A stretch of DNA of 64,000 bases, taken from assembly GCA_040755755.1 (NCBI GenBank), contig JBFLZW010000049.1, positions 67,007 to 131,006 on the forward strand, written 5' to 3'. This document shows, piece after piece, positions 1-64,000 of the stretch. Origin of the DNA: a bacterium. Lineage in GTDB: Bacteria; SZUA-182; DTGQ01. Both the position numbers and the translations under genes were made by a program. The notes below the pieces were generated by a model, which saw only the letters and a program-made list of their open reading frames with translations, was not told where the DNA came from and searched no databases. Each line of letters starts with the position of its first letter. The first letter of the stretch is position 1.

Positions 1-57
1 GGGTTCTATACAACAATGTGTGAAACAAAAGTAATAAACAGAGAGAAGGGAATTTCT

Positions 58-738
58 ATGCAGGATAATATGTCTCTTCAAGGGGTAGAGTCATCAGAAA
101 GACGCCGTTATCAAAGATTAGTGAGGAAACTTCCTGTCTATTTCAATATATATGAAGATAAGCGGAATAATAAATCTCATACGAGGTTTAGTGCGCAAAC
201 CCAGGACATCGGATTAGGGGGGGTTGCCTTTGATACTATTATTGAAGATATAACCTTGGCCAAAGAGTTAACCGAGAAAAGAACAGGATTAAATCTTAAT
301 ATCCATCTCATTGAAAAAAATAGTGAAATTGCTTCCAAGGCAAACATTGCCTGGATTTTTAACCTCAAGGGATTGCCTATCAAGACCAAATATGTACTAG
401 GCTTGAATTTTGTTGATATGGGTAAGGCTGAAAGGGATATTCTTTCCACTTATCTCAACGAGATGATTTCATTTCAACGTGAAGAGTCAGCCAAGAATCG
501 GCAAAGGATTAAAAAGACCTTGGCTCAAATAGCAAGAGTAAATGAAAATTCGTTTTCAGAAGATACACTTATTCGTGAAGAACTTGGAGTTGATTCTCTC
601 ATGGCCATGGAGACCCTTGCCGTTATAGAAACGATATATGGAATAGAGATTGATGAAAGCAGGGCTTTTGATGTAGTAACGGTAGCCGATATGATGGATC
701 TCATTGAGGAGTATTTACATAAGAATAGCACATATTAG
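58..738 (+). CDS. PilZ domain-acyl carrier protein fusion
   Basis: The 226-residue product joins an N-terminal PilZ-like domain to a C-terminal acyl carrier domain. The PilZ part carries an arginine motif (RRRYQR, near residue 16) and, about 35 residues later, DIGLGG, a variant of the c-di-GMP-binding DxSxxG motif with Gly for Ser. The last 75 residues contain GVDSLMAME, the phosphopantetheine attachment site with its serine, followed by acidic helices typical of carrier proteins. I chose the ATG at 58 because GAGAAGGG lies six bases upstream; an in-frame ATG at 16 has no such site. The gene sits 6 bp before a thioester reductase and leads the operon within this window. By inference it holds an acyl or aminoacyl chain for the following enzymes, possibly gated by c-di-GMP. 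The domain calls are firm; ligand binding is not shown. Confidence 0.85.
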   Translation: MQDNMSLQGVESSERRRYQRLVRKLPVYFNIYEDKRNNKSHTRFSAQTQDIGLGGVAFDTIIEDITLAKELTEKRTGLNLNIHLIEKNSEIASKANIAWIFNLKGLPIKTKYVLGLNFVDMGKAERDILSTYLNEMISFQREESAKNRQRIKKTLAQIARVNENSFSEDTLIREELGVDSLMAMETLAVIETIYGIEIDESRAFDVVTVADMMDLIEEYLHKNSTY

Positions 739-744
739 ATTATT

Positions 745-1851
745 ATGGAAAGAAAGATATTTATCACCGGTGGTACTGGGTTTTTAGGATGGTATCTGGT
801 CAAGAGTCTTTTAAAGGATAGAGATGTAAGCCTTGTCTTATTAAGCAGATCACAAGAAGGTCGCTCTGCTCAGTCCCGAATGGAAAAGTTACTCAGAGAT
901 AACTATAATGAAGCAGAATATAATAAATTAAAAGATCGCATTGAAATTGTAGAAGGGAGTATCACCCAGCCAAACTTAGGTATGAGTAATGAACAGTCAC
1001 AACGGCTGGCAGAGGAAATAACTTCTATTTTCCATAGCGCAGCTCTTTGCGACTTTAATGTGCCATACGAAAAAATAGAAAAAGTAAATGTCACCGGCAC
1101 CCAAAATTTATTAAATTTCGCTTTAATGTGTCGGAGCAATAAATCGTTTGAAGCCGTCAACCATATAAGTACAATCGCTGTCTCCGGCACTTATCAGGGG
1201 ACATTTTTTGAAGACTCTTTAGATGTGGGGCAAAGTTTTAAGAATACTTATGAGCAAACCAAGTTTGAAGCGGAAAAATTAATCCACGTATATAGAGCTA
1301 AGGGGTTAAATATAAATATTTTCAGGCCCAGTATTATTGTTGGAGATTCTCAAACAGGATATGCGGTCAATTTTAGAGTCCTATACCAGCCTATTCATAT
1401 TCTTTCTTTAGGAATTTACAAACAAATTCCAGCAAAAGGAAGTATAAAATATAATATTGTACCAGTGGACTTTTTAGCTGATGCTATATGTCTCATTGAT
1501 AATAGAAGTCATCCTTATAACCAGACTTTTCATATGACAAATACCCATGAAGTAACGGGAGATTTTATTTTTCAAACAGCCAGTGAATATTTTAAGTATC
1601 CCGATCCAGAGAGAATACCACTGGATGCATTTGATATGAGCACATTGAGAGGCTTTCGGAAGCTGTTGTTATCACCTTATATCCCTTATCTTAATCATGA
1701 CAATATCCTCTACGACAACAAACGGGCCATGGATATTCTGCAAAAAAATTCTTTTCAATGGCCCAAGGTAGATAAAAAATTTTTACACACACTCTTTAAA
1801 TTTTGCTTTGATATTAACTTCATAACCCCTCCAAATGGATTGATGACATGA
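745..1851 (+). CDS. Thioester reductase-like NAD(P)-dependent SDR
   Basis: The 368-residue protein belongs to the extended short-chain dehydrogenases of the thioester-reductase/male-sterility type (NAD_binding_4). It starts with the Rossmann motif ITGGTGFLG at residues 7-15, and has HISTIAVSG and the catalytic YEQTK (YxxxK) near residue 170. Family members release carrier- or CoA-bound acyl groups by reduction to aldehydes or alcohols. The neighbouring carrier protein makes an ACP-bound thioester the likely substrate. Its last bases overlap the next start (ATGA), so the two are translationally coupled. The composition is AT-rich like the rest of the operon. The chain released cannot be read from sequence. 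Confidence 0.85.
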   Translation: MERKIFITGGTGFLGWYLVKSLLKDRDVSLVLLSRSQEGRSAQSRMEKLLRDNYNEAEYNKLKDRIEIVEGSITQPNLGMSNEQSQRLAEEITSIFHSAALCDFNVPYEKIEKVNVTGTQNLLNFALMCRSNKSFEAVNHISTIAVSGTYQGTFFEDSLDVGQSFKNTYEQTKFEAEKLIHVYRAKGLNINIFRPSIIVGDSQTGYAVNFRVLYQPIHILSLGIYKQIPAKGSIKYNIVPVDFLADAICLIDNRSHPYNQTFHMTNTHEVTGDFIFQTASEYFKYPDPERIPLDAFDMSTLRGFRKLLLSPYIPYLNHDNILYDNKRAMDILQKNSFQWPKVDKKFLHTLFKFCFDINFITPPNGLMT

Positions 1852-3347
1852 ATCTATCCTCTTTGATAAAAAGGGTGGCGAATGCGTACCCTGAAAAGCT
1901 GGCTATCATTGAAGATGAAGAAAAAATTTCATATCAGCAGTTGTGGCAAGAGATAGAATCGTTGTCAAATGCCTTGAAATTAATAGGCATAAGAAAGAAT
2001 ACCAGAGTCGCTATTATTCTTCCTAATTGTAAAGAATTTATTTATAGTTTCCTCGCCCTTCTCAATATCACTGCCATCGCCGTGCCTTTGAAACCCCAAA
2101 TGACATGCTGGGAACTTAACGGAATTTTTAAAAATTGTACTCCTAAAGCCTTGATTCTCACTCCGAGCCTTCTCAATAAGATACTTGGTGAAAAACCTTT
2201 CCTTTTAAAAAATAAGATAATAATTCTTAAGGAAGAAAAACATGAAATACGAATCATGGATAAGAATGGGTACTTGGAAAATGTAACGTTACATACTTTT
2301 TGCACTCTTCTTAAGATGGGAAAAGAACAAGGCACTCGAAAGAGGAGAATACAAACTCCTCCAAGACAGGTAGCCAGTATTAATTATACTTACCGTGGCT
2401 ATGGTTATCCACTGGGTGCAATGCTAACTCATAATAATTATATCCATGGTGCATATAATTATATCAGACACAGGAAATCATCACCTGATGAAACAGTTCT
2501 TTTAGTTTTACCTTGTAACCATATTCTCCCTTTAGTAGGGTGCATTTTAGTACCCTTGCTTGTTGGAGGTAAGATAGCTCTATTAGATAGCTACAGCCCA
2601 AAGCATATCCTTCGGGCTATCTCATCGTTTAATGTAAACATCCTGGTCATGGTGCCAACATTATTCCATATATTAGTAAATTATTATAGAAACGAAAAGC
2701 ACGATATATCTTCTTTAAAATATGGAATATCAGGCGGCAGTTTCATGCACTTTCAACTTAGTAAGCTCATAAAAGACAAAATGAATCTTGATATTATACA
2801 AGGATATGGATTGACCGAATGCCAACCTGTAACTTGTAATTTTTTAACTAATAATAAACCAGATACATTGGGTTTCCCACTTCACAATGTCCAAATAAAA
2901 ATCATAGATGAGAAAGAAAATGATTGCGGAACTGATAGAATTGGAGAAATTCTGATAAAAACGTCACAAACTATGCTAGGGTATTATAGAAACAAGAGTG
3001 ATACAAAAAAGGTTATTAAAAATGGCTGGTTTTATTCTGGAGATTATGGAAAATTAGATGAAGATGGTTATCTCCATTTTAAGGGGTTAAAGAAAGATAT
3101 TGTAAAGGTAGGTGGTAACGTTATTGACCTTTTGGAAATTAAAAAATGCATATTATTTATTGATGGAATTAAGAATATCATTTTTGACATACAAGATGAT
3201 GATTTATGGGGATCTAAGATAAGGGTTAATCTATGGGTTGATAGTAATTGTGTAAATTACTCATCTAATGACGTAAAAAAATTTCTCGGAGAATATTTAA
3301 GCTTATATAAAATTCCTAGCGAAATAATTATTTGGGAAAATAAATGA
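1848..3347 (+). CDS. AMP-binding (acyl-adenylate-forming) family protein, atypical motifs
   Basis: The 499-residue protein is an ANL-superfamily member: LSYQQL-like N-terminus, IILPNCKEF, the GYGLTECQP motif near residue 325, and the YSGDYGKLDEDG hinge region near residue 400. Two catalytic features are odd. The phosphate-binding loop, normally SGTTGxPKG, reads TYRGYGYPLG near residue 183. The C-terminus stops at YKIPSEIIIWENK, before the usual A10 segment with its catalytic lysine (GK). It overlaps both neighbours by 4 bp, so the short C-terminus looks native rather than an assembly cut. It probably loads or transfers an acyl group to the PilZ-linked carrier, but adenylation may be impaired or use different residues. 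Confidence 0.8.
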   Translation: MNLSSLIKRVANAYPEKLAIIEDEEKISYQQLWQEIESLSNALKLIGIRKNTRVAIILPNCKEFIYSFLALLNITAIAVPLKPQMTCWELNGIFKNCTPKALILTPSLLNKILGEKPFLLKNKIIILKEEKHEIRIMDKNGYLENVTLHTFCTLLKMGKEQGTRKRRIQTPPRQVASINYTYRGYGYPLGAMLTHNNYIHGAYNYIRHRKSSPDETVLLVLPCNHILPLVGCILVPLLVGGKIALLDSYSPKHILRAISSFNVNILVMVPTLFHILVNYYRNEKHDISSLKYGISGGSFMHFQLSKLIKDKMNLDIIQGYGLTECQPVTCNFLTNNKPDTLGFPLHNVQIKIIDEKENDCGTDRIGEILIKTSQTMLGYYRNKSDTKKVIKNGWFYSGDYGKLDEDGYLHFKGLKKDIVKVGGNVIDLLEIKKCILFIDGIKNIIFDIQDDDLWGSKIRVNLWVDSNCVNYSSNDVKKFLGEYLSLYKIPSEIIIWENK

Positions 3348-4732
3348 TAGATAATCAAAAATTAAGGAAAAACCTACCGAAATTACAATTGGCTCTAATT
3401 TCTCCAGCCTCAAATGGTTTAAAAATGAACTTGGACCACATATATCTGGTATCTCAAGAGAAGATTGCTGAGAAAATTCCATCGCAGTATTTATTTTCTC
3501 CTTTTTCCCGCTGGTCTGGAATGGGTTTGGGATTGTTAATAATTAGTGCATTAACTCCAGATATTTTCCAAATAGATTTAATAGACGAAAATATAAAGGA
3601 TATTGACTTTAACAAAAAGTACGACTTAATAGCTATCTCTTTAATAACACAACAAGCACCTCGGGCATATATTATCGCGGATTCTTTTCGTGCAAAGGGA
3701 ATACCTGTCATCCTAGGTGGAATTCATCCAACAATAATGAAAGATGAAGCAAAGGCACATGCTGATTCAATTATTATTGGAGAAGCAGAAGAATTATGGA
3801 CAACAGTAATAGAAGATTTTTTAAATAAAGACCTCAAAAGTATTTATTATTCTAACGATTCCGTCGATTTATCAAAGTCACCTATACCCAGATACGACCT
3901 ACTTGATTTCTCAAAGTATAAGATCGCTTGGATACAAACGACACGCGGATGTCCACATGGTTGTGAGTTTTGTGCAGCATCAAATATATTCGGAAAAAGG
4001 TATAGGCATAAATCTATTCAACAAGTAATTAACGAAGTTCAATATATAAAGAGGCTTACTAATATTCAGATTGGATTTGCAGACGATAATATGTTTGTTA
4101 ATAGAGAGTTTTCATATACATTGTTAAAAGAACTAAAAAAGTTAAATATTAACTGGATTACTCAAACAGATATATCCGTTGGAGAAGATGACGAGTTATT
4201 GGAATTGTTAAGAAAAAGTGGATGTAATTCACTATTTATTGGATTTGAAAGCCTATCTAAAAGAAATCTGACTTCTGATGATCGAGAGAATTGGAAGTTA
4301 AAATATATTGATAATTATGCAACACTTATAAAAAATATTCAGTCTTATGGGATAGGTGTTTTGGGTGCTTTTATATTGGGCTTTGATGAAGATGAAGAAT
4401 CTACTTTTAATGAGTTAGCTGAATTTATCATTAGTAATAACTTATATGCCTCTCAATTGACTATTTTAACTCCCCTTCCTGGTACCAGATTAAGAGAAAG
4501 ACTTTTAAGAGAAAATAGAGTAATATCTAGTGATTGGAATCGTTATACTTTCCTTGATGTTAACTTTATCCCAAAACGCATGTCACCTCAAAGGTTACAA
4601 GAAGGACTATATGAAGTTTTCCAAAAGGTATACGATAGAGAAGTTAGGATAAAAGTTGCCCAGCATTTTAAAAAAATATATCATGATTTAAGGCATGATC
4701 CCGGAGAGAAAGTGCAAAAGTCTAGGAAGTGA
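3344..4732 (+). CDS. B12-binding-domain radical SAM protein
   Basis: The 462-residue protein has a cobalamin-binding-like N-terminal domain (residues about 60-150, with VILGGIHPT and IIIGEAEELW) followed by a radical SAM domain. The cluster motif is CPHGCEFC near residue 205. The segment ISLITQQAPRAY replaces a clear DxHxxG cobalamin histidine motif, so B12 binding is uncertain, as in many family members. It overlaps the upstream ligase by 4 bp and precedes the kinase gene by 5 bp. Members near carrier proteins often methylate or rearrange lipids or polyketides, so this one probably tailors the acyl product. The substrate is unknown. Confidence 0.85.
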   Translation: MIDNQKLRKNLPKLQLALISPASNGLKMNLDHIYLVSQEKIAEKIPSQYLFSPFSRWSGMGLGLLIISALTPDIFQIDLIDENIKDIDFNKKYDLIAISLITQQAPRAYIIADSFRAKGIPVILGGIHPTIMKDEAKAHADSIIIGEAEELWTTVIEDFLNKDLKSIYYSNDSVDLSKSPIPRYDLLDFSKYKIAWIQTTRGCPHGCEFCAASNIFGKRYRHKSIQQVINEVQYIKRLTNIQIGFADDNMFVNREFSYTLLKELKKLNINWITQTDISVGEDDELLELLRKSGCNSLFIGFESLSKRNLTSDDRENWKLKYIDNYATLIKNIQSYGIGVLGAFILGFDEDEESTFNELAEFIISNNLYASQLTILTPLPGTRLRERLLRENRVISSDWNRYTFLDVNFIPKRMSPQRLQEGLYEVFQKVYDREVRIKVAQHFKKIYHDLRHDPGEKVQKSRK

Positions 4733-4737
4733 AATAA

Positions 4738-7700
4738 ATGCCTATATACTCAATCCTGCCGTTAATTTCAAGTTTAATGGTGTTATTTGTAGGCATATTT
4801 ATATTTTTCAATAACCGAAAGTCGATAATAAATATAAGTTTTGCTTTAGAATGTGGTAGTGTATTTTTATGGCTTTTTGGGTATTTTCTGATGTATTCCA
4901 CCCAAAATAAAATATTTGCTTTGTGGTGTGCTAAATTTATTTACACTGGGGTAGTTTTTATACCAACATTTTTTTACCATTTTACTGTTAGTTTCATTCA
5001 TAGGGAAAAGACAAGAAGAAAGTTAATTAATTTTTGTTATATATACAGTTTTATTTTCCTATTTTTATTATATTGTACGAATTATTTAATAGTGGGATTA
5101 CATAAATACTATTGGGGCTATCAAACCAATGTTGGTAAAATACATAATTTATACTTTTTAATATTTGTAATAATTTTTTCCCTAGGTTTTAAGGAATTAA
5201 TCATAATAGCAAAAAGATTAAAAGGTGGTCAAGAATATAACAGGTTAAAGTACGTTATTACTGCGTATGTAGTAGCTTTACCTGCAATGACAGATTTTAT
5301 TCCAAACTATGGCATAGAATTCTACCCGGTCGGTTCGATATTTATCGTCAGTTGGATATCACTTATTGCCTATTCCATTGTCAAACATCAACTCATGGAC
5401 ATTGAAGTAGCCATAACTCGTGCAACTACCTTTGCCTTTGTGTATGGCATTACCTTTGGCTTGCCATTTGTAGTATTCTCCCTCTTTAAGGAGCAATTCC
5501 ACTCTTTATACATAAACTATCCCTGGTCAATACCTACAAGTTTAATGGGATATGCAGCACTGGCCACCATTACTCCATTTATTTATATCAGATTAGAACG
5601 AAAGGCTTATTATACCTTATTTGGTGACTATTCTGGCCAGTTGCAAGTACTTAGTGAGACAAGTAGAGAAATAATAGAAAAAGGATTTGAGAATGCTATT
5701 GAATTAGCTAGACTTATACCAACTCATATTATGAAGTTCTATGAGAATACCATGCGGCAGAAGGTGAAGAATGTCTTTTATTTACTCAGAGAAGGAGGAA
5801 ATTTCACTATCTTTTATGAAAATGTCAAAATCGAAAACTCCCTTGGAGCCATGAAAATAAATTATGAAAACCCTCTGATTAAGTGGTTTACAAACGTTAG
5901 AAAGCAGTTGGTTCAAGAGAGGATTATTAAGATTGATGACAATCATTCACTAAAGAAAGAAGATATTGAATCCTGGCTGCAGGACATTTCGGGAAAAGAA
6001 AAATTCCAAGATCTGCGCAGAGAGTTACTAGCCCTTCTCGACGAAATAAACCGCCTCAATGGCGCTATTTTCTTCCCCAGCTACTACAAGGACGAATTAA
6101 TGGGCATATTAGCCTTGGGTGAAAAGCAGAAGGGCATTTACCGGCCAGAGGAGTTGAAGGTCTTTCATACTATGGCGGAAAATGCCGCCATGGTTTTCAA
6201 AGGTTCCCAATTGACTGCCTCGGTCGTAGAGGCAGAAAATATCAAAAAGCTTGAAAAGGCTAAGTCGGAATTTTTTGCCAATGTCAGTCATGAGCTTCGC
6301 ACGCCGCTTACCAACATTATCCTGCCTATTCAGAATGTACTGGAGAAGATCGGGCACAAGATAACTCCGGAGAACCGAGAGGAGAAGGAGTCCATCCTGC
6401 GCAATGCTCACAAGCTGCTCAAGCGTATCAATGAGATATTGGACATATCGAAGCTCGAATCCGGCAAGATGCAACTGGAGGTGAGCCTCCGGGATGTTAA
6501 CAGTATTCTGGAGGATATTGTGGCTGTCTCTTCAATTGGGGCTAAGGAAAGGGGGATTAGTCTGCTCTTTGTGCCGGACAATACCATTCCCAAAATTTAC
6601 GTAGATACAGAAAAAATAGAGAAAGTATTTTCAAACCTGGTCAGTAATGCCTTAAAATTCACTCCTCCGCAGGGAAAAGTGGAAATCAGGACCAGGGAGG
6701 CAGCAGATTACCTGGAGGTGATTGTCAGCGACACGGGAATTGGCATTGCCCAGGCAGACATTCCCTGCATCTTTGAAAGATTCCGGCAACTTGACGGCTC
6801 AAGTTCCCGGAAGTATGAGGGAACAGGCATTGGCCTTTCCCTGGCCAGGGAGCTGGTTGAATTGCATCATGGATCTATTGAGGTAGCCAGCGAGTTGAAC
6901 AGGGGGACTACCTTCACGGTCCGATTACTCAAGGGGAACGATCATTTCCCAAAAGGTGTAATCCGGCAAGAGCTGGAAAAGCCCCATATAAGTGATGGAT
7001 TTGCGGAACGCAGAATTATTGGCGAACACCAGAAGGCTGACCGGAGAGAGGCTGACAGACGGAAAATGAGCTCAGTGGACAGGGTTTCTATTGACCTGTT
7101 GCAGCTTCAATTCTCCGATATGCTGCCTGGCCGGTCTTTGCCTCGGGCTGCTCATGACGCAGCAGGTAAAGCTCATGGAAATGGCGGGCTTCATGCGTCT
7201 GTCGGATCTGCTGAATCTGCCGGGAAAGAGACTATCCTGATTGTCGATGACAATAGAGATCTGGCCGCTAATATTGCCCACTGTTTTACCCCAGAGCACC
7301 AGGTATCCATAGCTTATGATGGAAAGCAGGCATTGGAAATGATTGCTAAAGAGCCTCCAGCCCTTGTCATTTCGGATGTCATGATGCCTGAAATGGATGG
7401 CTACGAGTTGTGTGGGAAGATTAAGTCCAGCGAGCGGACGCAGCATATTCCGGTTATTCTCTTAACCGCCAAGGCGGCTGTTGAAGACAGGATAACCGGC
7501 CTGAAACAGGGTGCCGATGAATATCTTGCCAAACCGTTTAATGCCAAGGAATTGATGGCTGTTGTTGACTCCCTGTTAACCAAAAAAGAGCTTCAGGCGC
7601 AATTAAACAAAACCAACCAGGAATTGAAAAAAGCCCTGCATGAGCTGAAAGAGACCGAGGCTGAGTTAGTACATACTGCAAAACTGGCGGCGGTAGGACA

Positions 7701-8415
7701 ACTGGCTGCCGGTGTGGCGCACGAGATTCATAACCCGGCCTCGGCCATAGACAATTGCCTGCAAATAATAGCCAAAAGGGTAGAAAAGGTCACCAGCAAC
7801 AAGGCGACGTTCGAGGAAATATACCCTGACCTGGCCAAGGCTCTTACCCTGGGAAAGACCTCGTTAGGCAGGGTCCAGAATATTGTGGATTCTCTCTTGG
7901 GATTCTCCCGCAAGAACAGGGAAGGATTCAACTTTGTGGATATCCACACCGGAATCAACGATACTCTTTCCCTTCTCGATCATCAATGCAGGGGCATGAT
8001 TCAAATTCATAAGGAATTCGGACAGATTGAAAAAATCGAGGTTGATTTGCAGCAAATCAATCAGGTTTTCATGAACCTTCTCTCCAATGCGATTCACGCC
8101 ATCGAGGCCAAAAGGGCAAAAGGTGCAGATTGCGGAAATATCTGGATATCCACTGGCATCGATGGAGAAGATGTGATTATCAAGATCACGGATGACGGCA
8201 TGGGGATTTCCAAATATAATCTTGATAAGATCTTTGATCCCTTTTTTACCACCAAGGAGCTGGGAAAAGGCACTGGCCTGGGGCTCAATATCAGCTACCG
8301 GATCATCAAAAACCATAATGGCGATATTTCTGTGGATAGTAAGGAAAACGAGGGGACTACCTTTACCCTCAGGATCCCCAGGCGGATGGGGCAGGGAGCA
8401 GCCGGGGGAGTATAA
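4738..8415 (+). CDS. Hybrid histidine kinase with two kinase cores around a receiver
   Basis: The 1225-residue sensor begins with about eight hydrophobic segments (residues 1-290) of the HisKA_7TM type, then a GAF-like region (about 300-500). A first kinase core has VSHELRTP (His near 517) and the ATPase boxes VSDTGIGI and [10 protein letters not shown] receiver follows with [12 protein letters not shown] (Asp near 880) and the LLTAK and KPF residues. A second core has GVAHEIHNP (His near 994) and [11 protein letters not shown]. It ends the AT-rich operon. Codons for roughly the first 400 residues are strongly AT-rich (for example 11 G+C in 60 bases at 5041-5100), whereas the remainder is balanced to GC-rich (35 in 60 at 7141-7200). 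It is probably a membrane sensor; no partner regulator is adjacent. Confidence 0.9.
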
Positions 8416-8702
8416 TTTTCACTCATATTGGTAAGACAACACATTAATATTTCTCCCCTCTATAGGATTTTCACTTCGCTAAAGGCATCAGATCCAAACA
8501 GTGTGATGGCTACCATATATGAGCGATAATTTTTTATTTATGCCCGGATTACAATGTAACTATAAAGATACCAACCGAATTCATGGGCAACCAGTGCCGA
8601 AAGCTATTATATATCGCCTTGTTACCAAAACAGGTCGAATTTTCAGAATCTCTACTCCATATCCGGGACTCGAGTGGGAACAACACAGGCACTGGGGGGC
8701 AC

Positions 8703-9995
8703 ATGAAAAAACTCTTGACAACTCTGACCGCTGCTTTTTACCTTGGCACAGTTACTTTTTCTCTTTGTTGCATTGGAGTACGGCAAAGTTGTGCGAACGG
8801 GATTTATGTGGATGGCACGGGGCCGGTTTCCAATGGACGAGGAGGAACGAATATCGCCCATAGTGACAATGGAACCGTCATTCACGACAACCCATCCGCT
8901 TTGGCTGCGCTGAAAGGGAAACGGCTCGAAGCGTGCTTTGATTTTTTAGTTCTCCCCATGAGCTATCGAGATCCGCAGAATGACGAGGATGGGAAAAACC
9001 GCCTTTTACTCCTGCCGTCATTCTCGTACAGTCAAAAAATGCCTCAGCGTCCCTTTGGAATAGGTTTCGGTGTTTACACCTCTGCCGGGTTCTCGACGGA
9101 GTATCGCTTGGTTCACCCTGCTTATGGAAAACAAAAGTATGCTTCCGATGCCTCGATGACGAAAATGCTCCTGGGTGTGGGCTGGCAGATGACGAACCAA
9201 TGGTCCCTTGGCCTTGGGGCAGGACCTGCTTACAGCAGGGTGGCATTTGAAGAGCCGTACACGTTTCAGACCGGCATTTTCCGGGAACAATCTGTTCTGG
9301 TCGATATGAAAGGGGACGATTGGGCCCTGGCCTGGAATCTGGGAGTGCAGTGGCACATAGTGGACAGTACAACTTTAGGGTTAGCCTATGTCAATCAGGA
9401 CCGGTTTCATCTCCGGGGTGATGCGGATATACAGGGCTTGCCCCTCAGCGATCCCACCGCTCATTACCAGGCCGCGTATGATTTCAAGTGGCCCCAGACC
9501 CTTGGCCTGGGAATAACGCATCGGTTCAACACTATCCATAAAATTTCGACAGATGTCATGTGGATAGACTGGTCTTCGGCCTTCGATGAACTGACCATAA
9601 AACTTACTGATGGTGATAACGCCGAACTGAATGCCGTAGCCGGAAATTCAGTCCAGGATGTGTTCCCGCTCCATTGGAAGGACAGCTATGCTTTCCGGCT
9701 GGGTTATGAATATCTGTGGACTCCGGTCGATACCTTGCGGCTTGGCTACGCCTACAACCTGAACCCCGTTCCGGATTCCACACTTACTCCAATGATTCCC
9801 GGCATCATGACACACCTGGTGTCCTTCGGATATGGGCATACCTGGGATAAATGGGCCTTTAACGCAGCCTATATTTACTCGTTTGGCCCACGGCAGTCAG
9901 TAGGCAATAGTAAAATTATCGGCGACGATTACGACCAGAGCTCTACTCGGATCAGTGCTCATTTTCTCTCTGTTGGAGCTCAGTACCAATTTTGA
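8703..9995 (+). CDS. FadL-family outer membrane transport protein
   Basis: The 430-residue product has a signal peptide (MKKLLTTLTAAFYLGT...) and then a mature N-terminus with the NPSAL turn typical of FadL/TodX hydrophobic-compound channels. Alternating aromatic beta-strands run to a C-terminal strand ending in QYQF, the usual terminal phenylalanine of an outer membrane barrel. I placed the start at ATG 8703, preceded by GGGGGG, because the longer in-frame start at 8583 puts 40 polar residues before the leader. It would move fatty acids or hydrocarbons across the outer membrane. It stands alone between the kinase operon and a strong terminator. Confidence 0.85.
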   Translation: MKKLLTTLTAAFYLGTVTFSLCCIGVRQSCANGIYVDGTGPVSNGRGGTNIAHSDNGTVIHDNPSALAALKGKRLEACFDFLVLPMSYRDPQNDEDGKNRLLLLPSFSYSQKMPQRPFGIGFGVYTSAGFSTEYRLVHPAYGKQKYASDASMTKMLLGVGWQMTNQWSLGLGAGPAYSRVAFEEPYTFQTGIFREQSVLVDMKGDDWALAWNLGVQWHIVDSTTLGLAYVNQDRFHLRGDADIQGLPLSDPTAHYQAAYDFKWPQTLGLGITHRFNTIHKISTDVMWIDWSSAFDELTIKLTDGDNAELNAVAGNSVQDVFPLHWKDSYAFRLGYEYLWTPVDTLRLGYAYNLNPVPDSTLTPMIPGIMTHLVSFGYGHTWDKWAFNAAYIYSFGPRQSVGNSKIIGDDYDQSSTRISAHFLSVGAQYQF

Positions 9996-10024
9996 AAGAT
10001 GGACGAACATTATGTTCTCGTAAA

Positions 10025-10050
10025 GGGAGCCCCCTGTCACAGGGGCTCCC
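10025..10050. terminator. Strong inverted repeat between convergent genes
   Basis: Arms GGGAGCCCC and GGGGCTCCC pair perfectly and the stem extends by three pairs (TGT/ACA) past one bulged C. It lies 30 bp after the FadL-like gene and 46 bp beyond the end of the opposing carbonic anhydrase gene, so it can serve both. There is no clear T-run. Confidence 0.7.
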
Positions 10051-10095
10051 TGCCAACCCTCTTCTCGCAAAAGCCCATATCATCTTCGTTAAGGA

Positions 10096-10761
10096 TTACT
10101 CCTTGCTGACCTCCACCACACCGGTATCGAGATCATATCGAGCCCCGACAATCATCAGCTTGCCATCTTTGACTAACTCGGCCAGAACCGGTTTCGAGGT
10201 CTTGAGCTGCTCGACAACCATGTCGATATTGGCCCTGGTTGCGTTTTCCACCTTATCGCCGGGCTGGTCTTTTACCTTCTCTACAGCCGGTTTGATGGCT
10301 TTAACGACTGCGTCGATATGGCCGGGGGCTTTGCCGCCACCCTCTACCGTAGCAGTTACCGCGCCGCATTTCTCATGGCCAAGCACCATTATCAACGGCA
10401 CGCCCAGATGTTCCGCTGCATATTCAATGCTTCCCAGGGCCAGGTCATCGACCACATTGCCGGCTACCCGAACTACGAACAGATCTCCGAGCCCCTGATC
10501 GAAAACGATTTCCGGTGGCACCCGTGAATCCGAACAACTGAGGATAATGGCAAAGGGGTGCTGACCTTTGACAAGCTCCGTGCGGCGCTCCGGCGTCGAA
10601 TTGGGATGGGCAAGCTTGGCGGCAACATATTGCTTGTTTCCAGTCATCAGAATCTGAAGGGCCTGATCACCGGTTATTCCGGATGCTTCTTTAGCTGCTG
10701 CTGTACCGAAAACCACTAATGGCAGTATCCAGGCAATGATAAAAGACCTCACTATCTTCAT
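10096..10761 (-). CDS. Exported beta-carbonic anhydrase
   Basis: The 221-residue protein interconverts CO2 and bicarbonate. The zinc ligands and catalytic pair are visible as CSDSRVPPE and, about 55 residues later, HEKCGAV. The N-terminus (MKIVRSFIIAWILPLVVFG, then TAAAKEA) is a cleavable signal peptide, so the enzyme should be periplasmic. Most beta-class enzymes are cytoplasmic, but secreted forms are known. The gene is monocistronic and convergent with the FadL-like gene. The start has a GGAAAGGAGC ribosome-binding site. Confidence 0.9.
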   Translation of the reverse strand: MKIVRSFIIAWILPLVVFGTAAAKEASGITGDQALQILMTGNKQYVAAKLAHPNSTPERRTELVKGQHPFAIILSCSDSRVPPEIVFDQGLGDLFVVRVAGNVVDDLALGSIEYAAEHLGVPLIMVLGHEKCGAVTATVEGGGKAPGHIDAVVKAIKPAVEKVKDQPGDKVENATRANIDMVVEQLKTSKPVLAELVKDGKLMIVGARYDLDTGVVEVSKE

Positions 10762-11244
10762 AGTGACCGCTCCTTTCCTTCCTCTTGAATTTTTCTTTCC
10801 GGATTTTCAAAAACCTTGGTTTTCCTCAAAGCCACCTCCGGTAACACCTTGATAATGGCATCTTATAACAACACCTTACACCAACTCCAGACAATACCAT
10901 CAGACGACACAGCGCAGATAAACCGCTCACTCCCGCGAGCTTCTTTTCTCCCTGCTATCACCCCCTTTCCGGTGGCCCCTGCCCTGGGCTGAGCCTGAAT
11001 CCATCCAATAGTTCACCCCGATATCCGCACCCCAGTCCTCTCCCCAAATTCATAATCTTAAACAGTCATTGTGCAATGTAACATTGTCGAGTTAACTTCC
11101 TGTTTCGGAAGGTTTTTCAATATACCCTGATTATCTTTCATTTTCAAGAAGATATTTTCAGGAAAAGTTGTTTCTGCTCAGGCTGTTGATGTTGCTGTTT
11201 CTGTTTCCGGTGCGGTTGTCGAAGCAGGGCATAAGCGGTGGGGA
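10762..11244. other. Intergenic region with mosaic repeat copy
   Basis: There is no convincing gene. Positions 11050-11095 are, on the minus strand, a 46-bp unit that matches 30848-30893 at 41 of 46 bases. It is followed (11018-11049, minus strand) by GGGGAGAGG.CTGGGGTG, a degenerate copy of the GGGGAGAGGGCCGGGGTGAG unit seen at 16981 and 30969. The rest shows nothing recognisable apart from the upstream region of the carbonic anhydrase gene. Confidence 0.6.
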
Positions 11245-13410
11245 TCACCCGAAGGCTTGGGAAGGTCCATCCATGCCTCTTATTACCTTATACAATACCT
11301 CACTCAGTTCTTTCGTTTCATACGGCTTGGTAACTACCCCCTTGAAGCCGTACTTCCGGTATTCAGTCATTATGGGATCATCGGAATAACCGCTTGAGGC
11401 AATTGCCCGGACATCAGGGTCTATCTCAAGCAGCTTCTGAACGGCCTTTTTGCCTCCCATGCCTCCCGGGACAGTTAAATCCAGGATAACGGCGACAAAA
11501 GCATCTTCTGATTCCTTTGCTTTCCGGTAGAGGTCTATCGCCTCCTCACCATTGGCGGCAAATTCAACCCTGTATCCGAGACGGGTCAGCATCTGTCCGG
11601 CCATGTTTCTAATCATTTGCTGGTCATCCATAACCAAAACCTTCCCCCAGCCGGACCGGAATTTTTCCTCCCTGATACCTTTGGCAATAGCGGCCTCTGC
11701 CTCCAAGGCAGGAAGATAGATGTGGAAAGTCGTTCCAACTCCTACCTGGGATTCCACCTTGATATATCCTTCATGTTTTTTAATAATCGAATAGGCAATG
11801 GCCAATCCAAGACCAGCCCCTTTTTGCTTGGTGGAAAAATAAGGATCAAATATCCTGGATAGATGCTCTTCCGGTATTCCGACTCCCTCGTCCTGGATCG
11901 ATATCTTGACGTACATTCCTTTTTTCAGCGGCAGGCTGATGTCAGGATCAACGATCACATTTTCTGCCCATACCCTGATTCTGCCGCCTTCAGGCATAGC
12001 CTGCGCAGCATTGATAATCACATTATTGAGAGCCTGGCTGATCTGCCCTTCATCTATTTCAGCCCGCCAGAGATCATCCGGTATACCCAGTTCGCTGGTC
12101 ACCTGAGAGCCGCTCAAGGCAAAGCTGACCGCATTATTCAATACCTTTGAGACTGAAGTGACCTTCCTGATCGGCGCTCCGCCTCTGGCAAAGGTAAGTA
12201 ATTGCTGAGTAAGCCTTTTCGCCTGATATGAGGCGCTCTTTATTGCTTCCAGTAATTCAGAAGCATTGCCTCCATATCCACTGATCTCCAGTTCCAACAA
12301 AGACAAATTACCTATGGTAACAGCCAGTAGGTTGTTGAAGTCATGAGCGATGCCACCGGCAAGAATACCGAGAGATTCAAGTTTTTGTACCTTGAGCAGT
12401 TCCTTTTCCATTTTCTTGCGCTCGGTGATGTCACGGACGCAGGCCGTCACTGCGGGCTTCCCATGATACTGGATAACCCCAACAGAGAATTCCACGTCCT
12501 TGATAGTCCCATCCTTACTCAGCAGTTTCGCTTCGTAAAAGGAAGGAACGGGCAGCCCCTGAAGGCGCAGCCTGTGCCTCTGGATAATCATCTCTCTGCA
12601 TTCAGGAGCCAGTAAATCCGCGAAAGGCTTGCCGAGTAATTCCCCCAGAGAATAGCCGGTCAATGTCTCCGTAGCCCTGTTAACGAATTTCAGGACTTCA
12701 TCCTGGACGATAACCACCCCGTTCTGGGCGTTTTCCACCAGCGTTGAGTACTTGGCTTCGGATTCCCGAAGCTCTTCGGCGGATTGCCTGAGCTCCTTTT
12801 CCTGTCTGTCTCTCTGGAGCCGGGCATGGAGGACGGGAGCAATGTAGTTGGCGATGGTTTCCAGCATTGTCTGGTCCTCCAGCGTATAGTCGGTTGCCTT
12901 GTTGGCGACCGCCAGAAGACCGATAAGCTTCTGTCCATGGATGATGGGGACGATCAGTGTCTTTACTATGGGAACATGCCCTTCGGGTACGGGGAGCGGC
13001 TTATTTGACCAGAGCGTTTTCCTTTCCAGGAGAGACTGACCCCAGAGACCGCCCCATTGATCATGGGGAAAAAGGATATCCTTATGAGGCACCTGACACT
13101 GGTCCCAGATATCTCTGGTCATTGAAGGGCAGACCATGTTCCCCTCCTGGTCGATATATCCGAAGAACCCGTATTGGCTGCCGGTATTCTCCAAAACTAC
13201 CCGCAGCACTTTCGAATACATCTCATCATCAGGAGTAGTAAGAAAAATCGAGATGATCTCATTCCTGATGCTCAACTCTCTCTTTGACTTCCTGAGCGCC
13301 TCTTCCGTATGCCGATGTTCAGCTTCGCGCATTTCCAGTTCAGCGATCCGCTGACGTAACCCCGCCTCTTCTTCAAGAAGCTGCTCTCTCGTCTTTTCTT
13401 TATTTGGCAT
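11245..13410 (-). CDS. GAF-PAS hybrid histidine kinase with C-terminal receiver
   Basis: The 721-residue protein has no membrane segment, so it is a cytoplasmic sensor. An N-terminal coiled coil (residues 1-50) precedes a GAF domain (about 60-200), a PAS domain (about 225-335, ending ITERKK) and a kinase core with GGIAHDFNNLL (His near 356), DEGVGIPEE and GAGLGLAIA. A C-terminal receiver holds MDDQQ, the phospho-acceptor in VILDLTVPGG (Asp near 644) and a KPY lysine. This order is common in NtrB-like hybrid kinases of deltaproteobacteria and relatives. It is monocistronic, and no output regulator adjoins it. Confidence 0.9.
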   Translation of the reverse strand: MPNKEKTREQLLEEEAGLRQRIAELEMREAEHRHTEEALRKSKRELSIRNEIISIFLTTPDDEMYSKVLRVVLENTGSQYGFFGYIDQEGNMVCPSMTRDIWDQCQVPHKDILFPHDQWGGLWGQSLLERKTLWSNKPLPVPEGHVPIVKTLIVPIIHGQKLIGLLAVANKATDYTLEDQTMLETIANYIAPVLHARLQRDRQEKELRQSAEELRESEAKYSTLVENAQNGVVIVQDEVLKFVNRATETLTGYSLGELLGKPFADLLAPECREMIIQRHRLRLQGLPVPSFYEAKLLSKDGTIKDVEFSVGVIQYHGKPAVTACVRDITERKKMEKELLKVQKLESLGILAGGIAHDFNNLLAVTIGNLSLLELEISGYGGNASELLEAIKSASYQAKRLTQQLLTFARGGAPIRKVTSVSKVLNNAVSFALSGSQVTSELGIPDDLWRAEIDEGQISQALNNVIINAAQAMPEGGRIRVWAENVIVDPDISLPLKKGMYVKISIQDEGVGIPEEHLSRIFDPYFSTKQKGAGLGLAIAYSIIKKHEGYIKVESQVGVGTTFHIYLPALEAEAAIAKGIREEKFRSGWGKVLVMDDQQMIRNMAGQMLTRLGYRVEFAANGEEAIDLYRKAKESEDAFVAVILDLTVPGGMGGKKAVQKLLEIDPDVRAIASSGYSDDPIMTEYRKYGFKGVVTKPYETKELSEVLYKVIRGMDGPSQAFG

Positions 13411-13444
13411 CGTAATGCCCCTCTGAAAACATGTTAGATTTCGC

Positions 13445-13590
13445 TACCGGACACTTTTTTTCAATTCCTGTAATCAACCGCGAATGCACACGAATAGACG
13501 CTAATAAATTCTTTTGATTTGCCTTCATTATCGAGTCCTCTTTGTTCAGTTCGCGTTCATTCGCGGTTGTTACCTCAAAAGTGTCCGGTA
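13445..13590. repeat. Nested inverted repeat (MITE-like)
   Basis: An outer 14-bp perfect inverted pair (13445-13458 and 13577-13590, TACCGGACACTTTT) encloses an inner 12-bp perfect pair (13475-13486 and 13558-13569, CAACCGCGAATG). No coding sequence lies between them. It is just upstream of the second hybrid kinase gene. Confidence 0.7.
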
Positions 13591-13765
13591 GAGAGTGTTA
13601 GATATATTTTCGGATATTAATAACAAATATATGCTAATTGGCTTGACTAATGGTATCTGAGTACAGGCCGGGCTGCGGGAATTATCCAGCCAGATGGATG
13701 CTGCTTTCCCTGGAGGAGAGCGGCGTCTTGCCGCCGCACTCCAAAGCGGCTGACGCCGCCGAGAC

Positions 13766-13818
13766 GAGCAAATGTATTCGATAGTCGCTAATGAAGAGCA
13801 AATGTATTTGATGTCGCT
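13766..13818. repeat. Direct repeat of about 23 bp, two copies
   Basis: Two near-identical copies beginning GAGCAAATGTATT and ending GTCGCT are separated by six bases. They directly follow the GC-rich palindromic unit. Confidence 0.6.
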
Positions 13819-13828
13819 TACGGAAAGG

Positions 13829-13849
13829 GGTGGGGCTTTTCGCCCCACC
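13829..13849 (-). terminator. GC hairpin downstream of the Fe-S cassette
   Basis: A perfect 8-bp stem (GGTGGGGC/GCCCCACC) with a five-base loop lies 54 bp past the stop of the minus-strand Fe-S protein gene. There is no clear T-run, so termination is an inference from position. Confidence 0.4.
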
Positions 13850-13902
13850 AAATACCGCTCGCGATCTGGGTGCCGATCCTATAAGGCTCTGTGTACTTTA
13901 AC

Positions 13903-14583
13903 TTATCCTATCCATAACCCTTCGATGCGCACCCTCAGTCCATCCCTGGTTTTGCCAAGGGTGTTTACCAGACCGCAATGCCGCCATTGGAGCATACAGT
14001 ACCTTGGCTGGAAGTAATACCTCCTGCCGATCTGAAGCTCTGCTCTGCTGTAGTGGACCAGGCCCTCGTAGGCGGTGGTGTTATAGTACCCGATATTGAT
14101 GCCTTTCTCTCTGGCCAGCATTGGCCCGACCACGCACCAGATCACCGTGCCGTTAAAATAATCGGGCTCTTCGACCACAACTCCGACGTGGCTGACCGGG
14201 CATCCGCATGAGATCCAGCCAGGCCGGCCATAAAGGACATCGCCCTTCTTGAGGCCGAGCCTCTCCACGTTCGCCGGGTTGAACAGAATAATCGTTTCCC
14301 TTGGCCCTGCTTCTCCCGGAAATTTGTCCAGAATAAAATCATATTCCCGGCCAAGGTTATCCTTCCAGGTAATATCCTCCGCCTTAAACTCCCGCGTTCC
14401 TGCTCTTGCTTCTGCTTCTGCTCCTGATATAGGCTGTCTGTCCGATTCTCCGGTGAAGACGCATCTTCTGAGAGCCTGGGGATTTTTCGATACGATTTCG
14501 GAAAATGCCTCGCAGGTTTTCAGTCCGCAGAGACCACAATTTTTCCCTGGTAATTTGGCCATTATTTCTGATGTTGTTTGCAT
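13903..14583 (-). CDS. Fe-S binding protein of a GTPase/ATPase cassette
   Basis: The 226-residue protein begins with a four-cysteine cluster motif, CGLCGLKTC plus a further cysteine (RRC) about 16 residues on, like the 'putative Fe-S cluster' domain of CO dehydrogenase and Rnf-type proteins. The remainder has conserved-looking Gly/Tyr-rich segments (FNPANVERLGLKKGD, GRPGWISCGCPVSHVG) that I cannot assign. A GAGAGGAG ribosome-binding site precedes the ATG. It is last in a co-oriented set after a HypB/UreG-like GTPase and a soluble ABC ATPase. That context suggests a role in metal-cofactor assembly or in activating a redox enzyme. The client is not visible here. Confidence 0.65.
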   Translation of the reverse strand: MQTTSEIMAKLPGKNCGLCGLKTCEAFSEIVSKNPQALRRCVFTGESDRQPISGAEAEARAGTREFKAEDITWKDNLGREYDFILDKFPGEAGPRETIILFNPANVERLGLKKGDVLYGRPGWISCGCPVSHVGVVVEEPDYFNGTVIWCVVGPMLAREKGINIGYYNTTAYEGLVHYSRAELQIGRRYYFQPRYCMLQWRHCGLVNTLGKTRDGLRVRIEGLWIG

Positions 14584-14622
14584 TTTTCATTCTCCTCTCA
14601 TTATCCCGGCAACTCTGTTCAG

Positions 14623-15321
14623 CTATTCTCCCCGGTAAAATATATCCGATTCCAGAGGCCGCAATACCCCGAAGTGGGCCTCTTTCCCGATATCCTTTTT
14701 GCCCACACAGATCGTGCAGGTCCCTACCGGAGGATTTCCTCTCAGGAAGGAAGGCTCCCTCACTTCTTCCATTCTCTCTATCCTCCTCACTATATGGTCG
14801 ATATTGATGCCATGCAGGGCATCGGTTTCGATCACGGTCACACCCGCCGTATCATTGATGTTGGCTCTGAACACTTCCCGCTCGGCCTGAGATACCAGGT
14901 CGATTTTGGTGACTACGGCTACATCAGCCAGCGACAGCATGGGGCCGATCTTCCTGGGCAGGTTTACGCCGCTGGTCGATTCCAGAACAACCATGCCCAT
15001 TGAGCTTTCGATGTAAGGCGAACACCTCAGGCACAGGCCCGCCGTCTCCACAAAGAGCATCTCGGCCCCGGTTTGCTCAGCCCACCGCAGGGCATCCCCA
15101 AGGACCACCACATTGCAGTGGTCCGGGCATAAATCCCCTGAATAGACCTTTCTGGCAGGGATTCCATACTCCAGAGCGAATATCTCATCCTCGTCAGCGA
15201 ACTGGACATCGATTTTTAAATAAGCCAGCTTATGTCCCCTGGCAAGAAGCCTTCTGATCACCTGCTTCAAGACGGTTGTTTTCCCACTCGTGGGTGGTCC
15301 GGCACAGATAATGGCTTTCAT
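14623..15321 (-). CDS. HypB/UreG/P47K-like GTPase
   Basis: The 232-residue protein is a SIMIBI-class GTPase. It has a P-loop (GPPTSGKTT, residues 8-16), a DVQFADEDE switch region, VETAGLC as G3-like motif, and TKIDL as the base-recognition motif. Two cysteine pairs (CLRC near residue 98, and CTIC near residue 205) could bind metal or a cluster. Relatives insert nickel or cobalt into enzymes. It lies between the Fe-S protein and the ABC ATPase genes. Its leader contains three tandem copies of a ribosome-binding-site-like sequence (15327-15356). Confidence 0.75.
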   Translation of the reverse strand: MKAIICAGPPTSGKTTVLKQVIRRLLARGHKLAYLKIDVQFADEDEIFALEYGIPARKVYSGDLCPDHCNVVVLGDALRWAEQTGAEMLFVETAGLCLRCSPYIESSMGMVVLESTSGVNLPRKIGPMLSLADVAVVTKIDLVSQAEREVFRANINDTAGVTVIETDALHGINIDHIVRRIERMEEVREPSFLRGNPPVGTCTICVGKKDIGKEAHFGVLRPLESDIFYRGE

Positions 15322-15326
15322 GGTTT

Positions 15327-15356
15327 ATTCTCCTTTATTCTCCTTCATTCTCCTTT
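15327..15356 (-). promoter_or_regulatory. Three tandem Shine-Dalgarno-like units
   Basis: Read on the minus strand, three consecutive 10-bp units each contain AAGGAGAAT, immediately before the ATG at 15321 (after AAACC). Only the nearest unit is at a usable spacing. Confidence 0.6.
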
Positions 15357-15370
15357 ACGTTCACCATAAA

Positions 15371-16177
15371 TCAGGCGATATATCCTAATGCCCGCAGCCG
15401 CTCCTGCAGGTCTCTTTCCTCAAGGCGGCTTCCCGCCCGTATTTGTGTCCTGAATCCGAGCAGAAGATCATCGAGCTTTTTGATCTCCTCGGCGACCCGT
15501 CTCTCTTCATCTCCGGTGGTAATCAGGTCCTGCATGGCGCCGGCTTTCATGACGATTCGAAAATCAGAAAGAAGGGTGATTCTGGGATCATGGGTGACGA
15601 AAATAAAAATCTTTTTATACTGTTTGAGGAGCTCCAGAGCCTTGGTCCGGTGAATACCGGCATTTTCGATTTCATCGAGCAGGATAATCGGTGAATTTCC
15701 GATAATGACCGCATCAGCTATCAGCAAAGCCCTGGTTTGCCCGCCAGAGAGCTCGGTCATGGCGCTATCCATGATAATCGGCTCTCCGGTGAGCAAATTG
15801 GCAAATTCCAGGGTCTCCTGGATGGTGGATGAAGGCGAGGAGCCGCTTTGCCGTATTCGTACATGGATATCGAGAAACCGCTGCACGGGGAGATCCGAAA
15901 GGAAATTGGTGTGCTGGGTAATCAGGGCAATCGGATTCCTGGATGGATCTTCCATGTACGATTCGGGAGGAACATCACCATTGATGAGTATTTTCCGATG
16001 AGAAGGCGTATTCCGATTGGCAAAAAGAGCGATATCGTTGATCAGAGTTGTCTTCCCCGATCCTGTAGGCCCCACGATACTTACCACATTGCCCATCGAA
16101 AGTGTTACCTGTTCGACTTTATCCCTCTGGCCGGTTTTCCCCTGGCCGCCGATAATGGTAATTTTTTCTATGTCCAT
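15371..16177 (-). CDS. Soluble ABC-type ATPase of the Fe-S/GTPase cassette
   Basis: The 268-residue protein is a stand-alone ABC ATPase. Walker A is GPTGSGKTT, the signature is LSGGQTRAL, Walker B is IILLDEIENAG and the switch histidine is in FVTHDP. No permease gene adjoins it, so transport is unlikely. The internal ATG at 16177 is the better start: AAAAGGAG lies eight bases before it and falls inside the seven-codon extension from 16198. It heads the cassette with the GTPase and Fe-S protein, and may provide the ATP-driven step of cofactor maturation. That role is inferred from context alone. Confidence 0.75.
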   Translation of the reverse strand: MDIEKITIIGGQGKTGQRDKVEQVTLSMGNVVSIVGPTGSGKTTLINDIALFANRNTPSHRKILINGDVPPESYMEDPSRNPIALITQHTNFLSDLPVQRFLDIHVRIRQSGSSPSSTIQETLEFANLLTGEPIIMDSAMTELSGGQTRALLIADAVIIGNSPIILLDEIENAGIHRTKALELLKQYKKIFIFVTHDPRITLLSDFRIVMKAGAMQDLITTGDEERRVAEEIKKLDDLLLGFRTQIRAGSRLEERDLQERLRALGYIA

Positions 16178-16292
16178 ACGATAATCTCCTTTTCTCATCC
16201 ATTCACTGATAAAATCGCATCGCTACACTCTTATAGCACTCTGATCGGAGTGTCAGGAAAGAAAATACTATTGCCATGTGACCGAAGGTAGT

Positions 16293-16318
16293 TTAATTCG
16301 AGGAAAAGGTCGAATTAA
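16293..16318. promoter_or_regulatory. Perfect palindrome in a divergent intergenic region
   Basis: TTAATTCGA and TCGAATTAA form perfect 9-bp arms around GGAAAAGG. It lies between the divergent ABC-ATPase and uracil-DNA glycosylase genes, a typical operator position. It could equally be an RNA hairpin. Confidence 0.4.
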
Positions 16319-16333
16319 GTGGTCAGTGAGGGA

Positions 16334-16371
16334 AGTGGCCAGTGGCCAGTGGTCAGTGGCCACTGGTCAGT
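16334..16371. repeat. Heptameric GTGGCCA/GTGGTCA repeat cluster, copy 1
   Basis: Tandem heptamers of the AGTGGCC/AGTGGTC type, partly inverted, lie before the glycosylase gene. Related clusters occur at 39551 and 44359, all in intergenic positions. Confidence 0.7.
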
Positions 16372-16402
16372 AAAGACAAGGTACTGCTGATAACCTCTAA
16401 AA

Positions 16403-16966
16403 ATGGGGATTTCTGGTGAGCTTATGCAGAAGCTGGCAGACCGAATCAAGTCCTGTGACTATTGCCAACTGAGCGGCGGCAGGCCGGTTCCAGGTGAAGG
16501 TAATCTGGAGGCAGATATCATGTTCATTGGAGAAGCACCGGGCAGGCAGGAAGAACTGGCAGGCCGTCCCTTTGTAGGAGCAGCCGGGAAACTGCTCAAC
16601 CAGCTTCTGAACGGTATCGGCCTGAAGCGGGAGGATGTCTATATTACCAATGTAATTAAGTGCCGCCCCCCGGAAAACCGCGATCCGCTTCCAGAAGAAA
16701 TAGAAGCATGCAGAGGGTGGCTTGATGAGCAGATAAAACTGGTTAGACCCAGGCTAATTGTACTTCTTGGGCGGCATGCCTTGAATCGCTTCCTGCCAGG
16801 GTTGAAAATATCGAAAGTTCACGGACAGCCTCATCAGCAGGAATTGGCCGGTCTTGGATCGTTTATCTTTTTCCCCATATACCATCCGGCTGCCGCCCTC
16901 TATAACAGGGCCATGCGAGAGCCGCTGGAGGAGGATTTCAGAAAAATACCGGGCCTTTTGGCTTGA
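16403..16966 (+). CDS. Family 4 uracil-DNA glycosylase (Fe-S)
   Basis: The 187-residue enzyme removes uracil from DNA. It has the family 4 motif GEAPGRQEE near residue 48, the four cluster cysteines (CDYC at the N-terminus, one in IKCRPPENR and one in IEACRGW) and the C-terminal HPAA motif. ATG 16403 is used; an in-frame ATG at 16424, after GGTGAG, is also possible. The gene is monocistronic and follows a repeat cluster. Confidence 0.9.
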   Translation: MGISGELMQKLADRIKSCDYCQLSGGRPVPGEGNLEADIMFIGEAPGRQEELAGRPFVGAAGKLLNQLLNGIGLKREDVYITNVIKCRPPENRDPLPEEIEACRGWLDEQIKLVRPRLIVLLGRHALNRFLPGLKISKVHGQPHQQELAGLGSFIFFPIYHPAAALYNRAMREPLEEDFRKIPGLLA

Positions 16967-17493
16967 CAAGGTTATCATTTGGGGAGAGGGCCGGGGTGAG
17001 GGGCTTATTGGTTAGTAGCATAAGGTAATGACATTAGATTGAATGGCACTTACAGAAGCCAAGTTGGAGCTCATCCACCGCGGCGGCAGCCGCTTTGGAC
17101 TGCGGTGGCACGACACCGCTTTCCTCGTCGTGGGTATGCCAGGCAGGTGATGTGCCGGGATTGGCGGTAGTATACGAGGATGTTTGGTATTGTGGTATGT
17201 CAGAAGGTGCACCTTTGCAGTGAGCACTGCAAAGGTGCTTCCGCAACGGCAGTATTGAGCCATCCGCAAGGAAAGTGGCCGCCGGATTATCGTCAGTCCA
17301 GGAGAAGGAAATATGAGAAGGATTGACCATGTCCTTCAGGTGTTCTTTCCCTGAGTTGCTTTTCCGGGAAAAAGCCAGATCAGCAGATCCCTTTGACAAT
17401 AAATCCCTTTGACAATCTCGGTCAATACCTTTACAATAGGCTCCAATTATTGATTCAACAGATTGATTCACAAGGATATTTTAAGGAGTTTTC
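16967..17493. other. Intergenic region made of mosaic repeats
   Basis: No gene is supported. It contains GGGGAGAGGGCCGGGGTGAG plus a trailing segment (16981-17033) shared with 30969-31022, an inverted copy (17081-17124) of the unit at 30789-30832 with one mismatch in 44 bases, and a perfect 13-bp hairpin at 17209-17238. The last 20 bases hold the AAGGAG site of the next gene. Long open frames here arise from the repeats. Confidence 0.65.
17209..17238. repeat. Perfect 13-bp stem hairpin
   Basis: GCACCTTTGCAGT and its exact complement flank a four-base GAGC loop. No T-run follows on either side, so a terminator role is doubtful. Confidence 0.6.
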
Positions 17494-18714
17494 ATGAAAA
17501 TTGCCATTCTAACGAATGAGTATCCTCCTTATGTCTACGGAGGGGCCGGAGTTCACGTACAGTATCTTTCCCGGGAGTTGGCTGAGCTTGAGGAAAAAAG
17601 GCACACGGTCAGGGTCCTTTGCTTCGGGGATCAAAAGAAGCATGTCGAAAACATGATTGTGGAAGGGTTTCAGCCATCCTGGGATGTCCCCCTTCAGGAT
17701 CCTCGCCATAAAAGGTTGATGGATACTCTCCTGAAAGACATGGTCATGACCGGATCGTTGCCTGAAGCGGACATCGTTCACTGTCACACCTGGTATACTC
17801 ATTTTGCAGGCTGCCTGGCCAAGCAGCTCTTCAATGTTCCGCTGGTTCTTACCACGCATTCTCTCGAGCCCCACCGGCCCTGGAAAGAGGAGCAGATGGG
17901 CTCGGCTTACAAAGTCAGCACCTGGCTGGAGCACAACGCCTATCGGATCGCCGACGGGGTCATTGCCGTGTCCCAGGCCATGAGGAGGGACGTCCATGAG
18001 CTTTATCAGGTCCCCTGGGACAAGATTCAGGTCATTCCGAATGGCATCGATCCGGATCAGTATAAGCCCGCTCCTGATCCGGCTGTGCTTGCCGCTTATC
18101 AAATCAATCCTGAACAGCCATTTATTCTCTTTGTAGGCCGGATCACCCGGCAGAAAGGCATTGTTCATCTGGTCCGGGCAATCCAATATCTTAAGCCGGG
18201 CATCCAGGTGGTACTCTGTGCCGGTGCTCCTGACACCGAGGAAATCGGCCGTGAAATGACTCAGGCAGTCGAAGCGGCGCGATCGCAGACCCGGAACAGA
18301 ATTATCTGGATACCGCAGGTGCTTGCGGTTGATCAGGTTATCAGCCTCTATACGCATGCGGCGATCTTTGTCTGCCCATCGGTTTATGAGCCGTTCGGAA
18401 TTATCAACCTCGAGGCCATGGCCTGCGCAACTCCGGTTGTCGCTTCTAGCGTGGGTGGAATCACCGAAGTGGTCGTTCATGAAGAAACCGGCCTCCTGGT
18501 GCCCTTTGAGCCCCGGGATCCCGGTGACTGGGAGCCGCAGGATGCGGACAAATACTCGCAGGATCTTGCTTCTGCGGTCAACAGGCTTCTGTCCTCGCCG
18601 GAAAAAATTAGCCGGATGGGAGAGAATGCCAGAGCCAGAGTGGAGAAATACTTTAGCTGGAAGAGCGTGGCCAGCCGGACCCTGGAATTTTACCGGAAGC
18701 TGATCAAGGGATGA
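17494..18714 (+). CDS. Glycogen synthase-like GT4 glycosyltransferase
   Basis: The 406-residue GT-B enzyme resembles the actinobacterial-type GlgA/GlgM group. The N-terminus reads ILTNEYPPYVYGGAGVHV, with FVGRITRQKG near residue 213 for the nucleotide-sugar site and EPFGIINLEAM, the Ex7E motif, near residue 300. It would add glucosyl units to an alpha-glucan or make maltose-1-phosphate; donor and acceptor cannot be told from sequence. AAGGAG lies before the start. No other glycogen gene is in the window. Confidence 0.8.
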   Translation: MKIAILTNEYPPYVYGGAGVHVQYLSRELAELEEKRHTVRVLCFGDQKKHVENMIVEGFQPSWDVPLQDPRHKRLMDTLLKDMVMTGSLPEADIVHCHTWYTHFAGCLAKQLFNVPLVLTTHSLEPHRPWKEEQMGSAYKVSTWLEHNAYRIADGVIAVSQAMRRDVHELYQVPWDKIQVIPNGIDPDQYKPAPDPAVLAAYQINPEQPFILFVGRITRQKGIVHLVRAIQYLKPGIQVVLCAGAPDTEEIGREMTQAVEAARSQTRNRIIWIPQVLAVDQVISLYTHAAIFVCPSVYEPFGIINLEAMACATPVVASSVGGITEVVVHEETGLLVPFEPRDPGDWEPQDADKYSQDLASAVNRLLSSPEKISRMGENARARVEKYFSWKSVASRTLEFYRKLIKG

Positions 18715-18744
18715 GAGGTGACAAAACTTCCGGCCCGCAAAATA

Positions 18745-18770
18745 GCTTACCCATCTTGAGGATGGTAAGC
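18745..18770. terminator. Hairpin between convergent genes
   Basis: GCTTACC(C)ATC pairs with GATGGTAAGC through ten pairs and one bulge. It lies 31 bp after the glycosyltransferase stop and before the opposing reductase stop. The T-run is poor. Confidence 0.45.
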
Positions 18771-18854
18771 CCATCCAATCCCTCCCCCCTTGAGGGCTGC
18801 ATCAGTAAGATATGCACCGGGAAAAGTGCTGTAATCGGCATCCTCCTACAGCGG

Positions 18855-19745
18855 TCACCGTGCCTGGGTCAGGTACTTGACTGCCGAAAGGGCTGCCACC
18901 TGGCCCTCGCCTGCTGCCTTGCTGATCTGATAGGGCGGGCCGGTGCAGTCACCGGCGCAGAACAGGCCGGGGACATTGGTATGCATATCCTTATTAACCT
19001 GCACATGATGTTTATCCATAGCTACACCGGGCAGCAGACTGGCCGGGGATGCCCCCTGGCGGAAGATGAAAACTCCATCCACTTCCCGGTCATCCAGCCC
19101 CTGGGCAACGATGCGGATCCCCCGGGTTGTTCGCTCCAGTCTCTGGATACTGGCTTTGGGATAAACCTCCGGGAGTGACTCTCTGGCAGAGCAGGCATAG
19201 GTGGCATAAAAAATCACCTGTGCACCATAATCCTGCCGCAGGCTTACGGCTTCTGGTTCTCCTTCGGGAGTCTCGGCGATAACCCCCACGCTTTTTCCTG
19301 CGTACAGCAGGCCATCGCAGGTCAGGCAATAGCTCACCCCCCGGCCGAGGAGCGCTTCTTCTCCGGGTATCTTCTTTTCGTAGACAATACCCAGAGCCAG
19401 AAGCACTGCCCGTGCCCGGTAAACCTTTCCATGGCCATAAATCTGAAAGGCATAGGCATCCCGCGTAATTTGGAATACCCGCTCCCTGTGTACCGGAATC
19501 TGAAGAGCCGAAAGATGATTGACAAAGCTTTGGGCCAGCTTTTCTCCCCCGATGATTCCCAGGCCGGGGTAGTTGGCAATCCGGCCATAGCCCCTTACCT
19601 TTTCCATCGGGGGATGCTGGTCCATCAGCAGGAAATCGGCCTTATGGCCTGCGGCGGTGATGGCTGCCGAAGTCCCGGCAGGTCCGGCACCGATAATGAT
19701 CAGATCGTGCTCTTCCGGGAGCAGAAATTGAGGCACGGGAGACAT
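18855..19745 (-). CDS. Thioredoxin reductase-like flavoprotein without a clear NADPH motif
   Basis: The 296-residue protein has the FAD site IIGAGPAGTSAA at its N-terminus, the redox pair CLTC followed by DG near residue 137, and the C-terminal FAD motif GLFCAGDCTG. Where thioredoxin reductases carry GGGxSA for NADPH, this one has GKSVGVIAETPEGE. The electron donor may therefore be ferredoxin or another flavoprotein, as in ferredoxin-dependent homologues. ATG 19745 lies two bases after the upstream stop; a TTG at 19751 would overlap it. It is cotranscribed with a double-thioredoxin protein, the likely substrate. Confidence 0.8.
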   Translation of the reverse strand: MSPVPQFLLPEEHDLIIIGAGPAGTSAAITAAGHKADFLLMDQHPPMEKVRGYGRIANYPGLGIIGGEKLAQSFVNHLSALQIPVHRERVFQITRDAYAFQIYGHGKVYRARAVLLALGIVYEKKIPGEEALLGRGVSYCLTCDGLLYAGKSVGVIAETPEGEPEAVSLRQDYGAQVIFYATYACSARESLPEVYPKASIQRLERTTRGIRIVAQGLDDREVDGVFIFRQGASPASLLPGVAMDKHHVQVNKDMHTNVPGLFCAGDCTGPPYQISKAAGEGQVAALSAVKYLTQAR

Positions 19746-19747
19746 GA

Positions 19748-20380
19748 TCAAGCCCGCAGGAGGTAGTCGATAAATTCCTTTTCCGGCAGTGCCCCCTCGA
19801 ATTGAACCGTCTCGTTGATCACCACCTTGGGGACGCCGTAAACCTGATATTTATTGATCAGGTGGGGGAATTCACTGGCATCAATCATTTCGGCGGTAAT
19901 AAACTCGTTTTCAAAGGCCAGTTGATGGGCTGTCCTGACAGCATGAAAGCAGTAAGGACAGGTGAGGGTCACCAGAACCTGAATGCGGGCAGGTTTCTTC
20001 CAGTCCTGAATCCTTTTCCTGCTTTCCGCTGACAGTCCTGAGTCACCCCGGGAGACCATCACGATCGTGTCCAGAAAAGAATTAAATTCGTAGCCGCCAG
20101 GTATTCCGTAAAACCGCAGGCCATAATCCTTCTCCCCCATGACTACGGTAGCCGGAATCATAGTAATCTGATAGCGTTCCACTTCAATCCGGTTTTTCTG
20201 GAAATCAAAAACTTCAAAATCGATCTTATCGGACAGGGAAGCAAGCTCCTCACTCAGAGTGCGGTTTTCATGGCAGAACTGGCATTCGAATTCCTGGGTA
20301 AAGGAAATAATCTTCACCTTCTCCTTCAATCCGGCAAACCGCTCCCTGACCTTATTCGTTACCTGTGAATCTAATAGCAT
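19748..20380 (-). CDS. Protein disulfide oxidoreductase with two thioredoxin folds
   Basis: The 210-residue protein has two thioredoxin-like domains. The first has CQFC near residue 33 and the second CPYC near residue 140, each followed by a cis-proline segment (TMIPATVV and YGVPKVVI). This matches the PDO/glutaredoxin-like family, which passes electrons to disulfides. I start it at 20380 because GAGGAG lies nine bases upstream; the open frame continues for 39 more codons without a site. It directly precedes the reductase-like gene. Confidence 0.8.
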   Translation of the reverse strand: MLLDSQVTNKVRERFAGLKEKVKIISFTQEFECQFCHENRTLSEELASLSDKIDFEVFDFQKNRIEVERYQITMIPATVVMGEKDYGLRFYGIPGGYEFNSFLDTIVMVSRGDSGLSAESRKRIQDWKKPARIQVLVTLTCPYCFHAVRTAHQLAFENEFITAEMIDASEFPHLINKYQVYGVPKVVINETVQFEGALPEKEFIDYLLRA

Positions 20381-20783
20381 GGGTAAAATCTCCTCATTTC
20401 GCCAGTGTGGAAGATGCCAACGCCGGTGATTATCCGGACGGCGGCTGCTGATCATTAATCGGTAGAATGTGGTCCTGCGGATTACCCACTGAGGCATTTC
20501 CCCGAAGATGTACCTGCTTATACCGATAAGAAAATCGATACCCGATCAGGTATCAGAAATCTTCAACCTCCAATTCCTGTTCCCGTTCCTGATAAATCCT
20601 GTTCATCTCAAGCTCTCAGGCAAATTTGGCAGATATCCGGGCAGATTACTGGAGAAGCGGTCATCTTCCGGAAAAAACACACCTGAGTTTCTCCCGCATA
20701 TTCAGGTTTCCAATGTTATCTTATCTGAGGCGGTAATAGCTGCCCATCATTTAAACCCCTGTAAAGCGAAGGAGTCTTGGCTT
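20381..20783. other. Intergenic leader of the first giant lipoprotein
   Basis: No separate gene is seen. The frame of the lipoprotein stays open upstream to 20508, but that part lacks leader or domain features. The divergent promoters for the redox pair and the lipoprotein must lie here; I see no clear boxes. Confidence 0.5.
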
Positions 20784-23700
20784 ATGAGGAAAAAGAAAAA
20801 AAGTGTTCTGGTCAGCCTTGTGGCCGGTTTTTCAACAGCCCTCCTGATTTATGGCTGTGGGGGGGGCGGCGGAGGCGGCGGGAGCAAAAACAGCGGCGGA
20901 GGCGGAAGCTCTCCTCAGCAGACCACCGTTACCCTGAGCGGAGAGGTCTACGATGATATTCTGGAAGGAGCGACCGTTTCAGTTTATCGGACCGATCCCA
21001 ATCATCCTATCGTCCAGGCCGTGACCGATCCCAATGGAGCTTACCAGGCCCAGGTCACGGTAGACACCGGTACGGACACCGTCTATATCAGAGCCACCGG
21101 CGGGAAATTTGCCGATTCCGGCGAGGAATTCAATGGCAATCTCTATGGCGTGGCTCCGCTGAAGGATGCGGTGAATAATTCCCTGAAGGCCCATCTGAAT
21201 CCTGTCACCTCCCTGCTGCGGTCCTATCTGGCCCAAACTCCGGGGACCACCATGGAAGATGCCCTGACCCGTCTGAGGGCCAGGCTGAATCAGATCGATG
21301 CCAATGCTCCGGACGATCTTGCGCGAAGTGACCTGACCCGGCTCAGCAGCGGGAACGCCCTGGTCCGGAGGGTCAGCAACCTGCTGAGTTATCAGGTAAA
21401 TCAGGATGATCCGAATGTAAGCGACATTGACCGGGTGATCGGCCGCATTGCCGCTGGCTGGCTGCCCGATGCGGGCAGGCTGAGGCAGTCTCTGGAACTG
21501 GCCGAGAATGCGGTCAGGAACGGAAAAGGGGAGTTGACCGGCAAGGTAATCGATCTTTATACGGAAAACCCTGTTCAGGGAGCGACGGTCAGTATCCGGG
21601 GAACCGCCTTCCGCAGCCAGACAGATGCGGAAGGGAATTTCTTTTTCCGCAGGCTGCCCACGGGCATGGATCTGATTGTCGATGGAGAAGCTCCCGGATA
21701 CGCCAGCACCCAGGAGGTGGTCGAAATCCCCTGCCTCGAGAAGAACCAGGGGGTGATTATCAAACTCAAGGCAGTCACTTCGCGGGTGCAGCTCGATCTG
21801 GATAAGGGGATTTTGGCCCGCTACAATGCACGGGCCCGGAACATGGCCGATGGCGGAATCCAGGTTTCCACGCCGGACAGCTCCGTGGTCATGACCATTC
21901 CCCTCAATGCCCTTGGCCGGATCCGGAATCATCTGTCCCGGCAGAGGCGCTATAGCGGCACTGAAGAAGATCGCATCGTCTATGTCAATATTACTCCGGT
22001 TGATCCTTCTCTTGAAATCGAAGCCTTTCCCGGAGACTTTACCACCAGCGATCCCAATGCGGCAGGAGAGAATGAGGGCAGGCAGAGAAAGCTGGAATCC
22101 GTGGTTTTGGGAGAATTCTCGTTGCAGTATGAGGATGGCACTCCGGTTACCGGCCTTGATCTGGGAGAGGGAGTGGAGATCAGGTTTCGCCTCCCCGATT
22201 CCCTCCAGAAACTGTACCGGCAAAAATATGACCAGGGAGAGCGCACCATTCCCTGGTATGCCTATGATCCGAATGACGGCATCTGGGAGCGGTCCGCTCA
22301 GCCGTCGGAGTTGATCCTGGTGGATGACACCCTGTATGCGGTGGCCAGGGCCACCCATTTCAGTTGGTGGAACGTGGACTGGCCGGTGGAAACCCACGGC
22401 TGCATTCGCGGCTGGGTGTGGCGGGACGGCCTGCCGCTGGCCGGAGCACATATCCAGGCTACCGGCATCGATTATCAGGGGCAGAGCTTTGCCATGACCG
22501 ACCCGAACGGCTACTATGAAGTTACGGTCAAAAAGGATGCCTGGTCCAGGATCACTGCCCTGTTCGGTGATCATGAGGTCAGGGACCCCAACTCCATTTA
22601 CGTGGATTTGCAAAAAGCCGAGGGCTGCAAGCGGGTGGATATCAATTTCCACCTGGTGAACATTTGCGGACGGGTGATCAACAGCCAGAATAACAGCGGA
22701 ATTCATGGTGCCTATGTGTATGCTGATGCCGGAATCGGGAAATTCACCGATCCCAATGGGGAGTTTCATCTGATTTCTGACCCCAACAGCATCCTGAAGC
22801 TGAAAATTTCCTATACCCATAACCGGATCGATTATCGTGTCACCAGGGATGTGGAGATCCGAAGCGAGGATCTGTGTGAAGACCACAAGGTCATTATTCC
22901 CCTGAACCTGTCACCCCAATATGTGAGGGGGTTGGTGACCATTATCGAAGACGGGGTGAAAAAGCCTCTGTCGGGCAGGGAAGTCAAAATAGCCGCCAGC
23001 AATGGATTCACGACAGTGAATGACAAAAGCGGCTTCTATGAGGTTGCAGCGGAGAGGGGCACCAGTCAGCTCAATGTCACCTACCGCTACTATGCCCGAA
23101 ACGGAACCTATCTGGAGCAAAATCGCACCTTTTCCTGGCCGGACCCGGACACTCTCCAGGGTGATCCGAACGTGACCTTTGAAGTGCGGCCCGCCTATAT
23201 CTATGGAACCGTGACCGACCTCACGAGCGGCAGTCCGGTTGGCGATGTCCGGATATCGACCACGCTGGGCACCTATACCCTGTCTGACAGCGACACGGGA
23301 GAATATGAGCTGGAAGTACCGGCAGATGCCAGGTTCGAGGCCGTAGCCCGGCTGGTTATACCTGCGGCAGGAATCGTGGAGGAGGACCGCAGGCAGGTCG
23401 TGACCGACTTTTCCGACCAGAGCAGGATATTGGTAAACTTTACCCTGGACAGCAGAGTGGCCAGGATCGCCGGTAAGGTCACGGAGCTTGGGACCGGCAG
23501 TCCGCTGCCCTATGTTTCGGTCATCAGCGAGTACAAAAACCGCGCCACGACCGATGCCGAGGGCAACTTTACCCTGGTCGTGCCGGACAGGCAGACGGAC
23601 GAGATGGTGCAGGTGGCTTTTACCTGTGACGGCTATAAACCGGAATTCCGGGAATTTCAGACTCCGGAAAACCGGGGGGACACGATCAATGTTCAGGTAG

Positions 23701-25427
23701 AGCTTTCCCAGCCCAATTTCCGCCCAATCATTCAGAAGGTGGATATTCAGCCCGGCCTTCGGGTCTGCTGGGGAGGGAATCCCGATTCGACCACAGTCAC
23801 CCTGAATATTACCGCCCTGGATAGTAACGGGGACCACCTGACCTATCAGGTCATAGCCGAACCGGCGGCGGTGGCCAGTGATCCCAACCGCTTCACCTGG
23901 AAGGCCCCATCCATTGGTCAGCATTCGCTGACCGTGCAGGTATCGGACGGAAAACCGGAAGAAAACGGCCTGGCCACGATCCGGCTGCCGATTGAGGTGG
24001 TCGAGTGCAGCGAGAACCGGCCTCCGGTAATCCTGTATATGGTACCGAGGAAATCGGCGACCGGCACTCCCGGAGAAACGAAAGGATTTGAAGTTACAGC
24101 CTACGATCCGGATGGAGACCTTTTGAGCTACCAATGGCAGATCTTCAAAAAACCACTGGCCGATCAGGATCTCAGCTCCGGCTGGTCATTATCCAACCCA
24201 ACCGGCAGGAGCACCAGCCTGACCATTCCCACTGGCCTGTTTGACGGCCTCGATGCCAGTGAGCCTATTGAATTTGCTGTCCGGGTGACCGCAACCGACA
24301 GCGGCGGCAAAAAAGCGGAAAAAGAGACATCTCTGACCGTAGTGGCCAATTATCCGCCGGTGATCAGATCCTGCAAGGTCGAACCCAACCAGTGCATCCT
24401 GGGGGACAGCGTCAAGCTGTTTGCCCTGGCTGCTGACCTTGATGGAGATAACCCGCTGGTCTATACCTGGTCCTGCAAGGATGTCACCATCGGCACCGAT
24501 CCGAATATGGTCTGGACCCTGCCCGATGATCCAGACTATGTCGGCGACCTCGACATCAAGCTGACTGTCCGGGACAGTGATCCTGCTCACCCGCAGTCGG
24601 TCAGCCAAACCCTGCGGCTGGTGGTCGGGGCCAACAATGCCCCCCTGATTACAGCCATGAGCGCTGCCAAGACACAGGTTCTGCCCGATGGAGAGGTAAG
24701 CATACAGGCTGCGGTGTCTGACCCCGAAGGCAGGCCGCTCTCCTATGCATGGTCCTGCACTGCCGGAGAAATTGTAACCGGCCAGGGCTCGTACGCCATC
24801 ACCTGGAAAGCTCCCCCCTCCACCGGCGACCACACCATTTCCCTCAAGGTCAGCGACGGATTGCGGGAAAGCACCAGGAGTGTCACCATCCAGGTGGCCA
24901 CCCTGACCGTTGAGGCAGGGGAAAACCGGGCAGCTCTGCTGGCAGACATAACCAGCACGCCGATCGACCTGAACGGGCAGGTGGAAATCATCCCGGAAGG
25001 TGAATCCTATACCGTAAGCTGGACAATCGATCCGGCGAGCATTCCCGAAGGAGCCACCCCGGCACTGACTTCTCCCGCTGCCCTCAGTACGCAGTTCACC
25101 ACGAATGCACCGGGCAGGTATCACCTCTGGCTGACCGTGACCATGACTGCCAACAGCCAGATTTCCAGGCAGGACGATCTGTGGGTGCAGGTGGATGAGC
25201 TGGCACCGCCCACGGTTTCCGGGGTGGTGAAAGACGCTCAAGGGGCGCCTGTCCCCAGGGCAGCCGTCGAGATGTACGATATCAACGGCCCCCAGGTCTG
25301 GGACCGGAAGACGGCCACCGACGATTACGGCTATTACGAATTCAGGGACGTTCCACCGGGGACCTATTACGTGATCGTCGCCCGTGATGGATATTTGCAA
25401 ATGACTCGGATAGTTACTATTCCCTGA
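20784..25427 (+). CDS. Giant lipoprotein with carboxypeptidase-regulatory and Ig/PKD-like domains
   Basis: The 1547-residue product begins with a lysine-rich lipoprotein leader ending at Cys25 (LLIYGC), followed by a Gly/Ser linker. A module of about 300 residues comes next, then repeated carboxypeptidase-regulatory-like folds (GKVIDLYTENPVQGATV, GTVTDLTSGSPVGDV, GKVTELGTGSPLPYV and a last one near the C-terminus), then several Ig/PKD-like domains with NxxPVI and LTVQVSDG segments. Frequent DPN triplets suggest calcium or turn motifs. GGAG lies ten bases before ATG 20784. It is probably a surface adhesin or scaffold. It is followed after 31 bp by another giant lipoprotein. Confidence 0.8.
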   Translation: MRKKKKSVLVSLVAGFSTALLIYGCGGGGGGGGSKNSGGGGSSPQQTTVTLSGEVYDDILEGATVSVYRTDPNHPIVQAVTDPNGAYQAQVTVDTGTDTVYIRATGGKFADSGEEFNGNLYGVAPLKDAVNNSLKAHLNPVTSLLRSYLAQTPGTTMEDALTRLRARLNQIDANAPDDLARSDLTRLSSGNALVRRVSNLLSYQVNQDDPNVSDIDRVIGRIAAGWLPDAGRLRQSLELAENAVRNGKGELTGKVIDLYTENPVQGATVSIRGTAFRSQTDAEGNFFFRRLPTGMDLIVDGEAPGYASTQEVVEIPCLEKNQGVIIKLKAVTSRVQLDLDKGILARYNARARNMADGGIQVSTPDSSVVMTIPLNALGRIRNHLSRQRRYSGTEEDRIVYVNITPVDPSLEIEAFPGDFTTSDPNAAGENEGRQRKLESVVLGEFSLQYEDGTPVTGLDLGEGVEIRFRLPDSLQKLYRQKYDQGERTIPWYAYDPNDGIWERSAQPSELILVDDTLYAVARATHFSWWNVDWPVETHGCIRGWVWRDGLPLAGAHIQATGIDYQGQSFAMTDPNGYYEVTVKKDAWSRITALFGDHEVRDPNSIYVDLQKAEGCKRVDINFHLVNICGRVINSQNNSGIHGAYVYADAGIGKFTDPNGEFHLISDPNSILKLKISYTHNRIDYRVTRDVEIRSEDLCEDHKVIIPLNLSPQYVRGLVTIIEDGVKKPLSGREVKIAASNGFTTVNDKSGFYEVAAERGTSQLNVTYRYYARNGTYLEQNRTFSWPDPDTLQGDPNVTFEVRPAYIYGTVTDLTSGSPVGDVRISTTLGTYTLSDSDTGEYELEVPADARFEAVARLVIPAAGIVEEDRRQVVTDFSDQSRILVNFTLDSRVARIAGKVTELGTGSPLPYVSVISEYKNRATTDAEGNFTLVVPDRQTDEMVQVAFTCDGYKPEFREFQTPENRGDTINVQVELSQPNFRPIIQKVDIQPGLRVCWGGNPDSTTVTLNITALDSNGDHLTYQVIAEPAAVASDPNRFTWKAPSIGQHSLTVQVSDGKPEENGLATIRLPIEVVECSENRPPVILYMVPRKSATGTPGETKGFEVTAYDPDGDLLSYQWQIFKKPLADQDLSSGWSLSNPTGRSTSLTIPTGLFDGLDASEPIEFAVRVTATDSGGKKAEKETSLTVVANYPPVIRSCKVEPNQCILGDSVKLFALAADLDGDNPLVYTWSCKDVTIGTDPNMVWTLPDDPDYVGDLDIKLTVRDSDPAHPQSVSQTLRLVVGANNAPLITAMSAAKTQVLPDGEVSIQAAVSDPEGRPLSYAWSCTAGEIVTGQGSYAITWKAPPSTGDHTISLKVSDGLRESTRSVTIQVATLTVEAGENRAALLADITSTPIDLNGQVEIIPEGESYTVSWTIDPASIPEGATPALTSPAALSTQFTTNAPGRYHLWLTVTMTANSQISRQDDLWVQVDELAPPTVSGVVKDAQGAPVPRAAVEMYDINGPQVWDRKTATDDYGYYEFRDVPPGTYYVIVARDGYLQMTRIVTIP

Positions 25428-25458
25428 TCATATCTCTTGTTCAAGAAAGGAGAACAGC

Positions 25459-28400
25459 ATGAGAACCTGGAAAAAATCGTGGATGTTTCTACTGCCCCTG
25501 ATATTCCTCCTTGGGCTGGGATGTTCCCCAAAGAGCGATCAACCCCAAAGCACGGGAGATGCACGGCAACCGCAGGAAGAGCGGGTTCTTCTGAGCGGTA
25601 AAGTCACTACCAATGGAGGTTTGAAGGAAGGAGTCTCGATTACCGCTACCAGCATCGACTATACCCCCGCTGCCCTTGAATCAGGCGCATCCGGGCCATA
25701 TACCACCCAAACCGACAGGGAGGGGCAATACAGTATGCTCCTGCCCGCAGGTACGTATAATGTGATGGCCTCCGGAGAGGGGCTCCAGAGGTCGCTCCGG
25801 AGCAAAGTGCGGCTTTTGGACGGAACCACTACCCTGGATTTCGTCCTGACAGCCACCGGGGATCTGACAGGACGGATCACCTATCATACCAGCCCGCAGG
25901 AAGGAATTGTGGCCTTCCTGTACGGGACGCAATTCATGGCTGTCACCGATCAAAGCGGAAATTTTACGATCAGGGGAATTCCCATCGGCACCTATCAACT
26001 GGGTATCATAGTTCCGGACGATAGTGAAGGTGGCGGGCCTTTTCCTCTGGCCGGACTGGTGTCGATCGATGCCGGATCGACCAGGAACATGGGGACCATC
26101 GAGGGAACCGATATCGAGCAGTTTGCCTCCGTCGATTATGTGAGCCCGGATAAACTCGAGGCGAGCCATGACCCCGATCATCCGATCCTTATCAATCGCC
26201 ATGAGCTGTTCAGTCAATGCGAGTATCGGCACGAGGGACTTATGGTGAAATTCAACCGGGAAATGGATGCTCACTCGGTCGAGGGAGCAATCCAGATCGA
26301 TGTCCCGGAAACATTTGCTGCCCGAAACATTCACTGGGTGTACGAGTGGGGATATTATCAGTATGAAAGGGAGCAATACCACGACTATTACAATGGCAGC
26401 TCTTATCCTGGCCCCATTGAGCTGCGTTTTCATCCCTCACCCTGCCACCTGACCATTACGCCCAGGGACGAGAACGATAAGCCCGCTTTCCTGAAGATGC
26501 CGGTTGGAAAGTATGTCGTTCGCATTGCCCAAGCGGCAAAGGATAAATATGGCAATACCCTGTATCGCCCCTATACCTATTCATTCGAGATACAGGAAAT
26601 GATACGCTGGGCAGTCAATGGCCGGTTTCTTCCCGACGGGGCTGCCGGAATCGATGCCGCAGGAGGCATCATGGCCCGGTTCAGCAACCTGATTGACCAT
26701 GATTCAGTAAATCTATCTACAGATCTTACTATCTCTCCGGAACTGACAGGCAAAGAGGTTTCCTGGTATAAAGACGGTATCCTTGTCCGCGGGCAGTTTG
26801 CCGAGGGAACTGAATACACCATCGGATTAGGATCAGAATCAGCGCCGGTCAGGACTATCTATGGTGATCCGGTCATCGACCCCGCCGATCCGGGTGCTCA
26901 AACGCTCAACATCCGGTTCACCACCGCCGCTCCCAAGGTTGCCGCCATGATGCCCAGGCATGACAGTCAGGGATATGGCATCCATGAGCCGGTGACCCTG
27001 GTTTTCAACACCATAACCGACCGCGATTCCGTGGAGAAGCATATCCACGTGTATAACGATACCGATGGTACCGAGATTCCTGCCTGGCAGGGTGATAACA
27101 GCCCTTCACCGGCATTCAGGCTGGACTGGGTGGAGCCGGAGGTAGAGGGGGAGACGGATTGGTATAATTATAATTACGATTCCTGCTGCAGTGATTACGA
27201 AGGCTGCGAAGACTGCAAACAGGATCAGGAAAACAGCCAGAGTGCCTGCCCAAGAGGGGTTGGCGATCATCTCATCATCCTCTTCCCCCGGCAGTATGAC
27301 CACGTCTACCGGGTCGAGGTGGATGGCGATGCCCTCTCCTCACGGGGCAGCAACATTGCGGCCTTCTCCGGCTCGTTCCGGACCAGAATCCCCCGCCTGG
27401 TGGAGCAGAGCATAGGAGATGGGGAGACCCTGCACGACTGGGGTATGGAGAATATCTGGCTGAGGTACAACACCGGAATCGATATTTCCGGAGCCGATAT
27501 AGTCCTGACGACCGCGGATGGGGAAACGATTCCACGGCAGATCAAAACCTGGAACAATAATGAGCTTCAGATCATTCCCCAGAGACTGCCTCAGAATACC
27601 AGCTTTACCCTCACCCTGCAAAACATCAAGGCCGATGACGGCACGGCGATCCCGGACAAGATTCTTCAATTCTCCACGCCGAATCTGACGATGGTGGATT
27701 CCGAGCCGTGCAACGGCCAGATAAACTACCTGCTGGAGCCCGATGGCAGCAATTTCTTTGTCACCATCAGGTTCAGCGGTTCTCTGACCGAAGATATGAA
27801 ACAGGCCATCGAGAACAGCACCGAGATCATCGGCCGCTACTATGGCCCGGATGTGGACCCTGCCAGTGTACCCCAGAACTATCCGCTGCCGATGTTTGTC
27901 TGGTGTACCTGGAAATTCGGCTGGAGCCAGTTGCGGATAGCCTTTACCATGGACCCCTGCGCCAACTACCGGGTCCACTGGAACACCGATCCTGCCACCA
28001 ATGCCATTCTGTACGATGATGACCTGAATCCTGAAACCGCAGCCGTTCCCTTCCTGCGTCCGAATCAGGATATTGTCTTTACCACCGCCTGCCCGGCAGA
28101 TGGGCCGATGCTGCCGAAATTATTATACCGCACCGATCCGCCGGAGGGCAGCACGGAGGTGAGCCTGGATTCTGATGTCAGTCTCTATTTTGCCTTGCCA
28201 AACCTTGGCCCTGCATGGTGGAATAATTCCGGCAAAGTTTCCCTTGAAGTCTGGGCTGGCGGGAATCGGCTGGCAGATAGTGATTTTACAGTCACTTCTG
28301 TGTTCTGGATCTATGATTGCCCGAATGGGCATAGTGATTCAATGGGCAACTGGATTTGCGATGGATCATCGTCCCAGCCTGGCAGTCGTATTACTTTCTC

Positions 28401-30411
28401 CTTCAACCGCTTGCAGCCATCTACCACCTATCAGATCAAGGTTACGGATGTCTATATAGATCCGTGCTATTCATACTATGACAATGGTACGCAGTATTCC
28501 GCTGATAACCTGCCGCCACTCGAATGGAATATCCCCTATACCTATACCTTTACCACGGAGCCGTCCAGGATCAGAGTGGAAGTGGACAACAGGGCTGGAA
28601 TACTGACCTTCTTTGCCGATTCGGATTACTTCAAGATTTCGGACCTGGAGGATCCGAGTATCATATTACTCCAGCCGGATCTGCGCACAGGCGGTCAGTG
28701 GGAAGTTTTCACCGATCAGCCCGATTCAGGCTATGCCAATAAGGCGGTACTGCATTACCGTCCGGTTCAGTATGCCCTGATCAAGATTCAGGCTCTGAAG
28801 GCTCTGGACCGCTGGACTCCGGAGACCACCGGAGAGGGAACGGAAACGGTGACTGTCTGGAACCTGGCTGGCACGTATGCCAATACTCCCGGCAAATGGG
28901 TCTTCCCCGTCAGCCCGGATATTACCCTTCCCAAGCTGGAAAGAGTCGAGCCGGTAAATGAACATCCTGGATATATCCGGCTGTTCTTCAATGTAGATAT
29001 GGATTCTGAAACTGCGATGGATATCAGCCATTACCGGATTACCTGGGTGGGTGAGGGCGATGTGACCTCGGAACTGGAAGTTCTCAAGGTTCTGGATTAT
29101 CAATGCCTGGAAAGCAACAACTGGGATCCCAATAAGTGCGATCCTGCCTCCGGACCGCCCGTCATGTGCAGTGAGGGGCAGATAGTGCTGAAGACCGCCG
29201 GGCAGGACTTTGTTGAGTATACCCTGCAGGTGACCGGAGTGAAGAAGTATACCCGCAATTATGAGATTCTGCCGGAAAATGGAATTGCCACGTTCCCCGG
29301 AAAGCCGGATACCGGTCAGGTAGTGGATGCCTGTGCTCTTGAAACCGTCCACGACATCCGCAATACCAATATCAATGGCTGGGACTGGTATAACTGGATG
29401 GTACGGGCCAAAAAGTTCGCCATCCGGTTCAATAAATCTATGAATCCGGACGCGACCCGGATAGGGGAAGAGATAACGATCACTCCCCGCTATTCGACGG
29501 GGAGCGTCCCCAACTGGATTGAACAGGACTGGTATGATAGCGATACCATCACGGTGATTACCCATTACTATGAGGGGATTTCCTCCAACAATCCTCCTGC
29601 TGAGTTTGATATTACGGTAACTGAAAACTGCAAGAATGCCGATGGACACCCTCTGACCAATACCCCTGTCTCTTTCGATAGGAATGCCCCTGATCCGGAT
29701 ATGGTCAATCCAATCGTATCGCTTGCCCTTGACAGCACAACTGATCCGGCTAACCCTGTGGCCAGGGTCATGGTTGACTATTCTTCTCAACCCGGCGTCC
29801 CTGAAGAGCTGGCAAGTTTAGCGGGAAACTACCGGCTGGTTGATCCCGACCTGGTCACTGCTCCTGAGGGAGAACCCAATGGAGCTTTGGATTGCGCGGG
29901 GAACCTGGTAACCGTAGACTTTGTGGACACCACTAACTGGCCAAACTGCACCCTTACTCTCAGCAAGCCTCCGGCCAAGCCGAACGTGATCTTGGTCTAT
30001 TCGGGAATTCCCAAACCCTCGGTGCCAGCATGGTTCCCGATAGAAGCGCTGAAGGATGTAGGATATTCGCGGACTTCGTATCTACCTCCTGACTGTAATC
30101 CCCAGCCTGCCGACAATCCTCCGACAGTCTCGATATCATCGCCATCGGATCTTCAACCCTATAGCCCTGCTGATATCATCACGTTTGCAGCTATCGTTTT
30201 CGATCCCGATCCTCAAGATGCATCTTTCCCTCCAGAGAGGATTGTCTGGACAGATATGAGTGAGCCGATTGGAACAGGAATGTCCTTTGACACTACCTTG
30301 CAGGAAGGAACTCATCCAATAACCGTAACGGTAACGGACAGTACAGGTAATGTGGAAAGTGCAAGTGTGACCATCACGGTCCAGAGTTCCAATCCACCAC
30401 CAACCCCCTAA
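25459..30411 (+). CDS. Giant lipoprotein with Big_5-like Ig domains
   Basis: The 1650-residue product has a lipoprotein leader ending at Cys22 (LGLGC). Two carboxypeptidase-regulatory-like domains (residues about 45-210) follow, then at least five SbsA/Big_5-like Ig domains, recognisable by recurring VxPxxGxxxVxLDSDVSLYF-like and FNKSMNPDA-type segments. A C-terminal PKD-like domain ends in a Pro-rich tail. Acidic, Tyr- and Cys-rich inserts occur, for example near residue 570. AAAGGAGA precedes the start. It is likely an exposed cell-surface protein made with the upstream lipoprotein; no catalytic domain is seen. Confidence 0.8.
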   Translation: MRTWKKSWMFLLPLIFLLGLGCSPKSDQPQSTGDARQPQEERVLLSGKVTTNGGLKEGVSITATSIDYTPAALESGASGPYTTQTDREGQYSMLLPAGTYNVMASGEGLQRSLRSKVRLLDGTTTLDFVLTATGDLTGRITYHTSPQEGIVAFLYGTQFMAVTDQSGNFTIRGIPIGTYQLGIIVPDDSEGGGPFPLAGLVSIDAGSTRNMGTIEGTDIEQFASVDYVSPDKLEASHDPDHPILINRHELFSQCEYRHEGLMVKFNREMDAHSVEGAIQIDVPETFAARNIHWVYEWGYYQYEREQYHDYYNGSSYPGPIELRFHPSPCHLTITPRDENDKPAFLKMPVGKYVVRIAQAAKDKYGNTLYRPYTYSFEIQEMIRWAVNGRFLPDGAAGIDAAGGIMARFSNLIDHDSVNLSTDLTISPELTGKEVSWYKDGILVRGQFAEGTEYTIGLGSESAPVRTIYGDPVIDPADPGAQTLNIRFTTAAPKVAAMMPRHDSQGYGIHEPVTLVFNTITDRDSVEKHIHVYNDTDGTEIPAWQGDNSPSPAFRLDWVEPEVEGETDWYNYNYDSCCSDYEGCEDCKQDQENSQSACPRGVGDHLIILFPRQYDHVYRVEVDGDALSSRGSNIAAFSGSFRTRIPRLVEQSIGDGETLHDWGMENIWLRYNTGIDISGADIVLTTADGETIPRQIKTWNNNELQIIPQRLPQNTSFTLTLQNIKADDGTAIPDKILQFSTPNLTMVDSEPCNGQINYLLEPDGSNFFVTIRFSGSLTEDMKQAIENSTEIIGRYYGPDVDPASVPQNYPLPMFVWCTWKFGWSQLRIAFTMDPCANYRVHWNTDPATNAILYDDDLNPETAAVPFLRPNQDIVFTTACPADGPMLPKLLYRTDPPEGSTEVSLDSDVSLYFALPNLGPAWWNNSGKVSLEVWAGGNRLADSDFTVTSVFWIYDCPNGHSDSMGNWICDGSSSQPGSRITFSFNRLQPSTTYQIKVTDVYIDPCYSYYDNGTQYSADNLPPLEWNIPYTYTFTTEPSRIRVEVDNRAGILTFFADSDYFKISDLEDPSIILLQPDLRTGGQWEVFTDQPDSGYANKAVLHYRPVQYALIKIQALKALDRWTPETTGEGTETVTVWNLAGTYANTPGKWVFPVSPDITLPKLERVEPVNEHPGYIRLFFNVDMDSETAMDISHYRITWVGEGDVTSELEVLKVLDYQCLESNNWDPNKCDPASGPPVMCSEGQIVLKTAGQDFVEYTLQVTGVKKYTRNYEILPENGIATFPGKPDTGQVVDACALETVHDIRNTNINGWDWYNWMVRAKKFAIRFNKSMNPDATRIGEEITITPRYSTGSVPNWIEQDWYDSDTITVITHYYEGISSNNPPAEFDITVTENCKNADGHPLTNTPVSFDRNAPDPDMVNPIVSLALDSTTDPANPVARVMVDYSSQPGVPEELASLAGNYRLVDPDLVTAPEGEPNGALDCAGNLVTVDFVDTTNWPNCTLTLSKPPAKPNVILVYSGIPKPSVPAWFPIEALKDVGYSRTSYLPPDCNPQPADNPPTVSISSPSDLQPYSPADIITFAAIVFDPDPQDASFPPERIVWTDMSEPIGTGMSFDTTLQEGTHPITVTVTDSTGNVESASVTITVQSSNPPPTP

Positions 30412-30419
30412 CCGTCCCA

Positions 30420-30445
30420 GTAAGGAGCCGGTGGCGGCTCCTTAC
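30420..30445 (+). terminator. Terminator after the giant lipoprotein genes
   Basis: A perfect 10-bp stem (GTAAGGAGCC/GGCTCCTTAC) with a six-base loop begins 8 bp after the stop codon. The following T-run is weak (TATACTATT). Confidence 0.75.
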
Positions 30446-30493
30446 TATACTATTGGCCGGAGGTGGATCAATTTTAAACTGATTCGTTATGTA

Positions 30494-30527
30494 GTCCGGA
30501 AAGAGGGGACAACCCCTCTTTCCGGAC
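30494..30527. repeat. Perfect 15-bp stem hairpin
   Basis: GTCCGGAAAGAGGGG and its exact complement flank ACAA. It lies 48 bp beyond the first terminator; no T-run follows. Confidence 0.65.
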
Positions 30528-30710
30528 GTATCATTGATGAATCGGGATGAACAATCATGAAGCTCTTCTTGCCTGACAAATTAAAAACCCCGGCGATATC
30601 TCAAATAATTGACAGATACCATGCTTCATGGTAATTATGGGATCATGATTGGGGGGAATAGCACTTATAGAATGAACCATGTGGTTAACCCTGGGAGGGA
30701 TAAGGACCGT

Positions 30711-30833
30711 AGCGGTAGCTACTTTGGAGTGCGGACGCAAGAGGCCGCTTTCCTGGCACACCGCATACCCCGGCATGCCGCACGCCAAGGAAAGCGGTGT
30801 CGTGCCACCGCAGTCCAAAGCGGCTACCGCCGC
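30711..30833. repeat. GC-rich palindromic dispersed element
   Basis: Arms 30711-30753 and 30789-30833 are imperfect inverted copies around a 35-bp spacer. The right arm matches 17081-17124 (inverted) with a single mismatch in 44 bases, and more loosely 13715-13760. Confidence 0.7.
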
Positions 30834-30943
30834 AGTTGCAGTTGATATTAACTTGACAATGTTACATTACTCATTGACTGTTTAAAATTATGATCTTACC
30901 CTTGAGGAAGAGAGTAGCGATTTTCTCCCTTACCCTCTTTGAG

Positions 30944-31155
30944 GGCAGCTTTTCTCCCTCGCCCCTCTGGGGAGAGGGCCGGGGTGAGGGGCTATTTTGG
31001 TTAGTAGCATAAAGTTAATACCACTGACTTTGAGGTGAGGAGCCCCCGATGGGCTCCCTGTATGACAGATGAGGGACCAGAATGGTTGCCGTATCAGACA
31101 CCCCCTCACCCTAACCCTCTCCCCCTCAAAGGGGGCGAGGGAGAAAAGCTGCCCC
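30944..31155. repeat. Long inverted repeat pair
   Basis: The left arm (30944-30991) and the inverted right arm (31101-31155) share GGCAGCTTTTCTCCCTCGCC and the G-rich GGGGAGAGGG...GGGTGAGGGG core. The same core occurs at 16981. Confidence 0.7.
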
Positions 31156-31187
31156 GGAGTAAGGAGAAAGAAAAGGAAGGGGTATCC

Positions 31188-31337
31188 TTGAACCAATACA
31201 TCCTATTTTTTCTCAGCCGGGCTGTTACTGAAGAAGACATTGAAGGCCAGCGTGCTCAATTCGAGGCCATGCGTACACGATATCCGGTCAAGGATGCAGA
31301 AGAAGCCCTCCAGAATCTCCTGAAGCAGAGGGATTAA
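31188..31337 (+). CDS. Small 49-residue hypothetical protein
   Basis: A TTG at 31188, preceded by AAGGAAGGGG, opens a frame for 49 residues with SRAVTEEDIEGQRAQFEAMR and a charged C-terminus. The frame is open further upstream but there only reads through a repeat. It ends 15 bp before the FlgO-like lipoprotein gene, so it could be cotranscribed. I do not recognise it. Confidence 0.4.
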   Translation: MNQYILFFLSRAVTEEDIEGQRAQFEAMRTRYPVKDAEEALQNLLKQRD

Positions 31338-31352
31338 CAAGAGAGAAAACCG

Positions 31353-32006
31353 ATGCGGCGATTAAAATCATGCTTCTTTTTCCTAACGGCCCTCTCCCTC
31401 GTCCTCTTCCTCTTGCCGGGGTGCTCTTCCCTTCCCACTACCATACCCACCATGGCCCGGCCTTTCCCGGATGCTCATGGCTCCGCGCTTCTGGATACGC
31501 TGGTGCATGACATCACCAGCGAGCTTTCAACCGTCTCTCCGGAGGAATTCTCTCCTGACAAACGGCTCCTGATCGCCACGTTTGTGGATTTGAACGACCT
31601 GCGGAAGACTTCGGCCTTTGGCCGCCTTCTTTCGGAGCGGCTGATGACTTCCATGGGTGATCTTGGCTTTACGGTCATCGAGATCCGGAGGGGGGGCAGT
31701 GTCTATGTAATCGACAATGAAGGTGAAATGGTTTTAACCAGGAATGTCAGGGAGATTCCTGACACTATTCATGCCGGAGCAGTCATCTACGGGACCTATC
31801 TGGTATCGGAGCGGGAAGTTTTGGTAACTGCCAGAATCGCCCGGTCTTCGGACTTTCGGATCTTGAAGAGCTGGAACGGAAGGGTTTCCAGGACTGCCTT
31901 TATCGCCGGGCTCCTTGAAGATGACAACCGGCAGCCCGATGGGACTGATGGGCCTGGTGAGATAGATGATGAGATAGAGGTATATGAGCATCTACCGGCA
32001 GAATAG
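31353..32006 (+). CDS. FlgO-like lipoprotein
   Basis: The 217-residue protein has a lipoprotein leader ending at Cys24 (LLPGC). Its body matches the FlgO domain pattern: LIATFVDLNDLRKTSAFGRL, then GLL-type helices, then GAVIYGTYLVSEREVLVTAR. In vibrios FlgO-type lipoproteins belong to the outer-membrane flagellar base, but related domains occur widely outside flagella, and no flagellar gene is seen here. A similar broken lipoprotein gene follows. Confidence 0.75.
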   Translation: MRRLKSCFFFLTALSLVLFLLPGCSSLPTTIPTMARPFPDAHGSALLDTLVHDITSELSTVSPEEFSPDKRLLIATFVDLNDLRKTSAFGRLLSERLMTSMGDLGFTVIEIRRGGSVYVIDNEGEMVLTRNVREIPDTIHAGAVIYGTYLVSEREVLVTARIARSSDFRILKSWNGRVSRTAFIAGLLEDDNRQPDGTDGPGEIDDEIEVYEHLPAE

Positions 32007-32037
32007 CTTTTCTTTGAAGGGGGGTGTGCTCTGAGGG

Positions 32038-32640
32038 ATGGGGAAAAAGGGTCTGGCTCTTCTGGCTGTCGTCAATTTCTGGCTTGTTGTATCAGGATGC
32101 TTCGCTCTGCGCAGGGAGGCGGGCGGAGGAAGGGGCTTTCGATCGAATATCAATCTCATTGTCGCTCCCCGCAAGTCTTCCAGCCGGGGGGTGAAGGCTG
32201 CATTGGCTTTCTCCGCACCCATGCCGTATCCTTCTGCGGTCCTTGCTTCGGAATGCATGGCCATCTTCCAGAGGGCTTTTGTGGAGCAGAGAGTGTTCAA
32301 GGTCATCACGCGGTTTTCCGCTCAGGGCGAGCCGGTGGAAGCTCTCATGGAGCTGGCCAGAGAAAAGGGGTTCGATTTTCTGGTGCAGGGAACGGTGACG
32401 GATTTTTTTTTGCCCAGGGGGCCGAGACATCCCGGGTTGCGGTTTCCCTCAAAGTCTACAACCTGAAAACCCGGGCCACCATCTGGTATCTTGACTGCCT
32501 GGCCAGGGGTTCCGGGCGTGAGGAGATGGATTGGATATTCTGGAAAAGTCCGGCCCACGAGCCGCCACCTCCTGATGCCTTATTGGCCATGCTGGCCCGG
32601 GATGTAGCCAGACTTATGGCCACACGAGGAAGGGACGGAA
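32038..32640 (+). pseudogene. Lipoprotein gene broken by a one-base loss in a T9 run
   Basis: The first frame gives a leader with Cys21 (VVSGC) and a domain ending LVQGTVTDFFLP. At 32403-32411 there is a run of nine T. Continuing as if it had ten gives TDFFFAQGAETSRVAV and then SLKVYNLKTRATIWYLD, the expected continuation of a secreted beta-rich lipoprotein domain, up to about residue 200. Without the extra T the frame stops at 32466. The shifted frame stays open into the opposing gene, so the true 3' end is uncertain. It is either a sequence error, a phase-variable tract or a true pseudogene. Confidence 0.6.
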
Positions 32641-35600
32641 AGAAGAAGCTGCGGAAATGGTCGAGAGCTGAGCAGCAAAGACCGGATAAAGCAAAATCCC
32701 TCCCCTACCTTCTCCTTCTCTTTCACCTGCTGGATATCGCTTGTCCTGGTGACGGTAATGGCCGAGTAGCCGGTCGGGGTGCCGCTCTCGTTGGCCAGCC
32801 TGAAAACAAAGCGGTTTTCTCCTTCCCGGAGGCTGCTTTGATACCCGACCGTGGACTGGCCGCTATACGATGGCAAAAGGGCATTATTGATGGTCAGGGT
32901 CGATCCGCGGGCAGGCTGATCCATCTGCAGAACAATGTGGATGGTATCTTCCGTGGTGGTATAGGTAGTGCTGTCGGCGACAGGCTCGACAATGCGCATG
33001 ATCCCGGTGTAAATGGCCAGCAGGCCGTCGCGGTCAATTTCCTGCCCGGATTCGTCAACCGCCTGATATTCGATCGGGTTCTCTCCCAGGCTCAATTCAA
33101 CCGAATCGGTCCAGGGAAGGTTGACAAGACCGGAAGAAGGATGATCGCCGGACTGAAAAGGGATTTCGGTTCTATTTCGGTAAATCCTTCGGGTGGTAAA
33201 GGGGGTTTCTCCTTCAACCATGAGGGCAGGTGTCTGGAGAATCAGGACCTTTTCAACCGGGTTGTCGATCCGGAACCTGGCCAGCGATGGATCGACCAGG
33301 TATACCTTCAGAAAGTCCAGGCCGATCAGCTCACCCGAAGCATCATAGGCCATGATGTAAAAGTCGTTTTCCCATCCCGCCAGATCGACCTCCTGCTCCC
33401 AGACAGGGCTGCCTGCTGTATAGCCAGTCAGGCTCCGGCCATTGATCTTCACTGCCGAGGGCTGCGGTTCTTCCGGGGTCGGGAGAACGGTTCCGCTTAA
33501 CAGGAGTTTTTTTTTCCCGTAACATAATCCTCTTCGACCGTAGGCCGGGTGATTTCCAGAACACCTGAATTGGTAATAATGATTTCATCCCTGCCCAGGA
33601 TGTCGTTGTTGAGGTCATAGGCCAGAACGGTAAAGGTCGTTTTCCCCAGCGGCAGGGAGGCATTATACGACCAGACCGTGGTATTGGCCTGATAACCGGA
33701 AAGCACCTGGTCGTTGACCAGTATCTCGGTGGTGTCGGGTGAGGTCTTTCCTCCGAGGAGAACCTGCTTTCTTTTGGTCTGATAGGTGGGGGCATCGGTG
33801 GGCTGGGTAATGAACAGATCGCCAAAGCTCTGGCTGAACAATATGGTTATGGAATCGGTCCCGATTTCTTCACCCTGGGCATTATAGGCCGCAACCACAA
33901 TCTGGTTTTCCCCTGTTTCCAGAGAGATGGTGGTGGACCAGTTGTCACTTCCGGCCTGATATCCGGAAATGGTCTTTCCGTTGACACGGATCTGGCTGGT
34001 GCTGGAAGGAGTATCGCCGCCAAGGCTGAGTTGCTGATTCTCGGCGGTATATTGGCCGCTTTCGGTCGGCACTTTGATTATCAGAGTCTTATCCACGAAT
34101 CCCGGCTGATAATTGATCGTGATGCCGGTTTCGCCAAGGAGGTTCCCAGCGATATCAAAGGCTTTGAAGGTAAAGTTGTTATCTCCCATAGCCAGCGTCA
34201 GGGAGGAAGTACTCCAGGAGACGGAGCCGGGAACATACCCGGCCAGGGGTATGCTGTTCATGGTCAAGGAGCTGGTCGATGAAGGGGCCTGCCCGCCGAT
34301 AGATATTGTGGACTGGCCGGTCTGGTAATAACCGCTCGATGCAGGATTGATAATAGTGAGAGATCCCTCTCCCCCTCCTCCCTGGGTGGAGAGAATGGAC
34401 AGGGAATCTGTCCCGACCACTTTTCCGGAGCCATCTTTGGCCGTAAAAGAAAAAAAATTGATTCCCTGGTGAAGACTGGCCGATGTCTCCCAACTGGTCT
34501 GGCCGCCTGAATAACCGCCAATCCTCACTCCATTGCTTTCGATAGTCGCTGTTTCAGGGGCCGTCAGCCCTCCTATGGTCAAATAAGCGGCCTGGGTCTC
34601 ATAAGTGTCTGCATCCGCAGGATTGGTGATTTTAAACTTACCGGCAGAAGTTACCACGATCTTAATGCTCGATTGGCCAATACTCTTGCCGTCCTTATCG
34701 AGAGCCGAAGCATTGACGATGTTTTCTCCTATCTTCAAAGAAATGCCCGTGTACCAGCTCAGATCTGCGGGCGTGTAAGCGGAAACGGGCTTTCCCTGAA
34801 CCGTCACCGAACCGGTATTCTGTGGCGTGATGCCGGAAACGGTGATCGAGGAGCGGGAGGTATACCAGGTTCCCTCATCGGGGGTGATGGGAGAAATGAA
34901 GGTAAATTGGATTTGTCCTTTAGTCAGGGTAATGTTTTTAACCAGCGCATCCCCCGGAGAGAAGACGACGTTTTTCTCGAGGTATGAATTGTAATTTCCT
35001 TTTACGGCCACCAGGGTATAGGTTCCTTCTATGACACCGGGCAGAGAGTAATTTCCTGAAGAGTCGGTCAGTGTCTGAAAAAAAATTTCGGGCTGGAGTC
35101 TGGAAACCAGACCCACGAGAGCGCTGGGCAGCCCCCCCTTCCCGGATTCGGATACGGTACCGGAGAGGGAAGCGAGGGACATCGTCGAATCCGAGACAGG
35201 AATAAAAAGGCTGTTGGCCGCAGTACCGATATTGACGCCCTGGGAGGAGGTTGAAGAGGCATGCTGATAGACCATGGTGCCGGGCAAAGAGGCGGGTTTC
35301 CTCAGCACGGTAAAGGTGGCGGTGAAAAGCTCGCTGCCGTGAGGGATCACCCGGTCATTGAAGCCGATTACCATTACCCTCAGCTTGTTGTCCCGGATCA
35401 GGTTCGAATACAGTGTTTTTTTGTTCTGCATGTCCGACGAGACTTTCACATCCCGGTCAGGAGAAATGGAGAGGATTTCCTTATCGAACAAAATGTCGGT
35501 CATAATACCGCCAATAAGCTCGTTATCCATATCGATGAGCATGAACCGTAAACGGACCCCGTCTCCGGGGCTGATTGACCGGCTCCCGGTGTTGACCGGC

Positions 35601-35710
35601 TCCATGCTCATCTTTATGGCCACGGCTGCATGGGTGGAAGAAATTCCCACGGAAAGCAGAAAAATCAGTGAAAGAAGGAAATATAAGAGGGGGATATCCC
35701 CTTGTTTCAT
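32580..35710 (-). pseudogene. Secreted cohesin-like protein with eight Ig-like repeats, split by a one-base loss
   Basis: The N-terminal part (35710-33497, 737 residues) has a signal peptide, a cohesin-like domain (residues about 30-170, RLRFMLIDMDNELIGGIMTD), a carboxypeptidase-regulatory domain (about 180-255) and then repeats of about 90 residues. Each repeat has an I..P start, Y.T, a G-rich strand, ...GY..G...W, and G.N......A.D..G. At 33507-33515 a run of nine T (A on this strand) stops repeat 6 at VTGKKNSC. One more A would give VTGKKKLLLSG and join it to the downstream frame (33452-32580), which completes repeats 6-8. The repeats end near 32745; the last 54 residues look unstructured and overlap the opposing gene. 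It is probably a cell-surface scaffold. Confidence 0.75.
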
Positions 35711-35910
35711 GCGTCAATTCTCCTCTTGATCTGCAAATCTTCCCGGATTTCACCTCATCATTCCTTATCGGTTACTGCTCCCTTGCGACATCGGATGTTT
35801 CTGCCGGGAAGGAAGTTCTCCTGGCTCCTGCCCCCTGGATCCGAAGGATCAGGAAAAGAAAGTCGATAGAGAAGGTAATAAACCAGAAGGAGTGTTTGCC
35901 CACCGTGCTC

Positions 35911-36375
35911 ATGGAATTGAAGGAAATCGGCGTAGTAATCTCGGAGATTAAAAGATTTACCCAGGTGCGTCATCTGCAGCGGAACGGATGGACCGCGGAT
36001 ACCTGCCAGATCAAGCTGAAATCACACTATAAACGAGGTCTGGGCGGATTGGAGGGATTCTCGCGGGTGATCATTCTGTATTGGATCAGCCAGCACAGGC
36101 TGTGGAAAATGCCCAAGGACAATCCCAAGCCCAAGCGAGTTAAAATCTTTGCCACCCGCATTCCGGTCCGGCCCAATCCTATCGGCCTGTCGGTGGTTGA
36201 GCTGCTCGATTTTTCTCCTGAAGATGGCACCCTGACCGTCAAAGGACTGGATGCCATTGACGGCACGCCAATTCTGGATATCAAACCTTACCTTCCCCAT
36301 TTCGACAGTTATCCTGAAGCCACCGTGCCGGAGTGGATCGCCAGGTATCTGAGAGATGATTTCTCCGGAGAGTAA
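35911..36375 (+). CDS. TrmO-like tRNA methyltransferase (UPF0066)
   Basis: The domain of about 155 residues matches the TrmO/TsaA-like fold, which methylates t6A37 in tRNA. GLEGFSRVIILYW, ATRIPVRPNPIGLSVVELL and DAIDGTPILDIKPY are the family signatures. I start it at ATG 35911 (MELKEIGVV); a GTG at 35905, 12 bases after AAGGAG, is an alternative. The frame is open upstream to 35668, but those codons overlap the divergent cohesin-like gene and look non-coding. Confidence 0.85.
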   Translation: MELKEIGVVISEIKRFTQVRHLQRNGWTADTCQIKLKSHYKRGLGGLEGFSRVIILYWISQHRLWKMPKDNPKPKRVKIFATRIPVRPNPIGLSVVELLDFSPEDGTLTVKGLDAIDGTPILDIKPYLPHFDSYPEATVPEWIARYLRDDFSGE

Positions 36376-36465
36376 CTGTGCAGGCTCTAAGTACATCAAT
36401 TATTTTTGACTTCTATCCGAAAAGTAAGATATACTGTAGATATGGTAGCCAAGAGAGAAGGTAAT

Positions 36466-36801
36466 ATGCCAGAGCAAAATGAACCGAAACCGGAGTACTT
36501 CGAAAAGTACCTGGAAATGAGATTCCAGCGTATCGATGAGGCCATTATGCATATCGACCAAAAGGTCGCGCATATTGACCAACGGGTAGAACATATTGAC
36601 CAACGGGTAGAGTATATCGACCAAAAAGTAGAGACAATCAAAGCTGATAACCAGACAACCCGCCGATGGGTAATCGGCACGGTAGTAGGGACGGGCCTTG
36701 TTGTGCTCTTTGGCATGGCTGCTATTTTCCTTTCCTTCGCCCAAATCCAAACATCATGGATGCAGCAGGTAATTTCTTTCGGGCTCAAAGCGATAAAGTA
36801 A
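36466..36801 (+). CDS. Small membrane-anchored coiled-coil protein
   Basis: The 111-residue protein has a polar N-terminus, then four repeats of a seven-residue unit (HIDQRVE, HIDQKVA and similar), then one transmembrane helix near residues 68-90. The heptads predict a trimeric or dimeric coiled coil. The DNA shows matching 21-bp tandem units at about 36549-36632. AGAAGG lies before ATG 36466, and an upstream ATG at 36406 is less likely. Function is unknown; it resembles the DUF1640-like or phage XhlA-like architecture. Confidence 0.65.
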   Translation: MPEQNEPKPEYFEKYLEMRFQRIDEAIMHIDQKVAHIDQRVEHIDQRVEYIDQKVETIKADNQTTRRWVIGTVVGTGLVVLFGMAAIFLSFAQIQTSWMQQVISFGLKAIK

Positions 36802-36841
36802 CCCGCCGTTTCAACTATAAGCATAGCATTGGTGCATATAT

Positions 36842-38254
36842 TCAGATCCTGTCTGCCCTGATCAGATTGGTGGTCCCGGCCTCCTTGAGCGGCAGACCGG
36901 CAGTAAAGATCACGATATCGCCGCAGCAAACCCATCCATTGCTTTCGGCTATCTGCTTGGCCTGCAAAATCATGTCATCCAGGTCGGAAAAATCGGGCAG
37001 GAGAAATGGATGGACGCCCCAGGAAAGCTGGAGCCTGCGTTGCGTGGAGCTGTGCCGACTGAAGGCCAGAATGGGGACCTGGGGCCGGTATTGGGCAATC
37101 AGCCGGGCTGTCTGCCCTGATTCCGTAGGGGTAATGATCGCCCTCGCTCTCAGGTAATAAGCCATGTCATTACTGGCCTGACTGACAGCCTCCTCGATAG
37201 TCAAGGGCTCACAGCCTGCCTTCGGCTCCAGATTCCTCCAGAAGGGAAAGCTGTTTTCCGCCTCTCTGATGACGTTGGACATGACCTGAACGGTTTCAAC
37301 AGGATATTTCCCCGCAGCCGTCTCTTCGGAAAGCATCAGGGCATCGGAACCATCGAGTACGGCATTGGCTACGTCCGCAGCCTCAGCCCGCGTAGGCCGG
37401 GTATTTTCCACCATGGATTTGAGCATCTGGGTGGCCGTAATGACCGGTTTCCCTGCCCGGTTGGCCTTTCTGATGAGCTGCTTCTGGATAGCCGGAACCT
37501 TCTCCAGCGGAATCTCAACCCCCAGGTCTCCTCTGGCAATCATGACTGCGTCGGCAACCTCGATAATCCGGTCGAAATTTTCAACCGCACTCCCCTTTTC
37601 AATCTTGGCGATAAGATTGGTCGAAGCACCTGTTTGCTTCAAAAGACTTTTGGCCTGACAAAGGTCTTCCGCTGTCCGGACAAAAGACAGGGCTGCAAAA
37701 TCCACCCCCTGCTCGATCCCCCAGCGAAGATCCTCTTCGTCTTTGCAGGTAAAAGCGGGAATGGATGAAGTATCTCCCGGCAGATTGATTCCCTTGTGAG
37801 AGGCAAGAGTTCCCCCGATCACCACCCGGCATTCAACTTCATTGAGCCTTGTGGCAATAACTTCCAGTTGGATGCTTCCATCTGCCAGGAGCAGGGCATC
37901 TCCGGCTTTCATGCTCTGAATCATCAAAGGGTAGTTTACCGATACCCGGTAAGCATTTCCTTCCACCGGCTCCGTAGTCAGGATAAAGATGTCTCCCTGT
38001 TTGAGCAGAATTTCTCCTCCGGCAATGGAGCCGATTCGAAGCTTTGGCCCTGCCAGGTCCTGCAAAACAGCCACCGGCTTTCCGAGGGCATGCGATATCG
38101 ACCGAACAAGGTCCAGGGTCTGCCGGTGCTCCTCCCTGGTTCCATGAGAGAAGTTGAGGCGGGCAACATCCATCCCTGACCGGATCAGCTTCTCCAGAAC
38201 ATCCGGGTTCCGGCTGGCAGGCCCGATAGTACAGATAATCTTCGTCCTTCTCAT
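36842..38254 (-). CDS. pyk: Pyruvate kinase
   Basis: The 470-residue enzyme converts phosphoenolpyruvate and ADP to pyruvate and [14 protein letters not shown] at the N-terminus, ARLNFSHG, the IARGDLGVE metal-site motif near residue 240 and [12 protein letters not shown] are diagnostic. The length is typical. Its ATG overlaps the tyrosyl-tRNA synthetase stop (ATGA), so the two are coupled. Confidence 0.97.
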
Positions 38255-39477
38255 TTCTCTTCTCCCTGCCCTGCTTTGACCTTTAAAAATTTCCTCTTCC
38301 CGACCTTGATCACCCGTTCTCCATCTGCGGCAAGCTCCAGATTTTCATCGACCACCCGCTCACCGTCGATACTGACGCTTCCCTGCTTGATCAATCGGCG
38401 TGCCTGGCTGCTGCTGTCCACCGTGCGGGAATCGACCAGGATCCGGACAAGCCATACCCGGCTGCCCGGAGCGAGCGTATATTCAGGAACTTCATCCGGG
38501 ATCTCCTTTCGCTGGTGAACAGCTTCAAAATGCTCTTCCCCTGTCCTGGCAGCCTCGGCTCCATGATATTGCCTGACAATATAGGCGGCCAGGTCCTTTT
38601 TCGCATCCCGCGGGTTCATAATTCCTTCGGCCATTTCCCGCCGCAGCCTTTCAATGTATGAGGCCGGATGGTCGGTGAGCAGGTTGTAATACCGGATCAT
38701 CAGATCATCGGAAATGGACATGATCTTGCCGTACATCTGGTCAGGATCCTCATCGATGCCGATGTAGTTGCCAAGGCTCTTGCTCATCTTCTGTACCCCG
38801 TCGGTTCCTTCGAGCAGGGGCATCATCATGACCACCTGGGGGGATTGCCCCCAGTCCCGCTGCAGATCCCTTCCCACCAGCAGGTTAAATTTTTGATCCG
38901 TTCCCCCAAGCTCTACATCGGATTGAAGCATGACCGAATCATACCCTTGAATCAGGGGATACAGAAACTCGTGGATGCTGATCGGCATGCGGCTGGCAAA
39001 CCGCCTGGAGAAATCATCCCGCTCCAGCATCCGGGCTACGGTCTGCCGGGCGCAGAGCTTAATCAGCCCCTCGGCGTTCATTTCGGACATCCACCGGCTG
39101 TTGAAGGCCACCGTGGTCTTTTCCCGGTCCAGAATCTTGAAAATCTGGCGCTGATAGGTCTCGGCGTTCTTTATCACCTCGTCCCTGGTCAGGGTTTTGC
39201 GGGTTTCCGATTTGCCGGTAGGATCACCGATCATGCCGGTGAAATCGCCGATTAAAAAAATCACCTCATGGCCAAGCCGCTGAAAATCCCGCAGCTTCTG
39301 AACCAAAACCGTATGCCCCAGATGTATATCCGGGGCCGTGGGATCAAATCCAGCCTTGATCCGGAGGGGCCTGCGGGTTGCCGCCGACTGCTCCAGTTTT
39401 TTCAGGAGTTCATCCTCAGAAATGATCTCCACCGCACCTTTGGTGAGTATTTCCATTTGTTCTTTTGGAGTTAGCAT
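38251..39477 (-). CDS. tyrS: Tyrosyl-tRNA synthetase
   Basis: The 408-residue class I synthetase carries the HIGH-type motif HLGH near residue 46, the VQKMSKS loop near residue 230 and a C-terminal S4 RNA-binding domain ([17 protein letters not shown]). The start at 39477, with AGAAGAAAG upstream, is preferred over the open extension to 39576, which reads through a heptameric repeat. It is the first gene of a two-gene unit with pyruvate kinase. Confidence 0.97.
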
Positions 39478-39550
39478 AGTCTTTCTTCTCTGTTTATAGT
39501 CCTTAATGTCAGGAAATGTTAATGAGGAGATATCAGCCACTGATCCATAG

Positions 39551-39591
39551 ATCAGTGGCCACTGATCACTGACCACTGACCACTGGCCACT
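39551..39591. repeat. Heptameric GTGGCCA/GTGGTCA repeat cluster, copy 2
   Basis: ATCAGTGGCCACTGATCACT and further ACTGACC/ACTGGCC heptamers lie between the tyrS start and the next gene's stop. Confidence 0.7.
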
Positions 39592-39607
39592 TTTTTCCTG
39601 TCCTGAT

Positions 39608-40126
39608 TCACTGGCTCTTTGTCACCGGCTCTGTCGGGGCAGGTTGGCCTGTTACCCAGCGGGCCGGGCATCCGGCCAGTTCCTTGCAGGATCGGCAGCC
39701 AAGACAGGCATGTTCGGTCAAAAGGCCGGTAATAACCAGCACAAGCCCTGATCCCAGCCAGAGGCTTGCAGAATCCCTGATGAAGATGATCCGCCATGCT
39801 GCTCCGCCAAGGGGGAAAAGGCCGATGGGCAGCAGGAAAACATTGTGCCAGATGCCTTCGGTAAAGGCATGGCAGGTATCCTTGCGGTAGAGCAGGCCTG
39901 CCAGGAGCCCGAAACCGGTACTGCACCGCCGCCCGTGGTAGTAGCACCGGGTGCAGCGAAGGGCGGGCATAATCATGGTAGCTGCGGCCAGGCAGTAGAA
40001 GCCATACAGGAGGGCCAGGCTGTAATGCAGCCCCCCGAGGATCCACAGTCCGAGGCCGAGGAGGCTCAGGTTGAACATATTGCGCAGGATGGGGACATAG
40101 ATCGGATAATTCTCTACTTCTTTCAT
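39608..40126 (-). CDS. Cysteine-rich polytopic membrane protein
   Basis: The 172-residue protein has about four membrane helices and two cysteine clusters at the helix ends: [11 protein letters not shown] near residue 57, and [13 protein letters not shown] near residue 145. The spacing suggests metal or Fe-S binding, as in membrane redox subunits, but I do not recognise the family. It lies downstream of a secreted cytochrome c gene, which supports a redox role. Confidence 0.6.
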
Positions 40127-40146
40127 ACCCTCACGGAAAAACCGGA

Positions 40147-40182
40147 AGCCAGGAGCCGAAATGTGGTTTTTCCCTCCTGGCT
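40147..40182. repeat. Hairpin between cytochrome c and membrane protein genes
   Basis: A perfect 9-bp stem (AGCCAGGAG/CTCCTGGCT) surrounds an 18-base loop. It may attenuate transcription between the two genes. Confidence 0.4.
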
Positions 40183-40219
40183 CATGAATTCTGACTACTG
40201 TTCACTCTTCACCGGCCAC

Positions 40220-40675
40220 TTATTTACCTGCCGATTTTCCTGGCGGCGATGGTAGAGAGTGGGCGTCAGGGGCAGTCGGATCTTTCAGGGTGGAGAGATA
40301 TTGAACCAGAGCTTCAATATCCGCATCGGTGGGATCTTCCTCGAACATATCGATCCGTGGTTCCTCAAAGAGATGAGCTTTCAACCACGCCCGCAGGCTT
40401 GCCTGATCCCGGTGAACGGCTACTCCACCCAGATTCCTCGAATTATTCAGCGGTTTGCCTTTTCCGTCTCCGCCTTGTCCGTTGAGCACGTGGCACAGCA
40501 GGCAATTTACCTCATCGAAGATTTTTTTCCCCGCTGCTATCTGCTGGGATACCTGTTTGCTGGCATTCTGTGCCCCGTCGGCATCCGAAATGATCCCTCC
40601 GATAAACAGCGCAGTTGTCAAAAGCATGAGATTGAGAATAACCAGTTGGGAAACTTTGGTGGACCGAAATTGCAT
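40220..40675 (-). CDS. Secreted monohaem cytochrome c
   Basis: The 151-residue protein has an N-terminal leader or anchor (residues about 8-35) and one haem site, CLLCH, near residue 59, followed by a GKGKPLNNSRNLGG loop. The Met of RIDMFEED is a candidate distal ligand. The C-terminal helix DIEALVQYLSTL is typical of class I cytochromes. A strong AAAAGGAG site precedes the start. It likely carries electrons in the periplasm. Confidence 0.85.
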   Translation of the reverse strand: MQFRSTKVSQLVILNLMLLTTALFIGGIISDADGAQNASKQVSQQIAAGKKIFDEVNCLLCHVLNGQGGDGKGKPLNNSRNLGGVAVHRDQASLRAWLKAHLFEEPRIDMFEEDPTDADIEALVQYLSTLKDPTAPDAHSLPSPPGKSAGK

Positions 40676-40784
40676 AGATCATCTCCTTTTCCTGAAGAAC
40701 AACGGGGTAAATAACCGATCTGTCTGCAACCCTCTTTAGTTATACTTATCTGAATACAATAGATACCATCCTCTTGGTGATTTG

Positions 40785-42560
40785 TCAAGGCTTCCACACC
40801 AGGGTCTCGTACAGCTTTTTGTAGATTCCTCCCTTGAGCAGCAGTGTGCTGTGCGTCCCTTCCTCAGCCACCCTTCCCTTATGCAGGACAAGAATCTGGT
40901 CCGCATCGGTGATGGTGGACAATCGATGGGCAATGATAATAGAGGTACGGTTTCGCACCAGTTTTCGAAGAGCATCCTGGATCAGGCTCTCGGTCTCGGA
41001 ATCGATGCTGGCCGTGGCCTCATCCAGAACCAGGATATCCGGACCGCCCGCCAGTGCCCTGGCAAAGGCCAGGAGCTGTTTCTGCCCGGCAGACAGGGTA
41101 TTTCCCCGTTCGGTCAGTACCTGCTGATAGCCTTCCGGGAGCTGTTCGATAAAGGTGCTGGCATTTATATATTCGGCAACTTGCTGGACTCTCTTCAGGC
41201 TGACAGCCGGGTTTCCCAGGGTTATGTTATGGAGAATGGTGGTTGAAAACAAAAATGCATCCTGCTGAACCATTGCTATGGCCGATCGAAGCTCCTTGAG
41301 ATCATACTCCCGGATATCCACGCCATCGATCAGGATCCGGCCCTGCTGAAAATCATAGTAGCGGCCCAGGAGATTGACGATAGAGGTCTTGCCCGCTCCT
41401 GTTGCCCCGACAATGGCCAGGGTCTTCCCCCGCGGCAGACAAAAAGAGATATCCTTCAGGATATAATTTTCCCCTTCATAGGCAAACCAGACCCGATCGA
41501 AGATAATCTCTTTCTGCAAGCCGGGAAATGGCCGCGGGCTGACTGACACCCTAACCTGCTGCCGGGTGTCCAGCAGGCCGAAAATCCGCTCCGCCGAGGA
41601 CATGGTGGCCTGCAGCACGTTATATTTCTCACTCAATTCCCTGACCGGGCGAAAGAACCGCCCCATATACTCGATAAAGGCTACCAGAAGGCCGATAGTC
41701 AGGGTGCCCTCAAAAGCCCTGACCCCCCCGTACCAGATAATCAGGGCGGTTGAGACCGAGGCCAGAATCTCGATAAAGGGGAAAAAGAGGGCATAGTAGA
41801 AAACGGCCCTCAGATAGGCATCCTGGTGTTCGCGGTTGATCCGGTCAAAGTGGCCGAAGTTTTGCTTCTCCCGTCCGAAGAGCTGCACTTCTTTCATCCC
41901 GGTAATATTTTCCTGCAGAAAGGAATTGATCCGGGCGATTTTTTCCCGGGTATCCCGGAATGCCTGCCGCACGCCGGTCCTGAATTTCAGGCTGGCTGCA
42001 ACTACCAGGGGGAGAATAGAGAAGATCACCAGGGTCAGGCGCACATTCATCCAGAGCATGACCAGGAGAATACCGAGCAGGGTCAGAACGTTCCCCAGCA
42101 CCATCAGGATCCCATCCGACAGCATCTCGTTGATGACCTCGACATCGCTGCCGATCCGGGTCATGATCCTCCCTACCGGATACCGGTCGAAGAAGGAGAG
42201 GGAAAGAGACTGGACATGGTTGAACAGTTCCATCCGAAGGTCACGGATGACCCGCTGTCCGAGCAGTTGCGTGGCATAGCTCTCCAGAAAGCTCAATAAT
42301 GACCTGAGCACAAGAGCCAGCAGGAAAATGACGCAGATCCGGGAAAGTCCGGTAAAATCCCCTGCTTTGATATAAGTATCGATGGCGATTTTAACCAGAT
42401 AGGGGCCGACAAGCTCAAGACCTGCGCCCGCAAGGAGAAAAATCAGGGTTGTGGCCAGAAGGAGCCGGTAGGGGACAATGTAGTGCAAAAGCCGTCGGAT
42501 CAACTGCCAGTCGTAGATTTTCCCCGCTATTTCGTCAGTCGGGAACTGTTGATCGTGCAT
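40785..42560 (-). CDS. ABC exporter half, catalytic-site subunit
   Basis: The 591-residue protein has six membrane helices followed by a nucleotide-binding domain. Walker A is GATGAGKTS, Walker B is ILVLDEATASID with the catalytic Glu, and the switch motif is AHRLS. The signature is LSAGQ rather than LSGGQ. It starts 8 bp after the stop of the partner half transporter. Together they match heterodimeric exporters of the TM287/288, LmrCD and BmrCD type. The cargo, a lipid or drug, is unknown. Confidence 0.9.
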   Translation of the reverse strand: MHDQQFPTDEIAGKIYDWQLIRRLLHYIVPYRLLLATTLIFLLAGAGLELVGPYLVKIAIDTYIKAGDFTGLSRICVIFLLALVLRSLLSFLESYATQLLGQRVIRDLRMELFNHVQSLSLSFFDRYPVGRIMTRIGSDVEVINEMLSDGILMVLGNVLTLLGILLVMLWMNVRLTLVIFSILPLVVAASLKFRTGVRQAFRDTREKIARINSFLQENITGMKEVQLFGREKQNFGHFDRINREHQDAYLRAVFYYALFFPFIEILASVSTALIIWYGGVRAFEGTLTIGLLVAFIEYMGRFFRPVRELSEKYNVLQATMSSAERIFGLLDTRQQVRVSVSPRPFPGLQKEIIFDRVWFAYEGENYILKDISFCLPRGKTLAIVGATGAGKTSIVNLLGRYYDFQQGRILIDGVDIREYDLKELRSAIAMVQQDAFLFSTTILHNITLGNPAVSLKRVQQVAEYINASTFIEQLPEGYQQVLTERGNTLSAGQKQLLAFARALAGGPDILVLDEATASIDSETESLIQDALRKLVRNRTSIIIAHRLSTITDADQILVLHKGRVAEEGTHSTLLLKGGIYKKLYETLVWKP

Positions 42561-42568
42561 GGCAGGTT

Positions 42569-44335
42569 TTAATCTTCCTCCTCAAGCTCCTGCCTCAGTA
42601 ACTGCTTCTGATAGGTTTGGGCATAGAGACCGTTCAGGTTAATCAGTTCCTCATGGGTGCCCGATTCCACGATCCTTCCCTGCTCAAGAACATAGATCCT
42701 GTGGCAGTCGCGCACCGCGGACAGCCGGTGAGCAATGATCAGGCAGGTCCGCCCTTTGATCACCGGGCGGATCTTCTGCAAAATCTGATGTTCAGTTTGC
42801 AGGTCCACACTGGAGAAAACATCGTCGAAGATTAAAATCGAGGGTTTGCGGATGAGGGCCCGGGATATGGCCATCCGCTGCTTCTGCCCCCCGGACAGAG
42901 TGATACCCCGTTCGCCGACCACGGTTTCGAATTGGTCGGGAAAGCCTTCGATATCGTCCAGCAGGTGAGCGAAAAAGGCCGCTTCCCTGACCAGATCGGG
43001 ATTTTCCTCAGCCAGGCTGAAGCCGATATTCTGCCTGATCGAGTCGGAAAAGATAAAGGTCTCCTGGGGAACATAGCCAATACCTTCCCGAAGCTGTTGT
43101 AAGGGAATCTGTTTGATCGCATGGCCGTCGATCCTGATCTCACCCCCTGAGACATCATACAGCCGGGGAATGAGATTGACCAGGCTGCTTTTGCCTGCCC
43201 CGGTCCTGCCGACCAGGCCGATCGATTCACCCGGCCTGATCCGCAAGGTTATATCCGAAAGGACCGGGGGGCCGTCGGGAGTATAGGCAAAATCGACATG
43301 GTCAAATTCAATTTCCCCCCGAAAGGGGCCATCGAGACTGCCGATGGTCTGCGGAACATCGCGGATTTCAGGCTCGATCCGCAGCACCTCGTTGATGCGG
43401 CCCATAGACACCGCTCCCCGCTGAAAGAGATTGATCACCCACCCAAGAGCCACTGCCGGCCAGAGCAGCAACCCCAGGTAGCCGATAAAGGCAGCCAGGC
43501 CGCCAATGCTCATCTTTCCGTGGATAACCTGAGCCCCTCCGATCCAGAGGATCAGCAGCAGAAAAAACCCGGTCAGAAAAGCCATCAGGGGGTGAAAGAG
43601 CCCGCCGACCTTGGCCAGTTGCATATTCCTGTGCAGATAGACGTCATTGGCCCGCTGAAACTCCCGGCCTGTCCACTCTTCTCTGGCATAAGCCTGAATG
43701 ATCCGGATGCCTGAAAAATTTTCCTGGATCTGGGTGTTGATCAGGGAAAATTGTTCCTGCACCGCCTTGAACCGGATATGAAGGTGCCGGGAAATTTGCA
43801 TGACTGCCAGAGAGACCAGGGGAAAGAGGATGACGATCGACAGGGTCAACTGCCAGTTGGTGGCGATCATGAAGCCAATGTCCAGGGGGAACAGAATCAG
43901 GGTATGGACCAGGTACATGATCCCGGGGCCGAGCAGGTTACGGACGGCGTTCAGGTCATTGGTCGCCAGCGACATCAGGTCCCCGGTCCGTTTTTGCTGA
44001 AAAAAGGAGAGGGAGAGGGTCTGAAGGTGTGCGAAAAAGTCATTCCGCAAAAGATACTCCACCTTCCGGGAAATGCCGATCAGGGTATTGCGCATCCAGA
44101 ACCTGAAAAAACCCTGGATGAGAGCAAAGAGAACGATCAATCCGGCATAGCGCAGCACCAGGGACGGTTCGATCCCGGCCCTGATACCGTCAATCGCCTT
44201 CCTCAATACCCAGGGGATGAGCAGGGTGAAGATACTGGTCAGAAGAAGAGAAATAAAGCCAAAAACATAGGCCACCTTGAACCGGAGAAAATATTTCTTC
44301 AGACTGGCCAGCTCAGCAAGTGATTCAAACTTCAT
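42569..44335 (-). CDS. ABC exporter half, degenerate-site subunit
   Basis: The 588-residue protein has the same six-helix plus ATPase layout. Walker A is GRTGAGKSS and the signature is a canonical LSGGQ, but Walker B is ILIFDDVFSSVD, with Asp instead of the catalytic Glu. In heterodimeric exporters this places one consensus and one degenerate ATP site, formed with the partner's LSAGQ. It is the first gene of the pair. Confidence 0.9.
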   Translation of the reverse strand: MKFESLAELASLKKYFLRFKVAYVFGFISLLLTSIFTLLIPWVLRKAIDGIRAGIEPSLVLRYAGLIVLFALIQGFFRFWMRNTLIGISRKVEYLLRNDFFAHLQTLSLSFFQQKRTGDLMSLATNDLNAVRNLLGPGIMYLVHTLILFPLDIGFMIATNWQLTLSIVILFPLVSLAVMQISRHLHIRFKAVQEQFSLINTQIQENFSGIRIIQAYAREEWTGREFQRANDVYLHRNMQLAKVGGLFHPLMAFLTGFFLLLILWIGGAQVIHGKMSIGGLAAFIGYLGLLLWPAVALGWVINLFQRGAVSMGRINEVLRIEPEIRDVPQTIGSLDGPFRGEIEFDHVDFAYTPDGPPVLSDITLRIRPGESIGLVGRTGAGKSSLVNLIPRLYDVSGGEIRIDGHAIKQIPLQQLREGIGYVPQETFIFSDSIRQNIGFSLAEENPDLVREAAFFAHLLDDIEGFPDQFETVVGERGITLSGGQKQRMAISRALIRKPSILIFDDVFSSVDLQTEHQILQKIRPVIKGRTCLIIAHRLSAVRDCHRIYVLEQGRIVESGTHEELINLNGLYAQTYQKQLLRQELEEED

Positions 44336-44358
44336 GATTCAAGATACTCTCCTTTTTT

Positions 44359-44405
44359 CTGACCACTGACCACTTCCTTTACTGGCCACTAACCACTGGC
44401 CACTT
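44359..44405. repeat. Heptameric GTGGCCA/GTGGTCA repeat cluster, copy 3
   Basis: ACTGACC and ACTGGCC heptamers in broken tandem lie between the exporter start and the end of the BshA-like gene. Confidence 0.65.
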
Positions 44406-44411
44406 TCTCTA

Positions 44412-45536
44412 TCACTCCTGCATAATCTGCTGGTAGTACTGTTCATATTCAGCCACTTTATCCTGTTCTGAAAACCGGCTTACGGCCAGATACCGCCCCC
44501 GCTCTCCGAGCTGGCGGCCGAGCTTTTCATCTTCCAGGATCGACAGGGCAAACCGGGCCATAGACTCGACATCTCCCTTATCGACCAGAAAGCCGCTTTG
44601 TCCGTCTTCGATCACTTCAGGCAAGCCCCCAACACGGTAAGCCACTACCGGCACCTGGCAGCTCATGGCCTCGAGTGCGGCCAGACCGAACGACTCGATT
44701 TCCGAGGGAAGTAAAAATACATCGGTGATATTCAGGATTTTCTGAACAGAACCGACAAATTTCAGGAAATGCACCTTTGCCGAAAGCCCCATTTCGAGGG
44801 CAAGTTTAACCGAGGTCGGCGTTTCCGGTCCGTCTCCCACCATCAGCAGCACGGCAGGAATTCGACGCTGAATGAGCTGAAAAGCCTCCAAAACGTCCGG
44901 AATCCGCTTGATTGTCCGAAAGTTTGAGATGTGAGTGATGATTTTCTCGCCGCAGGGAGCATATTTTTTTCTCCCTGCCAGACTTTGTGTTTTTATAAAG
45001 GTGCGGGTATTGACAAAATTGTGGATCACCCTGATGGGCCGGGAAAATGCAAACTCCTGCCGGGTAGTTTCAGCAAGATAATGGGACACGGCCGTTACCC
45101 CGTGACTGATTTCCAGCCCGAACCGGGTGATGCTCCGGTAGGAAGGATCCATGCCGACCAGGTTGACATCCGTGCCGTGCAGGGTGGTGATGATCCTGGC
45201 CGGATAGTCGTCCAGGGCTTTAAGTGCCAGATAGGCGGCCATAGTATGCGGCACCGTATAATGGGCGTGGATGATTTCCAGACCATATTGTTGAATCACC
45301 TCGATGATTTTTGCGGCCAGAGCCAGCGTATAGGGAGGAAACCTGAACAGCGGATAGGAAACGACCTCCACCGGATGAAAGGTGATTCCCCGGCTGAGCC
45401 CTGCCTGCAGGCGCACCGGAAGATGATAGCTGATGAAATGTACCGTATGCCCCCGGTCGGCCAGGAATTGACCCAGCTCCGTGGCTATAACCCCGCTCCC
45501 CCCATAGGTCGGATAGCAGACAATGCCGATATTCAC
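44412..45536 (-). CDS. BshA-like GT4 glycosyltransferase
   Basis: The 374-residue enzyme matches BshA, which makes N-acetylglucosaminyl-malate as the first step of bacillithiol synthesis. It starts with IGIVCYPTYGGSGVIATELG and has HAHYTVPH and SEIESFGLAALEAM (Ex7E) near residue 280. The start codon is GTG, with AGGA upstream. No bshB or bshC is seen within the window, so bacillithiol production cannot be concluded; the gene lies 34 bp from an FxsA gene. Confidence 0.8.
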   Translation of the reverse strand: MNIGIVCYPTYGGSGVIATELGQFLADRGHTVHFISYHLPVRLQAGLSRGITFHPVEVVSYPLFRFPPYTLALAAKIIEVIQQYGLEIIHAHYTVPHTMAAYLALKALDDYPARIITTLHGTDVNLVGMDPSYRSITRFGLEISHGVTAVSHYLAETTRQEFAFSRPIRVIHNFVNTRTFIKTQSLAGRKKYAPCGEKIITHISNFRTIKRIPDVLEAFQLIQRRIPAVLLMVGDGPETPTSVKLALEMGLSAKVHFLKFVGSVQKILNITDVFLLPSEIESFGLAALEAMSCQVPVVAYRVGGLPEVIEDGQSGFLVDKGDVESMARFALSILEDEKLGRQLGERGRYLAVSRFSEQDKVAEYEQYYQQIMQE

Positions 45537-45570
45537 AGGATATTCCTACTGGTGATAAAAAATGGTCACG

Positions 45571-45957
45571 TTATCGGTGAATGAAAAAAGTACTTTCAAT
45601 TTTTCGCTGAAATCTGGAGCGCAGATACCTTTTTATGAGATTCCGAGTTGGCGGGATCAGAAGAGCAAAACCAAGGGCATCGGTCAAAAGCCCCGGCGTA
45701 AGCAGCAGGAATCCTCCAATCAGAATGCATATTCCATTTAAAAGCTCATCGGAAGGAAGATGCCCGCCGGCCAGCTCCCTCCGGATTCGGCTGATCACTC
45801 CAAGCCCCTGGTGCCTGGCAAGAGCCGCCCCCACAATACCTGTCATGATAGTCAGCAGGATAGTATTGAGCGCCCCGATCATGGTGCCGACCTTGATGAG
45901 CAGGGCAAGATCAATCATCGGCACAGTGATGAAGAGAATCAACAGCCAGAAAAACAT
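45571..45957 (-). CDS. FxsA family membrane protein
   Basis: The 128-residue protein has three to four hydrophobic segments with the FxsA pattern: PMIDLALLIKVG, then LTIMTGIVGAALARHQG, then GGFLLLTPGLLTDALGFALL and RxxIKRYLR. FxsA relieves phage F exclusion in E. coli; its general role is unclear. It is probably cotranscribed with the BshA-like gene. Confidence 0.85.
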   Translation of the reverse strand: MFFWLLILFITVPMIDLALLIKVGTMIGALNTILLTIMTGIVGAALARHQGLGVISRIRRELAGGHLPSDELLNGICILIGGFLLLTPGLLTDALGFALLIPPTRNLIKRYLRSRFQRKIESTFFIHR

Positions 45958-46083
45958 GGTATATCTCCCTGCTTTTTCCTTATCAGCCTCAGTGCGTAGT
46001 ATAGCATCAATGGGCAGCAGTAAGCAAATGTTATGATTCGAGAAGCCTGGAGCCTGTCGGAGGGGCGGGTTTCTTTATGAGAC

Positions 46084-47664
46084 TCAGCCGATGAATTGCT
46101 CAAGCTTGAGTAAAAAGCCGTAGTTGAGCCTGGCAGCAAAATCTGCGACTTCCGGTGACAGGCTGGGCTGCCTGTCTGCAAGCTCACTCAGCTCCTTGAA
46201 TTCATCCCTTACCTGCCGCAGATCCTCCGGCTCCAGAGTGATAAGGCCATGCATGACGATATCGATCGAGGACTCAAGATCGCTGTGCGAATGCAAAAGA
46301 GAGAGCTTTCCATTCCGGGCCATGCCCTCCAGAGAGAGGAGAAAGCCAATCCGGTCAACGGACTGGTCATTCAGCACCCGGCTCAGGTAAGAGGAAATGG
46401 CCTGGAAAAGAAGGTAAGTCTGACCCTGCATCAGGATGGGCTTTGGCCCATAATCCCACCGGGGATATTCCTGACCGTATTTCAAATCACCGGGGGGCGA
46501 AATTCCTGGCAGGAGATAGACTCCTGAGAGAGTTATCCTTGCCTCATGGGACCTGTCTTCCGCTATACTTACAACCTTACCCATCTGGCAGATCAGCGGA
46601 TACCTTTTGAGAGAATCATCCAGGATATTGGCCGGATTCGCGTCAAGGCTTTCAAAGTCGCCGGTCTGAGGTTCAGCGAGAATCACTTCCTGGAAATTAC
46701 TGTCCGGGGAAAAGGAAATCATGGCGTGACCCGAAGGCGGAGGAGCAGAACGTTCCCTCTTCGGAAGGTAGGGAGTCAGGGTGGTGTACAGGACGGCAGG
46801 GATCTTGTTGCAGAGCTTCTTTCTCTCCTCCCTGGTTTTTCCATCGGAGAAAAGAAAACGAAAATAGTGCTCATCTTCCATGTGTACCTCGCCGGGATAG
46901 AGCAGTAAATAGACCCTTTGCGAAAACTGAGAACAGTCGGATTTATCCTTTTCATACCGCCTCCAGTTTCTGTTGTCCGCCGCATACCTGCTGAAGAGGA
47001 ATAAAAAGAAGTTGGTCCTGGCCTCCGTATTGGTGAAACAGGGCCAGATATAGTAATCGGGGTAGAACAGGTCAATTTCCTGATAAGCTGTTTCATACTC
47101 CCTCGTGCGAAAATAATCCGCAGACATACCTCTTCGGTTGAGTACCCTGAGAGCAGCCAGTAAATCTGCCGGTATGTTCTCTTTGGCAGACGCAGACGAA
47201 AGATCGGCCTTCTTCAGGGTGTAGCTATGATCGAGCGTATCGTAGTCGGCAATATCGGCCAGACTGGTTTCAGGAGGGGAATCGCCGGAGATACCGGAAA
47301 TATCCGACTGGTTGACCTGGTTGGGATGATGGGCAAAAGAGCCATCCGGAGGGATCCTTTCTTCTTCTCCCTGGACGCCGGGGCCTCGATGCCGGGGAAG
47401 AGAGAAAAATTTGCGCAGTGCCTCCAGGGTTTGCGGGTCCGGCCTTTGTGCCCTTCGTTCCGGTGATCGTCCGGGCAGTGAATAAGGGCCTGCCCCCTGC
47501 CGGGAAACATCGCCTGTGCCTGGTTGCCTTCCGGCAGCATCCTGGAGAAAATCTTTCTCTCTACTCTTGAGCAGGCTCAAGAGAGTGAATGAAGCGCCCG
47601 CTCCCAGGAAGAACAGAAGGCTGATTAATGAAATCAGTCCGTGCCGCTGAGGATGGTTCGTCAC
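46084..47664 (-). CDS. Secreted or membrane-anchored protein of unknown function
   Basis: The 526-residue protein starts at a GTG and has a single N-terminal hydrophobic segment (residues about 9-30), a low-complexity Pro/Arg-rich stretch to about residue 130, then a globular part. A cysteine in KSDCSQFSQRVYLL and a histidine in SGHAMISF could be a papain-like or NlpC/P60-like dyad, but no recognised domain is clear. It has no operon partners. Confidence 0.5.
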   Translation of the reverse strand: MTNHPQRHGLISLISLLFFLGAGASFTLLSLLKSREKDFLQDAAGRQPGTGDVSRQGAGPYSLPGRSPERRAQRPDPQTLEALRKFFSLPRHRGPGVQGEEERIPPDGSFAHHPNQVNQSDISGISGDSPPETSLADIADYDTLDHSYTLKKADLSSASAKENIPADLLAALRVLNRRGMSADYFRTREYETAYQEIDLFYPDYYIWPCFTNTEARTNFFLFLFSRYAADNRNWRRYEKDKSDCSQFSQRVYLLLYPGEVHMEDEHYFRFLFSDGKTREERKKLCNKIPAVLYTTLTPYLPKRERSAPPPSGHAMISFSPDSNFQEVILAEPQTGDFESLDANPANILDDSLKRYPLICQMGKVVSIAEDRSHEARITLSGVYLLPGISPPGDLKYGQEYPRWDYGPKPILMQGQTYLLFQAISSYLSRVLNDQSVDRIGFLLSLEGMARNGKLSLLHSHSDLESSIDIVMHGLITLEPEDLRQVRDEFKELSELADRQPSLSPEVADFAARLNYGFLLKLEQFIG

Positions 47665-47888
47665 TTGACTCCTCGTCCTGTTTGCCCTGTTTTAACTCGA
47701 CGACCTGCCGAAAAATATGGTCACTGTTACCAGATAGTAATATATAGAGCAACTATTGTCAACTCCTCAATCCGGCGACAAATCACCGATTTATTGAGAA
47801 GGATAACAACTATGCCGCCAGGTTTTCGTACCTGCGCGGGTGCCGATTTTCATTATTACGCCGGGCAAGGGGAATTGAAACAATAGTT

Positions 47889-48395
47889 ATGGAAGAGCCA
47901 GTCAGGAAGCTGATCGAGGGGATCGTGTTCTTTATACCCAGAGCTTTGACGAGCCTGCTTATTTTCCTCCTGTTTTTGCTTGCCAGCACTATAGCTGCCA
48001 GAATCATTGGCCGGATTTGCCGGAAAAGTAATTTCAGGAAGGACATTCTCATCCTGATACAGAGAATAACCAAAATCGCCTTGCTGGGTTTCGGAGCAGT
48101 CACCGCCCTTGGAACGGCAGGTATCGATATCTCTGCTTTAGTTGCCGGTCTGGGGCTTACGGGTTTTGCCCTCGGATTTGCCTTCAGGGATATTCTGTCC
48201 AATCTCCTGGCAGGAGTGTTGATTATCATTTTTGCCCCTTTTCATCAACATGACCACATTTCGGTGGCCGGCCTCGAGGGGACAGTGATTGAAATTGACC
48301 TTCGATACACGACCCTGGAGGCCGAAAATCGCAAGATTCTCATACCGAACTCCACGCTTTTCACCAATGCGATCATCGTCATGGGGAGTCAATAG
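47889..48395 (+). CDS. Short MscS-family mechanosensitive channel
   Basis: The 168-residue protein has two to three membrane helices and the pore-lining TM3-like segment GLTGFALGFAFRDILSN, followed by a beta domain (VAGLEGTVIEIDLRYTTL) and PNSTLFTNAI. It stops there, without the usual C-terminal alpha-beta domain, so it is shorter than typical 280-residue MscS. It may still gate ion flow under membrane tension. Confidence 0.85.
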   Translation: MEEPVRKLIEGIVFFIPRALTSLLIFLLFLLASTIAARIIGRICRKSNFRKDILILIQRITKIALLGFGAVTALGTAGIDISALVAGLGLTGFALGFAFRDILSNLLAGVLIIIFAPFHQHDHISVAGLEGTVIEIDLRYTTLEAENRKILIPNSTLFTNAIIVMGSQ

Positions 48396-48561
48396 GGAGA
48401 AGATATATTACCAGACACATTTTACTGGATATCTATTTCCTATTTTTCTTACGGATTTCTTGCTAATTTTTAACTGATTTTTGCCGAAAAGTATCTACCC
48501 GATTTTAGCCTATTCATCGAGGAGAGAAAAGAACACAACTTGAATAATAAGGAGAAGAAAG

Positions 48562-49158
48562 ATGGCCTTACGGAAACAGGCAACCGACCTTTGTGTCTAT
48601 CAAATAAAAGTAACCCTCATGGACATCGAGCCGCCTATCTGGAGGCGGGTCCAGATTACCAGTGATACCACTCTCAAGAAGCTCCATGAGATCCTGCAGG
48701 CAGTGATGGGCTGGACCAATTCTCATCTCCATCAGTTTATTATCGGAGGAAAATATTATGCCGAACCCGATCCTGAGTATGATCCTGAAGTAAAAAACGA
48801 AAAGATGATAAGATTAAGCCAGGTCATTTCCGGGGTAAATGACAGGTCTATCTATGAGTACGATTTCGGCGACAATTGGGAGCACGAGCTTCTGGTCGAA
48901 GAGGTTCTGCCCGTATCCGATGGGGTGAGATACCCTGTCTGCCTCGATGGCCAGCGGGCTTGTCCGCCGGAAGATTGCGGAGGTATCCAGGAGTATAAAC
49001 GTTTTCTGGAAGCCATTCTGAACCCGGACCATCCTGAGCATGATGAGATGCTTGACTGGGTAGGAGGGTCTTTTGATCCGGAGGCTTTTGACCTGAATGA
49101 AGTCGGTCGAAAAATTGAAAATATGCTTCTCAAGGATTCGGGAATCAATAAGCTGTAA
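48562..49158 (+). CDS. pRiA4b ORF-3-like protein
   Basis: The 198-residue protein matches the pRiA4b ORF-3 domain (PF07929): IEPPIWRRVQI, then LHEILQAVMGWTNSHLHQF, then YEYDFGDNWEHELLVE and CPPEDCGG. The family occurs on plasmids, in mobile elements and in many chromosomes; its role is unknown. An AAGGAGAAG site precedes the start. No transposase is adjacent. Confidence 0.9.
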   Translation: MALRKQATDLCVYQIKVTLMDIEPPIWRRVQITSDTTLKKLHEILQAVMGWTNSHLHQFIIGGKYYAEPDPEYDPEVKNEKMIRLSQVISGVNDRSIYEYDFGDNWEHELLVEEVLPVSDGVRYPVCLDGQRACPPEDCGGIQEYKRFLEAILNPDHPEHDEMLDWVGGSFDPEAFDLNEVGRKIENMLLKDSGINKL

Positions 49159-49226
49159 GGTTATCATCCTCATTTGGCTTACTCGAAATACCGCTCGGCG
49201 AAAAAAAGCTCCACCCCCTCCATTTG

Positions 49227-49279
49227 CTCACCTCTTTGGGGCTCTGGGAAGAAGTCTTAGAGCCCCTGTGGCAGGTGAG
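49227..49279. repeat. Interrupted inverted repeat, possible terminator
   Basis: CTCACCT/AGGTGAG (outer) and GGGGCTCT/AGAGCCCC (inner) form a two-tier stem between the convergent pRiA4b-like and PHP-type genes. Confidence 0.55.
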
Positions 49280-49335
49280 GGGCATCATCTTATGCAGATT
49301 ATGCAGAAAGCTTAAGGTATAACCCACCGGCAAGA

Positions 49336-51000
49336 TCAGGAAGGCGGAAAGCCTGATGCGGCATGAACGTCCACAAAGATGGCATTGGAGTAAAACCACA
49401 GGTCTGCCCAGGCGTCTTCGGGGCTGTTGGAGGAGAGGTCTCTCAAGCTGTCACGCAGCGGATTTCCTTCCTCATCTGTTTTATCCGTGATGCCCAGGCC
49501 GAGATTTGTGCCTCTCAGCCGAAAGTACCTGTCTTTGTCGATATTATCCAGTGAGTATTCGATCGTCTTCCAGCCTGTCTTATCTTCTTTCCAGTCTGAT
49601 TTCGAAAACCGGGCTATCACCCGGGCACTCCGGTTCGTGGCTCTGCAATAGGCGCTCCTGTCCTGTGGATCGATCCTGCCGGTCACATCACCGGCGATCA
49701 AATCGATGTGGTCAACCCGCACAGGATCGTTATGATGGTTGAACGCCGGGCTCCTGAACCGGATAGTGACCAGCAGCCTGTCACCTTGAGCAGCTTTCAG
49801 TGTCTGGCCCATGAAGGCAAGACCGCCGCGGCCTTGCAGGTTAAAATCAAGCCCATCGATGAGATCTCCCAGGACGCAGAAGGAATTGCCTGATCTCAGG
49901 CCATCGACGAGCTCCTCGAGTGAATACCGGTTATCGTCGTTTCTGTCCTGGACAAAGGTATAGTTCCTGGCATATTCACCCGGCCAGAATCCCCTGGTGG
50001 TGTTATGAAAGTCCGAGTTGGCAAAGACCGACCAGACACGGCCTTCGCCCAAGAGCGCATCCCACAGCCCGCCTACCTGGGCTGTATACCAGCCTGCTCC
50101 TCCGTAGGTTCCGTCTCCGTCGGACTGAATACTGTAATCGCCGCGTATCGCTGCCTTCTGATGACCGGGAATGCCTTCAAAGCCGAAGGCCACATCCGGG
50201 GCTGCATTATTGAGATCGCGAAAATGAGCAATGTCATAGCTGCGAAGGCGCTCAGGGTGAGCGGGAATAAGCCAGCTCGTGTGCGGGTAGTTGGCCTGAA
50301 GCCAGGCAGCAGCAGCTACAGCGTCCCGATGGCCATGCTCTCTGGAGCACAGAATCTGCAAGGGCGAGCCGCTGCCATTCCGCTTGGGCAGACCACGGCT
50401 GGTATCCTGATCCTGGTGATCGAACATATACTCAAAATCGCTGATCGCCTGGCCATCACTGCTGATTATGCCCACCAGACAGTGTTCATGGCCGGGGATG
50501 TTCCACTCAAGGCCCGAAGCTATCAGTTTATCCGGATAGGCGGCCCGCAAGGCCAGGATCTTTGGATAGGCATAATCCCTGAGATTTTGCCATCGCCACA
50601 TGAGCCGGTGACCATCACTGAATGTCGGATCACCCAGGAAAAGAACCCCCAGGCTGGGATCATCCCAGTATATCTTATCCTCATTCCACCTGGAAGTGCC
50701 ACCATGCTCGGAGTTGGCCTGCCAGTCCAGGCCGAAGTGGAAGCCCTTCGATATAACCTCATTTATGCTGAAGCTGCCATCCGTATACAAGGTATGTTGG
50801 TGAAAATCACCGGCCATCCACCGGCCATTGTGTTGAGTCACCTGCTTTTGCCTCTTTTCAGCCGGACGTTGTCCCTGTGCCGAAGAAGCGGTCAGAGTGG
50901 ATCCTGCCAAAGGAATAGCAGGAAGCATGAGGAGTGCCCCAAGGGAAAAGAGGATGATTCTTCTCAAAGCCATGAAGTTTCTTTTCTGATGAGAGTGCAT
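49336..51000 (-). CDS. Exported PHP-type metal-dependent hydrolase-like protein
   Basis: The 554-residue protein has a leader (hydrophobic core IILFSLGALLMLPAIPLAG) and a PHP-like catalytic domain. GDFHQHTLYTDG, NSEHGG, GLEWNIPGHEHC and NSDFHN supply the expected His/Asp metal ligands. Family members cleave phosphoesters in DNA or small molecules, but this secreted form is not assigned. An internal ATG at 50973 is an alternative start. It is convergent with the pRiA4b-like gene. Confidence 0.75.
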   Translation of the reverse strand: MHSHQKRNFMALRRIILFSLGALLMLPAIPLAGSTLTASSAQGQRPAEKRQKQVTQHNGRWMAGDFHQHTLYTDGSFSINEVISKGFHFGLDWQANSEHGGTSRWNEDKIYWDDPSLGVLFLGDPTFSDGHRLMWRWQNLRDYAYPKILALRAAYPDKLIASGLEWNIPGHEHCLVGIISSDGQAISDFEYMFDHQDQDTSRGLPKRNGSGSPLQILCSREHGHRDAVAAAAWLQANYPHTSWLIPAHPERLRSYDIAHFRDLNNAAPDVAFGFEGIPGHQKAAIRGDYSIQSDGDGTYGGAGWYTAQVGGLWDALLGEGRVWSVFANSDFHNTTRGFWPGEYARNYTFVQDRNDDNRYSLEELVDGLRSGNSFCVLGDLIDGLDFNLQGRGGLAFMGQTLKAAQGDRLLVTIRFRSPAFNHHNDPVRVDHIDLIAGDVTGRIDPQDRSAYCRATNRSARVIARFSKSDWKEDKTGWKTIEYSLDNIDKDRYFRLRGTNLGLGITDKTDEEGNPLRDSLRDLSSNSPEDAWADLWFYSNAIFVDVHAASGFPPS

Positions 51001-51308
51001 TACCGGTATTTTGTCCTTTCTTTCCTATTGCTTTCCCCATATGAAAGCCAGACCAGTTTCGCCAGGGTGATGGGAACTGCTTTGATGGTTCAGTCAGTTC
51101 AATACCTACTGATGTATAAACTAAAAATGTTAGGAATTTATGAGCCGTTATCGATGACTTTAGCACGCGATGTAAAATGTCTGGAAAATTTTTGAAATTT
51201 TCCACAACATAGGGTAAACTATATCATATATTATACTATACTATACTTCTTATCGGTGAGAGATCCAATTTTGGGTCAACCTGGATGATACCTTGGGGAG
51301 AGTAAAAA
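51001..51308. other. AT-rich divergent intergenic region
   Basis: No gene is seen. Positions 51225-51260 are a run of TATAC/TATAT repeats next to the gene at 51309. A candidate promoter is listed at 51192. Confidence 0.5.
51192..51220 (+). promoter_or_regulatory. Candidate promoter
   Basis: TTGAAA and TAAACT are spaced by 17 bases, 89 bp before the gene at 51309. The -10 box is weak, and the region is AT-rich, so chance matches are likely. Confidence 0.3.
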
Positions 51309-51713
51309 ATGCAACTGAAAGTGAATAATGGAATAGCAAAAAGGATTATTCAGTATGAATTTCTTGGATTTGGGGTTGCCATGATTCTCTTATGGCTCGA
51401 TGAAATATTCGATCTTCCCCATGTCTGCGGCGGCCCGCCGACACCCATAAACTGGCAGGAATGTCTTTTGGAAACGCTGTACGTTGTTGCGTTAGCCATA
51501 CCCGTAATCCTGGCGACAAAACGATTTTTGGCAAGGATTAAATACCTGGAAGGCTTTATCCGCGTCTGTTCATTTTGTAAAAAGGTCCGGGTGGGCAATG
51601 AATGGATTCCCATTGAACGATTCCTTCAGAATCATTATTCCGAGACGGAATTTTCCCACGGTTTGTGCGCTGCATGCATGGAAAAGCACTATGGTATATC
51701 TGCAGATGACTAA
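51309..51713 (+). CDS. Two-helix membrane protein with C-terminal zinc-ribbon-like motif
   Basis: The 134-residue protein has two membrane helices (residues about 15-32 and 55-75) and a C-terminal domain with CSFCKKV and SHGLCAACMEKHY, two CxxC pairs. The same domain is often found at the ends of hybrid kinases and regulators. Here it is joined to membrane helices only. It probably binds zinc; its function is unknown. Confidence 0.7.
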   Translation: MQLKVNNGIAKRIIQYEFLGFGVAMILLWLDEIFDLPHVCGGPPTPINWQECLLETLYVVALAIPVILATKRFLARIKYLEGFIRVCSFCKKVRVGNEWIPIERFLQNHYSETEFSHGLCAACMEKHYGISADD

Positions 51714-51833
51714 CGCCGGGGCATTCTCATCACTCGATCTCCCGTATCTTTTTGGGGAGAACTGAGCATATTCCTGTCTCGTGAGGAAACATCCTCATGA
51801 ACGAAATGGCGAGGGATATGATAGTGTCAAGGG

Positions 51834-52106
51834 TCAGGGCAACCCCCGTTCGATATCCCGTAACCATATAATCAGGGCTTGAGCGGCTTCTGATTGATTC
51901 GAATAGCTCCAATCCCCACTGACTTGTAATTCGATCTTTTTCTCTGTGCCGGTAACAGGATCAATTTGATAGCAGGAATACGACTTCTCACCCATATCGT
52001 AGCCGGTATTCCTCTTTTCAGAGGCAGGTCCTTGAGCTGCCTGTTCAATGAGTCTCTTTTTCTCTGCCAGGAGGGCCGGGGCGATAGTTTTGAACTGAAT
52101 AGTCAA
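51834..52106 (-). CDS. Possible small 90-residue hypothetical protein
   Basis: The frame begins at TTG with weak ribosome-binding signal (GGAATAATAT) and gives a globular-looking protein with GDWSYSNQSEAAQALI and a C-terminal helix WLRDIERGL. No family is recognised. The unusual start lowers the confidence. Confidence 0.35.
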   Translation of the reverse strand: MTIQFKTIAPALLAEKKRLIEQAAQGPASEKRNTGYDMGEKSYSCYQIDPVTGTEKKIELQVSGDWSYSNQSEAAQALIIWLRDIERGLP

Positions 52107-52384
52107 ATATTATTCCATCATTCAGGCGTTTCCCCTGCCGGCTGTCTTTCCCATCTCCCAAGTCCCCTCTTTTAATCCCTTTGTATCTTAAGTATATCAA
52201 ATTAATAAAATAAAAATATTAGAATATAGCGGTATTTTCCCTCGAAACAGTCGATATACAGAGTAGCCAATGACACTGTCCTCAGGGTGACAACCTGTTA
52301 TGTCCAAATATTTTAAGTATTTATTGAATTATATTTAATATCAATAATATCCCTCAGACAGACTTTTAAAATAGGGTAGATTTT

Positions 52385-52486
52385 ATGGGCGGGATTCTTC
52401 CTCCCGATAATGAGAAAGGAGGTGATCCATTCGATTTAGCGATAAAAATAAATGATATGAAGGCCAACCCTGAATTACAAGTATAG
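52385..52486 (+). CDS. Possible 33-residue small open frame
   Basis: ATG 52385, with AGGG eight bases upstream, opens a 33-residue frame (MGGILPPDNEKGGDPFDLA...) that ends 86 bp before the dihaem protein gene. A 17-base stretch (52413-52429) inside it equals the complement of the 16S rRNA 3' end. No homologue is recognised. Confidence 0.3.
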   Translation: MGGILPPDNEKGGDPFDLAIKINDMKANPELQV

Positions 52487-52572
52487 TATTCTTGATCTAC
52501 AGGAGGGACATAAGAAAAGGAGCACTTAGAGATGTGATTATCTCGTATATTTTTCTTGAGGAGACATGTCTT

Positions 52573-54810
52573 ATGAAAAGGAAAGTGTTCGCAGTACACG
52601 ATGTAAGAGGGTTATTAGCAGTAGCTCTTGTTTTCATTCTGCTTATGCCAAGCCTGGCATGGTCAGTAGAGCCTCCCCCATCTCTGAAGACAGTGCCGCT
52701 TCCGGAGATTCCCAATCTCGATCAATTCATAAAAGACCAAAATGCTGCCATCCAGTTAGGTAAGGCATTATTCTGGGACATACAACTGGGAAGTGATGGT
52801 CAGGCCTGTGCAAGTTGCCATTTCCAGGCTGGGGCAGATCCACGGATCAAGAATCAGATTACTCCAGGGCTTCCTGATGCGCGATTTCCCGGCGGGGATA
52901 CTAACTTTGGTAATAATCCGGTTACCGGGAATAGAGATTACCCGCAATTTAGCCCAAACTATACCCTGAAAGCAGAGGATTTTCCTCTCACCAAACTGGC
53001 TGATCCGGATGATCCTAACTCCATCATTGCCGACACCAACGATGTCATCTCCTCCCTGGGAGTTTTTTTGGCCAAGTTCTTGTCAACAATTCCATTTTCT
53101 TCGAAAGAAAAAAATATTCCTCAAAATGATCCGGTTTTCAGTGTCGGCTGTAAAAATGTACGGCGAGTAGAGCCAAGAAATACACCTACTGTCATCAATG
53201 CAGCCTTTAATTTCACTAACTTCTGGGATGGAAGAGCCAATAATATCTTTAATGGGGTAAATCCCTTTGGGGCTTCAGACCAGAAAGCCAGGATTTATGT
53301 GAATAACAACGGAAAACTTCAGCAGGAAATCGTTCGGCTGCAAAACTCAAGCCTGGCTTCTCAGGCAGTTGGACCACCGTTAAGCGTGTTTGAGATGTCC
53401 TTCCAGGGCCGTGAATTTGCAAATATCGGCAGGAAGATGCTCTCACTCACGCCTCTTGGAAAACAAATGGTTCATCCGGAAGACAGTGTGCTGGGGCCTC
53501 TTTCCAGGGCCAGATTGGATGCCTGGGGAAGACTTGTTGGAAATCCTGGCCTCACTGTTTCCTATGCTACTTTGATCAAGAAAGCCTTCTATAATAAATA
53601 CTGGGATTCAACCCAACCGATTACCCTGGAAGAATATATCTACCAAAACCCGGATGTAGTACGATCGATGAGATCTCCGCTCAGCATAGGCACTGGCTCA
53701 ATTGGAAGGGGTACACAGAAAGCAGCGTTGAGGAATTCCCTTGACCTCGGCATCGGTTCAATGGAATGGGGATCACGAGGAGCCTCCCTGGGGAGCTACG
53801 CAGTTTTGGGTATCGGCAGCACTCTAGGCAGGAATTCACTTCCATCGCTTTCTGGAGATAAGTTCACCCAGATGGAAGCCAACTTTTCTCTCTTCTTCGG
53901 GCTTGCCATTCTCATGTACGAACGCACTCTTATAGCCGATGACACTCTCTATGATCAGTATCGGGAAGGGAGAGCCGAATTGACTCCATTGCAGCTTGAG
54001 GGATTGGATATCTTCCTGAATAAGGGTAAATGCATCAATTGTCATGGCGGTGCTGAATTCACGAACGCCTCTGTCAGCAACACCAAAGATAGCCCTATTG
54101 AACGGATGTTTATGGCGGTTGGTGAAGCTTTTTATGACGACGGCTTCTATAATATCGGTGTCAGGCCAACCCTTGAGGATAGTGGAAGGGGGGGAAATGA
54201 TCCCTTTGCCTCTCCTCTCTCATTCTCACGGCTTGCGTTTCTGAAACGGGGAATAAATCCGCCTCCCGGTCTGCAAAGTCCTGTGCGGCAGATCGTGGGC
54301 GATTTCGGTGACTTTATCCCGGACCTTCCGTGTCCAATCCCCTGCGATCTCAACAGGGTAGCTGTAGATGGCGCCTTTAAGACACCGAGCGTGCGGACTG
54401 CAGAGCTTACCGGGCCTTATTTCCACAATGGAGGAAAGGCAACCTTGCGCCAGGTGGTTGACTTCTACGACCGGGGAGGAGATTTTGCCAGATTCAACAT
54501 TCTCAACCTCGATCCTGATATTCAAGAGCTTAATCTGACCGAGCAGGAAAAAGAGGCTCTGGTGGCCTTTATGCTCACCCTTACCGACGAGCGCGTTAAG
54601 TTCCAAAAGGCACCTTTCGATCATCCCCAGCTTTTTGTTTCTAATGGACAAAAAGGAGACGGGGAAAAGGTTATAGGTAATTCCGACAGGTATACCCGTC
54701 TCGGTTTCATGGAATCTGATATTATCCTGGAGATTCCTGCAGTAGGAAAAAATGGCAGCAGCGAACCAATTCAGCGATTCCTGAACCTGAATCCTTTTCA
54801 ACCCGAATAA
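52573..54810 (+). CDS. Long dihaem cytochrome c peroxidase-like (MauG/CcpA type) protein
   Basis: The 745-residue secreted protein has a leader (core LLAVALVFILLMPSLAWS) and two haem sites, CASCH near residue 80 and CINCH near residue 487, in the order of bacterial cytochrome c peroxidases and MauG. Usual members have about 330-400 residues. Between them lie a long N-terminal extension of the second domain and a Gly/Ser-rich segment (residues about 375-420). GAGGAG precedes ATG 52573. It likely handles peroxide or oxidises a substrate in the periplasm. Confidence 0.8.
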   Translation: MKRKVFAVHDVRGLLAVALVFILLMPSLAWSVEPPPSLKTVPLPEIPNLDQFIKDQNAAIQLGKALFWDIQLGSDGQACASCHFQAGADPRIKNQITPGLPDARFPGGDTNFGNNPVTGNRDYPQFSPNYTLKAEDFPLTKLADPDDPNSIIADTNDVISSLGVFLAKFLSTIPFSSKEKNIPQNDPVFSVGCKNVRRVEPRNTPTVINAAFNFTNFWDGRANNIFNGVNPFGASDQKARIYVNNNGKLQQEIVRLQNSSLASQAVGPPLSVFEMSFQGREFANIGRKMLSLTPLGKQMVHPEDSVLGPLSRARLDAWGRLVGNPGLTVSYATLIKKAFYNKYWDSTQPITLEEYIYQNPDVVRSMRSPLSIGTGSIGRGTQKAALRNSLDLGIGSMEWGSRGASLGSYAVLGIGSTLGRNSLPSLSGDKFTQMEANFSLFFGLAILMYERTLIADDTLYDQYREGRAELTPLQLEGLDIFLNKGKCINCHGGAEFTNASVSNTKDSPIERMFMAVGEAFYDDGFYNIGVRPTLEDSGRGGNDPFASPLSFSRLAFLKRGINPPPGLQSPVRQIVGDFGDFIPDLPCPIPCDLNRVAVDGAFKTPSVRTAELTGPYFHNGGKATLRQVVDFYDRGGDFARFNILNLDPDIQELNLTEQEKEALVAFMLTLTDERVKFQKAPFDHPQLFVSNGQKGDGEKVIGNSDRYTRLGFMESDIILEIPAVGKNGSSEPIQRFLNLNPFQPE

Positions 54811-54881
54811 ATTATCAGGTTTTCAGGATGCCCTGAATTGAGCCCAGCACAAGGTTAATACTTCATTCTTGGTGAGTAATA

Positions 54882-54915
54882 CCTGCCTTGCAGGAGTAAT
54901 ATTCTGCAAGGCAGG
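54882..54915. terminator. Bidirectional terminator-like hairpin
   Basis: A perfect 12-bp stem (CCTGCCTTGCAG and its complement) with a ten-base loop lies between convergent genes, 72 bp after the dihaem gene. Confidence 0.65.
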
Positions 54916-54938
54916 CTCTCTTCAAATGAGCCACTATT

Positions 54939-55808
54939 TCAAAACTCCGGGGTATATTCGGCGGAATTCGAATCCAGGTCCTGGAGAAATCCATTCTCAA
55001 AGCCAAGGTCGAGGAAGTATTCTTCAACCTCCCGGTATTCCTCCGGGGTAAGCCGCCGGTTGAGTTCAGGCACTTCGCTGGCCCGATGGACCGGGTAATA
55101 CTGGGACATCAGGGAGATATACCTGTGGGTCCCCAGATTGTCCGCAATCCAGGCGAGGACTTTTTTGCTGTTTTCTACCTGGCCGGGCAGAATCAGGTGA
55201 CGGATAATCACTCCCCGCTGCATGATCCCCTCCTGGTCGAAGACCGGATCACCAACAATTTTCTGCATGGCCGCTATGGCCCGGCAAGCGTGGTGAAAGT
55301 AGTCAGGAAGCCGGGAGAACCTGACCGCCAGATCGTTGTCAGCATATTTAAGGTCCGGGAGAAACACATCCACCAGGCCGGACAACTCCTCAATGACCGA
55401 CTCTTTCTCGTAGCCATTGCTGTTCCAGACAATGGGAAGGTTAATTTCCTGCTTAAGCCGGGGTAGAATCCTCAGCAGGCGGCCTGAGTAGTGGGTGGGC
55501 GAGACCAGGTTAAGGTTATGGACCTTCGATTCTTCGACAAATTGCCTGCACAGTCCGATAAACTCCTCATCAGAGTAGATTCCGCCAGGGGGATTCAGTT
55601 GAGAAATCCGGTAGTTCTGGCAAAAGAGGCAGGCGGCATTGCAATGGGAAAAGAAAACGGTCCCGGAGCCCCGCTGGCCGCTGATGCAGGGCTCTTCCCA
55701 GAAATGGGCCATAATCCGGGTAACTTTCAATTCTGCCGGAGCCTTGCAGATCCCAAGCCGGGACACCCGGTCCACCCGGCATTCAAATGGGCAGCAATCA
55801 CATTTCAT
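54939..55808 (-). CDS. PflX-like radical SAM protein
   Basis: The 289-residue protein resembles the PflA/PflX (COG1313) group. An N-terminal cysteine motif (CDCCPFEC ... LGIC) precedes the radical SAM motif CNAACLFC near residue 56, followed by SPTHYSG and YISLMSQYYP. The target is unknown. It starts 8 bp after the stop of the AlbA_2/ATPase gene, so it is probably the last gene of a six-gene unit. Confidence 0.85.
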   Translation of the reverse strand: MKCDCCPFECRVDRVSRLGICKAPAELKVTRIMAHFWEEPCISGQRGSGTVFFSHCNAACLFCQNYRISQLNPPGGIYSDEEFIGLCRQFVEESKVHNLNLVSPTHYSGRLLRILPRLKQEINLPIVWNSNGYEKESVIEELSGLVDVFLPDLKYADNDLAVRFSRLPDYFHHACRAIAAMQKIVGDPVFDQEGIMQRGVIIRHLILPGQVENSKKVLAWIADNLGTHRYISLMSQYYPVHRASEVPELNRRLTPEEYREVEEYFLDLGFENGFLQDLDSNSAEYTPEF

Positions 55809-55816
55809 GATACTTC

Positions 55817-57334
55817 CTAATTATTCTCTTTCCCCAGACCCTTGGTGGTAATAACATATTTTTGCTTCGGGCTCCTGGGTTTATCCGGCATAGTCATGGT
55901 AATGAGACTCTCCTTCATGAGTGGATAAAGATAATTGGCCAGGAAAGTCTCCCGATGTTTTAAATTCAAAAAGGACATCATTTCTTTAATGGTTCTCTCC
56001 TCTCTGCAAAAATCCAGGAGCTTCAGCTTGTCCGGTACTTGTCCGGTACTTGTCCGGTACTTGTCCGGTACTTGTCCGGTACTTGTCCGGTACTTGTCCG
56101 GTACTTGTCTGAATTCGGCATGGCCGAGCTTCAAATCCACACCTTCTGTTCCAGATTTCTTTCTGAATTGAACTTGAAAAGCATAGCCAACCTCTCGGAG
56201 TACAAGCTCAATTTCCGGATAGTTCAAAAGCTCGCCTTGCATCTTTTGAATACCTGTCCCCCATGCCTCGATCACTTTTATATCCTTGAAAATGGGGGCT
56301 AAGATACGATTTCTAATCTCCGATCGGCCCGTGCCCAGTTTTTCAATCGGCATGGTTTCCGGTAGCGGACCGGGGCTGGTGATCTCCAGCATATCATCAA
56401 AAATAGCTATTTTGATGTCACTGCCGAGAATGGCATAATCTCTGTGAATTATGGCGTTACCAATAGCTTCACGGATGGCTTCGAGAGGGTACTCCCATCG
56501 ATCCTCCCGATAGACTTCACCAATACGAGAGAAAAGTGCGATATTCTTTTTAATAAAGGCCAGGCAAGGTTCCACTGCTGCATAAATAGGACCATCAATA
56601 CTCATCTGGTCCAAAAATACTCTTGTATCTGTCCCTTTAAAGCGGGCACATTCAATTTTTGCATAAGGGAAAAGGCGCTTGCGAACAGGGGAATCCGATA
56701 GCAGAACAGCCGCATGTGTTGGGTAAAGTTGGTCCCTTTCACAGCAAAGGAGTCCCAGGTTTTTAAGCTGCTCATTATTATCCAGGGGCCTGCCAGTTGC
56801 CTTTTGGTAGTCTATTCTAAAACTATCGAGATTAATCTGCGGGTAAGAAAGGTCATAGACCGGTATTGCATCGAAAGAGATTTTCCGCCGCTGCCGTTCC
56901 AGCTCTTCCAGTATCTCCTGAGACGCTTGTCTATTTGTGGAGCCAATACGGACATAGGTTCCCTGATGTTTACCCTTTGCTTTAAGATAGTATGGCTTAT
57001 GCGAGCCAGGGAAGATTTCTACTACCAGCAGATTTTTCCCCTCTGCTGCCTGAATGTAGATCTCCGGAATTATGGTTGGGGCGCATTGGCTGAAAATATG
57101 GTTCGAAATACGCTCTTCCAGGGGAAAAAGCTCATCGTCCGGAATGCCGATGATCTGTCTGGGATCACTGCGCACGCCAAAAACAATTTTTCCACCTGCA
57201 CCATTGGCGAAAGCTATTGCGGTTTTAGCCACGTGATTACCCTGGGGGAACCCCTCTTTAAATTCCAGACGCCGGGATTCCGGTAATTCCCAAAATGGTG
57301 GAGATGAATCTTGAGGGGAATGCATATCCTTCAT
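55817..57334 (-). CDS. AlbA_2/HATPase regulator with an 11-bp tandem repeat
   Basis: The 505-residue protein has an N-terminal AlbA_2 (Schlafen-like) domain (residues about 15-135, RRLEFKEGF and IAFANGAGG) and a HATPase-like domain with EAIGNAIIHRDY near residue 290. Then comes a tandem peptide (YRTSTGQVPDK, near residues 410-437), and a C-terminal winged-helix-like segment. The start is ATG 57334, overlapping the upstream stop by one base; a GTG at 57337 is possible. Such proteins are usually annotated as transcriptional regulators. A change in repeat number would shift the frame into the last 70 residues. Confidence 0.85.
   Translation of the reverse strand: MKDMHSPQDSSPPFWELPESRRLEFKEGFPQGNHVAKTAIAFANGAGGKIVFGVRSDPRQIIGIPDDELFPLEERISNHIFSQCAPTIIPEIYIQAAEGKNLLVVEIFPGSHKPYYLKAKGKHQGTYVRIGSTNRQASQEILEELERQRRKISFDAIPVYDLSYPQINLDSFRIDYQKATGRPLDNNEQLKNLGLLCCERDQLYPTHAAVLLSDSPVRKRLFPYAKIECARFKGTDTRVFLDQMSIDGPIYAAVEPCLAFIKKNIALFSRIGEVYREDRWEYPLEAIREAIGNAIIHRDYAILGSDIKIAIFDDMLEITSPGPLPETMPIEKLGTGRSEIRNRILAPIFKDIKVIEAWGTGIQKMQGELLNYPEIELVLREVGYAFQVQFRKKSGTEGVDLKLGHAEFRQVPDKYRTSTGQVPDKYRTSTGQVPDKLKLLDFCREERTIKEMMSFLNLKHRETFLANYLYPLMKESLITMTMPDKPRSPKQKYVITTKGLGKENN
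56027..56103 (-). repeat. Seven perfect 11-bp tandem repeats inside a coding sequence
   Basis: The unit CTTGTCCGGTA repeats seven times without mismatch, followed by six bases of an eighth. Three units equal 33 bp, or 11 codons, so the encoded peptide repeats every 11 residues. Because 11 is not a multiple of three, each gain or loss of one unit changes the downstream frame. Confidence 0.95.
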
Positions 57335-58524
57335 CACTCAGCAACCTTTTGTAAAACAAAAAATTTCAGGTACCTGCCCTCCGGAAAGCTCAGGTTATAG
57401 GGGTGGTCGTGCGGCTGCACGGTAGCGGCCAGCACCTTCACTATGCACCGGGCATTGACCGCGGACTGGTGAAGAATCTTGATAAAGGTTTCCTCATCGA
57501 TGTGGGTGGTGCAGGATGAGCTTACCAGGATGCCCTGGGGGGGCAGCTTTTCCAGGGCTTTGGAATTGATGGTGGTATAGGCCCTGATGGCGTTTTTGAC
57601 CTGCTCCTTGTTCTTGGCGAAGGAGGGCGGGTCCAGGATGATCAGGTCATATTCATCAGAAGGCATGCCCTTCAGGAACTCGAACACATCGTGCTCGATA
57701 AACTGATGTTTTCTGGTATTGACCCGGTTAGCCTCAAAGTTCTTTCTGGCATATTCTATGGCTTTTCCGGAGATATCCACGCTGGTCACTCCTCTGGCCC
57801 CGGCCAGGGCTGCATAGACTGAAAAGCCTCCGGTATAGGCAAAGCAGTTGAGAACCTGCCTCCGCCGGCAGAATCTGGTCACAAGACTCCGGTTTTCCCG
57901 CTGGTCGAGGAAAAAGCCGGTCTTCTGGCCCTCCACGAAATTGACCCAGAATGCGATACCGTTTTCCCGAATGAGCACCTCCCTGAGGTCCTCCCCATAC
58001 AGGAGCTGTTTGGGCTGGGTTTTCAGCCCCTCCTTCCGGCGAACGCCGACATCGCTTCTTTCGTAGATGGTCCTGGGCTGAAAAACCTCCCTGAGTGCCT
58101 CCACGATCGCGTCCCGCAGCCTGTCCATACCCACGGTATGGAGCTGGACCACCAGCACATCCGCGTACTTATCGACAATCAGGCCGGGCAGAAGGTCGCT
58201 TTCGCCAAAAACGACCCGGTAGGAATCGGTGTCCGGGGGGAGAAACTCCTCCTTGGCGTTTCGCAGCGTCTGGATTCTGCGCTGAAAAAAAGCGCGGTTG
58301 ATCTCTTCATCCTGAAAGCTTAAGACTCTGACCCTGATTTCCGAGTTTTTATTGTAATAGCCTGTTGCCAGAAAGCGGTTCTGCTGGTCATAAATCCCGC
58401 ACACCGCTCCGTTGACCAGACCTTCGGATACTTTCACAATGCCCCGGGAGAATATCCAGGGATGTCCGGCCTGGAGGTTTTTCACCCGTTCGTTTTTAAT
58501 AATAACCGGCAACTTAGGAGACAT
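57334..58524 (-). CDS. RlmI-like 23S rRNA cytosine methyltransferase
   Basis: The 396-residue enzyme has an N-terminal PUA domain (GHPWIFSRGI), a SAM-binding region (NCFAYTGGFSVYAALAGA), the catalytic LDPPSFAKN motif near residue 300 and SSCTTHI carrying the nucleophilic Cys. RlmI makes m5C1962 in E. coli. It starts 5 bp after the Memo-AMMECR1 stop and ends overlapping the next gene. Confidence 0.85.
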   Translation of the reverse strand: MSPKLPVIIKNERVKNLQAGHPWIFSRGIVKVSEGLVNGAVCGIYDQQNRFLATGYYNKNSEIRVRVLSFQDEEINRAFFQRRIQTLRNAKEEFLPPDTDSYRVVFGESDLLPGLIVDKYADVLVVQLHTVGMDRLRDAIVEALREVFQPRTIYERSDVGVRRKEGLKTQPKQLLYGEDLREVLIRENGIAFWVNFVEGQKTGFFLDQRENRSLVTRFCRRRQVLNCFAYTGGFSVYAALAGARGVTSVDISGKAIEYARKNFEANRVNTRKHQFIEHDVFEFLKGMPSDEYDLIILDPPSFAKNKEQVKNAIRAYTTINSKALEKLPPQGILVSSSCTTHIDEETFIKILHQSAVNARCIVKVLAATVQPHDHPYNLSFPEGRYLKFFVLQKVAE

Positions 58525-58529
58525 GCATC

Positions 58530-60044
58530 TTACTCGGACTCGGAAAAAACAATGGCCTGATAGATCTCCACTCTGGTTTTCGGGTTTTTCCAGGCATCGT
58601 CGGGCAGACCGGCCTTCTGACAGAGACTCTGGAGGAAGCTTTCCTTATCCGGCAACTGCTCCCAGACCTGGGGGAGGTAGGTTGCCCGGTGCCATCCCTG
58701 GCTCAGTATCACACCATCCACCCCCGGCCGCAATTGCCGCTTCAGGTCCTCGGCGTCAGAGAACTTGATTTGCCTGGGCAGAGTGAGGATGCTGATTTCT
58801 ATCTCGATCTGATCCAGCTCACTCATGCTCAGCGGGGAAAATCTGGGATCGCGGAAGGCTGCATTGAAGGCATTTTCCTTCACGCAATCGCACAGCCGCT
58901 GTTCAGGAGAAATCGTGCCGATACAGCCGCGCAATTGTCCCTTCTTGTGGAGGGTGACAAAGCAGCCCCGCTTCTCCTGAAGATAGGGCGAAGGGTCCTC
59001 CGGAGAAGTCGACTTCTCCTTGCTCAGGGTATTCCTGATCACGCGGCGGGCAAGATCGAGCAGTGCCTTGCGGTCCGCCCCGGAAACGGCCTCCTGATGA
59101 TGCCCTGTGTGCTCAGTGCCGAGAGTGTTCTTGCTTTGAGTTTCCCTGCCCTTCGCCGTTCCTCCCTCTCCTCCCCTGACAAAGGCGATGCTGGCATATC
59201 CCACTACCTGATCGGGAGGACCGGCCGTGTCTCCCGAATTCCGGTAGTCGATCAGTTTTCCCTGCCACCCCTTCTGGCGGGCAATCTCCATGAGGACCAG
59301 GACAGGGATTTTTCCGCAGGCCTCGCTTTCAGCCGTCTGGTCAAAATCCATGGCTGTAATGGCCCTGATGCAGCTTTCGTCAAGAAGCCTGGCCTTGTTA
59401 TACGGATAATAATGCGAGAGATCGGAACTGGCCACGATCAGCGTGTCTTCACCGATATAGGGCAAGAGGACCTTGGCTATACGGCTGGGGTCAACCTGGC
59501 CGATAGTGATGGGAACCAGCTCGAAATTTTTCAGCCTCTCCTGGAGAAAAGGCAGTTGCACTTCAAGGGAGTGCTCCTTGTGATCCATCTCCGGCAGGGG
59601 GGAAAAAAGCTCATGCTGGCGCAGGGTGGCGGCTATGGGAGACAGGGGAATGTCCCCCAGGGGGGTGCGGTATGCATCGACATCCATGATTGATGCCCTG
59701 GCCGCGACTGACCGGTGGCTGGGTGCCAGGACGAAAACGGTTTTGGTGGCAGGGTCGATCTGCCGGTAGCCGGTGGCTGCCACTGGTCCTGAGTAGATAT
59801 ATCCGGCATGCGGAGCGATCAGCCCCATAATCCTGCCGGATACCGGGCTGCCTTTGCCCTCTTTCAGAAATTGCCGCACCACTCCGGCCAGCTTGATTTC
59901 TTCGGCAGGGTAGAACTGCCCCGCCACCGCCGGAAATCTTACCCGCTTTTTCTCCTTTTGGCCCGGCTCGTCCTTGGCCCAGCCGAAAGAACCCGGAAAC
60001 ATGACCAGAAGAAAAATCAAGAACAGATAAGCAATATTTTTCAT
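58530..60044 (-). CDS. Secreted Memo-AMMECR1 fusion (AmmeMemoRadiSam proteins B and A)
   Basis: The 504-residue protein has a cleavable signal peptide (residues 1-23, ending GWA). The Memo domain (about 36-300) has APHAGYIYSG and LAPSHRS, whose histidines match metal ligands of human Memo1, and SEACGKIP, matching its third (Cys) ligand, plus SSDLSHYYPY. The AMMECR1 domain (about 325-504) has LRGCIGTI, invariant in that family. Memo1 and AMMECR1 are separate proteins in eukaryotes; bacterial A and B proteins are normally encoded next to a radical SAM enzyme, as here. The signal peptide makes this a periplasmic form. A strong AAAGGAGG site precedes the ATG. The biochemical role is unknown. Confidence 0.9.
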   Translation of the reverse strand: MKNIAYLFLIFLLVMFPGSFGWAKDEPGQKEKKRVRFPAVAGQFYPAEEIKLAGVVRQFLKEGKGSPVSGRIMGLIAPHAGYIYSGPVAATGYRQIDPATKTVFVLAPSHRSVAARASIMDVDAYRTPLGDIPLSPIAATLRQHELFSPLPEMDHKEHSLEVQLPFLQERLKNFELVPITIGQVDPSRIAKVLLPYIGEDTLIVASSDLSHYYPYNKARLLDESCIRAITAMDFDQTAESEACGKIPVLVLMEIARQKGWQGKLIDYRNSGDTAGPPDQVVGYASIAFVRGGEGGTAKGRETQSKNTLGTEHTGHHQEAVSGADRKALLDLARRVIRNTLSKEKSTSPEDPSPYLQEKRGCFVTLHKKGQLRGCIGTISPEQRLCDCVKENAFNAAFRDPRFSPLSMSELDQIEIEISILTLPRQIKFSDAEDLKRQLRPGVDGVILSQGWHRATYLPQVWEQLPDKESFLQSLCQKAGLPDDAWKNPKTRVEIYQAIVFSESE

Positions 60045-60114
60045 AACCCTACCTCCTTTGTGGTAAAAAGAAGTCGCTCTTATGGGAAAGACGACACGGC
60101 GGTGTTGTATTTTT

Positions 60115-60183
60115 CCCGCAGAGACGCTGAGACGCAGAGGATATCATTTTCGGTCATTCTCTGCGCCCCTGCGTCTCTGCGGG
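60115..60183. repeat. GCAGAGACGC inverted repeat between system genes
   Basis: Outer 13-bp arms (60115-60127 and 60171-60183, CCCGCAGAGACGC) and inner 6-bp arms (60134-60139 and 60159-60164) form a stem between the radical SAM stop and the Memo-AMMECR1 start. It resembles a widespread GC-rich extragenic repeat, and may also attenuate or stabilise the transcript. Confidence 0.65.
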
Positions 60184-60248
60184 AGATCATTCTTCTATCC
60201 TTAAATACGTACCATCGGATGTGTGCCATTGCCCACTCCCCATCCCCC

Positions 60249-61400
60249 TCACTCCCACCGTCCGCTCACTGGTTGCTTGCAGAACCGGCACTTGCCTTTC
60301 TCCAGGTTGAGGGATGCAAGGGTATATCCCTGGCGTTTGACCACCGTCTTCCTGCACCCTGGGCATATGACTTCCTCCCCCATTCCCGGCACATTGCCGA
60401 TATATACATGGTGCAGCCCTTCCCTGATCCCGGCTTCCCTGGCCTTTTGGAGTATCTCCACGGGCGTGGGCGGCAGCTTGGCAAGCTTGTATTTGGGCGT
60501 GAACCGGGAAAAATGCAGGGGGCATTCCGGTCCGAGGTTTCGGGCGATCCATCCGCACATCCTTTTGATCATTTCCAGATCATCGGTGTAGGTGGGGATT
60601 ACCAGGTTGATGATTTCCAGCCAGATACCCCGGCGGTGGAGGGTTTTTAAGGTATTGAGCACCGGCTCAAGATGCCCGCCGTTCAGCTTGCGGTAGATGT
60701 CATCGGAGAAGCTTTTCAGATTGATGCTTCCCGCATCAATGACCGTGCACAGACGATCCAGGGCGGGAGGCGATATATAACCGTTGCTGACGTAGATATT
60801 CTTAAGCCCCGCAGGCCGCGCCCTGGCCGAGATGTCAACCATATACTCATAGAACGTGGTTGCTTCCGAGTAGGTGTAAGCGAGGCTTTTGCAGTTGTAT
60901 TGCAGGGCCATCCTGACTGCCTGGTCCGGAGGAAGATCGAGATTGCGGGTCTTATCCGGTGTGGTCTGGGAAATCTCCCAGTTCTGGCAATTCAGGCAAT
61001 GGAAATTACACCCGGCCACAGCCAGGGAAAAGGCGAGGGATCCCGGATAAAAGTGCAGGAGCGGCTTTTTTTCCACCGGGTCCACGTTGACGGTGCAGGG
61101 ATTGCCATAGGAGATGGAATAGAGCTTTCCGGACAGATTCACCCTGGTTTCGCACCTTCCCCGGCGGTCAGGTTTGATGAGACAGGTATTGGGACAGGTT
61201 TGGCACCTGACCTTTCCGCCGGTGAGTTTCTCGTAAAAATAGGCTTCCCGAAGGTGGGGGTCTTTGGGATCGAAGCCGGAGTCAGCCAGAGCCAGCCTTT
61301 CTAAGGCACTCCCCGGATAACCCCAGTGAGATAACCAAAACCATGCTCCGCAGGCCGCACACAGGCTGCCCTTGAGAAATTCCCGCCGGGTTCGATTCAT
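60249..61400 (-). CDS. AmmeMemoRadiSam radical SAM enzyme with a Tat-type leader
   Basis: The 383-residue protein starts with RTRREFLKG followed by a hydrophobic stretch (residues about 12-32), the twin-arginine export pattern. An N-terminal cysteine set (CQTCPNTC ... RC) precedes the radical SAM motif CNFHCLNC near residue 134 and YTYSEATTFYEYMVD. The C-terminus adds a zinc-ribbon-like tail (CPGC ... CRFC). The family is defined by genomic association with Memo and AMMECR1. Here the partner fusion lies 204 bp downstream. Export of a radical SAM enzyme would be unusual, since the usual electron and SAM supply is cytoplasmic. The leader may instead act as a membrane anchor. The ATG overlaps the upstream gene's stop. 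Confidence 0.85.
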   Translation of the reverse strand: MNRTRREFLKGSLCAACGAWFWLSHWGYPGSALERLALADSGFDPKDPHLREAYFYEKLTGGKVRCQTCPNTCLIKPDRRGRCETRVNLSGKLYSISYGNPCTVNVDPVEKKPLLHFYPGSLAFSLAVAGCNFHCLNCQNWEISQTTPDKTRNLDLPPDQAVRMALQYNCKSLAYTYSEATTFYEYMVDISARARPAGLKNIYVSNGYISPPALDRLCTVIDAGSINLKSFSDDIYRKLNGGHLEPVLNTLKTLHRRGIWLEIINLVIPTYTDDLEMIKRMCGWIARNLGPECPLHFSRFTPKYKLAKLPPTPVEILQKAREAGIREGLHHVYIGNVPGMGEEVICPGCRKTVVKRQGYTLASLNLEKGKCRFCKQPVSGRWE

Positions 61401-63574
61401 CGTGATTTCCTCATCTTCACCAAGGCTGCCAGGCTGGCCGATTTAACCAGCGCTGCTGAAAGAAGTACACCCAGAATACCGAATCCGGGAAGTAAAAACA
61501 AGCTGGTCACCAGAGTCCCGCAGGATGCACCGGCCAGGTCCGCCAGGTAGAGCTTTCCGGTGATCCGGGGCACCTTTCCGATGAGCTGATGCGAAACAGC
61601 CACAAATTGCCAGCCGACAGCAAGGGCAGAGCCAAAGATGAGCACGGGAATGATACCGCACTGAACCACGGACAGGAGAACATCGGCCTGCAGGCTCCTG
61701 CCGAAAACAGCAAGCCCGCAGATGAGACTGACCAGGAGAATAAGAATGCTGTCCTGGACGAGCGTCTGTCCCACCGGATCCTTCCTCCACTTGCGTGCAG
61801 CCAGGGCACCTGCACCTAATCCTATCATAAAAAGCGTTATAAATAAAGAGATCCACAGATAAACATAACCGAAAATGGTCTGAAAGAGAAAAAGCAGGGA
61901 TAATTCCAGAGAAATCCCCGTATAACCGGAAGAGAAAGTGACCAGGAGCAGTTTATCCCGCTGCCAGGCCACAAGAAGGCACAGGGCCAGCAAAACCGCG
62001 ATTGCCGGAATCAGCCAGCTCATCCTTTCCGTCCCTCCGGTTTTTTTCAGCCACAGGTTCAAAAGATGCCGGAAAGCACGGGGTGAAAGATCGGTGTTGG
62101 GCTGGCTGTCCCCGCCGGTGACCAGACCCTTGAGCCGGTCCATCCGAAACGGGTCGGTCATCTCCGGCAGTTGATAGTCAACCAGCCAGCGGGTGCGGAT
62201 GTTTCGCTCAGCCAGCCTTCCCCTGATATCCGGAGCACCGGAAGCACCGGAAGCACCAGGGCTGAGAGCAGGGGCAAGGGGGCAGGCAGAGGCAAGAAAA
62301 TAGTGGGTTTCACCGGGAAAAAGAAGGATGTGGGCAAATACCTGGTCAAGGGCGGCATAGACAGAGCGGTTCAGGGCCAGCCCTTCGGCTTCGAGGTAGT
62401 TATCGGCTCCGGTCAGGGTAAAGAACACGACTCCCCGTGGGGTGAGGATGCTTCTGGCCTCCTGAAAAAACTCGCGGGTATAGAAGCGGTTATACTGGAT
62501 ATTTTCCGGTCCCGGCAGGTCAAGAACCAGACAATCATAGCGGATTGCCGCCCGGCGGGCTTTCTTGATAAAGAGCCTCCCGTCACCCACATGGGTATGG
62601 ACGCGCGGGTTATCGAGGCTGCGGTGAATATGCCGGTCCATACGCAGGATGGCCGGATCGAGCTCCACATAGTCGATCCGGCCCGGATTGTGTTTCAGAA
62701 TCTCGGCGATCGTGCCGAATACCCCGCCGCCGATCAACAGCACCCTGGCACCTTCTCCAACCTGGGCCAGGGGAATATGGGCCAGGGCCTCGGTGCGGTA
62801 ATCATTGCTCGAAAAAAGCGGCAGGCCGTCCGAAAGGACATTCACCTGCTGACCGCTGCGGGTGATCGACAACTGGGCAAAGGGAGTATTCCTGTGAACA
62901 AGAATTTTCTGCCCCGGTACCTGCCAGGACAAGGTCGAGAAATTGAGCGGCAGGCTCACAGCTATGGCCAGAGCTGCCAGAGCCGGTACCAGCCACAGGC
63001 GGCGGGGAAAGCAAAAGAGCATGGTCACGCCAAGGTTCAGGAAACCGACAGCCATCAGCACTCCCCAGTGGGAGAAAAGATAGACGAACAGGAAGCTGAA
63101 CACAAGCCCGCCCAGAACCTCTCCCCCAAGGTCGGTAAGATAAGCCGCTGATGGAGGATCATTCGAAGACAAAAGACCGGCCGCCAGAGGGATCAGACTT
63201 CCGGCAACAAGACCATAGGGCGTGAGAATCAGACCGCTGCCGATCATGGCCGTGCCAGCACCCAGCAATTCCCCCCGAACCCACAGCAGCGGCAGGGCCC
63301 TGAAGCCGACCAGTTGGAGAAAGGGAATCACCGCCAGGAGCAGGTGGCCTGAAAAGAGCAGGCGATAGGGGTTTTTCCCCCTGGCCATCAGGGCCCCCAG
63401 AAAGGCACCGGAAGCAGAGGATAGAAGCCATAAGCCCAGAATAAGGCCAATCACCAGCTCATTTCCACCAAAGGTTGAGATACCCTCCCGGATGAGAACC
63501 AATTGGGTCACGACAGAGGAAAAGCCAACTACGGCCAGCGAGATACCGGCTTTGGGAATTTTCGGCAGCGACAT
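61397..63574 (-). CDS. Membrane-embedded spermidine synthase-like protein
   Basis: The 725-residue protein has about six membrane helices, then a soluble aminopropyltransferase-like domain (residues about 225-440), then about six more helices. The soluble part has LLIGGGVFGT, YVELDPAIL, VGDGRLF and LVLDLPGP, the fold's nucleotide-binding and catalytic Asp motifs. Such fusions are known in many bacteria, but their products are seldom determined. It is the first gene of the exported AmmeMemoRadiSam unit and overlaps the radical SAM gene by 4 bp. That coupling suggests related roles. Confidence 0.85.
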   Translation of the reverse strand: MSLPKIPKAGISLAVVGFSSVVTQLVLIREGISTFGGNELVIGLILGLWLLSSASGAFLGALMARGKNPYRLLFSGHLLLAVIPFLQLVGFRALPLLWVRGELLGAGTAMIGSGLILTPYGLVAGSLIPLAAGLLSSNDPPSAAYLTDLGGEVLGGLVFSFLFVYLFSHWGVLMAVGFLNLGVTMLFCFPRRLWLVPALAALAIAVSLPLNFSTLSWQVPGQKILVHRNTPFAQLSITRSGQQVNVLSDGLPLFSSNDYRTEALAHIPLAQVGEGARVLLIGGGVFGTIAEILKHNPGRIDYVELDPAILRMDRHIHRSLDNPRVHTHVGDGRLFIKKARRAAIRYDCLVLDLPGPENIQYNRFYTREFFQEARSILTPRGVVFFTLTGADNYLEAEGLALNRSVYAALDQVFAHILLFPGETHYFLASACPLAPALSPGASGASGAPDIRGRLAERNIRTRWLVDYQLPEMTDPFRMDRLKGLVTGGDSQPNTDLSPRAFRHLLNLWLKKTGGTERMSWLIPAIAVLLALCLLVAWQRDKLLLVTFSSGYTGISLELSLLFLFQTIFGYVYLWISLFITLFMIGLGAGALAARKWRKDPVGQTLVQDSILILLVSLICGLAVFGRSLQADVLLSVVQCGIIPVLIFGSALAVGWQFVAVSHQLIGKVPRITGKLYLADLAGASCGTLVTSLFLLPGFGILGVLLSAALVKSASLAALVKMRKSR

Positions 63575-64000
63575 TGGTCAATGATAAGAGCAATTATTTA
63601 ATGGTTGTGCGCTTGAAAATCAGTTACTCAGATTTTAGCCTCTTACGGTGGGAGTGGTCAATACTTTTCAGAAAAAATGCTTCTCGGAAAAAACACTTTT
63701 TTCTTGAGGGAACCGCTGCCGGAGCGGGGAGTGTAGAGGGGATGTAAGAGTAAGTGTAAGTATGATGTGAGTGTAATAGTACGGGTGGGCGATTTGCCGT
63801 TGCCAAAATCACCCACCCATCTCTACATGAAAAGGTTCCATTATTATTCCCCATATTTATGGGACACGGTTTTACTTGGTAATGTCAATCGAAAATTCCC
63901 CCACCGTGACAGCCGAAAATTCCCCCACCCCCAAATTATAAATTTATAAAATAGTTAACAAGTGAAATTAGTTGTTGAGATTGTGAATAGGGTGGAAACC
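63575..64000. other. Window-end region with IS21-like terminal motifs
   Basis: No gene is supported. Two identical 16-bp copies of CGAAAATTCCCCCACC lie at 63890-63905 and 63914-63929. Such spaced repeats resemble end sequences of some IS21-family elements; no transposase is in the window. The rest shows no recognisable feature apart from the upstream region of the spermidine-synthase-like gene. Confidence 0.45.

Follow-up and report, generated by a model that had tools for sequence, protein, structure and literature searches.

The AmmeMemoRadiSam system, as described so far, is a cytoplasmic set of three components that are covered by the families TIGR04335, TIGR04336 and TIGR04337. In humans, versions of two of these components, Memo and AMMECR1, have links to cancer and developmental disease. 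Radical SAM enzymes in general are treated as cytoplasmic, since both SAM and low-potential electrons are present in that compartment, and we know of no radical SAM chemistry that occurs outside of it. No paper on radical SAM enzymes that are exported, secreted or periplasmic came up in a phrase search; the analysis of Memo-AMMECR1 gene contexts that Burroughs et al. reportedly published in 2019 in J Biol Chem lay outside that search.

The window, which is the whole stretch of 64,000 nucleotides analysed here, encodes the same three components, all scoring above the curated cut-offs. In contrast to the cytoplasmic system, the set is predicted to be exported, Memo and AMMECR1 are fused in one secreted protein, and a membrane protein with the fold of the major facilitator superfamily (MFS) accompanies them. 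In our preferred reading, to which a probability of about one half is given, these genes would encode an AmmeMemoRadiSam module that works outside of the cytoplasm, where its MFS-like partner would provide or handle SAM. If this is true, a conserved exported radical SAM subfamily breaks the cytoplasm-only rule, a SAM pool outside the cytoplasm is implied, and a handle on the chemistry of Memo and AMMECR1 would be gained.

Organization of the gene set

The gene set comprises three ORFs, all on the minus strand (Table 1). The Memo-AMMECR1 fusion matches TIGR04336 with 240.7 bits (cut-off 26) and TIGR04335 with 218.3 bits (cut-off 99), the radical SAM protein matches TIGR04337 with 336.8 bits (cut-off 220; all NCBIfam), and the membrane protein matches PF01564 of Pfam with 70.2 bits (cut-off 22.9). 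The three genes named in the earlier note are therefore real, while the order given there, with the fusion at the front, has to be reversed, because the membrane protein is transcribed first, followed by the radical SAM enzyme and finally the fusion. The 4-bp overlap was read correctly; it is an ATGA in which the membrane protein gene stops and the radical SAM gene starts. A gap of 204 bp, containing a palindrome at 60114-60184, separates the radical SAM gene from the fusion gene, which has an AGGAGG-type ribosome site in front of it. The window ends with the contig, 426 bp upstream of the gene set.

Table 1. Positions of the gene set and its parts in the window.
Feature	Position	Strand	Basis
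MFS-fold membrane protein with extracytoplasmic (predicted) spermidine-synthase-fold domain, 725 aa, transcribed first	61397..63574	-	
N-terminal membrane half, helices, aa 8-218	62921..63553	-	AlphaFold model, hydropathy
Spermidine-synthase-fold domain, aa 219-515, predicted extracytoplasmic	62030..62920	-	
C-terminal membrane half, aa 516-724	61403..62029	-	hydropathy, AlphaFold model
ATGA start-stop overlap of membrane protein gene and radical SAM gene, 4 bp	61397..61400	-	
AmmeMemoRadiSam radical SAM enzyme, 383 aa, member of the exported clade	60249..61400	-	TIGR04337, trees
Tat-type leader MNRTRREFLKG...LALA, aa 1-39	61284..61400	-	sequence; kept in clade; TatC in genome
CxxxCxxC [4Fe-4S]/SAM motif, C131-C135-C138	60987..61010	-	invariant in alignment; 99/99 clade members
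Secreted Memo-AMMECR1 fusion, 504 aa	58530..60044	-	NCBIfam and Pfam matches
Sec-type signal peptide of the fusion, aa 1-23	59976..60044	-	sequence; exported Memo partners in clade
Memo domain; H79, H110, C243 correspond to MEMO1 iron ligands H49, H81, C244	59181..59939	-	
AMMECR1 domain with LRGCIG motif; L371, R372, G373, C374, G376 invariant	58545..59066	-	

Phylogeny, predicted export and co-occurrence

Both soluble proteins carry leaders. In the radical SAM protein, the textbook twin-arginine start is followed by a moderately hydrophobic stretch reaching to LALA, and TatC is encoded in the same genome. The fusion starts with MKNIAYLFLIFLLVMFPGSFGWA-KD, which is a Sec-type signal. The secreted AMMECR1 of this locus is the sole one of the genome, and both Memo genes of the genome have signal-like leaders. 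A cytoplasmic TIGR04337 paralogue is located on another contig (C7), with no Memo or AMMECR1 gene alongside; its neighbours are archease and RtcB.

Relatives were drawn from 60 genomes (surroundings of TIGR04337 hits) and from 80 named loci, many of them on contigs of metagenome-assembled genomes (MAGs) that are cut at their ends. In a tree of 138 radical SAM cores, built with the leader columns excluded, all leadered copies fall into one clade (SH-aLRT 99), which is called the exported clade in the following. A careful tree of 55 rows supports this clade with 99/96, the split being present in 100% of the bootstrap trees, and the 39 other copies, all of them leaderless and cytoplasmic, lie outside. 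Its bacterial members, listed from a sample that is biased to relatives of the query since the 80 named loci were gathered with the radical SAM alignment, belong to Thermodesulfobacteriota, Bacteroidota, Ignavibacteriota, Planctomycetota, Verrucomicrobiota, Omnitrophota, Elusimicrobiota, Chloroflexota, Nitrospirota, KSB1 and WOR-3 MAGs. Archaeal MAGs of Altiarchaeota, Aenigmatarchaeota and Woesearchaeota are also included, with binning errors being possible for single MAGs. A cultured organism with the gene set is Mangrovibacterium marinum DSM 28823 (L100). Gene order varies between the lineages, and the membership of the set is constant. It is well supported by these comparisons that the gene set of the window is one member of an ancient and widespread exported AmmeMemoRadiSam subfamily with a dedicated membrane partner.

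According to a simple hydropathy and motif rule, the 99 members of the exported clade divide into 68 with a Tat-type leader, 19 with a Sec or transmembrane leader, three split and nine leaderless ones. Leaders are thus present in 87/99 members, which is more than chance. In the split members, the EAxYY segment of the enzyme is located on a separate, small membrane ORF immediately upstream. Sec or lipoprotein leaders, some with lipoprotein boxes, are found on 43 of the 46 scorable Memo partners of the clade, and all three exported parts occur together at 25 loci. The leader statistics that matter are those of the unselected relatives, where leader and nearby membrane partner are combined at 8/15 loci versus 1/44 (Fisher 2e-5). 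The export signals noticed earlier on both soluble parts hence recur in relatives. A wrongly chosen start codon was rejected as an origin of the leader, since leadered copies group in a single clade even when the tree is built with the leader columns excluded. The nested position of the leaderless clade members suggests that their leaders were lost. Some of them (L138, L156, L162, L171) adjoin an exported Memo, so that enzyme and Memo may sometimes reside in different compartments.

The membrane partner follows the same division. In the profile search of the 60 genomes, the full-length protein was found in 19/19 genomes with the exported clade versus 0/41 without it, the profile having been built from nine copies that were supplied by nine of the 19 positive genomes. 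For the ten genomes outside the profile, the chance of this result is 1/C(51,10) = 8e-11; there, the partner gene is away from the radical SAM gene, and the link therefore does not rest on neighbourhood alone. At the cytoplasmic loci, an MFS-fold partner within 3.5 kb was seen at 1/39. The proposal of the earlier note that the membrane protein belongs to the exported form has stood up well, relatives of that form keeping both the leaders and the partner rather than having the same genes stripped of both.

Tat exports folded, cofactor-loaded proteins, and 68 of the 87 leadered members are of Tat type. The radical SAM enzyme might accordingly leave the cytoplasm preloaded with its cluster and with SAM, the latter being recycled as a cofactor or spent in one turnover, and the membrane protein would do another job, such as the clearing of nucleosides. 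Since this leaves unexplained both the Sec-leader members and the strict co-occurrence with an MFS-like protein that would bind adenosine, it is regarded as quite unlikely.

Catalytic residues

The CxxxCxxC motif is complete throughout the exported clade. Two extra Cys quartets of the radical SAM protein, one N-terminal and one C-terminal, do not vary across the aligned sequences. Residues common to the cytoplasmic copies are also kept. On the side of the fusion, the residues matching the iron ligands of MEMO1 (Table 1; PMC11081632) are invariant in 30/30 secreted fusions, as is the LRGC-G core of AMMECR1 in the same 30 proteins. MEMO1 binds iron or copper (PMC11081632), and together with the Sec leaders of some members this could be taken to mean that the exported radical SAM protein performs no radical chemistry and instead takes part in metal handling with an iron-binding Memo, as a scaffold of the iron-sulfur or zinc type. 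The retention of all radical SAM cysteines argues against such a role, for which a partner binding the nucleoside of SAM would make little sense, and we consider it improbable.

Structure and predicted function of the membrane partner

The AlphaFold model of the partner (pLDDT 89.2, pTM 0.90) consists of seven helices, a domain of spermidine synthase fold, hereafter the head, and the remaining membrane helices, giving 14 transmembrane helices in a 7 + 7 arrangement. In the predicted model, the head matches the aminopropyltransferase of T. thermophilus (Foldseek, E 7e-12) and the membrane part matches MFS transporters, namely SV2A (Z 28.6) and NarK (Z 27.1, 349 residues, rmsd 3.5 A; VIA-align). 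As modelled, the membrane part has the MFS fold and may transport a solute; MFS-like proteins can also be non-transporters. By the positive-inside rule, the head is predicted to lie outside in 53/53 homologues from each membrane half alone, with mean numbers of Lys plus Arg inside and outside of 10.6/2.7 and 8.9/1.2 for the two halves. Placement of the head in the cytoplasm is disfavoured, both halves giving the opposite in all 53.

Among the same relatives, the Glu contacting ribose (E304) is kept in 51/53 and the Asp contacting adenine (D331) in 53/53. The acid of GGG(D/E)G, which binds decarboxylated SAM, is absent from 53/53, with Val in the window protein, and the first Asp of DxxDP is kept in only 14/53; the window protein reads DLPGP, with Gly at the second position for aminopropyl transfer. 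Measured against SpeE, the ribose and adenine acids are present, and the GGG(D/E)G acid and the complete pair of DxxDP aspartates are not. Because the former acids are kept and the transfer acids are lost, the head likely binds a SAM-type nucleoside outside of the cytoplasm without transferring an aminopropyl group. The earlier note had seen in this protein an aminopropyltransferase-like partner that may supply or use a SAM-derived group. Apart from the fold of the domain, little speaks in favour of a true aminopropyltransferase making or using a SAM-derived aminopropyl group: the transfer residues are lost family-wide, the genome contains a separate intact cytosolic SpeE (GGGDG, DSTDP), the membrane part is MFS-like, and the head is predicted outside. 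The idea is now given hardly any credence.

A different enzymatic role is suggested by the fungal N-terminal histidine methyltransferase NHMT (AN4663; PMC10349129), in which a 7-TM part and a membrane-anchored spermidine-synthase-fold domain are combined, and which methylates secreted LPMOs from the ER. NHMT has Ile at the position where GxG(D/E)G carries its Asp/Glu, and the window protein shares both the non-acidic residue at this position, like all 53 relatives, and the membrane anchor. The partner could then be an extracytoplasmic SAM-dependent methyltransferase acting on a secreted protein or lipid, where SAM would arrive by other means and the radical SAM enzyme would be a second user of the pool. 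However, the seven helices of NHMT precede its domain, compared with the 7 + 7 MFS fold found here, many members have a degenerate Gly-rich loop (GAPIPE in L094), and no methyl acceptor gene was seen to recur near the gene set. We hold this role to be rather unlikely. In Bacteroidota, the membrane proteins have an N-terminal extension with the invariant residues H77 and H91, which was considered as a heme b module; its three-helix model (pLDDT 82) gave no PDB match at E <= 0.001.

Electron supply

Electron conduits are encoded near 12/99 exported versus 0/39 cytoplasmic loci (p 0.02). DsbD_2 proteins are found near the exported genes; in L152, L154 and L161, for instance, such a gene separates the radical SAM gene from that of the membrane partner. 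Proteins with FMN_bind plus Fer4_5 adjoin the exported genes in L040, L164 and L171. Triple fusions of DsbD_2, FMN_bind and Fer4_5 are present in L163 and L168, and in L056 the membrane partner is itself fused to Fer4_5. At the window locus, up to the contig end 426 bp upstream, no dedicated conduit was seen; in the window genome, no DsbD_2 was found, and the single FMN_bind match sits in an apparent Rnf operon, as judged by eye from the neighbouring frames. DUF362, found near only 5/99 clade loci, was rejected as a fixed partner.

Proposed pathway

For the extracytoplasmic module that we prefer, the following scenario is conceivable. In most lineages, the radical SAM protein would be exported by Tat in folded form together with its cluster. 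The MFS-like protein would either carry SAM across the membrane or remove SAM-derived nucleoside products, and its head may hold SAM for the radical enzyme or use it for methyl transfer. A role of the MFS-like protein in providing SAM on the outer side is suggested by the fact that the partner is confined to the exported form, the one form in which SAM would be missing. Reducing power would be brought by membrane carriers, such as Rnf or, in some relatives, the FMN_bind/Fer4_5 and DsbD_2 proteins, and the iron-binding Memo-AMMECR1 protein would act on the same envelope substrate as the radical SAM enzyme. The nine leaderless clade members, the occurrence of some Sec-type leaders, and the missing conduit at the window locus together with the missing DsbD_2 in its genome count against an exported module; by the Sec route, the enzyme would cross the membrane unfolded and lacking its cluster. 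The most complete version, comprising an entire radical SAM pathway outside the cytoplasm with a dedicated SAM carrier of MFS type, dedicated transmembrane electron conduits in some lineages, and one ancient subfamily common to many bacterial phyla and archaea, is held tentatively, at somewhat less than even odds.

Comparison with known systems

Several described proteins resemble single parts of the gene set. For the radical SAM domain, the nearest solved structure by sequence is that of the pyruvate formate-lyase activating enzyme (3C8F, 62.8 bits), a cytoplasmic enzyme that lacks the two additional Cys quartets. In the case of human MEMO1 (7KQ8), the relationship extends along the entire Memo domain and includes the His, His and Cys metal ligands, but the human protein is intracellular and not fused to AMMECR1. 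With NHMT, the membrane partner has in common a membrane-anchored domain of spermidine synthase fold lacking the acid, and NHMT likewise works on secreted proteins; it differs, beyond its helix number, in being eukaryotic and in having no radical SAM or Memo partner. The fused MFS/spermidine synthase proteins of NF037959 resemble the partner in that both kinds of module are combined in one chain. The window protein, in contrast, scores 30.5 bits against this family, below the cut-off of 40, and its own kind occurs only in genomes that have a member of the exported radical SAM clade.

Membrane and redox neighbours of the radical SAM gene

Three relatives encode the membrane anchor and EAxYY segment in a separate small ORF, which abuts or overlaps the radical SAM ORF in a different frame; the alternatives are a split gene, a programmed frameshift or a sequencing error. 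At two further loci, a single membrane protein fusing DsbD_2, FMN_bind and Fer4_5 is encoded directly 5′ of a TM-anchored radical SAM gene. DUF362 proteins are found near the exported radical SAM gene in L037, L042, L048, L159, and L165; in L037, L042, L048, and L165 these proteins start with leader-like sequences and are encoded ≤500 bp from that gene. The membrane partner of Bacteroidota loci (L100, L118, L119, and others) is extended at its N-terminus by three additional helices that contain invariant His residues and may bind heme.

Surroundings of the fusion gene and paralogues

The gap preceding the Memo-AMMECR1 fusion gene contains a 29-nt inverted repeat of the CGCAGAGACGCAG type. An RlmI-like rRNA methyltransferase gene lies 5 bp past the fusion gene and is conserved in the relatives G001 and G003. 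A PFL-AE-like radical SAM protein encoded downstream is devoid of a leader; G001, G002, and G003 likewise have a similar gene downstream of the fusion.

Elsewhere in this genome, a second Memo with a signal-like N-terminus lacks an AMMECR1 domain and has changed motifs at its active site (PHHGY, SSDLSER). The cytoplasmic TIGR04337 paralogue is adjoined by archease and RtcB RNA ligase genes, and an archease-like gene is near five of the 39 cytoplasmic copies.

Coordinates of the features described
Feature	Location	Position
Anchor/EAxYY small ORF	L038	upstream of 6260
Anchor/EAxYY small ORF	L040	upstream of 2812
Anchor/EAxYY small ORF	L164	6732-7028
DsbD_2/FMN_bind/Fer4_5 fusion	L163	1744-3435
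DsbD_2/FMN_bind/Fer4_5 fusion	L168	5012-6757
Inverted repeat in the gap	window	60114-60184
RlmI-like gene	window	57334-58524
PFL-AE-like gene	window	54939-55808
Second Memo	L004, contig C66	7244-8353
Archease, RtcB	L058, contig C7	5155-8059
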